In this document: positions 1-64,000 of the stretch, piece after piece | How positions within the stretch are numbered: the stretch's first letter is position 1 | How the letters are laid out: every line of letters begins with the position of its first letter | Assembly: GCA_025526935.1 (NCBI GenBank) | Contig: JAHLKD010000114.1 | Coordinates: forward strand, 62,001-126,000 | Source: Cladochytrium replicatum | Taxonomy: Eukaryota > Chytridiomycota > Chytridiomycetes > Cladochytriales > Cladochytriaceae | DNA: 64,000 nucleotides | Direction: 5' to 3' | Translations under genes and position numbers: made by a program | The notes under the pieces: generated by a model | The model's input: the letters and a program-made list of their open reading frames with translations, nothing else | What the model was told of the DNA's origin: nothing | Databases searched by the model: none

Positions 1-1
1 C

Positions 2-445
2 AACGACACCCTCCCACACTACCCACCCGAACCCACCCCCCATGTCGTCGACATTCTCACCCACGGCAACAAACGCCGGCCCGCGCCTACCAACAAGAAT
101 CTCTTCTCCCTCTCCCTCCCCGACGCCCCGAAAGTCGCCCACGACACGCGTGTCGTCGCCATGGCTGCAGTGTGCTCAGCAATTTTCGGGTTCACGACTG
201 TCGGGGGCTGCTTTGCGTTCACGGGCACAAAGAAGATCAGTTTCGCCGCGGGAGTGTCGATCGGGCTTCCCATCTCGGGATTGATAAACCTGGCAATCTT
301 TGCATTCTTGTATGGCATCAAACATACGACTTTGGGAGGGTGGGCTTTCTTTTTCGTTGTGAAGGGACTGATTGATATCGTGGTGGCCGCGTGCACGGCT
401 GGGGAATACCTGCGATTGAAAACTATGCCGCCGGAGGGAACGTAA
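2..445 (+). CDS. Small multi-pass membrane protein, copy 1 (5' end outside window)
   Basis: The frame is open from base 2 to a stop at 443-445, so the N-terminus lies upstream of the window. The visible C-terminal part has three hydrophobic segments, around CSAIFGFTTVGGCFAF, FAAGVSIGLPISGLINLAIF and FFVVKGLIDIVVAACTA. It is clearly paralogous to the next gene downstream: both share the order (A)xCSxIFGF, a basic spacer, a GL/SIGLPI(S/A)G helix and a KGxIDIV helix. No known family is recognised. The methionine at 161 sits inside the first helix and is probably not the start, because the paralogue has a long Pro/Gln/Tyr-rich segment before it and this frame also stays open upstream. Function is unknown; a membrane location is inferred from hydrophobicity. 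Confidence 0.6.
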   Translation, partial: NDTLPHYPPEPTPHVVDILTHGNKRRPAPTNKNLFSLSLPDAPKVAHDTRVVAMAAVCSAIFGFTTVGGCFAFTGTKKISFAAGVSIGLPISGLINLAIFAFLYGIKHTTLGGWAFFFVVKGLIDIVVAACTAGEYLRLKTMPPEGT

Positions 446-882
446 GTGGGATTGTCGGAGCAATGTTGTCCTGCATTGGGTAAAGAGCTGAATTGTGTTC
501 TTGTAGTGGAAGACGGTCACGAGGAAGCTCTGGCCGTGCACATAGAGGTGTCGATGCACCCGGTGAGTTGTTGTTAGACTTTGTATCGAAGTATTCTTAA
601 ATTTTGCGGATCTTGTAGAAGTAGGTGGTTCGTGCTGCCTGTGCTGTAGTTTCTGGTGTACAGAGTGCTGTTTTTACTGAGGGCGTTTTACTTTGGCTTA
701 TTTTTTTGGGATCTGCTCGTCCTTTGTGTGTTAAACGAGCTGCGTGTTACTTGCGTTAGGTCTAATTCGTTGAGCTTTCACAAAGACATTCCATATTTTT
801 GGTGGTTGCCAAGAGTTAGCCGCTCAGCCAACTTATAAATTTGTTGATAAGACTCCAAAACACAAAACCTTCGCGACTCACT
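446..882. other. Intergenic spacer between paralogues
   Basis: No supported gene. The stretch is the 3' flank of copy 1 and the promoter region of copy 2. I see no repeat or RNA gene in it. Confidence 0.5.
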
Positions 883-1353
883 ATGGCCCAAAATAACCAA
901 TACTACGGCGGCCAGGAGAAAGGTTACGCCGCTCAACCTCCGAACTACAACTACAGTGGCTACCAGCAACAGTTGCCTCCTCCGCAGCCCACGTATCCGG
1001 CAGCATACCCGCAAGCCAGGGAATCATACCGTGACCCGTGCCTAACCGCCACTGGTGCCATCTGCTCCACCATCTTTGGATTCCTCGCGCTGGTGGGCTT
1101 CTGTTGCATCCAAGGCCCCCGAAGGACGAGCTACATTGCCGGACTTGCGATCGGACTTCCGATTGCGGGTGCTTTGTGGATCGCATCGTTCGTCTACGAA
1201 TACTTTTTCATCAAACAGGCATCTGATATCTTAGTAGCGCCGGTGGGATACAATAGGGTATACCTCACGTCGCTTGCGAAAGGTGTAATTGACATAGTTG
1301 CTGGTGCGATTGCAGCGTACGTCTACTTTAAGCAAAAGAAGACGTATGTGTGA
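883..1353 (+). CDS. Small PQ/Y-rich multi-pass membrane protein, copy 2
   Basis: An intact single-exon ORF of 156 residues, starting at the ATG in the context ctATGGCCC. Residues 1-50 are polar and rich in Gln, Tyr and Pro (QNNQYYGGQEKGY, QQQLPPPQPTYP), as in cytosolic low-complexity tails. Three hydrophobic segments follow: ATGAICSTIFGFLALVGF, IAGLAIGLPIAGALWIASFV and LAKGVIDIVAGAIAAYVYF. The end is basic (KQKKTYV). It is the intact member of a local tandem family of three. I do not recognise the family and propose no function. An in-frame TTG lies 42 nt upstream, but the ATG is the better start. The close spacing of the copies suggests local duplication. Confidence 0.7.
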   Translation: MAQNNQYYGGQEKGYAAQPPNYNYSGYQQQLPPPQPTYPAAYPQARESYRDPCLTATGAICSTIFGFLALVGFCCIQGPRRTSYIAGLAIGLPIAGALWIASFVYEYFFIKQASDILVAPVGYNRVYLTSLAKGVIDIVAGAIAAYVYFKQKKTYV

Positions 1354-1469
1354 AATGTTTCTCTGTTTTGCACATCCCATTTTGTGGCTTTATGCAATTG
1401 TGCACAGCAATTTCTGCATTATTTTTGTTTCAAATATCGCATATCCCTCCCAAAGCTTCGCAATCAACA

Positions 1470-2023
1470 TGGGCAACCTGTATGTCCCGCCCTGTTCAGG
1501 CGGGTGCTCCCCAGCCTTACATGCCTGTTGTCGCCTCTGGAGTTGATGCCTCGTACTCTACGAACCAGCTCCCCAGCCGTAAATACCCAGCCCCAGCCGA
1601 TGCTCAGCACCTAGCCTACCAAACTCCCTCGAACACAGGCGAAGACCCCCCACGTACTACGGATCCAAGCCCAACTTTGCGCAGCTTCCCCAACCCTACT
1701 GTTTTCCGTGTTTTGTCGGCATGCCGCCTTTACCAACAACGCCGCGAACAAACACCAGTGCCTGACCGCGATGGGGATTATCTTTCCATCCTCTTTGGTT
1801 TCATTGCGTTTTCGCCCCGCAGGATCAGTTACACCCTAGGACATTGTCGATCCGTGGACTAAGCACCGTTGTCCCTCGGGCAGTATTAGTTTACGTACTA
1901 ATTCTCACCTACATACTACATTGTCTACGGAATAATTGATGTGCTCGCTATTGTATTTGCGGGTCGCAGCGATCTCCAGATGAAGAAGCAGCGGGTCAAA
2001 GCTATCTCCAGATGAAGAAGCAG
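1470..2023 (+). pseudogene. Decayed third copy of the small membrane protein
   Basis: Pieces of the same protein follow each other in different frames. A Pro/Tyr-rich N-terminus begins near 1470 and is followed around 1765-1835 by LTAMGI and, in another frame, SILFGFIAF plus SPRRISYTLG. These match CLTATGAICSTIFGF and GPRRTSYIAGL of the intact copy. Around 1917-1991 comes YYIVYGIIDVLAIVFAG, matching the last helix. At least two frame shifts and internal stops separate the pieces. A 20-base segment (1972-1991) is repeated at 2004-2023 over the C-terminal codons. This is a relic, not a working gene. Confidence 0.6.
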
Positions 2024-2189
2024 TTCCTCTCTGCCTGTCCTACTGGATCTGCTTAAACGTGTTGCTTGTACGTTTCAAACTTTACTGCTTTGTTTATCCA
2101 CTCCGCTCTGGATGCTTGATGCTTTTTGGCTTCACCTAGTTTAATCCGCACTTTGATTGGGTTTTCGTTTTTGGGCGGCCATATTATTA

Positions 2190-3338
2190 TCTGTCATGAG
2201 CATGTTTCAAGCGTCGAAACGGAAACAAAATTGTTTGCGAACGCTGCCCGTAAGATCTCAAAAACTTTTTCGACAATTCCCGGCGGTCCCGCCACTAGTG
2301 CATCGTCTACAAACACCGCAACTAGCGCCGAGCTCGCCAGGTTCTCATTCCACAGGATATAGACGCACGAGTCGCTTCGTAAGCGCCGCAGCCCAGCTTT
2401 TCGCATTTTCTTGTCAAACTCCCGATTCCACTCCATCACCGACTCCGCAGACCGTAGAGAGCCCTTAAAATCAAGTAGACCTTGCCCGGTCCGTTGCCTT
2501 CGACCCCGGGCGGAATTTCCATGTACACCTTGTGTTTGAGTAGCGCGTTGAGGTAAGCTGTGCGTACATCCCCCCCTTCTTCAGTTTCCATCTGAAGGTT
2601 GCAGCTAGCGCGCAAATCAGTCTGAGAGTGACGAAGTCAAGCACTGGTGGAAACGTTTCATCATCAAAGTCCACTCCGCTGCGAGAATCCTTTGGCGCAA
2701 AGTCGAGCCTGAAACCGGTCATGTCGCCCATCTGCATGAACCTTTCTCCTCAGGACCCAATTGCACGTCACAGCCTGCTCTCCAGGTAGTAGATCAACTA
2801 TCTCAAACACTCCCATCGCGGCAAGTCCGGTGATTTCAAGCTGCATCGCCTCGATCAACTCCGCCCGGAAAGGTGATGCCATCGCTTTGTCCAAGGATGG
2901 TGCCTCGGGTTCGCTGTCCACAGCTTCCAGCGCTACATCTCTCCGCGATCCAATGAGGTCGTCCACGGTAACGTCCTCAGGTCCTTCTAAATCAGCCAAA
3001 TATCCAAAGTCCCTCGTTGCTTGAACTCCCAAATTTCCCTCAACGACGGTAAAGGTGGCCGTGGCCAGGCTTCCCAACCCGGCAGTGCATCGAACACCCT
3101 CGCACCGTTGAACATAGCTCCGCGAGTGAAGCTGTTTTCCAAGAATCGGGCATGGTGTGATGTGATGACTCACCCAGTATCCCACTGGTAAAACATCCAG
3201 CAACCTTGTGAATTGAGAGGCAAAGCGTACTGCAGTCGTGACAATTCGCGGCAGGAAGGGAAGTCTAGGCAATCTTAGAAACAATTTGGAGTATTGACTC
3301 ATAATCACGAGATGAGCAGGAACCTGCGGATGCGACAC
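2190..3338 (-). pseudogene. Ty1/copia retrotransposon reverse transcriptase relic
   Basis: Read on the minus strand, three segments in different frames follow the order of a copia-type reverse transcriptase. The N-terminal part (about 2664-2890) carries NWVLRRKVHADG and RFQARLCAKGFSQ. The next (about 2600-2680) has VDFDDETFPPV with a TLRLICALAA helix. The third (2200-2430) has DSCVYILW and the catalytic-site motif AVFVDDALVAGP, which corresponds to the usual YVDD box. Frame shifts lie near 2670 and 2540-2440. No integrase, protease or LTRs were seen, so this is an internal fragment of a dead element. Confidence 0.75.
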
Positions 3339-3339
3339 A

Positions 3340-5760
3340 ATGGAGATGTTTCGTGAAAATTGGTACTACAAGACCCAGCGAAACACTGGGTCAGCATCAA
3401 GTGGAATTGAGAGGGTGGAGTATGATTCAGAAGGCGAGGAAGAGCTGGTGGGTGATGCAGTTCTGATGGGCCGCGTAATCTCAGTGTCAGCACAGCTTTG
3501 TGGAATCACCAACGAAAGTGGCATCGCGGTGGAGAGGATCACTGTTGACTGAGCAAGAGTGTTGATTGCGCATGGTGTCCCGTTAGACATTACGGCTCCT
3601 GATCTTGAGCATTTTTTGACCGCTGCTTGGGCTGCACGCACAGTAACACCCAAAGTTGCCGCAGTGAGTATAGGACCATTGTCGCAGAGTATGGATGTTG
3701 ATCCTGAGTCAGAACCACCTGCACTGAAAAAACTCTCTTCTTTGTGATACAATACAGGCGGCAGGCCCTTGGTTTTGCAGTTGTGGAGTTCCAGGATCCA
3801 GCCACCCCTTCAAGACTCTTGCAGGAACTTCCATTCTCTTTTTTGTAACAGAGATTTGGGGTGATCAGACAGGTGTGTAATGATCGCAAGCTTCAGGAAA
3901 CTGCTACAGGCACACATGAACGGGTCCTGTTCAGAGTGGGGATGGAGGAACAAGCAGCCGATTATAAGGCGGAGAGAATTGCATGTGGAGCAATGTCAGT
4001 GCAAGTACCGTTCTCAGTAGGAAGTGGGTTGAGCCTCCCTCGGGCACACTTTGTGTTTCCCTCAGCGGCAGCGTGTGCGACAGGAACAGAGACTATTCCA
4101 AGGAACAATGACTTTGCACCAAAGGTCTGGGGTGATCCAAATGATGCTTGGTGCTCAAAATGCCGGGTGTTGGACACTTTAGAGATAAATGCAATGTAAC
4201 AGGTAGTTCTCTCCCTCCTGTCAGCCGCAGAAACAGGGCACAGCATTTTGGAGATGAGATGAGTGATCCTGCTGGATACATGGACATTGAGGACAGAGGG
4301 CGTAATGTGACATGGGCTGGGATTGCGAGAGGAAAGAGGGGCGCCAGAGATGGACGTGTAGAGTCAGGTAGCCTGCAACAGCAAGTAGTGAAGATGGCTG
4401 CAATGGCTCTAGAGACGTCAATGCAATGTGTCGGTGAATTGGAGAAGCTCCGGGCACAGATCACTGAGCAGGAAGCCACAGCCCAACGTCTTCGCATCGA
4501 GCTTGCCACTCTGAGAAGCCATGCAAATGAAGAGTTTGCTGCAATTTGCTTGGAAATTGAGGCAGTCAGAAGTGGAATAGCAGATGCATTTGCAACTGCG
4601 GTACAGCGGAAACCCAAAAGATCCTGGAAGACGCAAGGAATGGAAGGGAAGAACAACAAAGCTACCTGGACGAGATTATGGGAGGCCTACATGAACCCGC
4701 CATGTATCAGGATTGGGTCCATTTTCTGTAGGTTTGGAGGACAAAGGCTCAGTTCAGCAAATTCACAATGTTCCTACTAGCCAATCTAGCCTCACTGCTG
4801 CAGATGGTAGAAGCAGGAGTCACGCGAGCAGTCCAGAGGACTATTGCCGAGAAATTTCAGCTGGAAAACGTCAAAGGAGAGGAAAGTGGCAACGTGGAAT
4901 TGTGGTGGTGGATGGCCTCAGAAGGGGATACCTTGTGTTAGTTGGGCAAGTATCAATAAAATTGAGATGTTAATGATCCAGGAATTGGGAGCAACAGATA
5001 AAGAAGCACAGAATATTTTTATGGCTGATTTTTAATCATCATCCCACTAAATGGGATTGCAAGCTATTTTTATGCTGCTGCTGATATTTATTATAGGCAA
5101 CTCAAATTTTTTTATATAAGCTTTAAATAGAGGTACCTATGAAAACCTACGTTTATCAATTTAGTGTCCTAGTGGAAGGCGCGACTTTTGAGTATATCAA
5201 GTGTAAGCAAAGCTACTGGCGTGGCGATCACCAATATTGAAAATTTGTAGGATAGCGATCACAGTCATCGCTGACAACAGCAGGCAGACTATGAGTGGTT
5301 CTATGCTGCGCCTGCAGCAGTTAACAACAAAGAGCAAGAGGAGTGGGGATTCTGGTTAACAAAGGTCTTGCACGGTATGTTCAACATTCAATGACAATAC
5401 GAATTCCGGGGGTGATGATGGCGATCTGCCTGTGCATGATGGGTAGAGAATTATTGCTCAATAACCTGTACTAACCGCATGCAGATAAATACACCCAGAA
5501 GTCAGAAATTGTGAAGAAAGTTAGAGAAATTCATCAAAGATCAGTAACTATGACCAGAGCAGTTGACATTATTTGTGGTGGTGATTTCAACTCCACATGG
5601 AGAGAGGCTGATCGGAAGTCCCCCGATGGCCAACCAGACAAAAACTTTTATCAGCCATCGCTGTTGCTTAAATGGTTCATGGATGTGGGAATGGTTGACA
5701 TTGGCGCAACATGCGAACCAATGAACAACGTAACTACTTGACAGACTTGCACGTGAGTTG
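3340..5760 (+). pseudogene. LINE (non-LTR) retrotransposon fragment: ORF1-like region and endonuclease
   Basis: A series of plus-strand frames looks like the 5' half of a LINE. Around 4147-4200 a CCHC zinc knuckle (C-X2-C-X4-H-X4-C) can be read if one base of frame shift is allowed: CSKCRVL in one frame and GHFRDKC in the next. A coiled-coil-like segment follows near 4380-4600. Endonuclease pieces appear at about 4880-5030 (VATWNCGG, KIEMLMIQELGA) and 5560-5700 (DIICGGDFNSTW, LLLKWFMDVGMVDI), which match the start and the GDFN box of apurinic-endonuclease-like LINE domains. Stops and shifts break every part. The reverse transcriptase expected downstream lies on the other strand (next entry). 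Confidence 0.65.
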
Positions 5761-6110
5761 CTGGCGGATGACAACAATACTCCTGCAAACAATCTTCTCA
5801 AAGACAGCACAGCACTCCTTCACTAGATGGCTCACCTGATGGAAGCGACAACGAAGTTGGAAGCACTAATTCAAGTGACAATCAAAAGCATCCAGCGAAC
5901 CGTTCTCCAAATACAAAATCTTCCTCACTGAAGCCTTGAACTTAGCCTCACACTCTATCCATGATCTGATCCTCAATAATGGCCTCAATATTGACCCAAA
6001 CCTCGCTCTTGCATGCAAACACACCAACCCCAACATTCATGCCACAGTGGGAAAACTCTTAGCGAGACCACACCTTCGCTTGACAGTTGTGTTTATAGCA
6101 CGTTGAAGCT

Positions 6111-7451
6111 TCACTGTATCTGTCCATGACAGCACCAGTGTTCACCATTGGTATCTGATTGCTGGAAGGAGAACCCTGTTGACAATATAGATAGCAATTC
6201 TACCTGATACCCTTGACGACACGCTGAGCCGACTGGGAAAGGCTCTGATAGCCCACTTGCCAGTAATATCTGAGAGAATCCAGCTGATACCACCTTTATC
6301 AAAAACGAAGGCTGTATGATAAGCCATACGCACTGCTCTGAATGCTCGACCCGTGGCTACAGGGCTCTGTGAATCAAAGCCCTTCTTCATATCCTCAGCC
6401 CACACTAGCAGTGGTTCCTTCTCCTCCATGCTTCTTCCATGGCCATTCGAACAAAATATAATGCAGGTCATCTGTTGTATTTCCTGGTAGCACACTAAAG
6501 TTGACCCTGGGAGCAACCAAGGAAACATGTCATGTATCTTCATCAAGCGATACTGAATGACTTTCTCGCCTCCCTTTTTAGATGACTCCAGCAGTGAGAT
6601 TGGGCGGGTACCCCAAATATCACCATTCCACTCCTCATGTCTTTGGGATTTGGTATGTAATGCCCAGCGTTGTTGGAATGTTTCCTGTCACAGTCCTGCC
6701 CTGAACTGCAGGCAGGTCAATTTATGGATAATCCTAAAGGCAACTAAACCCAGAGATACAAACATTCACTGTGCTACTCTTTCCAGGCGCCTTCCCACTA
6801 GCCAAAGAGACATAGGCTGCGGCTCGCAGCTCTTCCGCACATGGTGGATCAGTCAAACCCCTCCATATTCCACTGTCAATATCTTCGAGAGGTTGATACC
6901 ATTCAGCCCAATCAGTCTCCTCAATATGCATAACAGCTTTTCATTCAACTATTCATTGGCAATTTTTCTCGTATTGAACGCTCAACCTCTACTGGGTCTG
7001 TCTCAATATAGGGAATACCATTTTCATCAGTCTTCAGCACCCGATCCAGCTTGACGTTTGGTTTGCGTCGCTCAAGAATGTTATCAAGAGCAGGCCCAAT
7101 ACCCTTATTCTTGAAGTTTGTAGCTCGGCTCTCCATTGTATCACGGATTTGTTGCTGTGTATTTTGTGCCTCCCAAGCTACTCGCCATGATTCTAAGTTT
7201 CTTGACTCCCACGACCAACAATCTCCTCGCTCTTCATCAAAATAAACATGCCAATGTCTTTGATAAGCTTGATTATTTACTAGTAACATGTCTATCTTAA
7301 TCCACCGAAACACTTTACAGGAATTCCTCAAGCCAGTCGGACATGGAACCGTCATCTGTATCAACTTGGCGAAATGCAGAATAAGCTTTCCTTCATTTCC
7401 TTTCATTTTCTGCCAGATTGGTTTAAGCGCAATCATAGTATCACGGATCAT
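6111..7451 (-). pseudogene. LINE reverse transcriptase fragment, inverted relative to the endonuclease part
   Basis: On the minus strand the segment starting at 7451 reads as the linker before a LINE reverse transcriptase (GPALDNILERRKPNVKL, LKTDENGIPYIETDPVEVE). A short piece with SLASGKAPGKSS (about 6780-6830) corresponds to the GKAPGxDG region. A piece at 6290-6430 with LLVWAEDMKKGFDS corresponds to the xDxxKAFDS motif. The left end reads YIVNRVLLPAIRY, typical of the thumb side. Frames change between pieces and stops are frequent. Whether this is the 3' half of the neighbouring plus-strand LINE, inverted in place, or a second insertion cannot be settled here. Confidence 0.6.
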
Positions 7452-7725
7452 AAGTTGTGCACAGTCGGCAGTCCACCTTGGTGGACATAGGCATGGTCAC
7501 AGTGGATGAGCGTGTCAATCATGCACAGATTACATCACCACCATGCTCCTGATCACATCCCAATCATTTTGCAAGTTTGGCAGTTGACACATGCCAACTC
7601 TCAGCAGGATGCTCCACTCTTTTAGTTTTTTAGTTGCTGTAGCCCTCTGCTCTGCCCTGTGGAGTACTACAGATCACTAAAATGTTCCAAAAGAGTCTCC
7701 CAGTTTGAAGGAACTCAACTGTTGT

Positions 7726-8262
7726 TCAATTGCCTGTGTCTTCTTCTGTCTTCCTGAGATGGCGGTACAACGACAACAAGTTGGTGCACTTGTTTTTGAG
7801 CTGCTCGACAGTTAAACCACAAGGAAACTTGATTCCAAAGTTGTCGTGGATCTTGAGCCATCCAGTCGTTAAGCTGCTCTTGTTCTTCACATTGATGAAC
7901 GCATCTCTGTGCTTCCTCAGATGCAGCTTGAGGAAGAAATCGATCTCTTTCTCATTCCAATTGGCAAGTGATTCTTCTCCGTCACCAGGGACCAGGAGGC
8001 TGTGATCGCTGGCTTTCTGTGTCATGTTGGAATCCTTCTTTGGCCTTCCTCGCTTCTGTGGAGCTGGAGAAGGAGTAGCAGCATTGCTTGGTGCCAGTGG
8101 AGTTGTGACAGGAGCTTGAATGGGAGGTGCTGCTCCAAGGTATGGAACAGGCAGATAGCCTGCCCAGTCCTCTAACGGAGATCCGTAGGACTGCGGCAGA
8201 GGGTGACCAGGTAGCTGAACATTTCCAGGTAGGTGCCAAGGTCGGCGGAAGATTGGTGTCAC
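7726..8262 (-). CDS. AT-hook and Myb/SANT-like DNA-binding protein, probably transposon-related
   Basis: A 178-codon open frame on the minus strand. It has a Pro-rich N-terminal third, an AT-hook core (KRGRPKK) near residue 71, and a C-terminal Myb/SANT-like domain. That domain starts with NWNEKEIDFFLKLHL and continues with GWLKIHDNF and LTVEQLKNKCTNLLSLYR, then ends in EEDTGN, a layout seen in transposon-linked and trihelix-like proteins. The frame has no ATG at its upstream end: the first codon is GTG, and an ATG TGA lies just before it. Either a 5' exon is missing or this is a fragment. Its place next to dead LINE and copia elements suggests a mobile-element origin; a host gene is possible. 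Confidence 0.5.
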   Translation of the reverse strand: MTPIFRRPWHLPGNVQLPGHPLPQSYGSPLEDWAGYLPVPYLGAAPPIQAPVTTPLAPSNAATPSPAPQKRGRPKKDSNMTQKASDHSLLVPGDGEESLANWNEKEIDFFLKLHLRKHRDAFINVKNKSSLTTGWLKIHDNFGIKFPCGLTVEQLKNKCTNLLSLYRHLRKTEEDTGN

Positions 8263-8310
8263 ATGGTCTAAACTATTTTTCTGAGGTTGAAACAGGCTCT
8301 AAGTCAATAA

Positions 8311-8494
8311 AATTGGTAGGGCCATAACTTTCAGGCAGCCATGCTGATAGCCGAGCATCAGCCAAAGCAAGCAGTTGATGTCTCTATCGTATAGAGTAAA
8401 TTAGAATTGGTAGGGCCATATCTTTCAGTCAGCAATGCTGATAGCCGAGCATCAGCCAAAGCAAAGCAGTTGATTTCTCTATTGTATAGAGTAG
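8311..8494. repeat. Imperfect tandem duplication, about 88 bp per copy
   Basis: Copy 1 (8311-8398) and copy 2 (8405-8494) both begin with aattggtagggccata and run through tgctgatagccgagcatcag to tagagta, with a few substitutions and one-base indels. It lies between the SANT-like ORF and the velvet gene and contains no convincing ORF. The remaining non-coding sequence up to 8885 shows nothing else. Confidence 0.75.
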
Positions 8495-8885
8495 CAGTTG
8501 CTTGCTCCTTTCTCTATGATGGTCAGTTCACACCCATTAACCAAAATAGACGATTTGCAGCAAAAAATGGGAAAAGCATTTGCACCATTTTACCACGGAC
8601 TGATACCCAGCCACCCCCCAAAACCAGGTCTTCTTTCCGCGGCAAATTCTGTCCAGACCGCCATCCACTTTGTCTGGTGCTCGGCCATACAATCCAAAAC
8701 CACCGACCTCCATTAGTTCACCGCTGGCCCAGCAGGACCGCGGCGTCCTTGGGAGGACCCAAAAAGAAACACTAAGGCAGCAAAGGCCTTGCTCCCAACC
8801 ACTTGCACCGCCTCTTCTTTCACCCAGCAGCTTGCCGCCCAACAGAAACACCACGAACGACCCGCACACCGTGAATGTGAACGCA

Positions 8886-10417
8886 ATGGCCATCATCGAA
8901 CTTCCCACGCCAAATGAGGGACCTTTAATACCCGTCCGCCCACAACAAACCCCTTCAGACACTCCGCATGCAGGTCAGATGGCCAGGGTTTGTTTTCCAG
9001 CAGCCAAGCCCTTTGTCGAGCCAGACCACCTGGTTGGCGTGACTCATTCCGGAAATGGCGAAACAAATGTGGGGAAGAACAGCGAGATGCACATGAGCGT
9101 TCTTGAATCCGAGGGCGTGGAGCATGCCGGAACCTTTTTCTTTAATGGAGGGTCGATGTCATCGCAAAACTACCTTTCGCTCTGTACGACAAAACCCGGT
9201 CAAAGAGATCCAGAACCAACGGACGGCGATGCTGAACGTGGTCGCTCGACGCGAGGGTTTGCTGGAGGCGCTGGTTCATCGTCAACATCGGTGTCGGCTT
9301 CGTCCTCGTCGATGACACCGGCAGTACCTTTTTCGAGCGATCAAAGCGATCCTCACATTGCCATATCGAACGACTGGAATGATGCGGAGAATGCTCGATC
9401 TCGGTAAGTGGCGATGAGAACGACAAGACCTACGAAAGAAACTTACTTCTATCATCATCAGATTCGTGATGCGTATCATACAGCAGCCTAGACAATCTCG
9501 GATGTGCGGGTCGGGAGATATGGACAGACGTATGGTCGATCCGGTATGCTATATCTGTTTCGACGTTCTCAATGGTCTGACTGTTTTCGATCGTTTCAAA
9601 ACAGACACCAGTGATTGAAGTCATGGTCAAAGATGTGAAGACAGGAGAAGAAACGTACGCCTCACCTCGCCTTATTTTCTCATTATTTTTCTGATATGGT
9701 CTCTCATAGTGTGCCGGACGAGTCGGACCCAAGAGTCCACATGCTGTCCGTAACAGCAGTGCTCCTGGACGAGAACAAGCAACCGATCCCAAGCACCAAC
9801 GAGCCACCGTATCGAAATCTTTTGGTAGGCAACTGCATCGCCTCGCCCATGTTTCTGCACGCGAATGAGATCGTGGATGAAGAAGGACTCCCACCTCCAG
9901 ATACGGCCACAAGCGATCCAAATCTGAAACGATGCCTATTCGTGTTTGCAGACCTGTCCATCCGAAACGCAGGACGATATACCATCCAGTTTGCTTTGAC
10001 ATCTATCAACCAGTGAGCGCACACATCAAGAAGTCTCCTTCAACTTACCGAGGTTTTTTTTTTATTTTAAGGTCGCTTGGTTTTACCCCCGGCTATGCTG
10101 GCGCGGTCGGGAGAATCCTGATGACGGAGTTCTCGGAGCTGATTCTGGTATACAGACCCAAGGACTTCCCTGGAGTATACAAGACGTCGCCTCTATCCCG
10201 TGCGCTTCGTCAGCATGGCTTCAGAATACCCATCAGCCCGGGCTTCAGACGGAGCGATATCCCGACAACGTACACGACTCCAGGAAACTCTTCTCTCGCG
10301 TCGGGGAGTGTGAATGCTCCGGATTCGGAGCAGGACGCAGACGTGCAGGCGTCTTCCAGGACGGCAAGCAGCAGCAGTATCAGAAAGATTCGCGCCAGAA
10401 ACGAAGAAAGGATGTAG
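8886..10417 (+). CDS. Velvet-domain transcription regulator
   Basis: Velvet proteins are fungal DNA-binding regulators that link development with secondary metabolism. Five exons are proposed: 8886-9403, 9462-9543, 9605-9654, 9710-10012 and 10072-10417 (432 residues). The first ~170 residues are low complexity and Ser-rich. The velvet fold is assembled across junctions: FVMRIIQQPRQSRMCG and DRRMVDP in exon 2, TPVIEVMVKD in exon 3, then HMLSVTAVLLDE, LFVFADLSIRNAGRYTIQF and, in exon 5, FPGVYKTSPLSRALRQHGF. These are the conserved strands of the family. The frame is preserved at every junction and joins R|FVMR exactly. The tail is basic (IRKIRARNEERM), possibly a nuclear localisation signal. 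Which subfamily (VosA, VelB, VeA or VelC) is not clear. The ATG at 8886 is the only good start in frame. Confidence 0.9.
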
Positions 10418-11145
10418 GGATGGCTGTGGGGGAGGAGGTAGCAATGGCCGGAAGGGAAGGTTTCAAGGTGTGCATTGGAGGGGTACAAGGTTTTCGGTGC
10501 TGTTGGGATCGGGAGAGCGATGGTTTCGACCCTCGAAATGATACCTGAAATTGTCACCCACACCGCTCCGGGGCTTGCAAATTTGAGAAACACGACGCCG
10601 GTCGTGGCCCTTTCTTCCCTTGGACCACCCATCATCGTAAGGTGGGTGCTCCCTCGTCTGTAGTCTCTTCTTCGGCTTATTGCACTCCATTCGTTCAGTA
10701 ATTTTGTCTTCATTTCAGTCACGACCGTTTTAAGTCGACGGTTTATGTTGGGCTCCATTTCTTTTTTCTTTCTTCTCTCTGGATTTGTCATCTTGCAAGT
10801 TACATTTGGCAAAACAAATACCTTCCGGTGTAATCAATTGCGAGTGAGAATAGATGCCAGAGTGTAACTCTTTTTTTTGGCTCTGTTCTGTTGCATGTTG
10901 TGATAATTCCAGTTTCAGCCTTTGTATTCCCCTGCAAAATCATCTTCGATATCCCCCCTTGCCCTACGTTCGATTGTGTTTTGCGTCAGTCAGCCCTAGT
11001 TTCTACACAACCCCATTGAAATATGCGTGTGAAACCATTTCCCACCTTGCATTTCCACCCGATTTAGGAAAACTCGGCGTCCCCGACCCAACAAAGAACC
11101 AGAGCCCTGTGCGGCCGCCCCGCGTACCAACACCCGTGCCCAGGG
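10418..11145. other. Intergenic region downstream of the velvet gene
   Basis: No gene supported on either strand. It contains the velvet 3' flank and a pyrimidine-rich promoter-like stretch before the next gene. Open frames on the minus strand here look like shadows. Confidence 0.45.
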
Positions 11146-14100
11146 ATGGACGAGCTACAGCCTGCGCTGACTGAAGAAGTTCTCTTGCTGCACACCCGGC
11201 AGGGCTTGGCTGTGTGCAACAGGTACACCACACAATTCAACTGCGGGGGCTCACACTGATCCTTCAATCGCCCCACGGTGAATTCAGCAAGCTTCCCTTC
11301 ATTTACGAGTATCTGCGCCCCACGGTGAATTCAGCAAGCTTCCCTTCATTTACGAGTATCTGCGACAACAGAGTGCTCTGGTCCTGGAGCTTCCGCAGCC
11401 AATCGGAGCTTCTGGGCCAGATGGTCGTTCACATGCAAAAGGTTCCTACCGCAACGATTTCATCAGACGATAGTGCTTATTTTGGCTCTATACAGCCCAA
11501 GCTGGAAAGAGGCGCAGGACTGAGGGCGGCGAGAGCAACGATCTGGCCGCATTCAAGGTTCTGGAAGACGAGCGAGTTTGTGAGGAAGGAGACGAGAAAG
11601 CGAACCGGCAGCGTATTGTCGGCCGGCTGAAGAAGAAAGATGGTACAGCTCCTAAATCGAAACAGTATGGAGCTTCTATTTACATTCATGGCGGCTCAAC
11701 CAAAGCTGAATACTTTGGAATAGGAAGCGACGAGTCTCGAGCGTGCCCAGCTCCAACAAAGAGAAAGACGTCCCAAGAAGAGTGTCACTCAGCCGACCGA
11801 AAACTAAAGGTATGGGCGGCATTGCACCAATCGAAATGAGCTACTGCATAATAACAGTCCCCACCGCACAGCACCGTCTGCAGCTTCACCTCCGAGCTCT
11901 AATGATGGATCGTTCATCATGGTGGGGACTCACAAAACGTCAAAGGAAAAGCCGAAGTTTGTCTCTCCTCTCCCACCGAAGAAGAAACGCATATCTAACA
12001 AACGACTATCGCCGGAACCGTCAACGGGGGTTGAGCTGGAAGTCATCCGCGAAAAGAAACGCCAGGAGCGTAGTGAAAATAAAAGGAAACCGGAGCCAAC
12101 TGGCGAGTCTACCGAAGCTCAATTAAGTAAAGCTGCGAAAGCAAAGCTTTCGACTCAAGTGATGCAGGTTAGCTTTTTTGGAACCGTCCCAATATTGAAT
12201 GAAGTAATTTTATGGCTCTAGAGCTTCGTTTCGCCAAATGTGACCTCTGAACGATTGAGTGTACGAATGGCGACGTGAAAGCAGTTCAGCAAATCGATTC
12301 TCACGATCTCCTCTCTTCAGCTCAAGACGGCTGGCTCTGACAAAAGACTCGGGATATTCAACAAAGGAAAGCGATCAGATCTTCGCAGTGCAGGTTTCTC
12401 CGGAACAGCTTGAGTACTTCGTTAACTGAGACTTTTGCTTTAGCTGCTTCACTATCATTCGATGAAGCCGCTTTTCTCGGCGACTCCTACCACAAACCAC
12501 TGCATGACCCTCCGAGATCCGCCAAGCATCCACAAGACGATACTCGCAAGATTTTCGAATTTTTTGCTTCGAAGAAACCGACCACCAAGCCTGAGCCACA
12601 GATGCGACGTCGTTCGGGAAGCAAGGAGCAAGACGAAGAGTTTCCTGATATTTCTGCGTCTCCGGTTAAACAAACCCTTACCGTTGAAGACGCCGGAGAC
12701 CACATGTCTGTCACTGAATTGGAGAAAGTCGCACGGGACGCAAGAACGAAAGTTATTCCACCGGCCACTTCAAAGCGCGAGGGTCGATGCCGGAGAGAAC
12801 GAGAAAACAGCGAGGATGGCTTTGAGAACGGGGAACTTTCAGGACTGGAGATCTATGGAAACTATGCCTATGGGAAAGGCCTTTCCGCACTCTCTGACTC
12901 GGACAAAAGTGAAGTATCCCGGGAAAGGTACAGGAGGGAGAGGGAAAGGCTCAGGAAAGACGAACAGGAAGTTGAGCCCAGATGCCAAGGTGAGAACTGC
13001 ACATGGCCGCGAACGTGCAGTGCGGACTAAAGCTGTTTATCACACCAGCTCAGAAGCTTGGACAATACGAGCAGAACGCTGAGCCCAGATGGGAAGGTGA
13101 GAGATGCACACGGCCACGAAAGTGCAATACGGACTAATGCTGCTTAACACCAGCTCCGAAGCACGAGGTTGAGGTTGTGATATACGTGTCGCCACGATCT
13201 GGTGCATTGAAGCAAAAGGCAAGGTGATTTTGGTATCTATCGAGTTTGGTTCGTTAATGCTTGAGACCAAAGCTGAAAGTAGTGGACGATGATGGAGAAG
13301 ACGGTGACGATGGTAAAACAAGTGGCTCTCCCACGCACAACGTACACTCAATCCGAAACGAATCCGGTCAAGCAAACGCGACTCATTTGGGGCAAGAAGC
13401 TGGGCGGAACACTGAATATGAGGACGAGCATAACGACGAATTGTTTGAGAACCCGGGGTATCTGTCCCAAAATTACGTCGCCAACATCCAAGGTACTACT
13501 TCAATGGTTATCGCTAAAATGGAAGTCGGTAGTAAAGATCTGAGTGGATAGAGGTTGGGATGACTGAAGCCGTTGATGTCGGAAATGAGATGGTGATCAC
13601 CGAAACCTGCCAAGGTAGCTAGAATGCTGTAAAGAATCGTATGAACTTGAAGCGAATTCTTTCTGATGCAAGATGGTTACTATCTTGGAGCATTGAATGC
13701 TTATGAAGAGAATCTGGACATGAATTGGGGAGGCGAAGGCGAGAACATCTGTGGTGATGAGGAACATCCGGGTGAGATGATGGCTGCAGAGCAAGAGGCT
13801 ACACGATATGAATGCGAGCAAGTGGGGTTTGATGTCCCTGTTCAAAATTATGTTTTCGAGGAACAAGGTTGCGATTATGGCAGCAAATTTCAACCATCGC
13901 GCTACGTAGAAGAGGAGTGGGAGATTGACGACCATATGATGGACAAGGACGAAACAGACGAGTTTGTGCTTGACGATCTAGCGGACGAAGACAAGTATCT
14001 CGTCACTGATTTCTCAGGTAAGACAAGAGAAAACTCGAACCAGAGTAGCGACCGTCACTGAAGTCAAAGTACAGCGAGAGTCATTGGGGCTTCTCGAATG

Positions 14101-14247
14101 GGAGGGATGTGGGGAGAGCGGCAGTTGCTCACGAGGAAGCGCTATGGTGGAGGCGGGAGGATTTCAGACAAAGAGACAGAGGAGGTGATGAGTGGAGTGC
14201 GACCTTCGTTGCACGGTTTTGTGTTCCCGCCGCACCGCCTGCATTGA
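11146..14247 (+). CDS. Unrecognised charged, acidic, probably nuclear protein (13 exons)
   Basis: The proposed exons are 11146-11222, 11335-11441, 11496-11809, one ending at 12167 (start unresolved, perhaps 11946), 12222-12260, 12321-12393, 12444-12989, 13049-13096, 13154-13223, 13266-13492, 13552-13614, 13673-14017 and 14075-14247. Phases agree at all junctions except the one entering exon 4. The product is about 770-800 residues. The N-terminus (LPFIYEYLRQQSALVLELP) could be a small folded unit. The middle is very basic (PPKKKRISNKR, KRRR) with a GIFNKGK block followed by FDEAAFLG, then Arg/Glu-rich helix. The C-terminal third is very acidic (EEEWEIDDHMMDKDETDEF) and ends with a conserved-looking GFVFPPHRLH. 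I do not recognise the family; basic blocks suggest a nuclear role. Two tandem duplications affect exon borders. Confidence 0.6.
11269..11362. repeat. 47-bp exact-looking tandem duplication across a splice acceptor
   Basis: Copies at 11269-11315 and 11316-11362, each reading from cgccccacggtgaattcag through to tatctg. Each copy holds a candidate acceptor (ttcag) and the first 28 bases of exon 2. Only the second acceptor restores the frame of the downstream exons; using the first adds 47 bases and shifts the frame. Confidence 0.85.
12972..13163. repeat. Tandemly duplicated exon-intron module, period 107 bp
   Basis: About 85 bases starting at tgagcccagatg (12973) recur at 13080 with scattered substitutions. 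Each unit carries the end of an exon, a GTGAGA donor, a short intron and a CCAG acceptor. In the model the result is one extra 48-base exon (13049-13096) with the same phase as its source. Confidence 0.75.
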
Positions 14248-14332
14248 GACATTGAATAATTCCCAGGGTTTAATACACTATATTAATTTCAACAATTCTG
14301 CTGTGGCTTGCTAGAGAAAAGTCTTGTGGCAG

Positions 14333-14357
14333 CCCTAACCCTAACCCTAACTAACCC
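14333..14357. repeat. Interstitial telomere-type repeat (CCCTAA)n
   Basis: Three CCCTAA units followed by CTAACCC lie about 60 bases upstream of the GH26-like start codon. The unit equals the TTAGGG telomere repeat common in fungi. It may be a telobox-like promoter element for the gene downstream, or a scar of telomere-repeat insertion. Confidence 0.8.
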
Positions 14358-14415
14358 GTTGTGCTGATAGACCAAAAGACAGCCAACCACATCCGTCCTA
14401 CTTCTCGAGACTATC

Positions 14416-15948
14416 ATGGACCGGAGGTCGATTTGCGGATGCCTGTTCTGGCTCAAAACTCTGCTGGCTATGGTGCTGGCCCTCGGTGCCCTCGGTGGGC
14501 AGGGCTACTTCGTTTACTACAAATACAAAGCTCGTTTGGCTGATTTGGCTGTTCAGCGCGCCTTCTCTAACGCAACCGGTGGTGCTGACGACCCAAACCA
14601 GGGTGTTACTGTCGTTATCGATCCGACGGTTTGCTTTGCTCCAGCACCTTCCATCGCGCGCAACGTTTCCAGCCTTCGTGCTGGCGTCAGCAATGTCATC
14701 ACTCAGGGCCACCGTCTCGAGCCACCGGAAGGTGTGCGTCTCTTCGGTTTCGCTATCGACTACTCGCAGGACACCCCAACAAAGCTCCAGAGCCGTCTCG
14801 GCGGCCGTGAGCCACCAGTCATTGCTGGTTTCGTGCAGATTACTCCCACCGACTTGGCGGAGAACATGGCGAACTGGTTCGCTCAGACCACCTCGGAGGT
14901 CAACGGTATCCTCGAGTTGACAGTCATGCCCAACGTTACATTGTCCAGCTTCACACAGTCGACCTGGGACAACCTTGCTATTCTCATGTACCGCATGAAC
15001 ACTCGCCACGGTGTTCCCATCTTGCTTCGTTTCGCCCACGAAATGAACGGTGTGTTGGTCAATTCAGTTTCGGTACCCTTCAGCTTATCACAAATTTGAT
15101 TAGGTAACTGGGGTCCATACGGTCAGCGACCCATCGCCTTCAAGGCTGCATGGCAGGCACTCACCAAGGCTGTTCGCCTGCGTACTAACATGACCGGTAT
15201 CTGTTATACCACAATAGATCAATTCAGTATCTCATCCTCAAATTGTATAGCGATGGTGTGGGGTCCTAACCCTGGTTCGGGATACCCCTACGGTGTTTCG
15301 ACCACTCAGCCTGTCCCACCCGTGGCTTCTGATGAGTTCAGGGCTCTGGACACAAACAACGACGGCAAGTTGGACGAGAACGATGACCCCTATGGGCCGT
15401 TCTGGCCCGGAGAGGAATACGTCGACTGGGTCGGTATGTCTATGTACAACTACGGCTACAGCGCCACCACCAGGAACTACGTCACCATCCCCGCCAACTA
15501 CATCCAGACGCAGCTCTCAGGCCCATGGACGGGCACCAACGGTGCGCCGTTCCAGGACTTTTACAACCGCTTCGTGAACCAGTTCGCTAAGCCCTTCATC
15601 ATCACCGAGTCCGGAAGCCCGTACGTCGTCGTTCCGGGTGTGGCCACCGCGACCGCGGACGAGATCACGCAGAAGCGCACGTGGTGGAGGCAGATGATCA
15701 CTTTCCTGCAGGACCCAACGTATTACCCCAACCTCAAGATTGTGGTGCACTTTGAGGAGGCCAAGAACGAGCTTGCGGACACGACGGTGGTGTACAAGGA
15801 CTTTACTGCCACGACCAAGACAGGTCTGAGGGACGCGTTCCTTGCAGACATTGCAACGTACGAAAGGTCGACGGCGTCGCAGGCGGGTCCGATTACCTGG
15901 GGAAGGAACTTGAACTACACCTGCAACGGTCAGATTATGCTCATCTAG
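14416..15948 (+). CDS. Membrane-anchored GH26-like glycoside hydrolase, paralogue 1
   Basis: Three exons: 14416-15049, 15104-15196 and 15251-15948 (474 residues). A short cytosolic N-terminus is followed by one hydrophobic segment (about residues 9-33, LLAMVLALGALGGQGYFVYY), so the enzyme should be a type II membrane protein with an outer catalytic domain. The acid/base motif RFAHEMNG (Glu about 209) is followed by GNWGPYGQRP. A second Glu (about 362) lies in FIITESGSP, where family 26 beta-mannanase-like enzymes keep the nucleophile. The junctions HEMN(G) and NMT(A) restore these motifs exactly. Before VDWVGMSMY there is an EF-hand-like loop (DTNNDGKLDENDD). The substrate is unknown; mannan or another beta-glycan of the wall or prey is a guess. 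A second copy lies at 32389. Confidence 0.8.
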
Positions 15949-16423
15949 ATGGGAAAGAACAGAATCTTTTTCCTTAGAGCGTGGACGAGTTTCCTTTTTG
16001 GGATTTTGCAAATTTTTGAGATGAGGTGTCGACGTTTTGTTCCTTTTTTTTTGTCTTAGGAGCGTTTCAATTTTTTGTTTTTTTTTGCTGTGGCACTCCT
16101 TTTTATCTTGTTGCTCTTTTGTGAGTTGGTTGGCTCCTTGCTTGTGGAGTGATTGATTTGATGCTTTGACAGTCCAGAAGAAACTGTGTGAGGGTCACAT
16201 TCGTGATTTGATTTTGTTTGTGCTGCATATCTTGCCGGTATTACGATTTGCATGGTTTGGCTCGTTGAGTGGGCTCTGTAACAATGCAATGCAATTAACA
16301 CAATAAATGAATAGAATTCGGAGGGCAAAGGGGATGTTGGCAGCATAATTATTTTTTTATTTTTTATTTTTATTTTTTATTTAATTTTTATTTTTGCAGT
16401 TCCCAACTTATCGCTTACCGCCA
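15949..16423. other. T-rich intergenic region
   Basis: The 3' flank of the glycosidase gene, then an A/T-only run of about 60 bases (16345-16395) just before the F-box start codon. No gene is seen. Confidence 0.6.
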
Positions 16424-18397
16424 ATGGACGGGAACGCAACGAAATCCATCCTCGACCTCCAGGCTGAACTTCTCCTCTGCATATTCGCCAATCTCTCCCC
16501 AAATGACATCTCGAAATCATCTCGTGTCTGTCGATCATGGCACTCCTTGATATCCTCCACTGACTCGCTCTGGAAACCCCACGTTCCAGCGGTATCTGCA
16601 TTACAGCCAGGCGGCGAGGATCGCGCATTGCGTCCGCGGTTCTTCAAGGATCGATACAGGCACTTCCACTCCTGGTCAGTGACGCTCCCTCGACTGGCAG
16701 CGCTCTCGGCCTCGAACCCGAGCGCTGCTTGCGGGTCGGTGCGCGGTCGCGGCGGTAAACCAATGGCTCTCATTCCAAACGATCGCAATGGCGGCAACAT
16801 GGACGACGACAAGGATTCGTGGGATGGATATCGGGCGGTCCGAGCGGCACCGCTAGAGTCTGCGTTCTACGAGCGTGGCGAAAAGATTCCGAACGTCGAC
16901 GAGCTTGTGTCGAGGTACTGGAATGGCGAGGCGCGGATCAGAGACGTGGGCGTGCGGAAGCGCAAGTTTGTGGCGACGAGCAGTTATAGCGCGAGTCTGA
17001 ATTACGTCCATGCGGGTATGGTTGGAAGATCGATTGTGGGGCTTGTTGCGTCCCCACGGTGCGTTGGGTTGCTGGATCTCGATGCGGGCGGGGCGGTGAC
17101 GTGGTTGCATCCAGGTTCTTGCGTTGCGGTATGCGGTTGTGCGGAGCGTGTTGAGGAATGGGTGCTTGAGCGGATCCGCGAGAGCTCATCTGATGCGCGG
17201 AGACGGAGAGGTTCGGTGCATGTTGTGCCCGTGAGCGGCGGGGTGGAATTGTTGGCTGTGAACCATGAGGCGGGCGTGATTGGGATCTGGGACCCCGCGA
17301 AGGTGATTTCGAGTGCAAAGGACGTGAATGCGGTGGTTGTTGAGCCGATGTGCGAGTTTTCCCCAATGCAGGTGGCAAACGAAGATGGAACAGAGGTGCC
17401 GCCGTTACCTAAAAACGAGTATTCACTCTGTCAGGGCTGCATCCACGGCCGGTATGCGGCGTTCTTCAACCCGCGGTGGATTAACGACAGCCATCCGATG
17501 CGGAAGTGTGTTCGTTTGTTTGAGATCATCGACGGGGGAAGAGAGGTGGAGTTGAAGTGGACGAAAAAGATGCCGGATCACATTGACGACGTGTCGCTTA
17601 GCGAGTCGTTCCTAGCTGTTGCGTTTGGATTGGATCCGCCGCCAGTGGAGGGGATCGAGGAGATTTCGAGATCGTCGGGCTCTTCGGGTTTCAGACTGTA
17701 CGATCGAGCGAGCGGACAGTTGTTGCATTCTTGGGTGGACGAAGAAGGGTTCTATCTCGGTGATATGTGAGTGTGCATGAACATGAGTATCTTAATTTGA
17801 TTTATTCATGCTTTCTTCAGTCTGTACGTGCACAGCACACCATTTCATGTTCTCGCACATCGAGCTGCAGTTATGGACGCCCCTCGATCCGACCACCCCA
17901 CCGCCGTCGCAAGCGCAAAAGGAATCGTCTCCATCTACGAATCTCCAAACCTCCCGACCGCAAAGACCACCCCCCACCGCCACCGCAGATTTGACATGTC
18001 CTTCAACGACTCCTTCGTGTTTGAGTTTGCTGGCGCTGTAACGGACGAGGACGTGATGATGTTGCTGTCGAGGAACAAAGTTGCGGTATTGGATCTTAGA
18101 GAGGGGGAGTGGGTGCTTGCAAAGGGGCCGGGGGGCGACAGAGGCGAAGAGGCGGGGTATGGGTTCTATGTGGCGGTCTTGGACGATGTGTGGATTTGCG
18201 GGGAGGGGGGTTTTGGGGGGTATAAGAGAAGGGTGATGCATGTGGGGTGGAAGGCGGTTGAGGAGCCACCAGGGTGGATGAACAGAAGAGAGGCGGAAGA
18301 GGAGGATGAGACGGATGAGGACGATGATGATGGAGATGATAGTGAAGGGGAGGACAACGAGGATAACGGTGAAGGATACGAGGATGAGGAAGGCTAG
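16424..18397 (+). CDS. F-box protein with acidic tail
   Basis: Two exons, 16424-17766 and 17821-18397 (639 residues), joined in phase so that GDM..LYVHS reads through. Residues about 8-52 form an F-box: LDLQAELLLCIFANL, then SRVCRSWHSLISSTDSLWK. F-box proteins act as substrate adaptors of SCF ubiquitin ligases by binding Skp1. The rest contains several beta-strand-like repeats (VGLLDLDAGGAVTWLHPG, GVIGIWDPAKV, FRLYDRASGQLLHSW, KVAVLDLREGEWVLAK) that suggest a degenerate beta-propeller for substrate binding. The last ~35 residues are almost only Asp/Glu. The ATG at 16424 is the first in frame; an A/T-only run lies just before it. The substrate is unknown. Confidence 0.8.
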
Positions 18398-18673
18398 ATT
18401 CAAGGCTCATAAATCAAAACCGATCTTGTTGGTTTTGTTTTTTGTTAAAAAATTGTAGTTTTATGGTGTGATCTCGCGTGGCTTCAACACCCCACAGATC
18501 CACCGATCGAGTGACGAGGTAGACGACGGCACCGGAGGACGGAAAACGGAGATTCGCATCGCTGGAGAACACTATTCGCGTTTGATTAACAGCACGGAAG
18601 AGCTGCTTCTAAACCAGCAATCAGCCACTGTCGCCCTAGCTGAGATTGAGCAAACCTGGGCATTTCATTACCC

Positions 18674-21600
18674 ATGTCTTTCAACCCACCTCGCTCTCGC
18701 TCAGCATCCCACTTCGACCCACCAAACTCCCCCTCTCGAACACATCCTCCAGATAACCTTCTCATCGACTTGAGCGATGACAACCACAGTGAAGGGGACG
18801 CCGTTACTGCGACAAGTGTGGGTGTAAGAGGTATGGCACGCATGTTTGAGAACACCGCTGTCGCCTCCCCACCTACGACGAATCGAGGGGCGAAGATTCC
18901 ACCACAAAAACTTGCCGAGGTTGATAGTGGTGTGGTGACGGAACACTTGTTGCCTGTGAACAGACTCTCACGGATGTTTGATCATCCATCGCCAGCGGCT
19001 GCATCGCCTGTACATAGCCGTGAGCCATCGCTTACAGTGCATCGGGCTCGACCCACTCATTCAGGCTCAATCGGAACTGTGAGAACAAATGCAACTTCGT
19101 TTTCAGTTTCTGTGCCTGGAGCCAACAATAGGGTGGATCCACCGGCCTCAACAGGCGTCCGCTCACTACGAACGCATGGGAGACCGCCACCTCCTCCTCC
19201 ACCTTCCAAACCATCGTACCTCAGTGCTAATGCATCGGGAAACTCACGGCGGACTTCGGTTATAAGCGACCCGGGTTCGTTGGGGTCGCCGCACAATGAG
19301 GAAGCGCCCTCATCGTGGAGTGATACTCTCCAAAAAGACAGGAATATCTCACAATCCCAGCCAATCAATCCGTTTGGAGATCAGGAAAGGACTGGGATCC
19401 AGAACGGTCGGAGGACATCCAGACCCGTGAGCGCGTACATTGAGCCACAAAGGGATGAAGCAGGCGAAAACACACCAAAGATGTCAATATCGGATCGCAT
19501 CGCAGCATTCCAGTCGATCCCGGTCCCTCAGAATCCAGGTCTCAAACCACCCACAACATCCACCGTCCGCTCCACGTCACCCTCAGTCCGATTCGTACCT
19601 GCACTGTCGCCATCTTACTCCCAGCGTCTACCACCAGCTCCTCCACCTGCATCCAAATCCTCCAAAGCACCCGAGACCGCCACGCTTCGAATCCCTTCGA
19701 CCAGCGACCGAGGTTCTTCAGACGACGACCAGCAACCCCAACCGCACTCCACAACCCCCCGCGCACAGCGACCCACATTCCCGCTCCGTCTCCCCCTCCC
19801 GATCTCCTCAAGCAGCGCACGCTCCTCAGTAGCAGACGACTCCACTCCGACGACGACAACAACACCGACAGCATTCCCGCCGCTCTCCCCACCCATATCC
19901 GCGTCCGGACGGTCGCCACTTCCGTACTCGCCAGGTCGGTTCCCGCCGCTGTCGACCGAGGACACGGAGGACACGCAGTCGGTCGCGACGACGATGAGCG
20001 GGACGGTGGCGATGACGGAGGAGGAACGGAGAGCGTTGAGGGAGGAAAAGAGAAGAAAGGTTTTGGACGAGCTCGCTTCGACGGAGAGGACGTTTTGGAA
20101 CGACATGGAGGTTCTGAAAGAGGTGAGGGGGATGGAGTTTTTTTTTGGAATTGTTTTGGACGCTTTAACGATATTTTCAAAAAAAATTTTGTTATATCCA
20201 GGCGTACTGTATCCCGGCGACGGAAACGCAGAAGCTGTCGCAGCAGGATATCAGGATCCTGTTTGCGAATCTCGAGCAGATCATCGAGCTTGCGCGCACG
20301 ATGGCGTTGACGCTTGAAACTTCGATCGAAGAGACGGACTGTATCGGGTCGGTATTTTTGAAGATGGTAGGAATCGTTTTGTATTCGATTTGGGCAGCAT
20401 TGATGCGGTCGTTTCCGATAAAGATGCCTAGGATAGAAGAGACGTACGGGGACTACTGCAGACAGAACGAGGCTGCTGTGGTGCGGTTGGGAGAGCTTGC
20501 TTCGCCGGATTGTCCGCAGGACGTGCGAGATTTTCTCAAGGTACGAAGCGACGACTGCATCAGTTTTGGGATTCGTGGTTATTGATACTGTTGTTTAGAG
20601 CTGTCAGCTCAAGTTGGTCGGACGGACTCAGGCGTGGGATCTTCCAAGTTTGGTGATCAAGCCTGTGCAGCGGGTGCTGAAGTATCCATTACTTATCAGG
20701 GTATTATAGCGTTTCTCCAATGGTAACCTAGCCATCTAAACTTCCTTGGTTGTGCTTTTCGCTCCTCAGGAACTGATAAAGTACACTGATCCATCACATC
20801 CCGACTTTGAGAACTTGGTGACTGTTGCGCAACAGATTGAAAAGGTGGCGGAGAAGATTAACGAGTTGAAGAAGCGGAAGGACGTGGTTGACAAGTATAT
20901 CGCTGATAAGACGAAGACGAATCTGATGTGAGTTCCGAAGCGTTCATGATTGGTTAATTTGTTGATCTTTGCCGAATAGCCATGGAGTGACCAAGAAGGT
21001 CAATCGCGGTGTTCAAGGAGTATGTACTCGACGACTAAGAAAGACTGGGGATGCTCTAAGCGACTTTTTAGTTAAAGCAGGCGACTGGGATTGCGGGAGC
21101 ACAGACCACAGTGGATTCAGAATATTCGGATCTTGCCGATACGTTCCAGAAAACTTGGGATGCAGTGAAGACGTTCAAGAGGCTTGTGGAAGAGGATTGG
21201 CTCAGAAACCTCAAAAGTGAGCCGAAAGACTCCATCGTTTTGTCTCATTGGTGCTAATTGTGCAACAGATGCCGTTGACTATCAGAGCGAAATCGGAGCT
21301 GAAGTTGTGGCGATCTACAGTATGGGGTCTGGGTCTGCAGCTTTGGGACCTCGTAAAAGTCGTTCGGACAGTGTTGCGTCAGACGCTGCATCACATGCCG
21401 CTACTGCATCCTCGGTGCTGCGAGTGACTGAATACAGCGAAGCCGTATCCCGGCTTGGCATGCTTCCCTGGCGCGAAGCAGAGACGCGTGTGAAAGCAAG
21501 TCTCTGCCCTACGATCGACAATCTCCTCATGCTTTTCGAGCACCCATCCAAGCTCATGAAGAAGCGCAACCAGAAACAACTGGATTTTGACCGATACCGC

Positions 21601-22746
21601 ACCCTCGTCCCAAACGCCATCAAACCGGACGGAAAACTCTGCCCACCGCCCGTGGCTTCCGGCGACGATGTGAAGACGCTCTTTGAGAGTGCAGATATGT
21701 TCCCGAGTCTGAACGCACAGCTTATTGAGGAGCTACCCCAATTTCTTAAGCTTGCGAGGATAGCGATGATGGGGATCGTGAATGAGCTGGCTGATATCCA
21801 GCGTGATGCATTCGCGCAGGTGCTGCATGGTGTGCAGGCAGCGGTGGGGAACTGGGGATTGGAGGAAGGTGGGAAGCGAAGGAAGAGGCGCGATACGGAG
21901 GATGATGCAGAAGAGTGGGGGCGGAGAATGATGGACGTTTGGAAGAGGAGGGTCGTTGACAATGATGAACTGCAAGATTCGTTTGCGGAAATGGGGCTGT
22001 TTAGGAAGCTGTATGTTGAATTGTGGGGTAAGGATGGATATTTTGAACGATTGTTCTTCATCCTGACTAGTTTCGTTTCCAGGAGAACCACCAGCTGGAT
22101 CTGTTCGAAGCTCAATTCAAACTGGTATGTCTATAGGGAACAGTTAAAATGCCATTCGAAACTGATACGGCAATGATAAGCATCCGGAACAGAACCAATG
22201 CAGCAGCGCTCTCCAAACCTGCTAAAACGCACGATGGGCAACCTGATCTCTCCAAAGGAGAAAGAAGAATCTCCTAGTATGATGCGTGTACGAATGTCTA
22301 TGGCTGGTGGAAACGGCTACGCAAGCGGAACCCGTAACGCGAGCCCTCGCGGCGAGATTCAACTCAGCACAGGCAGGGACTCGCGTCCGAACAGTATCAC
22401 GAGTCTGTCCTCTGGCGGATCAGGCGCGGACACCTACAACCGCTCCTCGGTATCTGGGCGGATGAGGACGGGCACGTTGGTGGACATCGATGACGGGCGA
22501 TCGATGTCCAGGAGATATCCACAGGCTGTTGTTCAGTATGACTTTGAGCCAGAGGTGCAGGGCGAGCTGAGGCTGAAGGAGGGCACGGTAGTCGAGGTGA
22601 TTCGAAGGCGGGGGAGATTCGATGAAGGGCTTTTCGGGGACGATGGGGATGAGGAGGGTGGGGCGGAAGACGGATGGTGGTTTGGGAGGATTGTTGGGGA
22701 CGGAGCGGCGGGTTGGTTCCCGGCTGCGTATGTTGAGTTGCGCTAA
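18674..22746 (+). CDS. DH-BAR-SH3 Rho guanine nucleotide exchange factor (Tuba/DNMBP-like)
   Basis: Ten exons: 18674-20122, 20202-20366, 20424-20540, 20599-20700, 20770-20927, 20980-21019, 21081-21216, 21269-22027, 22083-22124 and 22181-22746 (1177 residues). The first ~450 residues are disordered and Ser/Pro-rich, with poly-Pro blocks (PPPPPPSKPS). A DH domain follows: KVLDELASTERTFWNDMEVL, then the helix LVIKPVQRVLKYPLLIREL, its most conserved part. Next is a long helical region (TFQKTWDAVKTFKRLVEEDW to about 1020) with the length and position of a BAR domain. The C-terminus is an SH3 domain (AVVQYDFEPEVQGELRLKEG ... WWFGRI ... GWFPAAYVEL). DH-BAR proteins activate Rho-family GTPases, often Cdc42, at curved membranes. 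The GTPase target is inferred from family only. Confidence 0.9.
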
Positions 22747-23329
22747 GTGGATGGATTGAAGGCATGTGTTCTGCGGGTTTAGTTTTTTGGCAGAACGGCG
22801 TTTGTTTTTGGACGAGTGTTGGAGTTCTTTTGTAAATCCTGGTGGGTCATGTTTTATATGGACTCGTGGCTCATAATGCCAAAAGGTTTGTCTGAGTCTG
22901 GGTTTTGGATACATCCGATTCTTCATTTTAATTCTTGCCAGCACTAAACAATATTTGAACGCATTCATTATCTATATGCCCACCAGCTGGGCAAAGCTCA
23001 GCACATTGATTCGACCACCAGAGCGCAACTAAACGTTCGAGTTCAGATTGGCAATAACGCATCTTTTTAGGTGTTCGTTTCTGTAATAAAGAATCGCCGG
23101 AACGGGAAGCACGGAAACGTGAGACGACACATCAAGGCGTCTGCTCTGGTTGGCTCTGTAAGATTGTTTTGAAAAGAAATAGCTATCTTGCTATGAAGCT
23201 GATTCAAAATTACAACAAACTTCAAATTTGGTTGAATTTGTTTCAAAACTTCCACTTGTTGTTGCATTGAAAGACAAGGACCCATATGTCAGAAGTACCC
23301 CGGCTAGATTAATAACAACATTAGAAACT
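22747..23329. other. Intergenic region between convergent genes
   Basis: The 3' flanks of the RhoGEF (+) and the NACHT gene (-). No coding signal or RNA gene was seen. Confidence 0.5.
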
Positions 23330-26300
23330 TCATATCGATAGCACCGACGCATTGAATTGTCTTGCCACCACCCTTCCAGAAGTCGTCATCCCCCCGACAA
23401 GAAACACTAGTTTTAGACCCACATTCGACGACGTGGTAGAGTCATATATAGATCGAATATCTGCGAATGCGGATCTTAGAATCCCATCTTCCCTCAATGG
23501 AGGTCTATCAGCGAACATCGACGTTTCGCCCAAGATCCTAGGCCACTGTCCCGACCCATCCCACAGCCTAACTGTACCGTCCCTTGAAACACTCAACCCA
23601 AACAACCTCTGTGGATCCTCTGTGAACCGCCGACACTTCCATACGAGCACCGTCCCTTGGCCACTCGTAGGATTAAGAGTGAGCGGAAGGACAGCACCTT
23701 TGCCTGGAGGATCAATGGATACTATGTAAGCGAGCCCCGATGAATCTGATACCACTACACGGCTGGAATCGATATCCGTGCCTGCAGTTAAAGTTCTCGC
23801 TTTGATAGGTGAGGGTGGGAGACCAGAAAACAGATCCTCAGCGACGACATAAATCACGATCCCTGTCTTAGGGTTTCGGACTTCAATCCTGCCGCTAGTG
23901 TGTGCGTGAACAATCCACTTGTCTTCAGGATGAATAGCTAAATGCGGAGGATCTGATGAGGTAGTGTTTCCGTGTGTGGAAGGCACAGTCCACCGTGCGT
24001 TTCCGCTGACGAGATCCAGAGCTGTGATGTGTGAACACTCGGCGACCAGGAGGGAAGTCCCAGAGTTAAATAAGACTAATTTGTAGGCTTCGTCAACTGC
24101 ATGCTGATGACTAAAAGGTAGTTTTGCGTCGAGGAGAAGCTTTGATGGGTTCTGAATTGAGTTTACACATATGCGACCAGAATGGGTGGCAAATACAGCG
24201 GATGGTGGGGATCGGGCCAACGAAACATCAACCCAGAAAATTGGATCTTGAGGAGAGTTTCCCTGAGGTGGTGGAGATTGATTGGTTGGCCTTGCTGTAG
24301 CCGGTGAACTGGGTACTGGGGATTGGGATCCAGGCGAGGCTGGATGGACCAGTTTTGGCGACGTTGCAGGAATTTCCAGCATGCAAACATTTTGCCCAGT
24401 TTCAATATCCACAACAATCACACGACTTGGATATGCTGCTGAAATGCACCCCTTTTTCAATAGGGACCCCGCTTTTGCTTTCAGAGTGGGGAGACCGAAA
24501 GCAATGTGAACTGTGTGATTTGATTGCTCTTCCTGGGACATAAGTGTTCTGCTGTAGCAAAGTATGTCCGACAAAAGCCATGTGGTTATGCAAGATCCTA
24601 GCAAGTCGTTCCTTCCCGCGGCGAAACTGAAACAAGATGGATACAGCACAATCTTCTCTCGTCCAGTGCGCGTTAGGCCAAAAACTACTGGAGAAAACAT
24701 GCTTGCTTCATACTCGTGAGTTATTTCTAAGCGACTGGGCTGGATGGCGACCACGACAATACGTCCATCGAGTGTTGACGCGATGACCCGGCGTGCGTCC
24801 CACGTAGTCAAAATGTTTGAGAAGAAATGTGCGGGCTTTCTGGAAGGCGGTGCGCTCTTAATTGCTGTTCCAATATCTCGTTTCGATACTTTGATGGATG
24901 GGCCAGCACTTCCCTTTTGCAGATCGAAACAGAGAATGTATCCACAATCTGGGGAGGTATTCCTTCCACTCTCTGAGGTGGACGGCCAGCTTCCTGCCAC
25001 GACAATTTGGGAGCTCCGAGGAGAGCAGGAAACACTTTCGATAAGGAAAGGTCGATCTTTGGTGACAGCTTCTTTGGGAGCATTGATAATTGTGTGATTA
25101 ACGTACACATGCCATTTCTCGTTCATCCTTGTTCCGTCTGCAGAGAAACATGCGTAGAGCAATGAAGATCCTGCTTCGCCATTCTTAGCACTCCACCACA
25201 GTAGGCTTCGCCTCTCTTCGCATAAATGGAACCCCCCAACTTTCGAATCGTCCATGCTCTCTTTTCCCTGAGGAGTTTTGGAGTCCAGGATGAGCAATTG
25301 AGGCGAAATGACGTCCTGTTGATTCGCGCCAGTTGGATGGGTAGGGAATCTCCACACCAACAAGTGGCCAAAATGATATGAAGCATACACGGCTAATATT
25401 CTACTATGAACTTGATGGTTCCCGTCTTGCGTCGGTGAGATTGACGCTGATGTTTCCGATTCCATGAGAGCCATTGAGTGCACCTTGTTTTGTAATGGTA
25501 TGCTGATCAGCAGCTTTCCACTCCTTGCCCCTAGAATCGAGATTTGATTTCTTGAGGCGACGTACTGGCCGAGGAAGTTTCCGTCTCCACTCAAGCACGC
25601 AAGATCAACTTGGTCCGAACACAAATTTCTCCACAGAACTAACAAACAAATTTGTTAAAATATTGCCCTAAAATAACATCAATGAATCCAACCATGCGCT
25701 GAGCAGTCCCAAGCAACGACTGAATTGTCTTCCATGAGAACGACGATGGATTGATTGGCTGGGAGGATCTGTCGTGGAGCTATTTGTGCGGCACCTTCAA
25801 TTGCAAGAGTTGAGAGGCAAGGTAACTTATTCTCACGAGTAACGAGCGTAGAAAGTTGTGGTTCCCAACCTCTTTCTGTTTCACCAAAAAACGAGAGTAT
25901 CCACCCGGTTGCGTCGCTATGAGTGCTGCGAAACTTATTAAGAGCATATTTCCAGAATGCCTTGAACTTGTCGCTGTTCGATTGAAGTGAATAGGACGTT
26001 GCTTCCTGGATCCACATTGCTATCTGTTGGTTACTTGATTCGGTCATGGATCCCTGAAGCCGGAGTCCTGCTGCAGAAACAAATGACCCCATCCACTCAA
26101 CTCCCTCGATCATATCGTGCAGTTTCTGTTGATCTGAGTTGGAGCGAGCCACGGCAAACCTTAACGCATTTAATGTGCAAGTGATTTCTTGTATGCATGC
26201 CTCATATCCTCCATCTTCGTGCAAAATCAAACCCTGAATAAATTGCAGATCTGTGAAAGTACTGTACAGGTCGTCCCAGCGTCCGGCAAGTCTAAGAGCT

Positions 26301-28096
26301 CTGGACAGCTCTCGAATCTTCTTGCCATCAAATTGTGGTGGAGAAGCCACCAATGGTGGTACATTTAGAGACTTTGAGCTGAAATAGTCGACCAACACAT
26401 CAGCATAGAGAGCGAATACAACTGCGCCATGTTCCCCAACATTGCTCTTTGGTCGACAAATCCATGATTGCTCATCGTCGGGATCTGATCCATTCTCTTC
26501 TTGGAGTAATCCAAGATACCGAAACATTACCGCCTCTTTCACAATTTTGCAATTCCAAGATCTCAAAAAGTGTGAAGCATCAGGTGTAGCCGAACCGGGC
26601 ATCAATCGATCGTTCAATGGTGTTTTCAGTAGATAATCCGACAAGAGTCCAAAGAATCTATCCACAAAGTTCTTGACCTCATCTGGTTTTGGTGGAGATA
26701 TGGAATGACCCGATTTCTTCGTCACAGCAGCCACAATTAAATCAGAAAGTTCCAATCCCGTCAGGCCATCTCTAGCAATCGAAAGCAAAATCATTGCAAT
26801 GACCACCATTTTCGCATCCAGCTTTGTCTCCACCATATCGCAGAGTCGTTCTACTGCCTCCGGTGTAGTTGCTGGAAGATAATCAACATAAACCTCCAAC
26901 CCGTTTCCCGAAGCCCCGGTTCTTTTTGGTGGATGAGCACGCGTATCGTAGAGAAGCTTCAAAAGCAACGGTGTCAAACTGTTCATCTCGATTGCCAACT
27001 CTGCCGCTTCCTTGACCAAATCACGATACTGAGGAGCGAAACCAGTTTCGTTAAGATCAACTTTGGAGGAGCTCTTAGCTTTTCCCTTGAGCTCAGGATT
27101 ATCAGATGTGCCTTCGCGCGAGAGATACTGGATCAGCGTCGGAAAGTCAGTTGGTGAGAGAACTTCCAAGGTGATCCAAAGATTGGATATTCCCACAATC
27201 GAGGAACGAATTGCTTGTCCCGACAAACTGACTGTGGAAGGAGCTGTGCTGACCAGGATCTGAAGCCCAGGAAATGGCTCGGAAAGCACTGGAAGTAACC
27301 AGCGAAGGTCCTGATCCGCACTCGGCAACCGATCCAATCCGTCAATTACCATCAGCACTGTATTTTCTCTATTCTGTCCGTTTTGAAAGAATAATGACAA
27401 GTTTTCCTTCAAAAGCACTCCGACATCCGAATCCCGCTCAACTAGCACCTCGTTCCCACACAAAGACATTGATCTCTCGAGATCGCTGCCATGTTGGTGG
27501 TTGCAGAGTTGAGATAAAATCAGTTGTTGGCAGATACTTGCAACAAGAGCTCCTGCTGTGCTCGATCTTGGTGTTGTCCCAACATTTCGGCAAATAATTG
27601 TCATAAAATTATCCGCAACGATACTCTGACCTTCAGTTGATCCTGCCCTTCTCTGTGCGCATTTCGACAGTATATCCTTAACTATAGATGCAATCATGAC
27701 GGATTTTCCAGAGCCCGATGTCCCTTCAACAACGATGACTCGAGGTACCGTCACGGTACTCGCGCCGCTTCCTTGCCTCGCGTGCCCAAGTTCGACCGTG
27801 ATCGCGTTGACAATTGTGTCCTTCACAGCTTTTTGACGAGACGAAACGGGTGTATATCGATCCGAAAGTTGTCGACGCACAACAGTATGTGCATATATGT
27901 CGGCACAGGTGGAATCCTCCCATTTCATCGCGAGATGCTCTGAGATAGCCAGTTGCTGAGGTGGGGAAGCCTCCATGGAATGGGAGAGAACCAATTTAGC
28001 CAGCTCCAAACCAGCACCAGAATGACTTGGAAGCTCTAGGCTCACTTCTCCTGGCGGTCCAGTTGGTCCCTGGATGACAGAGGCACTGCTACCCAT
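23330..28096 (-). CDS. NACHT-type STAND NTPase with degenerate WD/beta-propeller C-terminus
   Basis: Two exons on the minus strand, 28096-25693 and 25638-23330, give about 1570 residues. The single intron has a weak donor (GTTGGA) but restores the frame. The P-loop GTSGSGKS is at about 125-132, preceded by VIVVEG. Walker B is VLMVIDGLDRLP (about 247-258), the layout of NACHT/STAND ATPases. Helical repeats follow to about 800. Exon 2 encodes repeated four-strand-like units (GDGNFLGQYVAS, EDKWIVHAHTSGRIEVRNP, SRDGTVRLWDGSGQW) that resemble WD repeats. The N-terminus is MGSSAS, which fits an N-myristoylation signal. Fungal STAND proteins of this plan are NLR-like immune or incompatibility sensors, but conserved NACHT-WD proteins have other roles. 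No death-effector-like N-terminal domain is recognised. Confidence 0.75.
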
Positions 28097-28380
28097 CTTT
28101 GGAGATTGTTCAATTCTGAATTAAAAGGCAGGGTTGAGGGCACCCCAATCATCAATCATAGAACGAGCACAAGCAAGTATTTCTATTATTGCAAGCGAAG
28201 AAATGCTTTGATCGACAAATACATAAACATCGGGACATGCTGATCTCCTTACTGTCAGATTTACACTGGATAGTCACTTAAAGATGTACAACAACATGAA
28301 ATGGAGGGTTGCAGACGGCAGACCCCAAAAACCAAGCTCGGGAGGGAAGAAAAGTAACTTCAGCCGTTCTTAGAAGGATA

Positions 28381-29828
28381 CTAACTGATTGCCATTCTCG
28401 CAAAGTAATCTCCCGTTTGCTTCTGGAAGACGACCGTTTTGAAGCACTCTAGGAAGATCAGCATCAGACAAGTATGTATCGCTAGCATCGAGAACACAAT
28501 GCACTCGAGCTGCTTTACGACGGGTTCCCTCCCCTCGAAATGTATCGACGCTATCCACACCACGTTAAGCAGTAGGTCGGTGACGAGTGTGGACACGAGC
28601 AGCAAGAGCGTTCGGCGCTGGTCGGGCTCGTGAAGCATTTCGGCAATCACAGGAAACTTTCCTCCGATGAGCGTGATGGGTCTTTTGAGCATCGCTTGCG
28701 ATACTTGCGCGAGGTGTTGTTCTCTCGTGTTGTTCTGGAACCCATAGTTTAGCTCTGTGCCATTTGGGGATCCACGATGACTGTTTTTAAGCTTGCTATC
28801 GGAAGGTGTGTGCAACAGAATGTTTGCGTTTGCTGTTACTAGGATCGGGCTTGTTGGAGCTGTGCTTGATTGAGCAGCCAATGGACTTGTGCCGGACTAA
28901 CAAAATCCACTTGTTAAATATTTTTTCAAACCGGCCCTCACGACAAAACTCCAAAACATACCAGCGCTGCCCGTTCTGCGTCGTTCACAGAATGGTCTTT
29001 TGTTATTTGCTGGCTGCCTCCAGGAAGAGGACGTGGCTTCACCTCATCCTGTTGGTTGCTCTCCAGAGAGTCTGATAGTGGACTGTGATCCAACTGTCTC
29101 AGATCGTGGATGTTTGAGAATGCTGTTCTGCAAAGTAGGAAAGCCATGACGAGATCAAGAACACTGCAGAGCTCAGAGAGCGCTGTCACGGTAAGGTATC
29201 CAAACACCTTCTGCAGTGTTGTCGGGTTTCTGGGGTCCGGTCCGTAGTTTATGATTGGAAAGTGGGCAAAGGAGACGATGAAGCTGACCACCCCAGTCCC
29301 GAAAAGCATACTTCGAAACCCTTGCGATCTTCCTCCAGGGAAGTAGAGCTGAGAAAATCCATCAGCCAACGATAAGTAGATTGCTGCCCGCTTGAATCAC
29401 CTTGAAAACAGTGAAGCGGTCGTAGAGCGTCAAGAAATATGCATAAGTAGCAGTGCTCGCCAGTATCTGCAGGGCGATATCAAGGGCTGAATGAAACGAG
29501 CGGTAGAAACTCTGGTTCCACTCTAGAGATAGAATGATGAAAGAGCTGCTGAGAACTTCTGGTAAAATAACGTAATCCACAACTAGCTGGACTAGTGGAC
29601 AATTAGGTAATGTTACCAATACTGAGCAAAACACATACCAACGGCCGTAAGAACATTGACGGTAAAAGCGGCGATAATGAAGACAGCAGAGAAGCCAAAC
29701 CGGGTCCAAGCTTGAAGAGTGCGTTTCCGCTTGACCAAACGATGCACCAAAGATACTATCAAGCCTCCAATAGTACATGCAGATATGGTGACCGCAAGGA
29801 CCAGCATGCCGACAGCGGATGTGGGCAT
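28381..29828 (-). CDS. Eight-helix membrane protein of unknown family, tandem copy B
   Basis: Four exons: 29828-29639, 29591-29401, 29348-28962 and 28896-28381 (427 residues). About eight hydrophobic helices are visible, including MLVLAVTISACTIGGLIVSLV, FGFSAVFIIAAFTVNVLTAVG, ALDIALQILASTATYAYFL, GYLTVTALSELCSVLDLVMAF and LECIVFSMLAIHTCLMLIFL. A polar loop after helix six carries APTSPILV, which is conserved in the neighbour. The next gene on the same strand is a close paralogue, with the same order of helices and almost the same exon borders. One intron between FTVFK and LYFPGG exists only in this copy. The family and function are not recognised; a receptor or channel-like sensor would fit the topology but is speculation. 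Confidence 0.75.
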
Positions 29829-30357
29829 TTCTTTATTTTGAGAAGTACAGGTGGTTTTCTGTCCAGTCCCACGGATGGGAACATGACCACCTCCTAAAGT
29901 AGGGTCTTGTACTAATAAGTCCAAAGAGACGGACGAAATAGAAGCAGGATGCACCTGTAGAAACTTTGCGTCGGGCCTCTGTTTCCTTTCGATCACCCCG
30001 TTCGCGAATGTCCCCGACAAAAGTAATCTGTTGGCCTACCCAGACAAATGCACAATACCGGTGAGATGTATAATTACTGATTGGAAGTTAAAAGCTGCAT
30101 GATCTTGGCTAGGGTGGATGGATGGGCGAAGTTTCGAACAAGACTCAATGTGAATTTCGGGCTACTCTCCTTATTGTCAGCTAGCACAAGGATAGTCTCA
30201 AAGAAAATGAAAAAGTTAAATCAAAGATAAAAATAGCGGTCCAGTGGTTGATGAAATAGCCTATACACAGAAAAACAAAGCAAATATACAGCAGAATAGG
30301 GAGAGAAGAAAATATAGTCCGAGCCGAGCAAATAGGATTGGAAGAGATTAAAAAACT
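29829..30357. other. Spacer between the two eight-helix genes
   Basis: Promoter side of copy B and 3' flank of copy A. The frame of copy B stays open upstream of its ATG, but no upstream ATG was seen. Confidence 0.45.
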
Positions 30358-31751
30358 TTAAAGAATGGTCATTCTCGAGAAATAGTATCCCGATTGCCTC
30401 TGGAACACCACCGTTTTGAAGCACTCAAGGAAAAATAGCATTAAGCAAGCGTGGATCGCGAGCATCGAGAACACAACGCACTCAAGCTGCTTAATGACGG
30501 GTTGCCGCCCCTCGAACAGTATCGACGATATCCACACCACGTTCAACAGGAGGTCGGTGACTAGCGTAAACACGAGCAACATAACAGTTCGGCGCTGGTT
30601 GGGCTCAGCCATCATTTCCATGAGTGCGGGAAACTTCCCCCCGGTGAGCGCGATGGGGCCATTGAGAATCGCTCCCGGTGCGGTGGTCTGTTCTGTCCGA
30701 TTGAGCTGGAACCCGAAGTTCTGCTTCAAGGTTTGAGTGAGCCCACGTTGGCTGTCGTTGAGCGTGCTGCCGGACGGGCTGTGGAAAATCACGTTCGAGT
30801 TTGTTGGGACGAGGATTGGGCTCGTTGGTGCCGCGTTCACTGGCGCGGCCCATGGACTCGGACTTGGCTGAAGGCAAAGTGGACATGCTTCAACCCCTCA
30901 CAAACGACGAAATTGGCAATTGAAACTTACCAGCTCCGTCAACTCGGTGTCATTCGCAGACTGGTATTCTTTCGAGTGTTGGCCGTGGTGGTATCGCGGA
31001 GGAGGTGTCCGAGTCTCGGGTAGTTGGTTGCTCGGCAGCGTGCCAGGGCGCGGGCTATGATCCAGCTGTCGCAAATCGTGGATGTTTGAAAATGCCGTCC
31101 GGCAAAGCAAAAAGGCCATGACGAGATCGAGAACGCTGCAGAGCTCAGAGAGCGCCGTCACGGTAAGGTATCCAAACACTTTCTGCAGCACTGTCGGGTT
31201 TCTTGGGTCCGGCCCGTAGTTGATGATGGGGAAGTGGGCAAAGGAGATGATGTAGCTGATGAGTCCGGTTCCGAAAACCATGCTGCGAAAAGTCGGCGAT
31301 CTTCCGCCGGGGAAGTAGAGCTTGAAAACGGTAAAGCGGTCGTATAGCATCAAGAAGTAAGCGTAAGTAGCAGTGCTTGCAAGGATTTGCAATGCAATAT
31401 CAAGGGCCGAATGGAAGGAGCGGAAGAAGCCTTGGTTCCACTCTATTGACAGAGTGATGAAAGAAGTGCTGAGGAGTTCGGGTAATGTAAGATAATCCAG
31501 AACTAGCTGGACTAAGATGCAATATGAGATGCCGCTAATCTTGACCAACTGAATCAAACACATTTACCAACAGCTGTAAGCACATTGATGGTAAAAGCCG
31601 CGATGATGAAGACCGCTAGGAAGCCAAACCGTGTCCAAGGTGTATGTTTCTGCTTGACCAAACGATGGACCAGAGATACGATCAGGCCTCCGAATGTGCA
31701 TGCAAAGACAGTGACCGCAAAGGTCAGCATGCCCACATCCGAAGGGGCCAT
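30358..31751 (-). CDS. Eight-helix membrane protein of unknown family, tandem copy A
   Basis: Three exons: 31751-31568, 31511-30931 and 30867-30358 (424 residues). The start is the ATG of MAPSDVGML. The helices match copy B one by one (MLTFAVTVFACTFGGLIVSLV, FGFLAVFIIAAFTINVLTAVG, LDIALQILASTATYAYFLML, FGYLTVTALSELCSVLDLV, TVMLLVFTLVTDLLLNVVW and CVVFSMLAIHACLMLFFLE). The loop motif INYGPDPRNPT and the segment APTSPILVPTNSN are shared. Compared with copy B, the intron between FTVFK and LYFPGG is absent and the sequence runs straight through. The 3' 170 codons form one exon in both. The role is unknown. The gene is divergent from the GH26-like gene at 32389, with about 640 bases between starts. 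Confidence 0.75.
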
Positions 31752-32388
31752 AATTGATTCAGAAGCAAGCGTAGTTTTTCTGTGTGTTGTGCTACTATTA
31801 TTATTTAAGATGGGGCACAACCACAACGATCACGGACAACATGAAACACGTTTGTTTCATGAGAGCGTGGAAAAGTTTGTCTTTCACGTAGCCACTGGGC
31901 CACACAAGTACCCGCGTAGCGAAGTGCTTCCTCGACAGGCATTTCTCTGGTCACTGCAACGTGATGAAAATTGAATGTAGCTGTAATAATGACAAGATAT
32001 CGTGACCAACGAACCATGGTGCTCCTTCCGGTGTTCAGAAATCTGAATCTGGCGCGTGCTATCAACAAGTTCTGTGCTCATTACATTAACTACGTTAAAA
32101 TGTGTTTTAAATACGCACTTCAACAATCTCGCTTTCTCTATCCTCCATCATACTCGTCAGACATACCATTTCTGTGGCTTTCCCATTCTGACGGGTTTCT
32201 GCTTTCGTGTCTCATCCTCGTGTGAGTAAAATTAGCTGTGCAACCCTCACCTTGCTTGCTTTCCCCTCAACTCGGCGGTGCTTTCCCTCCTGTATGCTAT
32301 GCGTGCTAACACCTCTCACTTTCATTTCCGCATGCTAACCTTCTAATTCCAAGTCTTCTAGTATCTTTATCGCCCTAATCTACCCACA
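31752..32388. other. Divergent promoter region
   Basis: Lies between the start codons of the eight-helix gene (-) and the second GH26-like gene (+). The part next to the glycosidase is pyrimidine-rich. No gene supported. Confidence 0.5.
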
Positions 32389-34088
32389 ATGGCTAGCACA
32401 CGGCGGCTCGTCTGTGGTTTCTTCTTCTGGACAAAGGTCTTCTTCTCCATATGTCTGTCTCTTGGCATTCTCGCTTTCTTCAGCTGGCGCATCTACTACC
32501 TTCATTTGGCAGCTATCGCCCCAAAGATTGACTTCGGAGGTGGAGCATCAAATGCCAACGGTGGCTCATCGGGTTCTGGCCCGTCCGGAAGCGGCTCTAG
32601 TGCTACACCTGAACGGTGCTATTACAAATGCAGTTCGGCTGATTGCCTGGCCCGTCTTGAGCCTCCAGGGAAGATCTTCTTTGGTTTCCATTTGGACTGG
32701 CAGATCGACACCCCATTAAACATGACCAACAAGCTCAACAAGCAGTACACTCCAGGAATTTGGGTAACGATCTATTTTCTTTGCAGAGTAAATTTGTCTG
32801 ATTTTTTTGTCCTTTCGGAACAGAACGCTTTCGTCCAGCTCGATCCTGCTGCAGCCAACCCTCTTAACAGAGATCTTATCAATTGGCATGCGCAACAGGT
32901 TGAGCTCGTCAACGGTGGCGTCCTTGAGCTCACCATTGAGCCGCTCACCGCCGATCCATCAACTATCAGAGCAAGTATCTACTCCGACATTGCTGACTTG
33001 TGCCGTAACATCAATGAGAAGTACGGTGTGCCCATTCTTTTGCGATGGGGCCACGAGATGAACGGTAGGGATATTACGCGGACGTATCTTTTGCATTAAC
33101 TAAGAATTCGATGGGATAAAAAGGTCCGTGGACCCAGTACGGACTGCGCCCAACTGGATACAAAGCTGGGTTCCAGGCTCTTGCAAGGGCTGTGCGTGCG
33201 CGAACAAATGCTACTGGTATGCGTAACAGGATATTTTTGGCTTTAACTATGAGTAACCTCGTTGTTCCTTTTCATAGCAATGCTATGGTCTCCAAACGTA
33301 AGTGTATCAACTCAAGATATCCCTCTCCCTCTAAGACGTTCTCGTATTCAGGTTGGAATTACCTATCCATTCAACAACAATGAAAACGTTCCCGCTGCAA
33401 CGACTGCTGATTTCAGGGCGCTTGACACCAACGGAGATGGAGTCCTCAACGGACTTGATGATCCCTACACCCCATACTACCCCGGAGATGAATACGTTGA
33501 CTGGGTTGGAATAAGGTTTGTAAAATTGACTGGAAATGAAGCCTAATGCTTTTGACACTTGTTCTTTCTAGTCTTTACTGGTACCCCGACGTGTCCCGAA
33601 CCAACCCAGTCAACATCGCCCCGACCGCGACCTTTTTCCGCGACTACCTCACCGCGACCGGACCCTCGCTCAATGGCCAAGTCACCGCCTCGACCTTCAA
33701 TGCTGCCAACCACAATTTTTACCAGATGTTCGGTGTAGACCGCAATAAGCCCATAATTCTCTCCGAGTCTGGCGCACCTTACTTCATCGACGCCGCCCCC
33801 GGACCAGGCGAAGTCTCTCTCAAAAAGAACTGGTGGGAGCAGGTCCTGAGCACCAGCACCTTGTCGACCTTCCCCAAGGTGAAGGGCTACGTCAACTTTG
33901 AGGAGGCCAAGGTCGAGGACAGTTTCAACAAGAGCTGGGCGCTGACGTTTTCGCCGGATGTGAGGGCCGCGCTGCTCGCGGACTTGCCCAACATTGCGCC
34001 TCTGACGATCCAGGGCACACGGTTGAAGTTTGACTGCGCGGGTACGGTCACCGTCACCAACTCTCTCAAGAAGCGTGGTGAACTGTGA
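32389..34088 (+). CDS. Membrane-anchored GH26-like glycoside hydrolase, paralogue 2
   Basis: Six exons: 32389-32763, 32824-33064, 33124-33216, 33278-33297 (only 20 bases), 33352-33515 and 33572-34088 (469 residues). The N-terminal membrane segment (about residues 8-33, FFFWTKVFFSICLSLGILAFFSW) is followed by a Gly/Ser-rich linker (SSGSGPSGSGSS) and a Cys pair region, then the catalytic domain. The acid/base motif is LLRWGHEMNG (Glu about 203) and the likely nucleophile is in ILSESGAP (Glu about 363). The EF-hand-like loop DTNGDGVLNGLDD and the PGDEYVDWVGISLYWY segment match paralogue 1, as do two intron positions. The first intron is 60 bases with no stop in frame. The family call is the same as for the first copy; the linker suggests a stalk that holds the domain off the membrane. 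Confidence 0.8.
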
Positions 34089-35444
34089 AAAAAGGGACGA
34101 GAAGTTTGGCTCCCCCTCGTAAATCCGCGCAAGGACCCCTCGGCATAACGATTCTGTTTCTACTTCTTTTATGTTTAAGCATGTGGAAAAGACGTACCGG
34201 CCATCTTTCTTTTTTTTAGTTTCACTTTCTCCCATTTCTTTCTATTATTGTTACGTGTTGGTGTTGAGGCGCAATTTATTACCATTTGTATCTTTTGTTT
34301 CTTGGACAAAGCTACTTTGTTTCTCGGCATGCTGGAATACAAGAAGTTCTTATTTAGGTGTTTGGTAGTGTTCCATTGTTAGAAAAGTCGTTGTTGGAGC
34401 ATGTTCTTAACAAGTTTAATTAGTAGACTCGGTGCCACAAAAACTTCGGTGGGAATGACCCCGCCCAGCTCACTGATTGGATCACCTACAATCGGTGAAA
34501 CTCACGAAGAATCCATGTCGAAACTATATTTCTTCCCACCACTCCGTTGTTTGAAACGGGGAATTGATGGCTTGTGACGAGAACGTTCAAATCCCGTGGT
34601 ATGTTCGAGTGTGTTCTAACATTAAGTGGTATCTCACAAACCCACAAATCATATTGATGGAGATGACCCTTCGACTGCTAGCCGCTGTAAACCGTTGAGG
34701 TGGGAAATTTCCACCAGCCAGCTTATCGCTGGATCAAAAAATGTCACCTAAACCATCGGTGGAGGGAGCTGATAAGAGATATAATAATTCAAAGTTGGCC
34801 AATGTTTATCGATGCTTTGGATGCTTTGATCACAGATTTGGTCGTTCCAGAGCAAAACTTGTTGGTCAAGTGGGTGCGAAGTGTGTTGAACGAATTCGGG
34901 TTGTGGCACCCCAATGCTGAAAAGAACTTGATCCGAGTGTGATTAATCCAGTCCAAAGTATTCCTTGCTTGTTCGTCAATATGGTTTTGCTGTCGCATCA
35001 TTTCTGTCGCGCAACCCACACCAGTGCCAACATGGATAATTTGCAGAGAGCTCAACAGACATGACACGATGACATGAGAGGTGTTGACGCTTAAATTTAA
35101 ATTTCCCGCTCGTTGTCAGAAGCTTCTCGATGGCGCATAACCCGAAATCAAATCAGCGTCTGATGAATATAACTTGTTCGTAACGCTTCCATCGAGCGCA
35201 TTGTTCTCACACACAGCACCTCAATGGCTCCACCGCCATGATCCATGTTCCGACTGATCGGGATGCAATTGTGGACATCCCATCTTATGGGATTAAGGTT
35301 TGCAAGGGGCCGCCCTCTAAAAACCTAAAAATCTTCACCCCTCAATCAAGGTTTTTGCTAATTCATCGCCAGTGTGATCCGTTCGCTCTTAAAACGCTGG
35401 CCTCGCTCCCCTCAGATGTACTATTCACACTTCTTTAGTGGCAC
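34089..35444. other. Long intergenic region without a supported gene
   Basis: About 1.35 kb. An 80-codon frame at 34700-34942 has no recognisable domain. I see no tRNA or repeat that I can defend. The last 220 bases, with several short ATG-stop pairs (one at 35224), are likely the leader of the transporter gene. Confidence 0.4.
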
Positions 35445-37325
35445 ATGGATACTGTGAAATCACTCTTCAGGCCCAAGCCGATCGGGGACTGGCTCGTCAA
35501 TGGAGCTGATCTTGGCCACGGCCATGGTTCGGGCGATTACAAGAAGTCCCTTTCGGCTCTTGATTTGGTCTTCATGGGTATTAATATGTCTGAGAGATGA
35601 TCAAATGTCGAGTTCTCATTTGTTTCAATCAAGGTGTCGGAGCGATTATCGGTGCTGGAATCTTCACTCTCACCGGTGAGGCAGCGAAAACCATCACGGG
35701 CCCCGCTGTGACCGTGTCATACGTTATTGCTGGTGTCATCTGCGCTTTTGCGGCGTTGAACTGTAAGAACATTTCTGGAATGTTGATCTCGGCGGGATAG
35801 ACATCTAAATTCTTCACACACTTTAGACGCCGAACTTGCGTCCATGATTCCCATTTCGGGCTCGGCCTACACATACACTTACGCTACCCTCGGCGAGCTT
35901 GTTGCTTGGCTCATCGGATGGGACTTGATGCTCGAGTATATCGTCGGTGCTGCTTCCGTCGCCGTCGGATGGGCATTCTACGTTGAGTACTTCCTTCACG
36001 AGGCCTCTGGCGGAACAATCACGTTCGACCCAAAGTTGGTGGTATGTATACGACTGCAATCAATGTCGCCATTTAACTCACGTTTTAATTTCAGAATGCA
36101 CCAGTCATCTGGGTCGAAAAGACTCAGTCGTTCGAAGTTACCGGCAACTACTTTAATCTTCCTGCGTTCATTGGAGTGATTGCATTGACTATCATCCTGT
36201 CGACTGGTATCCGCATGTCTTCGATTGTCGTCAATGTCTTCGTCGTTATCAAGGTCATTGTCGTGTTGGTAAGCGACAACTCGGAAATACAAATTGAGTA
36301 CAACTTCTAACACTCCTAAATCATAGATGTTTATATTTGGCGGAATCAAGTTCACGAACCCTGCAAACTACGAGCCGTTCGCACCTTATGGCGCAACTGG
36401 TATCTTCCGCGGTGCCATCATCGTGTTCTTCGCCTACATCGGTTTCGATGCCGTCTCCACCACAGCGCAGGAGGCCCGAAACCCTCAGCGAGACCTGCCC
36501 ATCGGTATCATCGGATCGCTCCTTGTTTGCACAGCCCTGTACATTGGAACCTGCCTTGTGCTCACCGCGCTGCTCCCGTACAACTTGATTTCCGAAAGGG
36601 CTTCCGTCGCATCGGCGATCGTCGCAGCGGGCGGGCCGACCTGGTTCGGTATTGTTCTTGCGCTCGGTGCTCTTGCTGGTCTCACTTCAGTCATGATGGT
36701 TACACTCCTTGGCCAGCCCCGCATCTTCCGCGCCATGGCCAATGACGGTCTCTTCCCGGAAATCTTTGCCAAGAGTGAGTTTTTGCGCAATTTCCTCACT
36801 ACGCTGAGTGTACTGACGGACAATTGGGTCAGTTTCTCCCAAGACGCAGGTGCCAGTCTTCACCACGGTCTTCTCGGGAACCATTTGCGCCATCATGGCT
36901 GCCGTCCTTCCCATCGACGTCCTTGCCAACCTCACTAGTGTCGGAACCTTGTTCGGTATGTCTTGATCTCGGCTAAAAGAATCTGAACGCGGACTGACTG
37001 GGTAAATATAACAGCTTTCCTCTGTGTTTCGATCGCTGTTCCCATCTTGCGCTACACCCAACCCGACCGTGAGCGAGGCTTCAGGATTCCCTTCGGCGTC
37101 ATCGGAGGCTACGTTTTCCCCGCCATCTCCATCGCTCTTATTCTCACTGTCCTCATTATCGGTGGTACTGCTGCAACGGTCGTCCGTGTGCTCGTCTGGC
37201 TCGGGATCGGTCTCGTTGTGTACTTCATGTACGGTTTCTGGTGGTCCAAGTTGAGGCACCCGGAGAAGTGGGGCCTGAACGACGTCGTTCAGGGTGCCCC
37301 CGAAGGCTTCGTTGAAAAGAAGTGA
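35445..37325 (+). CDS. Cationic amino-acid transporter (APC superfamily, CAT family)
   Basis: Seven exons: 35445-35577, 35634-35762, 35827-36041, 36095-36268, 36327-36774, 36833-36955 and 37015-37325 (510 residues). The first membrane segment carries the conserved GVGAIIGAGIFTLTG loop that binds the amino-acid backbone in APC transporters. It is followed by GPAVTVSYVIAGVICAFAAL, YAELASMIPISGSAYTYTY and GWDLMLEYIVGAASVAVGW, the CAT signature region. Later segments include FFAYIGFDAVSTTAQEARNP, GQPRIFRAMANDGLFP and a C-terminal four-helix part. Twelve or so helices fit the hydrophobic pattern. It should carry basic or other amino acids across the plasma or vacuolar membrane. All junctions keep the family alignment, so the model is good. 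Confidence 0.93.
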
Positions 37326-38181
37326 AGTCTCGGGTTGTGAATTGAAGGAACATTGGTTTGGCTCGATATCTGCGTCGTTGTTGCCGCACGTACCCCAAGT
37401 TCGTGGTCGAGTTTCACTTTCCGCTCTGCTGCAAGTCATCTTTGATGCCGAGGCATTCTTCAATTCCTGTATCATCGGCGGTTGTGCCTAGTAAATTTTT
37501 GTTTGATCTAGTAGTGTATTTTGCATTTCATCAATAAGAAGCCTCATTAACGCTCCCACACCAAACATCAAACACGGTACTTAATCTGTAGGAAATTTGT
37601 CCAAATATCGAGTTTATCGGTTAACTTTCAAAAGGTCATCATCATTCCAAGCCCTCGGTGACTCCACGGCGGCCCCATTAGTTCGTCAATCTAACTACAT
37701 AGTAAATGAAATCGTTCTCATTTTCTAGCCATCGATCTCATCGTTAACAGATAGTTCCTTCAATGCCCTGCGTTTACGACACATGACACAAATTGAACCA
37801 TTTTCATGAAAGAAAAGAAGTCCCCGCCCGGAAAATCTAGATGTGAGAAGTCATAGCCGTTGTTTATTTATTAGCCCTGGGTGTTTGTTTCTTTGATTAC
37901 AAGAGAGAGAGCGCTTGTCGTGTAGTGTAGAGGGTGCGAGCTTTGGTTCAGAACTTGCAGATGTCAACAAAAATACTGTCACTGGGATGCACTCTTACGA
38001 TCGATCGTGCCATATGATACCGTTTTCAATTCAAGCATGTGTCTAAAAACTCAATGTCCTGAAACCAGTCACTCAACCTCCATCAGCAACTTGGCACAGC
38101 TAGGGTGATTAGATACTGTGCAGCTCGCCGATCCTTAATAATACGTCCACTTCAATTCCAACACACATCATATTATACTTC
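37326..38181. other. Intergenic region
   Basis: No gene or RNA seen. The start is the transporter 3' flank; the end is an A/T-rich promoter-like stretch before a small ORF. Confidence 0.45.
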
Positions 38182-38463
38182 ATGGCTCAGAAAGATCAAC
38201 GCAAAATAGAGATGGTGCGCATTGTCGCCATTCGAAGTTTCACACCAAAAACCCAATCCGCTGGCTCAGTTTCGGTCGTGAATGGGGAGGAGTACTTCCT
38301 GATGGGTGTAAACTTGGAATACAACATATTCTTTATCACAAACGACAAAAAACTCCCGTTTTCAAAACGTGCTGTCGCTGGATACGCACCGGCGGAGGTG
38401 TTTGCGTTTGTGGAACCGGTTGGTTCGGAAGCTGACCGCAAGAATATCTTCATTCTCAAATGA
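38182..38463 (+). CDS. Small uncharacterised protein
   Basis: A single open frame of 93 residues in a fair start context (cttcATGGCTC). The sequence alternates polar and hydrophobic residues (VRIVAIRSFTP, GSVSVVNGEEYFLMGVNL, NIFFITND), which suggests a small beta-rich fold similar in size to an SH3 domain, but I cannot place it in a family. There is no signal peptide or membrane segment. It stands alone between two long non-coding stretches, so a chance ORF is a real alternative. Confidence 0.4.
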   Translation: MAQKDQRKIEMVRIVAIRSFTPKTQSAGSVSVVNGEEYFLMGVNLEYNIFFITNDKKLPFSKRAVAGYAPAEVFAFVEPVGSEADRKNIFILK

Positions 38464-39089
38464 CAAAGATAAGCGGAAAAGAAACAGCTTTGAGGCTCGA
38501 TCACTGTTCTAAAAGCAACAGAGTTCTTTGATGGTGCAAAGGTTGCCGGTCATATCCAGAAATTAGCCAGAACCCGAGGTATCGCTCCCATGACAACCGT
38601 TACAACACAGGAATGAGGCAGCGCGCATGTCCCGTAAATGTACAAGATGGCAATTCTTACGACTTCTGGAATCATCTATCATTCCCTCTTATTTTTAATG
38701 ATTTTTGATAACTTTTGTTTTCATACATCTTGAATTTGAATATATTCAAATATTTCAAACGAAGACTCGAATGAAGATCACTGGCAGGGCTCCATGTAGC
38801 ATTATTCTCGTTTAAGCTCGGGATCGCTGTTCGTCGAGTTTGGCTTCGTCTGGCAATGAAGTCCACAAGGATCTCATTGGGCGCATTGACGTAATAATTT
38901 TTACAAGTTCCTCGTTTCCCCTGCACTAGTGTTGCGAATCGGGTCAACGGATCTTGGCTCTTGGTTTTTTTTGAGAATGTAATATTACGGTGCATGCTAA
39001 TATCGAACATACCGTGTCTGCACATCTCTCAATTGACGCTGTTTTGTGTCCCGGGATAATCAGCCATAGAGATAAACCTTGGTATAGTC
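38464..39089. other. Intergenic region
   Basis: A 117-codon frame on the minus strand (38672-39025) has no recognisable domain and is probably chance. Nothing else was seen. Confidence 0.4.
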
Positions 39090-39363
39090 ATGAATGACGA
39101 GGCCGGCGGAAGTTCGGGTGCCAGCAGTTCGGGAGGCTCAGGCAGTTCAGCAAACTCTGCAAGCTCAGGAGACACTGAGAGCTCTGGATCTACTTCAAAC
39201 TCTGGCGGTTCAGCCAATAGGCACTGGCTCTGGTGGTGCGTCGTCATCAAACTCAGGTGCTAGTGCAGTCAACTCCGTCCCATATGGAAGCCAAAAGGCA
39301 AGGTCGTTCTGGATTGGAGCAGTGTTGCTTCAGGCTGGAGTCATAACGATTCTTCTGATCTGA
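39090..39363 (+). pseudogene. Ser/Gly-rich surface-protein fragment with GPI-like tail, frame-shifted
   Basis: From the ATG at 39090 the frame reads Ser/Gly/Asn repeats (GGSSGASSSGGSGSSANSASS). Near 39220 the same composition continues one frame over (GTGSGGASSSNSGAS) and ends with a hydrophobic C-terminus (SFWIGAVLLQAGVITILLI) and a stop. A Ser-rich stem followed by a short terminal hydrophobic helix is typical of GPI-anchored wall proteins. No plausible intron explains the frame change, so this looks like the 3' remnant of such a gene. An unusual sORF is less likely. Confidence 0.45.
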
Positions 39364-39483
39364 TAGATCAAGAGGTGAAGTCTTCGGCACCCTTTTCGTT
39401 CGAGATTAGTCCATCAAATTGATGTCGTTCAACTCAAAGACCTTTCAAATCTTGTCTGAAAATGGCTTGGTCAAAAAATTTTG

Positions 39484-41616
39484 ATGTCAAATCCAGCTGG
39501 GGCCAACTCGCTATCTTGGCGACGGTCCGTTCCAGCCGGCAATGCGTTACCAGATCGCTCGGAAAAGCGTGTGTCACCTCGAGCTGAAAACCCTGTGCTA
39601 CCCAACCCATCCAAAGTCCCAACCCTACCTCCCACATTTTGGCCTCCAAGCGTATTTCTATGCCCCTTCTGCGACCCGACATCCAGCGGTGTATTCAGTG
39701 CGTCGATGGACGAAGCGTTTCAAATTTCCAACCAGCCCGTCGAGACCATGCTTGCCGTAGCCCTAGACTTCGAGTCTGAGAGAACAGATGGATCCTTGTT
39801 CAGTTCGAGCACCACGTTCTCGCAAAGGTCGGGAGGATCGTTCCCGTGGCCGAGCTCTTCCAATATGAAAAATTCATCCGGTACGCACTCAGCATTCGCA
39901 TCTCCAGCGAGCGCTGTGTCGCATTTGCACGATGTCCATCGGATTACAATATTGGATGTGAAAGGCGTGGTTCCGGTGTTCTCGTCGTACGTTGGGACGT
40001 ATGCACAACGAGCTGCAGATGTAAAGACCCAGGCTGGTCTTGGAAGAAGTCCGATTGCAATGGTCGAAGGTGTTAGGGCGAGAGGTGCATGATCATAGAT
40101 CAACTCGTTAAATGAAGACTAACACTTTCCCATTTGTAGTTGAGCATGGAGAGGAATTACATATTATTGGCGGCACGATCAAGGATGCATCTCTACGGAA
40201 GGAGTTGCGGGAGAAAAAGTTGAATGAGACTTTGCGGATTCAGGAAAGGGAGAGGCAGGATGACGAGGAAGACGATCCTGCTGCTGAAGACATTGTTTCA
40301 ACTCCACTCGACCACGTATCATCGTCAATATCGGGAAGTGTCCGTGGCCGCAAATGCTTGTTTTGCAAACATATCTTCTCTGGAAGGAGAAGCCGGGGTT
40401 TGTTGTTTGCGCACATGTTCGATACGCATTCCTTTTCGATTGGGTTGCTGGATAACCTGGTGTATGTCGACGAGTATCTTGCTCTGCTCAACTCAAAACT
40501 GCAAAGGTGTGTTGTGAATAACATTTTGGGGCTCCATTTTTTTCATCTGAACACTATTTAGTCTGCAATGTCTATATTGCGAAAAAACATTCAAAGACCA
40601 AACTGTTTTGAGAAAGCACATGCGCAAGAAGAAGCATTTCAAGATCAACCCTCGTAATCCCGAATACGACCGCTTCTATATCATTAACTATGTTCAGCCG
40701 CCCGCCGCTGATCAGCGCTTTGACAACCACGATTCTCTTCTCCGATTATCGAGAGAGTTTGGGCAACGCCCACAGTCTCAGGGCAGCGAGGCAGATGAAG
40801 ATGAGGACGATATGAGATGGGACGATTGGACGGATGACGAGGGCGATTGCGATCCCACCATGTGTCTTTTCGATGAAACTGTACATCCGACACCGATAGG
40901 TGCTCATGAGCACATGAAGCTGGTCCATGGGTTCGACCTGATTCAAATTAGAAAGAACCTCGGTTAGTTGAGTAATTTGTTTCGGGGGGAAGCTAGTTAT
41001 TAATGCTTGTCGATGTTAGGTATGAATGTGTACCAAACGATCCAGCTCATCAACTACATTCGTCGTCAAACGTCTTTCCACAGTTGTTTCCAGTGTCGCA
41101 AAACCTTCGACACGCTCGATGAAATGGTTGCTCACCTGCATGAAGAGAACCATCTGTTAGTCAAAGATTTCACTCCAGCTCAGATGCCTTGGAATGATGC
41201 TCAGTATGTGTGCACCACGTCTATGTCAATAACCACATTATTGAAACCTACTTTTCCATTGAAGATACCTGCTTCCCACGTACGAGAACGACCCATTAAT
41301 AACTCTCGATCTTGGTTCAGATTCCGAGCCAGAAACAGAAGATGATCACGAGAGCAAGGCAGTATCCTCGGGGGTGCAAGTAATTGCAGAGGAGGACGCG
41401 CTGGCTCGAGCAGCTGCCCAACGGCAGAGTCGAAATGAACAGGAGATTGAAGCTCTTGTCACCGAATTCCAAGATTCAACAATTCAGCAAGAGGAAGAGC
41501 TTCTTAAACAGATTGAGCGGGAGTATGAAGAGCGACTGGTCGACGAGTGGCGACACGACCGAGATGACGCAGAGGATCAAGATCACAGCGACGAGGATGG
41601 TGGTGATGAGAGCTAA
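39484..41616 (+). CDS. ZNF277-like C2H2 zinc-finger protein
   Basis: Five exons: 39484-40069, 40140-40506, 40562-40962, 41020-41203 and 41265-41616 (629 residues). Zinc-finger elements appear in the order typical of the ZNF277 family. They are LCPFCDPTSS near the start, CLFCKHIFSGR with HMFDTH, then CLYCEKTFKDQTVLRKHMRKKKH, a cysteine after an acidic stretch with HEHMKLVH, and CFQCRKTFDTLDEMVAHLHEENH. Spacers such as LPTYENDPLITLDLGSDSEP and an acidic, coiled-coil C-terminus also fit. Human ZNF277 binds a ribosomal protein and affects transcription; the role in fungi is not known to me. Each splice junction continues a finger or a conserved spacer, which supports the model. The start at 39484 is the first ATG in frame and the N-terminal ~90 residues are low complexity. 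Confidence 0.8.
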
Positions 41617-41760
41617 ATTAGTCTTGAATGGGATAGATTGAAAACAACGTGACTTCACAACGATTCACGTGACGCATGCAATCGCGTTGAACACATTTTG
41701 TGATACTGAAGGAACTCGTCGTGTGGACTGCATTAAAGAAGATTGCCGGAAGTGTGCCTC

Positions 41761-43275
41761 ATGAACAACTCGGAAAGAGCAGAGTGGAGCTCTCACCTCG
41801 ACGACACTGCGGAAGAGGTCCCGGAGTCTGTCGAATCCGCAAGGGATGGCAGATTGAGAGGCAAAATCCAGACTTCGGCATTCTTCTCCACCATCGTCGT
41901 GAACGGAAAGGAATCTTCTGGCTTCTCCGTCCATCGCACAGTGCAGCTAAACCTTGGTACGTTATCGCTCACAAACTGTGTCAACACCAACGGTGCTAAG
42001 AATTCAGATCGAACAGACACAGACACCAGCATGGTATCTTCACAGTCACGGAAGCCCAGAGTGCTGCAAAGTGATACCCCTGTTGAGAAAAAGCGAGGCA
42101 GGGCGGCGTCGCAACCCCCCGAAAGTGGAGAGACGAGGTCCACCAAGCGCAGCCAGTCCCATCCCCCTAACCTGCACGGCTCTCAAAGCAACAGCAGCTC
42201 TGATGTTATTTCCAAGAGAATCAGACCAACAATCACTGAGGAACCTGAAGTCCAGACTGCGAAGAGATCCGGCGCAAGGAAGGGACAGCAACCGCTCCAA
42301 ACTCCGGACGTCATTGAGATGCACCCTCCCACACCACTGGTATCGTTACCGACACCCAAAGCATCTCTCGTGGAAGTCAACCCTGGCAGTAGTAGTGTTA
42401 TCAGTGCAACCCAACCGCTTCCGATGTCACCCACCCAGGGTCTGCTCCAGAACGCTGCCAAACATACACGCAGACATCCCTTCGCTTTCGTCGCTGCCGC
42501 AGTCGTAGCGGGTGGAGTCATCGGCTGGCTCGTATACTCGGGAACTGACCGGGATCGTACCGAAGTGACTTCACCCGACACTGTTCTTACGATGATCGAA
42601 CCCGTCGCGAGCACTTCCCAGCCGCACAGTCCTCTCCCAACTTTTACTCGCGCGAACCCGAGACAGCGCCTTACTTCTGCGCTTCCTCCACCCAGATCCG
42701 CAGATCTTCGTGCTTTGCTTGCCACACCGCGCGATGAGACCAGCCGAGCAGCGTCCTTGAAGGACATCGGAGTCGTCTTATTTCTGCGCAGGGAGAACCA
42801 GATGCAAGCCGAGCGGCTGCGTGAGCAGCAGGTGGTGATAGACCGATTGATTCGGAACGCCCAGGCCACAAAAGAAGACGTGAGTAAACAAGAAACAACG
42901 CACGTTGGCTCGCAGAAAGTTTTCACTGATTCTTTATCCTTTTTTCAGGATGAGCCATCGTTCCATTCTCCGTTCAACCCTCCGATCCGACCGACAGCTT
43001 CGTCGATCGATCGTCTCCATGCGTCCGACGTGTCCTCGGGCGAGCTACCGTTTGTTCGGTCGTCGGTGCACGAGCTCCGCTCCACGCAGTCCAGCGCCGC
43101 GAACTCCCCGCTTACGATGTCGGTCACGTCTGCGGAGTTGGAGGCGAGCATGATTGGCGCAGGGGTGCAAATTGACGACGAGAGGACAACGATGGCGGGA
43201 TTGCGTTATGAGGATGAGGGCGGAGCAGCGGCGACTGGAGACGAATGGGATCATGTTTCCGCGTTGTCGGGATAG
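41761..43275 (+). CDS. Single-pass membrane protein with disordered arms, unknown family
   Basis: Exons 41761-42879 and 42949-43275 (481 residues). A second intron (41957-42007, 51 bases, no stop in frame) is possible. The N-terminal ~235 residues are disordered, with basic blocks (EKKRGRAASQ, TKRSQSHPP, KRSGARKG). One clear membrane helix follows at about 241-260 (FAFVAAAVVAGGVIGWLVYSG). After it come a Pro/Ser-rich stretch and a short coiled coil (FLRRENQMQAERLREQQVVIDRLIR). The C-terminus is Ser-rich and acidic. A basic disordered domain, one helix and a coiled coil is a layout seen in membrane tethers and nuclear-envelope proteins, but no family is recognised. The intron at 42880 has a strong GTGAGT donor and a TTTTTTCAG acceptor. 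Confidence 0.6.
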   Translation: MNNSERAEWSSHLDDTAEEVPESVESARDGRLRGKIQTSAFFSTIVVNGKESSGFSVHRTVQLNLGTLSLTNCVNTNGAKNSDRTDTDTSMVSSQSRKPRVLQSDTPVEKKRGRAASQPPESGETRSTKRSQSHPPNLHGSQSNSSSDVISKRIRPTITEEPEVQTAKRSGARKGQQPLQTPDVIEMHPPTPLVSLPTPKASLVEVNPGSSSVISATQPLPMSPTQGLLQNAAKHTRRHPFAFVAAAVVAGGVIGWLVYSGTDRDRTEVTSPDTVLTMIEPVASTSQPHSPLPTFTRANPRQRLTSALPPPRSADLRALLATPRDETSRAASLKDIGVVLFLRRENQMQAERLREQQVVIDRLIRNAQATKEDVSKQETTHVGSQKVFTDSLSFFQDEPSFHSPFNPPIRPTASSIDRLHASDVSSGELPFVRSSVHELRSTQSSAANSPLTMSVTSAELEASMIGAGVQIDDERTTMAGLRYEDEGGAAATGDEWDHVSALSG

Positions 43276-43446
43276 TAAGCCCTGGCCCTTGCGTCGCATG
43301 TGTGTGTGCGTACCCCTAGCGTTATTTTTCACTCTTCTTTTCAATTGTATCGATAAAATGGCACTCGCCGGAACTTCAATGTATTAAGCATTTTTGCATT
43401 ACATTATGAATTGTGAATGAATTGCCACGCTCATGCATTCCTACTC

Positions 43447-44921
43447 TCATCTGGGCTTCCTCTCCATATGTCTCTCAGCTTCTGCACTCAGATCCGGCGG
43501 TGGGGCTTTCGCTTCCTTCGCCGGCACACCAACCCTTTTCACAGCCATCAGATCCTCTTCGACATCCTGTGCCTCCATGCGGTGTGTACGCTTGTTCGGG
43601 GTGACAAGCGGTCTCTTGCGTAGGTACGTGTGGAGGATCGATTCAGCGGGCGTTGGATTCGTGATGCCGAGATCCGCGAGGGTGCCGACGGTTTCGGATG
43701 GGTGCACGATATTGTCATGCTTTAGGAGCCGGACTTGGTCCCGGGTTAGGGTGAAGAGGTTCGGGGGCAGTTGTTCGAGAACGAGACCTTGCATTTCACC
43801 GACAAACTGGTCATGGTTGTGAGCGAGGTTGAAGGTCAAGTTGTTCCCGTAAACTTACGAAGGGGAGCGAGAGGATGGGTCTTCGTAGTCCAGCTTGACT
43901 CAGTGTGAGCTCCATGAGCTGCCGATAACTGTAAACTTTTTTGATTCCTGGCTAGTTAGTTCGATTTCAAGACTTTGTTGAATTCTTACCGGTTGGTCCA
44001 CCGACTTCGATGATCCGCTTCTTCAAGCCCGTTGCTGATGCTGCTTTGGTTATGGCGTTCGCGACATCCCAGACGTACACTACCACCAACCCGAGATAAG
44101 TCTCCCAAAAAGAAAAGTGCATTCTCCAAAGGTACCTGGCTGATAAGAAGTTTTTCCGCCACCGAAAACTGGAAGGAAAGGGAGGATCCGTCCGAGCTTG
44201 GCGAATCGCTGAAATCAGATCCGTTTATACATGTGGGGTGTGGGTGTTGAGTAAACTTTCCACGACGTACGTTGAAGAAATCGTCTTCGATCCCAAATAC
44301 CAAGCTAGGTCGAATGATGACCGCATCGTTCAATGTGCCCAAGATTGCTTGTTCTCCCAGCCCTTGCAGATGAACAGTCAGGAAAGAATTCTAATGATCA
44401 TCCAGCCGTTGCTACCTTTTGAGCGGGCATACGGAATCGACGAGGATGCGTCCGCACCGATGGCACTGACATGCACCAGTTTCGCTCCCTGCTTCTTGCA
44501 AGCTTCCGCAACGTTCTTTTCCAACATGTCTGGAGATTAAGATCCATCGAATCTCATTTTTAATGCGTTTACCTGAGCACCCTTGTGCTGCACAGCGTCG
44601 AACGTATATTTTCCGCGTTGGTACATGATCCCCACCATGTTCACGACCACTTCGGCCCCTTCGACGGCACGCAAGATCGAGTCGGCATCGGTTACGTCTG
44701 CGCTTGGTGGCGGCTGCACGATCTGGTTGCCCAGAGCGGTGATGGCACTTGGGAGGGAGGCAGCTCTAGAGGCGATTGCAATGCGCGTTTGAGGGTGTGG
44801 GATGAATGATTTTGCGACGTAGCGGCCGAGGAAGCTTGAAGGATGATTCAGCGTGCTACATGGACGAGGGATGGCATGCGTACCCAGTTCCACCGATGAG
44901 AAGGACTTTCTGTGGAGGCAT
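43447..44921 (-). CDS. NDUFA9/Coq11-like atypical short-chain dehydrogenase (mitochondrial)
   Basis: Eight exons: 44921-44884, 44834-44573, 44515-44416, 44362-44271, 44208-44136, 44079-43990, 43935-43859 and 43806-43447 (363 residues). The nucleotide-binding motif GGTGFLGRYV (Gly 10, 13 and 16) is rebuilt across the first intron. Further family marks are VVNMVGIMYQRGKYTFDAVQ, KLVHVSAIGAD, VIIRPSLVFG, FLPVFGGGKTSYQPVYVWDV and the C-terminal LPPNLFTLTRDQVRLLKHDN with TLADLGI. This family includes the complex I accessory subunit NDUFA9 and yeast Coq11 (coenzyme Q synthesis); I cannot decide between them from sequence alone. A targeting presequence is not obvious because the fold begins at residue 5. 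Very small exons and tight introns are typical of the region. Confidence 0.85.
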
Positions 44922-45179
44922 TAACGAGAAAAGTTCAACGCGTATAGGATTTCGAGATTCAAGTGTGATATATATTAAAAAAAAGATCTGGCAAGAAAAA
45001 CAACCTAAAAATAGTAATTGCTGTAGTTTCTCATTCTCCACAAATTCGGCGCTGTCGGGCAGTGAGCAACAAACAGGCTCAAAAGATTAAAACTACAAAG
45101 CATTACAGATCAGCTCAAATCCATCGCCACTATTAGTCAAAAACGTACCATTGAATAAGCCGTCCTCATTTGCTGCCTC

Positions 45180-45428
45180 TCAGCAACCAGTACAGTTCAC
45201 GCACGCGCAAGAGTCACCGCAACCGCACGAGCCTCCACAGCAGTCCGCCTTCTTTGTGGTCGAAGCAGCGTGGTGAGATCCAGATCCGCAGGAGCAGCTA
45301 GGCGCGTCAGACGCAGGCGCGGTGCAGCTGCATGGCGAGCATGAACATGGAGACGCGCAAGTGCACGTCTTGCGGGCAGCGGCGGCCGAGCATGTGCAGG
45401 TTGAGTCGCAAGAGCAAGGAGTGGGCAT
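45180..45428 (-). CDS. Cysteine-rich metallothionein
   Basis: A single ORF of 82 residues with 20 cysteines, nearly all in C-X-C or C-C pairs (TPCSCDSTCTC, CTCASPCSCSPCSC, DCCGGSCGCGDSCAC). There are no aromatic residues, and an HH pair lies in the middle. This is the pattern of metallothioneins, cytosolic chelators of Cu, Zn or Cd. Two Cys-rich halves are divided by a spacer (GSGSHHAASTTKKA), which suggests two metal clusters. A TATA-like box lies about 90 bases upstream and a metal-response-like heptamer further up. The gene is convergent with nothing and stands between the dehydrogenase and the acetyltransferase, both on the same strand. Confidence 0.9.
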   Translation of the reverse strand: MPTPCSCDSTCTCSAAAARKTCTCASPCSCSPCSCTAPASDAPSCSCGSGSHHAASTTKKADCCGGSCGCGDSCACVNCTGC

Positions 45429-45513
45429 TGTCGTAAGTGTCGTGAGGGCTGAAATTGGGCTTGGTATTGATGTGATGCAGGTGTTCTGGCAAGTGACCGG
45501 GGTGGGAGTGGGG

Positions 45514-45552
45514 TATTTAAAGGAGTAACTGGTGATGGCAAAACGAGCGCAA
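45514..45552 (-). promoter_or_regulatory. TATA-like box and metal-response-like element of the metallothionein gene
   Basis: On the minus strand TTTAAATA lies at 45521-45514, about 85-90 bases before the start codon. TGCGCTC, which matches the TGCRCNC core of animal metal-response elements, lies at 45552-45546. Position fits a promoter; the heptamer may be chance. Confidence 0.4.
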
Positions 45553-45646
45553 AGTCACGTCACGCACGGTCGCTCTGGAGGGCAAAAGAAACGCGTCGCA
45601 CGTGACGGACGGAAAGCCATCTTCCACCTTGACATTAATAATCATA

Positions 45647-46300
45647 TTATTTATCATTATTAGACGACCCGATGCCCAACTCACTCAGCTCAGTCTCGCG
45701 ACTCACACCCTTCACCCAAACTGCACTCCTACTTGCAGACCCATCCCCAACGATCCCCGCAACATCCACAATCCCCCTCTTCTCAAATCCCAACCTCATA
45801 AACAACTTCTGGCTATTAACATTTTCCGGGTGCGTAAATCCTGCGAAGCGAGAGTGATTTTTAGCCTCTCGGAAATGCTGCATCAGCGCCTCACACCCCT
45901 CGGTCGCATATCCCTTGCCGAAATACTCTGGGAGAAGCATGAAGCCGATGTCGGGGATTTTAGGGCAGGAAAGTGTCGGGTAGCGATTAAGTTGCATGGA
46001 GAGTGTACCGACGTACTCGCGTTCCTTTTCTTCTGTGAATGGAACAGGGGGGTTTCGGAGCGAGATTATGTAGCGGCCGATTCCTGTCGTCGCTAGGCGA
46101 TCGGTGCCGTGTGCAAAGATGGTCCGTGCCTCGGTGATAGATTTGAGCACTGGTGGAGACATGCCGGATTGTGTGAACAGGGCTTGCATTTCGGCACTGG
46201 CAAACATGCGTACCACGAACGACATGTGGTCGTCATTGTCAGGATCGAGGTAGGATAGGTGCAGCCGTGGAGTCGTGATGTGAAACGTGGTGTCGAGCAT
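45647..46300 (-). CDS. GNAT N-acetyltransferase (RimJ/RimL-type)
   Basis: A single exon of 217 residues starting at the ATG of MLDTTFHITTPRL. The start ITTPRLHLSYL, the strand IPDIGFMLLPEYFGKGYATEG (acetyl-CoA-binding motif with the G-K-G-Y-A-T-E turn), EALMQHFRE and ENVNSQKLFMRLGFEKRG are hallmarks of the RimJ/RimL branch of GNAT enzymes. Such enzymes transfer acetyl groups from acetyl-CoA to amines, for example protein N-termini or small metabolites; the substrate cannot be told from sequence. The frame stays open upstream, but the upstream part does not resemble the family, so this ATG is preferred. It is divergent from the candidate gene at 46610. Confidence 0.85.
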   Translation of the reverse strand: MLDTTFHITTPRLHLSYLDPDNDDHMSFVVRMFASAEMQALFTQSGMSPPVLKSITEARTIFAHGTDRLATTGIGRYIISLRNPPVPFTEEKEREYVGTLSMQLNRYPTLSCPKIPDIGFMLLPEYFGKGYATEGCEALMQHFREAKNHSRFAGFTHPENVNSQKLFMRLGFEKRGIVDVAGIVGDGSASRSAVWVKGVSRETELSELGIGSSNNDK

Positions 46301-46609
46301 GTTGACAGTGGTAGCTGTGGTTATCTTTGTGGGTAGCGTGACTTGTGCCTGGTGCTGCGCTTGATGTTTGATTTGAAAGTTTTCTTTGTTTTTCGTGAAG
46401 TGTTGAGAATCGAAGCGTTGGGCGTACCACAGTTGTGTCCTTTGAATCAAACACCACGCTAATTGTGCCAAACCGTATCGAGCGAGAGCTAATCGCCATT
46501 TTGTGTGCTGTGGTTGAATCCTAGATCTGCAGGAAAATACAGCATCACTCGAAAGTTCACCTCCAGGCAGATTGTCCTTTCTGACCGTCGGTTGGAACTT
46601 GCTTTCTAT

Positions 46610-47318
46610 ATGGCCATGCAACCTACAACAATATGGAATTTGATGCATGATGTAAGGTCGGTTTCCAAGATGGGAAGAAGACTTCGACGACATCGAGGAC
46701 ATTATCCATCACCGTTCTCAGTACCGATTTTGGAGCATGTCCGAAGTCGTCTTGAAGATATGGAAATGGTGGTCGTGGACATTCACGTGTCGGGGACAAA
46801 GGAAGCAATTGCCAAACGCATGATCTGGAGGAAGGTAACTTGATTGCCAAACTAATTACCACAGAGCAACGTACACTCGTGGGTTGTTCTTCTTGCCAGG
46901 ATTTGTCTTGCACGTGGGAAGGTATTCAAGCCTTGAAGATAGACGGTCGGTTTCGAAGTCACCGAGTACCGAGACTTGGCGGACGACGATATAGATATCG
47001 ACGGGAGCGCCATCCTTCCATGGTACTGGTCTTTGGAAGGGAAGTTCCCGGGGACAACATGCGTAACTTCCGCACGTCCCTTTGGACGCCAGTATGTTTA
47101 CTTTCCAACTTTTCAACAGATTACCATGCCTAAGGGGAATCTATAGGATCACCGATGTATTCGTTGCGAGTTTGGAAGAACTTCGGATTGCTCCGCATGG
47201 TACTCGCAAGGTTTCACTCCTCAACCTCGCTGCGGACCGCCTTGTGGCTGCTGGAGAGCTTAAGATCTTAACTCCCATGTTCTTCTATGTTGCTAGAATG
47301 CCGCTCACAGCGAACTAA
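46610..47318 (+). CDS. Candidate three-exon gene of unknown function
   Basis: Exons 46610-46834, 46943-47091 and 47147-47318 (181 residues) are proposed. The last junction is convincing: a GTATGT donor and a TATAG acceptor join ARPFGRQ to ITDVFVASLEELRIAP, and the intron is 55 bases. Exon 2 reads VGFEVTEYRDLADDDIDIDG and PWYWSLEGKFPGTT, which looks like folded protein. Exon 1 (VVVDIHVSGTKEAIAKR) is less certain and needs a 108-base intron, long for this region. No signal peptide or membrane helix is present. I do not recognise the family. It might also be a shortened remnant of a larger gene. Confidence 0.4.
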
Positions 47319-48267
47319 GCAACATTGAGTCAACGAACTTTTCAACTCTCATTTGTAAAGTTTGCCTGCAGTGACTGCCCGGCAAAATTATGAAAATAGC
47401 ATTTTAAAAAACCTAGAATAAACCACTGAAGTTCCACCCATTTCATTTCGGTTGCTTTCCAATGTTGTGACATCATATTAAGGGGTGAAAGTTTGACCGT
47501 CTGATGTCAGCATCGCCGTCGCAAGACATTTGCTATCATCAAGATCCATCTTTACTGTTGCCGCTTCAGCGAGCTCTTTCTCAGAAGTGCCTTCCCTCCC
47601 CCCATGCCCCAAACCATCATACATTCCTGATCTGCTCGTCCGACTCGTGCCGTATGTGATGAGGCACAGCTGGTCCACGTGCACTTGTACTCGGCCGACG
47701 CGACCCTCGCCGCCAAAAAGCCGTGTTTACCCCCGCCAGACCAGAAAATCTCTAGATCCGCTGTCCGCAAGCTGTCGTGAGTTTCTTTAAATGATCTTAT
47801 ACCACAGGAGCTGATAGGAATCTCAGAGGATATCTTTGATTTTGCATCCCAACAATTAGGATCAGAGCAAGCTTATCAGTTGTAACAGACCAGGTGGGCT
47901 GCTAGTTAGAGCATACATCCATATTGCCAAACTTGCTGATTTTTCTGTTAAAACTCTCGGTTAACGTTTCAACAGCGCGGTTGTGTGGCCATAACACTAC
48001 GACTAAGGTTTTCTGCTTCTCAACTGAGTCATAGCAAGCTCTGCTCGGGAGAGACAGGTTCCAGATTCTAGATTATTGACGCTAAATTGGTGAGTACTCG
48101 CTAGCATGATTCACTGACATCTCTGATTGGGTCGATCTCGTTGGGATTGGACTTACGAAAATTCAGAAATTTGTTTACTGCAGAAGCTCATTATCGCCTT
48201 CGTCTCCAATCTCTAAGGTCTATAACCTGCTGTTCCATTTCATCACTTCTTGGCCCCTTGAATCATC
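47319..48267. other. Intergenic region
   Basis: About 950 bases with no defended gene. A minus-strand frame (47684-47478) ends in DDSKCLATAMLTSDGQTF but has no clear start or family. The final 200 bases are probably the promoter and leader of the fusion gene. Confidence 0.4.
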
Positions 48268-50948
48268 ATGACGAAGTCATCTGAGAAGGATTCGGTAGTT
48301 CTCGGCAGCAACCACTGGGAGTCTTCTGATACAATCAAGGAAATCGCAGCTTCAGCTGGCGGGCATCTGTCACCATTGCAGCATGAACATCTTCAAACTG
48401 ACGTTCCAACGGCTGTCTGCCACGGAAGAGTGGAAAACTTGGAAAGCAGGGTCCCACAACAGTGGTGGAAAACTGTCTTTGCTGATGCGATGTACCTTAA
48501 GACGGATGGAGATGTCGTAGAAGATCCAGAGATAACGAAGGACGAAGTGGCTCTATTGGAGGCTGATCCGCACATTCGAGAAATCCTTCAGAAGGGGAGT
48601 GGTGGTTCGAAAGATCAACCTGGTGAGTAGATTGATTTGGGACGGACTACGGTCGTTTGTATTTAAATACGGTCTTGTCCTTAGCAAAAGTTCTGGATCT
48701 GTGCTGCGGACAAGGTCGTCACATTATACATCTTGCAAGACAGTATCCGAATCTTCGTCTATATGGTCACGATCAGTCATCATACCTAATATCCCTTGGG
48801 GAAGAGAGAACAGCACAGCAGAACTTGGCAGCCCAGACATCATTCACTGTCGGGGACTGCCGCAAAATCCCATACCCAGATAGTTCCTTTGACCTGGTCT
48901 TGGTAATGGGGAACTCATTTGGTTACTTTTCTGATGATGACGGAGATCGGATCGTCCTGAAAGAGATCAATAGGGTGCTGGTCCCTGGCGGCCGGGTCGT
49001 TCTAGATCTTACCGACGGGCGGTACATGCGTGAAAACTTCATGCCACGAAGTTGGGAATGGATCGATGATACATGCTTTGTCTGTCGTGAGCGACAGCTC
49101 AGTAACGATGGTCTCCGTCTGCATTCTCGAGAAGTTGTGACAGTGACGACGCAAGGAGTAGTTAGGGATCAGTTCTACCAAGAGCGACTTTACAGTCGGT
49201 CAGAGATGAAGGAGCTGGTAGAGCAATGTGGCTTTATTGTGCTAGCTGATGAGCAGGCGGAAGAAGATGCCGCTGTAATAACGAGCGCAAAGGAGCTGAG
49301 CAAGCGAAAAGAAGATCTCGGCATGATGGAGCAGCGCTTGTTGGTTAAAGCCCAGAAGATGACCGTTACTGAAACATCACCCTCAAGGACCCTCGGGCTG
49401 CCTGAACACCCTCTTGATCGACGCACCGGTGCACTCACCGCTCAAGCAGCAAAGCGTGTCACAATCACTCAACACACTCCAGCACCACCTCCATTCGAGA
49501 ACCTTGTGGTTATTTTTGGAGACACTTCAAAACCATGTGTTGGAAAGTTCAATAACACATGGAACCAAGAGGACTTTGCGACTCGTCAGAATTTGCTGGA
49601 CATTTTATACGACTTCTATCCTCAGCTTTCGGAAGCAGACGACGACGCCTCTAGCAGTGCTGCAACTTCAGACAGTGGCTCACTCAGTGCTTCTACTGCC
49701 ACCAGCACCGCTTGCTCGTCTGCAGATCGGAATGCAGCGTCCGCATTGACCCCTCAGTCGAACGGACCTGTACAAGCAGCCCAACATCAGACTGTTTCAA
49801 CATCGCCTTCTGCTCAACTGGGACGACTCACCCGACTTTCGGTATTGGACTGCCACAAAACACTCCACCATACTCTTGCTACCGCCTATCCTGCTCCGTC
49901 ATTCGTGTTCAACCTTTGCGACGAAGGATTCGATAATGAAGCAACGCAAGAGCTTCACGTTCCTGCGATCCTCGATATGCTCAAAATCCCGTACACCGGA
50001 GCCGGACCCAACTGTCTTGCGTATTGCTATGACAAAGGTCTCGTTAGTCGAACCGCGCAAGCGCTCGGCGTCCCGACCCCAAAGGAAACGTACTTCTTTG
50101 CGGAGTCTAGCGCCAAGCGACAATCTATAAAAGAGGAGGGCGAGAATGTCGACGTCGTGCAACTTGAAAACTCGTCTATCACTCTGCAATCTGAGCCGAC
50201 CACCGAGGCAGAGATAGTTTCCGCATCCAAGTTGTGCTCGAAGGATGTCGATCGTTTGCACTCCATTATTACAGAGGAGATTGGATACCCGGCGTTCATC
50301 AAACCACTCCGTGGTGACAACTCTCTTGGGATTACGGCGACCCGAGCTATCGTTACCGACAAAGAAAATCTCGCAACATCTTTACACGCTATCGTTCACG
50401 ATCATGGAATTAATGACGTTATTGTTCAGGAATACTTGAGTGGAACAGAGTACACCATCGGCATGGTCGGTAACACCGGAACTGGGTTTCACTTCTTCCC
50501 CGTCCTCGAGGTTGACTACACAAAGATCATCGAGAAGCAACTTCCGCCAATTCTCGGGTTCGAGTCGAAGTGGGACCCGAATTCGCCATACTGGACCGAC
50601 ATTTCTTTCCGTGAAGCTAAGGGCCTTCCGGTTGAAGTTGTGGAGGATATCAAGCGGTGGTGTATCCTTCTGTGGGAACGATTCGGGTGTCGAGACTATG
50701 CACGGTTTGACTTCCGCGCAGACATTCCCAACCCAGATGATGCTGATGGGAAGGGGAAATGGGGGCAGCGTGTTCCACAAGTCAGGTTGCTTGAGATCAA
50801 CCCCAACCCGGGATGGTGCTGGGACGGTAAATTGGCACACATGGCCAAGCTGGAGGGTATCGAGTATAAGGATCTCATTCGGATGGTGTTGCAGGCAGCA
50901 TGGGACAGATCATCTCATGGGAGCGAATCAAACCCCACAAAACCCTGA
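48268..50948 (+). CDS. Fusion of SAM-dependent methyltransferase and D-Ala-D-Ala ligase-like ATP-grasp enzyme
   Basis: Exons 48268-48622 and 48685-50948 (872 residues). The junction G|CA restores the SAM-binding motif AKVLDLCCGQGRHIIHLA (about 119-136). The upstream piece WWKTVFADAMYLKTDGDVVED belongs to the same methyltransferase. SFTVGDCRKIPYPDSSFDLV, GNSFGYF and VLVPGGRVVLDL are its later motifs. After a linker, an ATP-grasp ligase follows. FVFNLCDEGFDNEATQEL, PAILDMLKIPYTGAGP and DKGLVSRTAQALGVPTP are typical of D-alanine-D-alanine ligases. YPAFIKPLRGDNSLGI, VIVQEYLSGTEYTIGMV and LLEINPNPGWCWDG (Glu ~822, Asn ~824) form the ATP/Mg site. A Ser-rich insert (~434-498) breaks the ligase N-lobe. 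Fungi lack peptidoglycan, so a role in making a methylated peptide or amino-acid derivative is inferred. No signal peptide. Confidence 0.88.
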
Positions 50949-51249
50949 TCACCATCGTTTTCACGGGTTGATGAAAGCAAAATGTACTTTATTGGGTTTA
51001 GACTAACGATATTTGTTGTCTCTTCTCTTCTGTGTCAATTTAGTTTCAAAATCATTTACCCTGTACACGAAACAAACGGTGAATGCTTCGAATCCTTTAA
51101 GTCTTTCTGTTTCTTTTAGGTTGTTCGTTTGATTAAAACTGACAATTTGAGACCCTTTGAACTACAATACAAAAACCCGTGAAAGACTGCGATTGCAAAT
51201 GAAATCACATGTCTTTTTACATCAGTTCATCTGAATGAAGCTTCATGTG
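50949..51249. other. Intergenic region between convergent genes
   Basis: Shared 3' flank of the fusion gene (+) and the PAPS transporter (-). Nothing else seen. Confidence 0.5.
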
Positions 51250-52756
51250 CTAAGGACACTTGTCGTCGCTGGGAACAACAGCGACTGCAATTAGCTCTAC
51301 CGGTTTGGCTATCGGATCTTTCAGATGCTTGGACGAAAGGTCCTTTTCGGCACTCTCAAAGTCCAACTCTTTGATAGTTCCATCATTGGCACGCTTGACT
51401 CTTGGAGACCCTCCTTTCCCGGTCGTACTTTTCGCCTGACTTCCTTTGTAGTAGAGTGCCGCAAACACAACAATGGCACCGATCCATTGAATGGGAGTGA
51501 GCGGATGAGCAAAGATCATTGCCGAGAGGAAAACAGAGATGAACTGGCGAGTGGTCATGATAGTGGAGAAAACGAGTGCGCCAAACTTTGAGGGATACGA
51601 GAGAATTAGAAATAAAAAATACAGGGATATAAATATACAATAGAATGGTGTACCTCTTTGATGCAGATATAGATCATCATCTGGCCCAGGCTCGAGCAAA
51701 ACGAAAGGGTCAGTGCATCCCAGATCACATCTGGGTACTTTGCTGCAAAGGCGATGGCACCGGGAATTTTGTTTGGAGGGAGGTAGCCCTTTGACAGGAA
51801 AAGATCTAAGGGAACAAGAAGAACTGGCCGGAATGGTAAGATACTAGTGGTGACCGGTCGTTGCCAGCGACTTACGTCCGACGCTGATAATCATTGAGCA
51901 CAGACTAATGTACAGCATTTGATTGTACGTTGTCATTTCGTAGCCTTTGAAGAGACGCTCTTGTGCAGTGGATGTAAAGCCGTCGAAGAACAAGTATGTT
52001 GACATGAGTATCAAACCGATGATGGTGTCGCTACGATCTGACCCGGACGAGGAGTTCTGAACCAGATTTATCGATTAATTTTTGGTTTCAGTTGTTCAAT
52101 CTCAAAACAACGTACCCCGCATGTTAGAAACAGGGTGCATCCAGCGGTGATCGCCAGTGCGGCGAAATAGTCCTTCGTGCTGTACTTGACCTTTCTGCCG
52201 CCCACGCAGCATCCAGTAGCTCCAATGATCATCACGGGAATCATTTTCGCACATTTTCCAAGTGTCTGCGTTGGGAAGCTGACATACTTGAGGGCTTCGT
52301 ATTGGGAGAATGTGCTCGCAAAATTTGATCCCGCAATGGCAAAGTAGGACAAAATCGGAGCAACGGGAAGCCATAGCGATCTCATGTTGGACGCTGGCAA
52401 AGATCCAGGTCCGGAGAATAAGATGTCTATGATGGACTTTTTGGCGAGCATTATGACGGCCACGATCACGCTGACAATCCGATTGATGAGGACCAGCAAT
52501 GCTGTGTCTTGGAACTTTTCACCGGATTCGCCTGGATTTGGAAAGGACAGGAGGTTCAAAACGCCATTTGTGTGGAGATCAGGCCAGCGATCTGTAAATT
52601 ACCATATGGTTTCGTCATGATCCTTTCCTGCATGACTCCGTAGCCAACGAACAGAGAGATCATGGAGCTGGCTACAAAGATAAGGCGAAGGAGGCGGCTC
52701 GATCGCAGTGATCCGCCTGGACAACATGCCGTTAACCTGGCACCCATTTCGCTCAT
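51250..52756 (-). CDS. SLC35B2-like nucleotide-sugar/PAPS transporter
   Basis: Five exons: 52756-52603, 52531-52116, 52056-51876, 51805-51654 and 51585-51250 (412 residues). Family marks are GYGVMQERIMTKPYG, FASTFSQYEALKYVSFPTQT followed by LGKCAKMIPVMIIG, the FDGFTSTAQERLFKGY loop, and GALVFSTIMTTRQFISVFLS followed by GAIVVFAALYYKG. These fit the SLC35B branch, most closely the adenosine 3'-phospho 5'-phosphosulfate (PAPS) transporter of the Golgi, which supplies sulfate for sulfotransferases. The related UDP-galactose transporter Hut1 is the main alternative. About ten membrane helices are visible. The C-terminal 50 residues are polar and probably cytosolic. The first intron (71 bases) was placed so that PYG continues into GEKFQDTALLVLINR, as in the family. 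Confidence 0.85.
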
Positions 52757-53091
52757 TCGTGTTGAAGAATGGCTTAGAGAACGGCGTTTTTACGAATCTC
52801 TGTTCTGTTTTCAGATTTTCAGACATGAATATGCAGGTCGTTATTCCCAAATATCCTCGCATTGCAGTTCATCCCACCTTGCTTTCCATACACTGCACAT
52901 GCTGAATTTTGTACAAATTCGGACTCCGGTCGGGGAAGATTGGCGAGGTTGAGCCACGTGGAATTGCAGTTTCGTCATCAGATGTTGCGGGTGAGTCCAT
53001 TGAGGCAGAATGAGACCGAAGCATGCTCAGCTGCGTTCTTTAAGGAGTCTGCACATGCATCTAATCCATCCAAGTTGGATGAATCTCCGTT

Positions 53092-55030
53092 GTGTACAAA
53101 ACTTTGGATGCTTTGCGAAAGAACAATGTCGACATCGCAAGTGCCGCCATCAAGACATTTGTGAGCGAGACCAGTGCCCAATCTGGGAAAGGATGCCAGC
53201 TTCTTGAAACCCGCTTCATTAAGATTAAGCAACGATGTACTCGGTCCTACCATTTTTCTCCGCTCAGCTTAAAACCATTGTGGAGTTGATTGTAGCCGAA
53301 TATTGTACATTACAAAGAACGGGACACGCGCTGGACATCGGGGGGTGGGGTAGTGAGCTAAACCCGTTGCTGAGAAGGAAACATAGCATCAGCGAAAACC
53401 TCGGAGATCTGCATTTGAACGGCACCAACACTCGATTCAACTGGATTAATGAGCCGAACGATGTTGATGGCCAAACTACCCTGCACATTGCCTCAAAGTT
53501 GGGTCGATCTGACATCCTTAAACTGATGTTTGAGACGCACATCTTTGACGACCCGTTACCTGACTCAGGTGGAAAGACGGCAGCCGATCTCGCGAGTAAT
53601 GAACAGGCTGCAGAAGTCATCCGTGGCTGATCTCGCTGAAGCACAGCATCATGAATCTTTAGAGCAAAACGGGCCATCTCAAACGGATGTCACTGGACAG
53701 TTTGCCGACGAAAGCCGTACTGAAGAACCCAGCTGGGGAAGACACTACTGCTGCACTTGCACCTCCTGCCAAGCTTGATGAAATCATGCCCTCGCGACCA
53801 TCATTGGCAGCTTCGGAAGCTTCGGGAGCTTCACTATCCAAGATGCGCGCCAGTCAAGATATCTTCTATGAAGCGCCAACGCATTTCAATGGACAACAGG
53901 CGAATAGCAAATCTTGGCGATGAAGACGAAGATGAGTTTTATGATGCGTTTGACAAAAGTCCGAAGATGCCCATCGCCGCTACTAGAGTTAACAAATGCC
54001 ACCACAGCTCCCACAAAGAACTCAAACTCTCACATCATAGAGAAGATGTTTGGGTTCGAGGTTTACAACCCAGAAGATGATGACAAAATTGTACAACCGA
54101 GGAGCCTATTTCGATTCAGCACATGGGGCTCTCGAGAAGGCAGTCGCAAAAGCTCTATTCGTTTCAGCGGACGACCTTGCGGAGTCGATGAATGGGTATG
54201 CACCGTTCAGTCAAGCTTGTACACGATTGCCTTTGGACCCCAGTGTGCCATTTGACATCCGGTGCGTTCTTCTCAAATAAATAAAAAAAAGATCGACGAA
54301 TGTTTGTAAACATTCTGACAATTCGTTCAAGCCTATATCAGTGCTTGCCATTGTGAGTCCTCAGATTACTTGTTTTGGACGGAGGTCAACTTCAAATCAA
54401 GTTCTGGGGGAAGAGCCTTGCAATTCATCCCCTGGGGTCATGCCATGTCCGACTTCGTTTATACGGTCCGAGCGCGGGGGAATGTGATTCGGTCTGAGGT
54501 ATGCAAAAAGTCAATGCTCCCTTTGGATAAAACTAAGGCATTTCGATAAAGCATTACAGCTGGAGGAAAGTGACAACATGCTTGACCAACCTCATTGTTC
54601 GGCAAGATGTGTGGATCGATCACTTTGTCGACCTCACATGTCGAGACTGGTGGACCGGCCGAAGAGGGCACCCTGACGTACAAGCCAAAGTCCGTCTGTG
54701 GATGGTTCAGCTTGGGGAAGGGGGGAGTGGTGGTGGCGAGGATTCAAGCAGCAGCTTGGAAAGCGCAGACAGCGAAATTGTGGGCGTCGTCAACGACAAC
54801 ACCGGATAGTGCGCTACGAGGTCCGCGGATACTGGGGGCATCGCGCTGATCGCCCACGTCACTCCCGGCACCACTGGATCCCGCGGGATCTCTTCTCCAC
54901 TCCGCGGACGTGGAAAGCGCAGGAGGAGATTGGGGAGGAGAGGTGGATCCCACGGTGGTTTGTGAGAGAGGCCAGCGCCTTGGAAGTGCATTTGAAATTT
55001 ACGTGTGAGTATTGGAAAATACGCAGTGTA
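53092..55030 (+). pseudogene. Ankyrin-oxysterol-binding protein (Osh1-like) relic
   Basis: Parts of an ankyrin-ORP protein appear in the right order but in changing frames. First come VYKTLDALRKNNVDIASAAIK and an ankyrin repeat (NDVDGQTTLHIASKLGRSDI, GGKTAADLASNEQAAEVI, 53450-53627). An FFAT-like motif in an acidic stretch (DEDEFYDAFD, about 53925-53955) would bind VAP proteins at the ER. The sterol/lipid domain follows: ISACHCESSDYLFWTEV, then KFWGKSLAIHP one frame over (about 54398-54430), WRKVTTCLTNLIV with WIDHF, TYKPKSVCGWF, and a final ERWIPRWF with EYWKIR. Several frame changes have no introns of normal length to explain them, and the NPLLGE and HHPP parts appear lost. Upstream to 52757 no start is clear. 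Confidence 0.6.
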
Positions 55031-55046
55031 GTTAGGAAGGAGGAAG

Positions 55047-55799
55047 ATGGCCAGAGTAGGTGCTGAATGTCCGTGATCTGCAACGTAAGACAGTTTTTTG
55101 CGGGTGTTTTAACTCTTGATCTGGGAGGGCCAGCCACATCCGAGCACGTGAACACAATGAGCACGGTTGAACTGGCGAGTTGAAAAGCGTTTCGTTGACG
55201 AATTGTTGCTGACGGGAGAAGCACTCCTTTAGGTACCAAAGGGCGAGGAGGTCGACGAGGAGGTGACATGGGAGGACCAGCAAAATATCAACGCGTTCCG
55301 TAACCTGAACGACAAGCTGGAGTCGTTGGAAACCAAATATGACGACTTGAAGGTACCGAGGGATTGTGTGCACACACACACTGCACAGACAATCATTATC
55401 TGCACTTATTGATCTGAGCGCTGACGGTGACACCTCAAATTTTTCCAGAGAGAGAAGGAATATCTTGACGACCTTTCGACCGAGCTTGAGCTCGCCGATG
55501 AAGATGAACTTATCAAGTAGGCCATTTCTCTCCATCAGCTTTCATTGCTTTGGGGTCTCCATCAGCTTTCACTGCTTTGGGATCTTAACAGTTCATCTCT
55601 TAACAGATACAAGATCGGAGATGCCTTCGTATCGCTCCCACTTGATAAATGCCAATCGAGAATAGAGTCTGAGCAGGCAAAGTTGAGCGAGCACGTGGAG
55701 GCGATGTCGTCGTCGATTGCAGATGTACATGATAAGATGGCAAAGTTGAAGGCCGTTCTGTATAGGAAGTTTGGAAAGTCGATCAATCTCGAGAAATAG
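55047..55799 (+). CDS. PFD4: Prefoldin subunit 4
   Basis: Exons 55047-55055 (only 9 bases, MAR), 55233-55352, 55449-55516 and 55607-55799 give 129 residues, the usual length. The sequence VTWEDQQNINAFRNLNDKLE, ELELADEDELI and YKIGDAFVSLPLDKCQ is the conserved beta-hairpin region between two long helices. The C-terminal helix ends AVLYRKFGKSINLEK, the family signature. Prefoldin is a six-subunit cytosolic chaperone that passes actin and tubulin to the CCT chaperonin; subunit 4 is a beta-type subunit. The tiny first exon is inferred because exon 2 has no ATG in frame and GTAGGT follows MAR; a different 5' exon is possible. The 3' end is convergent with cytochrome c1, 132 bases apart. Confidence 0.88.
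55529..55582. repeat. 27-bp tandem duplication inside the last prefoldin intron
   Basis: Units 55529-55555 and 55556-55582 read tctccatcagctttca(t/c)tgctttggg with two differences. The copies lie between donor 55517 and acceptor 55606 and lengthen the intron to 90 bases. Confidence 0.8.
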
Positions 55800-55931
55800 A
55801 GACTTTTACTTTTCATTCAGGCCGTCGTGTGGACCCCACATTTTACGCAATAAAACACCTCTCTGGTGTCAGCCGTGTATTCCAGAATCCCAAAACGACA
55901 AGAGCGACATATGAATTTTTGTGTGCAAGGT

Positions 55932-57251
55932 TTACACTTTCCGCACGCCAGCCAAGTCCGGACGGTACACGACCTTCCTGGTCTTGACGTACGACCACTT
56001 ATGCCTCTTCCACCACACCGACAATCCAATACCGATCGAGCAGATGAACAGCGACTTCAGACCCATCCTCTTGCGGTCATCGTGCTCGGGGTATGATGCC
56101 CAGCTCAGGAACGTCGAAACGTCCTTGGCAAGTTGGGATGCATTGTTGGGTGATCCGTCCTCGTAATCTACCACCTCGTCGTACAAGTTACGGGCCATTC
56201 CGATCGCACCGCCGGGGAAGTAGGGATTGTAGTGCAAGCCCTCACGGATTTTGACTCCCGCCGGAGGGTCGCAGTATCCAGTCAAGATGGAGAAGATGTA
56301 GTCCTTAAAAAAAGCATCATTCAAAAAGTGGGACAATATTTTCGTTTAGTGTGGCCACCTCTTCACCGTGACGAGCCTTGTTGATGCAGCTCATATCAGG
56401 AGGGTAGGCACCGTTGTTGGCAGCACGGGCAGCCTCTTCGTTGGGGTACGGGGATGGGAAGTAGTCAGATGGCTAATTGAGAAAGGGGATTCAGACGAAA
56501 TTGCATTTGTGGTCAAGCTATAGTTTCTTACCCTGCCCGGACGTTTGAAGTATTCACCGTTCTCGTCTGGACCGTCTGTGTACTCGTACTCGGCAGCGAT
56601 CGCCTTCACTTCAGCGTCGGTGTGAGTGACACCGATGAGGTTACGGAAGGCGACAAGCTTCATGGAGTGGCACGCAGAGCACACTTCCTTGTACACCTGG
56701 TACCCACGACGAAGGCTACAGATGACCAAGTAAATTAGTAAACGTTTTCCGACCATCGAAAAGTTCCAAAGACTCTCCAAAAAATTCGAAAAAAATCCCG
56801 ACTATGCTGGGCCCACCCCAAAGAGACATTCTACATACGCGGCGTGGTCATAGCTCTTCCAGGGCTTCCTGTGCTCCCAGGGGTAGTGTGGTGCGTGCAA
56901 ACCGTGAGCGGCGTCCGAAAAAGCCTGCGCTTCTGGAAGCAGAGGCAAGGCAATTTTCGTCATACCGAGTCCGACGATCGAAGCCTGAATTCCCTGACGC
57001 ATCTTCCAGATCCCCTCATACACTGGCTCGAGACGTTCATCGGTCAAAACGTATTCCGAAGTCAAGTAGCCGACTACACCGCACACGGAAGCTGTCTTAG
57101 CGAACCAGAGGGCGGCGTCGCGACGGGTTTCGCCGAACGGACCACCGGACGGAGTGGCGGCCGAGGGATTTGGTGCAGCCGATGCAAAGCGTTTGGGAGC
57201 GACCCTGCACGCAGCAGTGCGGCCGGAGCGGATTGAAACGGAAGAGAACAT
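55932..57251 (-). CDS. CYT1: Cytochrome c1 of mitochondrial complex III
   Basis: Four exons: 57251-56839, 56715-56532, 56472-56359 and 56303-55932 (360 residues). The Ser/Arg-rich start ([23 protein letters not shown]) looks like a mitochondrial presequence. The haem-binding motif VCSACHSM (Cys 150, Cys 153, His 154) follows [10 protein letters not shown], which is joined exactly over the first intron. The regions [56 protein letters not shown] (axial Met) and [20 protein letters not shown] are strongly conserved. A C-terminal membrane helix ([15 protein letters not shown]) is followed by the KxRKVVY tail. The protein passes electrons from the Rieske protein to cytochrome c and is anchored in the inner membrane. 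It is divergent from the phenoloxidase, with 750 bases between starts. Confidence 0.95.
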
Positions 57252-58003
57252 CTCTGTTTGGAAGGTGCGAAGAAATCGATCGACAAAGAGTGAGTCAAAA
57301 GGAAGACATGCGTATTGAGAAATTGAAAGGCTGAGAAATTCTCGATCGAATCTCGGATTTACTGGGGAGCAGCGATGCAAGAGTGCTGGTCATATGGCAT
57401 GGGATTGTTATACCTGTGTTCAGAAAGGACACCAGCACACAGACAGACACAGCCGGGTTAAGCCGACACGAAAAAGCAGGCCAGGAACCCTAGTAAGTGG
57501 TAACCCTAGCTACGATGATAGCGTAACGGATTTGGATCTGTGCCAGTACCAGTAGTACAATTCAACCAGGCACCGATCCCACAAATATGAGCACCTCCAA
57601 CATTATTATCTGCAGTCCCGTTATTAACCGGTGGGTCGGTGGGTGGGTGGCACACTGCTCCCATTCGTCAGTGTTGGATGTTGTGCGTGATTTTCGCTGT
57701 TCGTTGGCTGTTGACGGCAGACAACACGCGTATCATCGGAAAACATCACTCTCAACCACAGGCTAGCGATGATCCGCGATACATGGACCCACTGGTTGAC
57801 CCAACCGCACATCTACACGCTCTACCTCCGTCCCCCTCCCTTCCCCTGCTATTTTTAGTGTTCTATCTGCTCAGACCAACTGCCAGCCTTTATGTCACGT
57901 GCCAGCCCTGTTCTTTAATTTAACCATATCTTCTTAAAGTGCTCCTGCTACTTAAACCGTGCAGGCACCTCGTAAACTCTCCAACTTTGTATTGCATTCG
58001 GAA
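57252..58003. other. Divergent promoter region of CYT1 and the phenoloxidase
   Basis: No gene supported. The phenoloxidase frame stays open from 57959, with a possible splice acceptor (gtgcag) before it, so an upstream non-coding or coding exon of that gene could lie here. Confidence 0.45.
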
Positions 58004-60634
58004 ATGGTCGCAGTCGAAGATAGACACGCACTTCAGGCCCGCATCAACGCGGACCTCACCATCCCTGCTGATCTGCAGGCGGAGAATGGTGCCATCAACC
58101 CACAGGTATTTTGCTTCCACATCGCAGTTCGACCAGATCTGTAACACTTGTCGTGGATAGGGCTTCTCTGTTTTCGACCATGACCAACTGGCCATGGCCA
58201 ACAACATCGCCCAGCAGTTGATGCATGCAGCTAACGACCACCCCGACGCCCCCATGTCGGTAAGGAACCAGATATTCCCTGAAAATTGAATTTGAGGTCT
58301 GACGCCTCGAATCAGGCTGTCATTGACGTCGTTGAGCGAATGCTAAAGGACGATGTCAATGACAACGAGGCTGTTCGTTATGCGTTGATGTTGTTCGTAA
58401 CTCGTATGTAGTTCCAAGTCAGAAGATGTGGTACGTCTCATTGGTTCTACCATAGACTCGCCTGTTGCACAAAGTCTGGGTATCAAGATCCCTTCCCTGA
58501 GTGCCCGTGCATCCACTCAAGCCATCCCCGTTACAACCTCCGTCCCTGCGCCCAACCCCAACTACGACACCGAAGTCGCGCTCAACTACTGGCGCGAAGA
58601 TGTCAACCTGAACGAGCATCACGAGCACTGGGTGAGTGTTTTCGCTTTTTGGTCGTCGAAAATCACTCAATTACTTCGTTGTAAGCACATCGTTTACCCT
58701 GGCGGAGGCATTCCCAATCCCAGGAACCCGTCTCAAATGTTTGTTTTCTGCCCATGGTGTATATATGTTGTACTAATTGTGCCGAAAAAATAGGCGGACG
58801 AAAGATCGTCAGGGTGAGCTCTTTGTTTTCATGCACCAGCAGATGATTGCCCGCTACAATGCCGAGCGCATTTCGAACGGCATCGAGCTTCTCCAGCCCA
58901 TCAAGGATCTAGGCCAATCGCTTCCTGGTGACGTTCCCGATGCGAACCTTCGATACTCTGGAAAGTCGTTCTCCGCTCGTAAGAACGGCCTCAAATTGGC
59001 CGACCTTGGCGCAAAGGGTCAGCGCGGATACCTTCCAGTTGCTTCTTTGGAGCAGAGCCGCACCCGTATCCTTGAGGCGATCAAGGCAGGAAAGTTCCAG
59101 AACGGTACCCCAATCACGGCCGATCTTCTCGGATCCACTTTGGAATCAAACGTTGGCAGCGTGGACGCGAGCTACTACGGAAACTTGCATAACATGGGCC
59201 ACGTCATTATTTCCTACTTGTCTGACCCGCAAAACTACCAGAACGCCAACGTCACCCCCGGATTGGTATGGACATACGAAGAGCGGAAAAAAACTTTTGA
59301 CTGATTGATCTTAACCTGTGTAGATGTACACTACAAGAACTGCGGTCCGCGACCCGGTGTTCTGGATGTGGCATGGCCTTATTGACAACCTGTTCGCGAC
59401 GTGGCAGGACGCCCAGCCGCCGAACAAGTTCGACGACGCTCCCCACGTTCAGATCCGCAAAACTAAAAACGGCCCAGCTTTCCACTCCCAAGATGTGATC
59501 CTTGTTTACAAGGACGTTCTCGAAGCTAAGGGCGTCAAGGTGGACGACGACTCAGCACTCTCGGCATGGGCTGAGCAGACGTTCGGTGGTGCCAACTGGG
59601 ACGCCGAGCCTAACCCCGAGTTCTCCACTCGCACTCTGGAGACCGAGTTCCGCCAGCGCCAGTTCACCAACGTCAGCGATGATGGATCGACAGAGACGAT
59701 CACCTACCTGTACCCTCGCGAGTACTTCTACTTCTTCCGGGTCGAGAACACCACCGCGAACCCGATCGACGTGACCCTCCGGGTCTCTATGGCTCCCGCC
59801 CCCCTCGCCGAGGACCGCCGTGCGTACTTTGAGATGGACAAGTTCATCACCACCATCCCCGCCAGCTCCAAAAAGGTTGTTGTCCGTCGATGCGACGAGG
59901 CTTCGGTGATCCGCAAGCCCGCCCAGAAGACCGTGGAGCAGATGGATGACCGTCGGGACGAAGACGACGGTCTCGACCGTGCTGGCGACCAATACTGCGA
60001 CTGCGGCTGGCCGTTCAACATGCTCGTTCCCAGGGGTACCGACGCCGGCCTCGGTTTCGTCCTCTCAGTCCTCGCAACCGACGCCGCCATCGACCGCGTC
60101 CCGCTGAAATCCGGCTGCGGCTCCATGAGCTTCTGCGGTGCCAAGGACAAGTACCCCGACACCCGCGAGATGGGCTACCCCTTCAACCGTCCCTTCCCCA
60201 GCGGCATCTCCAACGCCGTCGCCTCGGTCGGCGCGTGGGCCGCCACGGACGTGCTGGTCAAGTTCAACCCCCAGGGCTTCTCGAAGAAGCTCGGCCAGAA
60301 CGCGCCTCAACCGATCGCGATCCCGCGTGAGCTCCCGCTGCCTGGCAGCGCACCGGTTTCGGCTGCACCGCACACGACGGAGAACACGCGCACGCTGGCG
60401 AACGGAGACGTGGAGACTGTGCGCACTGAGATTCTGCCGGATGGATCGCGCAAGACCACCCGCACGATCCAGCGCAAGGTTCCGAAGGGGACGCAGCCCC
60501 CGTGGGACACAAGCAAGCCTGGAGTCGTGAGCAAGCAGATCATCACGGACGAGCTTGGAAGGAAGGTCGAGGTGACTGAGAGCATCCAGGAAAACGGAGT
60601 GAAGAAGGTCGTTCGCAATATTCTTCCGCACTAA
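58004..60634 (+). CDS. Arthropod-type phenoloxidase (hemocyanin/prophenoloxidase superfamily)
   Basis: Seven exons: 58004-58105, 58161-58259, 58316-58403, 58456-58631, 58686-58738, 58794-59265 and 59324-60634 (766 residues). An all-helical N-terminal domain precedes the type 3 copper centre. The CuA site is NEHHEHW|HIVYP across an intron (His ~152, 156) plus FMHQQMIARYNAERISNG (His ~187). The CuB site is LHNMGHVIISYLSDP (His ~305, 309) and RDPVFWMWHGLIDN (His ~347). These are the diagnostic motifs of arthropod prophenoloxidases and hemocyanins, not of ordinary fungal tyrosinases. The third domain is immunoglobulin-like (FRVENTTANPIDVTLRVSM; CDCGWPFNMLVPRG). A C-terminal extension carries two similar strands (NGDVETVRTEILPDGSRKTT; KVEVTESIQENGVKKV). 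It should oxidise phenols to quinones, for melanin or cross-linking. No signal peptide is seen. Confidence 0.9.
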
Positions 60635-60979
60635 GCGGGGAGTGGAGTTTTGTGTTGGGCGGTGAACTTTCACACCAAAAAGGGAGATTTTTTTGTGTTC
60701 AATTGTGCGGTCTGGAAGATCTTGCGATGTTTTATTTGTTTGCCTATGCTATGGCGTTGAATTGTGTCAGTAAAAATATAGCAGCAGATGTTTTATTTTG
60801 CTTCATCGATTCCATCCGCAGACCGCACACAGTTTCCCACGGTGAGACCCGTGGCGCCGCGCATGTTGATTACCTCCGCCAAAAATTTGACTTTGGGAGT
60901 GCTGGGAATTAATTTTTAAGCCCGACCCACAGGCAACAAGCGTCCCCTCAGGGATCTTTGACTCTTTTGCAAGCTGTGG
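60635..60979. other. Short intergenic region
   Basis: The 3' flank of the phenoloxidase and promoter of the 7TM-RGS gene. No gene seen. Confidence 0.5.
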
Positions 60980-63370
60980 ATGAGCTCTTCCAGAAATGGC
61001 TTTCTTTCCCTTCCCGGACAGGCTGGCTACCAGCTGATCGTGCTTTGTGTCTTCGAAGCGTACGTATGACAGTATGCCAGAGAGGACTGGCAACACTTTC
61101 TCTGGATCTCCACAAGATTTACTAACTCAGTCCATTTGATCACTGCCAACAGGGTCGTGATAGTGTTTACGATCTGGTTCATTGCATGGAGGATGAAGTA
61201 CTCCATCCGTGTGCGGGGGGTGGGGCTCATCGTTGCGCAGACGATCTTTGGATTATTCGCAAACGTGACGCTTAATCTCAGCGGGATGTTTCGCAACTCG
61301 TTTCCATGTGTGTGGTAAGTTCAATGGATTGCAACATGGGATGTCCGCATCTGCTTTAATGCAGTGCTCCAAACAGGCCACTGCTGGGTCAAATGCTCGG
61401 AATCTGTCTTGCTGGTGCGACGATCGCTGCGAGGACGATTCGGTTGAAAGAGATCTACTATTTCCATCAGGGCTCGATTGAGAGGTACACCGAGTTCAAT
61501 ATGGAGCGTTCTGCCACGCTGGAGCGGAATGCCATATCGAGGCAATCGCACTACACGGAAGGTTTCAATTTCGGAGATGATGCACCGCTCATGGATTCAG
61601 GGGTGAAACAGTTCATGGAGGCACGATACAACATCGAGAAAAGGGCCAATCGAAAGGTGAAGGGTCTACGAGATCGGACCGATTGTATTTAAACAATGAT
61701 ATCTTCGAAGGCTTGGTTCCTTGTTATTGGAGCACTTGCGATAAACACCACTTACTGCGTGATCGCTATCATTGTGGACGGACGTCTGGTCGCAAAGGAC
61801 CTCTTTGCTCCACTCGACTTTAAGGCAGTGCGCGGCAAGCCTGGGCTCACTCGCCGTGGTTTGGACTGCCCGGCAATTACTTACTGGGCCTTCTATCCGG
61901 GATATGTGTAAAGTTTGCCGTCTCAACCTCATGCATCATGCAACTGAACAGATCATCTTGTAGGGTTATCGTCTTTATGGCTGTGATAGGCACTCCATTG
62001 TCCCTTTGGGGAATTCGACGATTGCGCGACACCTACGGAATGCGCGTCGACTTGTTCATCAATCTCTTGCTGGCTGGTCCCAGCTTTGCCCTTCCATTCT
62101 TGGCACAGTTCTTGCTCAGAAACGTTCTGAATGCTGACATGCTTTCTTGGTTTGGAGCCGGCCTTGGAATGTACATCATGCACGGGTTGAACCATCTAAC
62201 TGCGGTTATCCTCCCAATTTGCGTTAACGTGCGGGATTTGTGGAAGACGAAGAAGCTCTCGATCAACATGGAGTCATTCACCAAAGTTCTTGAAGATCCC
62301 GCGCTCTTCTCCATCCTCAGAGAATTTGCTGTGCGAGGTTTGGAGCTTCTTAATAGGTGGGGTTTAATTTTTCGCTCACCCCTGTCTTTCCCAGATCTCT
62401 GTACAGAGCAGATCATCTTCTTGGAGGAACTCAAGATCCTGAAAGCCAAAGTTGCCATCGTCCAGCGACAAAATCAAAGCACATCGCCCTTACGTATCCC
62501 TTCACTCCCAACCAGCCCCGAATATACCCCTATTCCCGATGAACCACCCACCCCAGTCATCTACATGCCCGAAAACCTTTCCACCTCACCGTATCGTTCC
62601 GTTGACCGATCGGGTACAATCCCACCCATGTTCAGTAACACTTTTGCCCCGCCAACAAACGCCAATCCCGAAACCGCCGATCAGGCCCAATTCGCCCAAG
62701 TTCTTTACAGGAGACTTGCCCACGGCTATTTCCTCCCGCCTTCAAGCCAGAGAGGAATTCCTCCCGATCCTCGAAACAATGGCGAAGAACCTCAGCGCTG
62801 GTCGCCAGCCGCAGCTGTGCGGCGGTCTTTCCAGCTCTGGACGTCCGCCGTGAGCACTCGCCCTGGAGGCAGCGCTCGCGCAACACGAGCAATGACACCT
62901 TCGCGAATGTCTTCGGCACGCGGAACCACCGTAACTATTGAGGTGGACCTAATTCCAGAGTCCCTCAGGTCGCACTTCAGAACTCTGTGCGATGTTTTCG
63001 TCCGGATTGGATCTCCGATGGAACTGAACCTGTCAGGCGCGGTTCGAAGACAGTGCGTTGAGGCCGTTGATTTGGGAGAGTTCTCCATTGATATGTTCGA
63101 TGGTCCAAGGTAAGGAAAACAAAATTTGGTGTTTCACGGTTTAAATGGTTCGCTGCCCTGGTTTCAAAAGGGACGAGGTTATTCGCAGCTTGGTAAGATG
63201 AACCACGATTCTTTTCCTAAAAAATGTACTAATTTTATTTTACGTTTATCAAGTTCGAAAACACGTTCCCAAAACTGGTGGCTTCCATAAGGTCGAGGCT
63301 GAAAGTCAAACGGAATGTAGATCCCAAGGATTCTGCCAAACTAGTGACTGACGCAATCATTGTCGTGTGA
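60980..63370 (+). CDS. Seven-transmembrane protein with a divided RGS domain
   Basis: Eight exons: 60980-61059, 61153-61314, 61365-61656, 61711-61907, 61964-62337, 62395-63109, 63171-63192 (22 bases) and 63254-63370 (652 residues). Seven helices are visible (YQLIVLCVFEAVVIVFTIWF; GLIVAQTIFGLFANVTLNL; LLGQMLGICLAGATIAA; AWFLVIGALAINTTYCVIAI; VVIVFMAVIGTPLSLW; LFINLLLAGPSFALPFLAQF; WFGAGLGMYIMHGLNHL). An RGS domain follows. Its first part is SFTKVLEDPALFSILREFAVR|DLCTEQIIFLEEL. About 150 disordered residues then intervene, and the second part is LCDVFVRIGSPMELNLSG, SIDMFDGPRDEVIRSLFENT and FPKLV. RGS domains speed GTP hydrolysis by G-alpha. A 7TM-RGS layout recalls plant RGS1 and fungal GprK-type proteins, so it is probably a plasma-membrane regulator of G-protein signalling. 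Confidence 0.85.
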
Positions 63371-64000
63371 TTCAAGATACTATTGCACTCCCCCACTTGC
63401 TCCACTCCGCCAAGCTCCAAATGCGCTCTCTTGCAACTTCGATTTCTTGGATGACCATTACTGTGATACGCTGTTCCCCCTTGATAGGAGATAATCTTGG
63501 TTCCTGCGATTCTACTTGGCAGGAAGAGTTTCGGTTCCCTTTAGGTGATGATCATTGGGTTTGCAATTTTTTAATTTGTTTAACTATTTTAGTTTTCTTG
63601 AAAAGTCCTCTGTCAGCTTGTCTGACGGCAGACCATCAGTGTTATTGACTTATGGTAACAGCATAACATACAATTTGAGCAGGTCTCGGTGCTTTTCTAG
63701 TCTCATAACTATTCCATTGTTAAGTTAGTGTCGGAGTATTGCCGGACCAATAATCCCGAAAGTCGTTGAAATAAAGGCCTTATAAAGATTCGAATGGTTT
63801 GCGCTCAACCTGGCAAGGCATTAGAAGAATCAAGTCACGGGCCACCATGGGCAATGTAATCACGAGAAGAATTTGGTTTATGGTGGTTGTGAAGGGAAGC
63901 AACGTCCTGTAGCTTCATCATGGAAACGTGGAGAACTTCAAATATGTGGCCGAACAGAATTTACGTGTGAAACTGGGACCGTTCGGTTATGTCACCAGCT
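63371..64000. other. Intergenic sequence to the window end
   Basis: No gene supported. A 21-codon frame with a very good start context (gccaccATGGG, 63847) is too short to defend. Confidence 0.4.

What the first reader, a model, noticed from the sequence alone, without database searches (positions are those of the whole stretch)
48268..50948. Methyltransferase fused to a D-Ala-D-Ala ligase-like ATP-grasp enzyme in a fungus
Seen: one spliced gene with a full SAM-binding motif (DLCCGQGRH) and a full ATP-grasp ligase (DKGL..., LLEINPNPG). Known: D-Ala-D-Ala ligases build bacterial peptidoglycan, which fungi lack; relatives such as MysD join amino acids in natural-product pathways. Inference: the protein may make an N- or O-methylated dipeptide or amino-acid conjugate with no NRPS, or may descend from a bacterial gene pair that was transferred and fused. 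The Ser-rich insert inside the ligase N-lobe is also unusual.
Basis: partly seen in the sequence, partly recalled or inferred. Interest (0 to 1): 0.8.

Follow-up and report, generated by a model that had tools for sequence, protein, structure and literature searches.

The report
Fused methyltransferase and amino-acid ligase
A water-living fungus carries one protein that joins a methyl-adding enzyme to an enzyme resembling the bacterial one that links two amino acids; the same ready-made fusion is found in bacteria of several phyla and in swimming-spore fungi and choanoflagellates, has no function on record that I could find, and probably makes a small methylated amino-acid conjugate.

Summary
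The gene is real and the 872-residue, one-intron model holds. The window is Cladochytrium replicatum, a chytrid, which has a second copy. The fusion is not peculiar to this fungus: full-length relatives with the same domain order occur in zoosporic fungi (chytrids, blastoclads, Rozella, an aphelid, Olpidium), in four choanoflagellate-type proteins, and patchily in bacteria of several phyla. Eukaryotic copies form one clade in trees of the whole protein, of the methyltransferase and of the ligase, so this fungus did not itself fuse a transferred gene pair. The ligase half has the D-Ala-D-Ala ligase fold and ATP machinery, but substrate-site positions are changed, including Tyr216 to Trp; 'D-Ala-D-Ala ligase' is probably the wrong name. 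The methyltransferase half is nearest to the bacillithiol N-methyltransferase NmbA. A minority of bacterial copies sit beside amide hydrolases, most clearly an M32 carboxypeptidase in 12 of 117 distinct fused loci. Best explanation: one enzyme makes an aminoacyl amide or dipeptide and N-methylates it. Substrates unknown. My paper searches found no characterised member.

The parts
48268..48622 (+). Exon 1 (residues 1-118 and first base of codon 119): disordered N-terminus and start of the methyltransferase N-terminal region (WW...YLKTDGDVVE)
   Evidence: model pLDDT under 50 for residues 1-45
48623..48684 (+). Intron, 62 nt, GTGAGT...TTAG, phase 1
   Evidence: P0001 uses the same junction; no RNA data were available
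48685..50948 (+). Exon 2 with stop codon
48424..49364 (+). Class I SAM methyltransferase domain, about residues 53-345 (span includes the intron); DLCCGQGRH motif I; limits set by me from conservation
   Evidence: Pfam; NmbA match; fold (on a bacterial member)
49365..49490 (+). Linker, about residues 346-387, predicted disordered
   Evidence: pLDDT under 50 at 347-380
49491..50945 (+). Ddl-like ATP-grasp ligase domain, residues 388-872
49650..49841 (+). Ser/Thr/Ala-rich insert in the ligase N-lobe, absent from the paralogue

Best explanation
A bifunctional small-molecule enzyme. The ATP-grasp half uses ATP to phosphorylate the carboxylate of one amino acid (or similar acid) and couples it to the amine of a second molecule, giving an aminoacyl amide or dipeptide. 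The methyltransferase half then transfers methyl from SAM to a nitrogen, most likely the free alpha-amine of that product, as its nearest characterised relative NmbA does on the cysteine nitrogen of bacillithiol. The product would be an N-methylated dipeptide-like metabolite, perhaps a stress protectant, which dedicated amide hydrolases in some bacteria could recycle. Shown here: both folds (predicted), kept ATP/Mg and SAM residues, changed substrate residues, the old fusion, and amide hydrolases beside a minority of bacterial copies. Inferred: both activities, the order of steps, N rather than O methylation, substrates, and physiological role.
For: Ligase half: equivalents of DdlB K97, K144, S151, K215, R255, D257 and E270 are kept in 226-228 of 228 sequences (N272 in 228, but it lies in the motif by which rows were chosen). 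The Y216 equivalent is Trp in 227 of 228; at the S281/L282 site stand Asp (228), Gly (226) and Lys (225). NCBIfam Ddl models score far below cut-off (83.3 against 243 bits for P0001). Methyltransferase half: NmbA is the best PDB sequence match (E 1.5e-20 with the fungal sequence, 1.2e-32 with a bacterial profile) and has the highest identity (30%) among the 50 structural neighbours listed, many of which are N-methyltransferases (CypM, TylM1, DesVI, CcbJ, KedS8, GSMT, GNMT; activities partly recalled). Context: among 127 fused bacterial loci, 117 of them distinct, an M32 carboxypeptidase follows on the same strand in 12 distinct loci, 24-95 bp between the aligned pieces: the 10 Nitrospinota loci with 61-62% identity to P0102, and 2 gammaproteobacteria whose M32 shares only 35-37% identity with that of L076. 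An AstE/AspA-type amidase lies within 1.5 kb in 5 loci. A protein with a GNAT-like stretch and an acetylpolyamine-amidohydrolase-like domain lies beside it in 4 loci.
Against: No substrate or activity was tested. Most bacterial loci share no neighbour; the Nitrospinota loci come from one phylum and are not independent. In the C. replicatum genome, searched in six frames without regard to introns, M32 has no match and only the deacetylase part of the GNAT-deacetylase protein finds matches, the best 34% identical, so those partners are not obligatory. The structural neighbours of the methyltransferase also include C-methyltransferases (SgMT, PsmD, SeMT) and RebM. The DdlB E15 position does not align to an acidic residue.
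Confidence: 0.5

Rival explanations
1. Carboxyl (O-) methylation: the methyltransferase esterifies a carboxylate, as a lasting cap or as a removable protecting group, and the ligase joins the other end, as in pathways with cryptic methylation.
For: CysG of the cystargolide pathway is a SAM-dependent carboxyl methyltransferase in a pathway that also uses ATP-grasp enzymes for coupling (PMC11427300, passages read). Hydrolases lie beside some bacterial copies.
Against: The methyltransferase is nearest in sequence to an N-methyltransferase, and many structural neighbours of known function are N-methyltransferases.
Confidence: 0.15
2. Polyamine conjugation: the ligase attaches an amino acid to a polyamine or diamine, and the methyltransferase methylates the conjugate.
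For: The neighbouring deacetylase domain is closest in the PDB to acetylpolyamine amidohydrolases (E 1.1e-67 for the L110 protein) and carries a GNAT-like stretch. The AstE/AspA-type neighbour in L088 matches the diaminobutanoate deacetylase DoeB far below its cut-off (72.5 against 402.7 bits). A deoxyhypusine-synthase-like gene is next to one copy (L140).
Against: Seen in few of the 127 fused loci; the GNAT match is weak, in L122 only E 0.029; the fungus shows no GNAT-deacetylase fusion as far as searched.
Confidence: 0.15
3. A low-molecular-weight thiol or redox cofactor pathway, analogous to N-methyl-bacillithiol.
For: NmbA relationship (PMC12719100 abstract, sections 2.1 and 2.4 and the first part of 2.3 read).
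Against: No thiol-pathway gene showed among the commonest neighbour families (first 25 shown), though thiol genes were not searched for by name. The NmbA paper reports no eukaryote with the complete bacillithiol pathway.
Confidence: 0.1
4. A true D-Ala-D-Ala (or D-Ala-X) ligase kept from peptidoglycan metabolism.
For: Fold and ATP site; automatic names.
Against: Changed substrate residues; scores far below the NCBIfam Ddl cut-offs; no peptidoglycan family among the commonest neighbour families shown.
Confidence: 0.05

Closest known systems
D-Ala-D-Ala ligase family (DdlB, VanA, D-Ala-D-Lac ligases)
   Same: Fold over the domain and the ATP/Mg residues
   Different: Tyr216 replaced by Trp, no Ser at the Ser281 site, HGxxGEDG replaced by CDEGxxND; below NCBIfam cut-offs; fused to a methyltransferase
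NmbA, bacillithiol N-methyltransferase (PDB 9RI2)
   Same: Best sequence match, covering the N-terminal WF...LYLK region, the core and most of the C-terminal part
   Different: About 30% identity; a 266-residue stand-alone protein; its substrate's pathway is reported from no eukaryote
N-acetylglutaminylglutamine amide synthetase (Ngg): acetyltransferase fused to ATP-grasp, with a peptidase in its operon (architecture recalled, not tested)
   Same: Idea of an N-capping domain fused to a dipeptide ligase, with a peptidase alongside
   Different: Methyltransferase instead of acetyltransferase; not compared by sequence
MysD of mycosporine-like amino acid biosynthesis
   Same: Ddl-like ATP-grasp joining amino acids (recalled)
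   Different: Not fused to a methyltransferase (recalled); sequence not compared here

Membership tests
D-Ala-D-Ala ligase (Ddl) | Ddl fold over the whole domain | tested here: met
D-Ala-D-Ala ligase (Ddl) | ATP/Mg and phosphate residues (DdlB K97, K144, K215, R255, D257, E270, N272; roles recalled) | tested here: met
   Kept in 226-228 of 228 sequences; N272 lies in the motif by which rows were chosen
D-Ala-D-Ala ligase (Ddl) | D-Ala site: Tyr216 and Ser281 (roles recalled) | tested here: not met
   Trp in 227 of 228; Asp-Gly-Lys at the Ser281 site, where the alignment may be off by one
D-Ala-D-Ala ligase (Ddl) | HGxxGEDG signature (recalled) | tested here: not met
   NLCDEGF.ND instead
D-Ala-D-Ala ligase (Ddl) | Score above NCBIfam Ddl model cut-offs | tested here: not met
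   P0001 83.3 against 243 bits and 76.5 against 245.65 bits
D-Ala-D-Ala ligase (Ddl) | Makes D-Ala-D-Ala | not testable with these tools
   needs an enzyme assay
Class I SAM methyltransferase | Rossmann-like core and motif I | tested here: met
NmbA family | Sequence similarity over most of the protein | tested here: met
   profile E 1.2e-32, positions 25-257 of 287; 30% identity over 204 aligned residues
NmbA family | Host makes bacillithiol (BshA/B/C) | not tested
   the NmbA paper reports no eukaryote with the complete pathway; not searched in this genome
Ngg (N-acetylglutaminylglutamine synthetase) | N-terminal acetyltransferase domain (recalled) | tested here: not met
   methyltransferase there instead
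MysD | membership by sequence | not tested
   no MysD sequence was compared

The most novel reading that the evidence does not exclude
An uncharacterised N-methylated dipeptide-like metabolite is made by a single fused enzyme that was present before fungi and choanoflagellates parted, and was kept mainly in opisthokonts with swimming or wall-less stages, while animals and the non-swimming fungi lost it: an ancestral opisthokont pathway shared with patchily distributed bacteria. Against the second half: no name of the swimming gut fungi appears among the listed hits, and only four choanoflagellate-type proteins do.
Probability: 0.3. Interest if true: 0.7.

Novelty: new variant of a known kind. 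Interest (0 to 1): 0.5.

Why it matters
Fungi are not expected to keep a Ddl-type ligase, yet this fused form runs through the zoosporic fungi and reaches choanoflagellates, while no other fungus and no animal is named among the listed hits. If it makes an N-methylated dipeptide without an NRPS, it would be a compact biosynthetic enzyme, an unrecognised metabolite of early fungi, and a correction to many automatic 'D-alanine-D-alanine ligase' labels. The question is directly testable with one purified protein.

Tried and rejected
Universal operon partner: rejected. Clustering of ORFs in 80 loci, again in 99 loci, and Pfam tallies of 132 nearest-neighbour proteins gave no shared partner. The script chose 182 proteins from 97 fused loci; I gave 132 of them to Pfam and left out 50, among them most of the M32 and GNAT-deacetylase neighbours that I already knew, so understate those. 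L134 was left out of the choice as a supposed duplicate, wrongly (one search shows it is none). Shadow ORFs in G+C-rich contigs make these lists noisy, and some anchors were misassigned.

M32 carboxypeptidase in the fungus: no match. GNAT-deacetylase fusion in the fungus: only the deacetylase part, best match 34% identity. Plasmid carriage of the bacterial gene: no match at E 1e-30. A methyltransferase beside ligase-only relatives: none seen, but with only 0.5-1.3 kb upstream in three of six. Relation between the two domains: none seen.

The NAGGN and cryptic-methylation analogies were kept only as analogies or rivals. Papers: all ten searches used; one search looked for PDB 9RI2 only, and asked side questions. 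PMC7826186, PMC11532494, PMC4431377 and PMC11427300 were seen as passages; PMC12719100 as abstract, sections 2.1 and 2.4 and the first part of 2.3. PMC7213984 was seen in a search listing only. Supplementary files could not be read.

Tree cautions: rows were chosen by both motifs and by length (249 of 277 kept; 228 after removing rows over 90% identical). Of the 71 eukaryotic rows 21 are unnamed metagenome proteins that I counted as fungal by their score. The tree has no outgroup and only best hits were sampled; the root used was arbitrary. The 28 rows dropped were mostly fragments and divergent copies.

Full report
WHAT IS THERE. The gene starts at 48268 and ends at 50948, with one 62-nt intron (48623-48684) and an 872-residue product. 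Pfam finds a class I SAM methyltransferase (Methyltransf_25, E 2.7e-20) and a Dala_Dala_lig_C domain (E 1.8e-14), both above cut-off. The best database match is the window's own protein, BJ742DRAFT_685858 of Cladochytrium replicatum, annotated with 775 residues; a paralogue, BJ742DRAFT_676591, lies on another contig of the same genome, 80-92% identical by piece. The NCBI model removes two stretches. The Ser-rich insert is absent from the paralogue.

HOW WIDESPREAD. A search with the window protein gave 3152 proteins at E <= 0.001 among 7998 scored candidates; 120 were listed. The named eukaryotic ones are zoosporic fungi (Chytridiomycota in the broad sense with Gonapodya and Caulochytrium, Blastocladiomycota, Olpidium), Rozella, the aphelid Amoeboaphelidium, and the choanoflagellates Monosiga and Salpingoeca; two further EukProt proteins group with the latter. 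A profile of 28 eukaryotic members found 2245 proteins, 120 listed; every named row above the best bacterial one (783 bits) is of these groups, the other rows there being unnamed. No yeast, mould, mushroom, Mucoromycota, gut-fungus or animal name appears among the listed rows; lower-scoring relatives below the listings cannot be excluded. Surveys of whole genomes, each including the carrier chosen as centre, show patchy carriage at E <= 1e-100: 6 of 246 in the phylum of G001, 14 of 385 in the class of G005, 9 of 369 in the class of G002, 12 of 77 in the phylum of G004 and 17 of 68 in the phylum of G006. In five of the genomes (G589, G591, G800, G850, G999) the match covers only the ligase; G477 has one of each kind. 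No plasmid record matched at E 1e-30.

ORIGIN. In FastTree trees of 228 sequences (71 eukaryotic, 157 bacterial), all 71 eukaryotic sequences, all 67 counted as fungal (21 of them unnamed metagenome proteins) and all 4 choanoflagellate-type ones form clades in the full, methyltransferase-only and ligase-only trees; local support is 0.97-1.0 except 0.77 for choanoflagellates in the methyltransferase tree. [quoted passage not shown] This fits one ancient acquisition of an already fused gene, followed by descent and loss. There is no outgroup, and an early transfer between lineages is not excluded. Six bacterial ligase-only relatives (45-54% identity in the ligase) show that ligase and methyltransferase can part, or had not yet joined. 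None had this methyltransferase in the fetched DNA, but upstream room was 7.9, 6.6 and 7.9 kb in three and only 0.5-1.3 kb in the others.

NEIGHBOURS IN BACTERIA. Of 133 loci examined, 127 are fused, 117 of them distinct, and 6 ligase-only. An M32 carboxypeptidase follows on the same strand, 24-95 bp between aligned pieces, in 12 distinct loci: the 10 Nitrospinota loci with 61-62% identity to P0102 (one with an internal stop in the fusion) and two gammaproteobacteria (L077, L110). Two other Nitrospinota loci (L127, L128; 49% identity) lack it; a third (L129) has only 391 bp downstream and says nothing. A protein with a GNAT-like stretch and a deacetylase domain closest to acetylpolyamine amidohydrolase lies divergently beside L077, L110, L121 and L122; partial or deacetylase-only matches lie near four more distinct loci (L058, L071, L125, L140). 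An AstE/AspA-type amidase lies within 1.5 kb in five loci (L033, L041, L071, L088, L111). A peptidase S15 relative lies within 1 kb of three ligase-only loci, 5.1 kb from a fourth, and beside one fused locus (L065). No partner is general, and M32 was not found in the fungus. The theme is an amide-making enzyme next to amide-breaking ones in a minority of loci; chance was not computed.

READING. The best account is a bifunctional enzyme that makes an aminoacyl amide or dipeptide and N-methylates it (0.5). Rivals are carboxyl methylation, polyamine conjugation, a thiol cofactor, and a true Ddl. It is already visible in databases under automatic names, one being 'D-alanine-D-alanine ligase-like ATP-grasp enzyme/SAM-dependent methyltransferase' (P0055). 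Paper searches aimed at it and around it showed no study of it in their listings; only open-licence papers were searchable. I rate it a new variant of a known kind: known parts, uncharacterised combination, wider and older than the finding supposed.

Noticed in passing
window 49585-49779 and about 50148 onwards: The NCBI gene model (P0001) treats two in-frame stretches as introns (limits read by me); the first removes a stretch that 225 of 227 homologues have, so the public annotation looks wrong there.
   Followed up: partly
G000 contig C23:96477-99165 (minus): A second copy of the fusion in the same genome, 80-92% identical by piece and without the Ser-rich insert.
   Followed up: partly
L110:9211-10965, L077:7995-9716, L121:7701-9422, L122:9254-11002: A bacterial protein with a GNAT-like stretch ahead of an acetylpolyamine-amidohydrolase-like deacetylase domain (closeness tested on the L110 protein), an acetylase/deacetylase combination for which my one search listed no description.
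   Followed up: partly
L093-L098: Ligase-only relatives, five of six seen to have NPNPAW for NPNPGW; three lie within 1 kb of a peptidase S15 relative and a fourth is about 5 kb from one.
   Followed up: partly
L140:9732-11090: Deoxyhypusine-synthase-like gene about 300 bp downstream of one fused copy.
   Followed up: no
L072:12093-13028: HamA-family gene (PF08878) about 110 bp downstream of a fused copy in a planctomycete contig.
   Followed up: no
window 45647-46708 (minus), 51250-52600 (minus), 53229-53630 (plus): Flanking genes: GNAT acetyltransferase, UAA-type nucleotide-sugar transporter, ankyrin-repeat protein; no sign of a biosynthetic cluster among these three.
   Followed up: no
alignment, position of DdlB Ser150: Lineage-specific residue at one substrate-side position: Ser in 156 of 157 bacteria, Asn in 66 of 71 eukaryotes, Gly in the four choanoflagellate-type proteins.
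   Followed up: no
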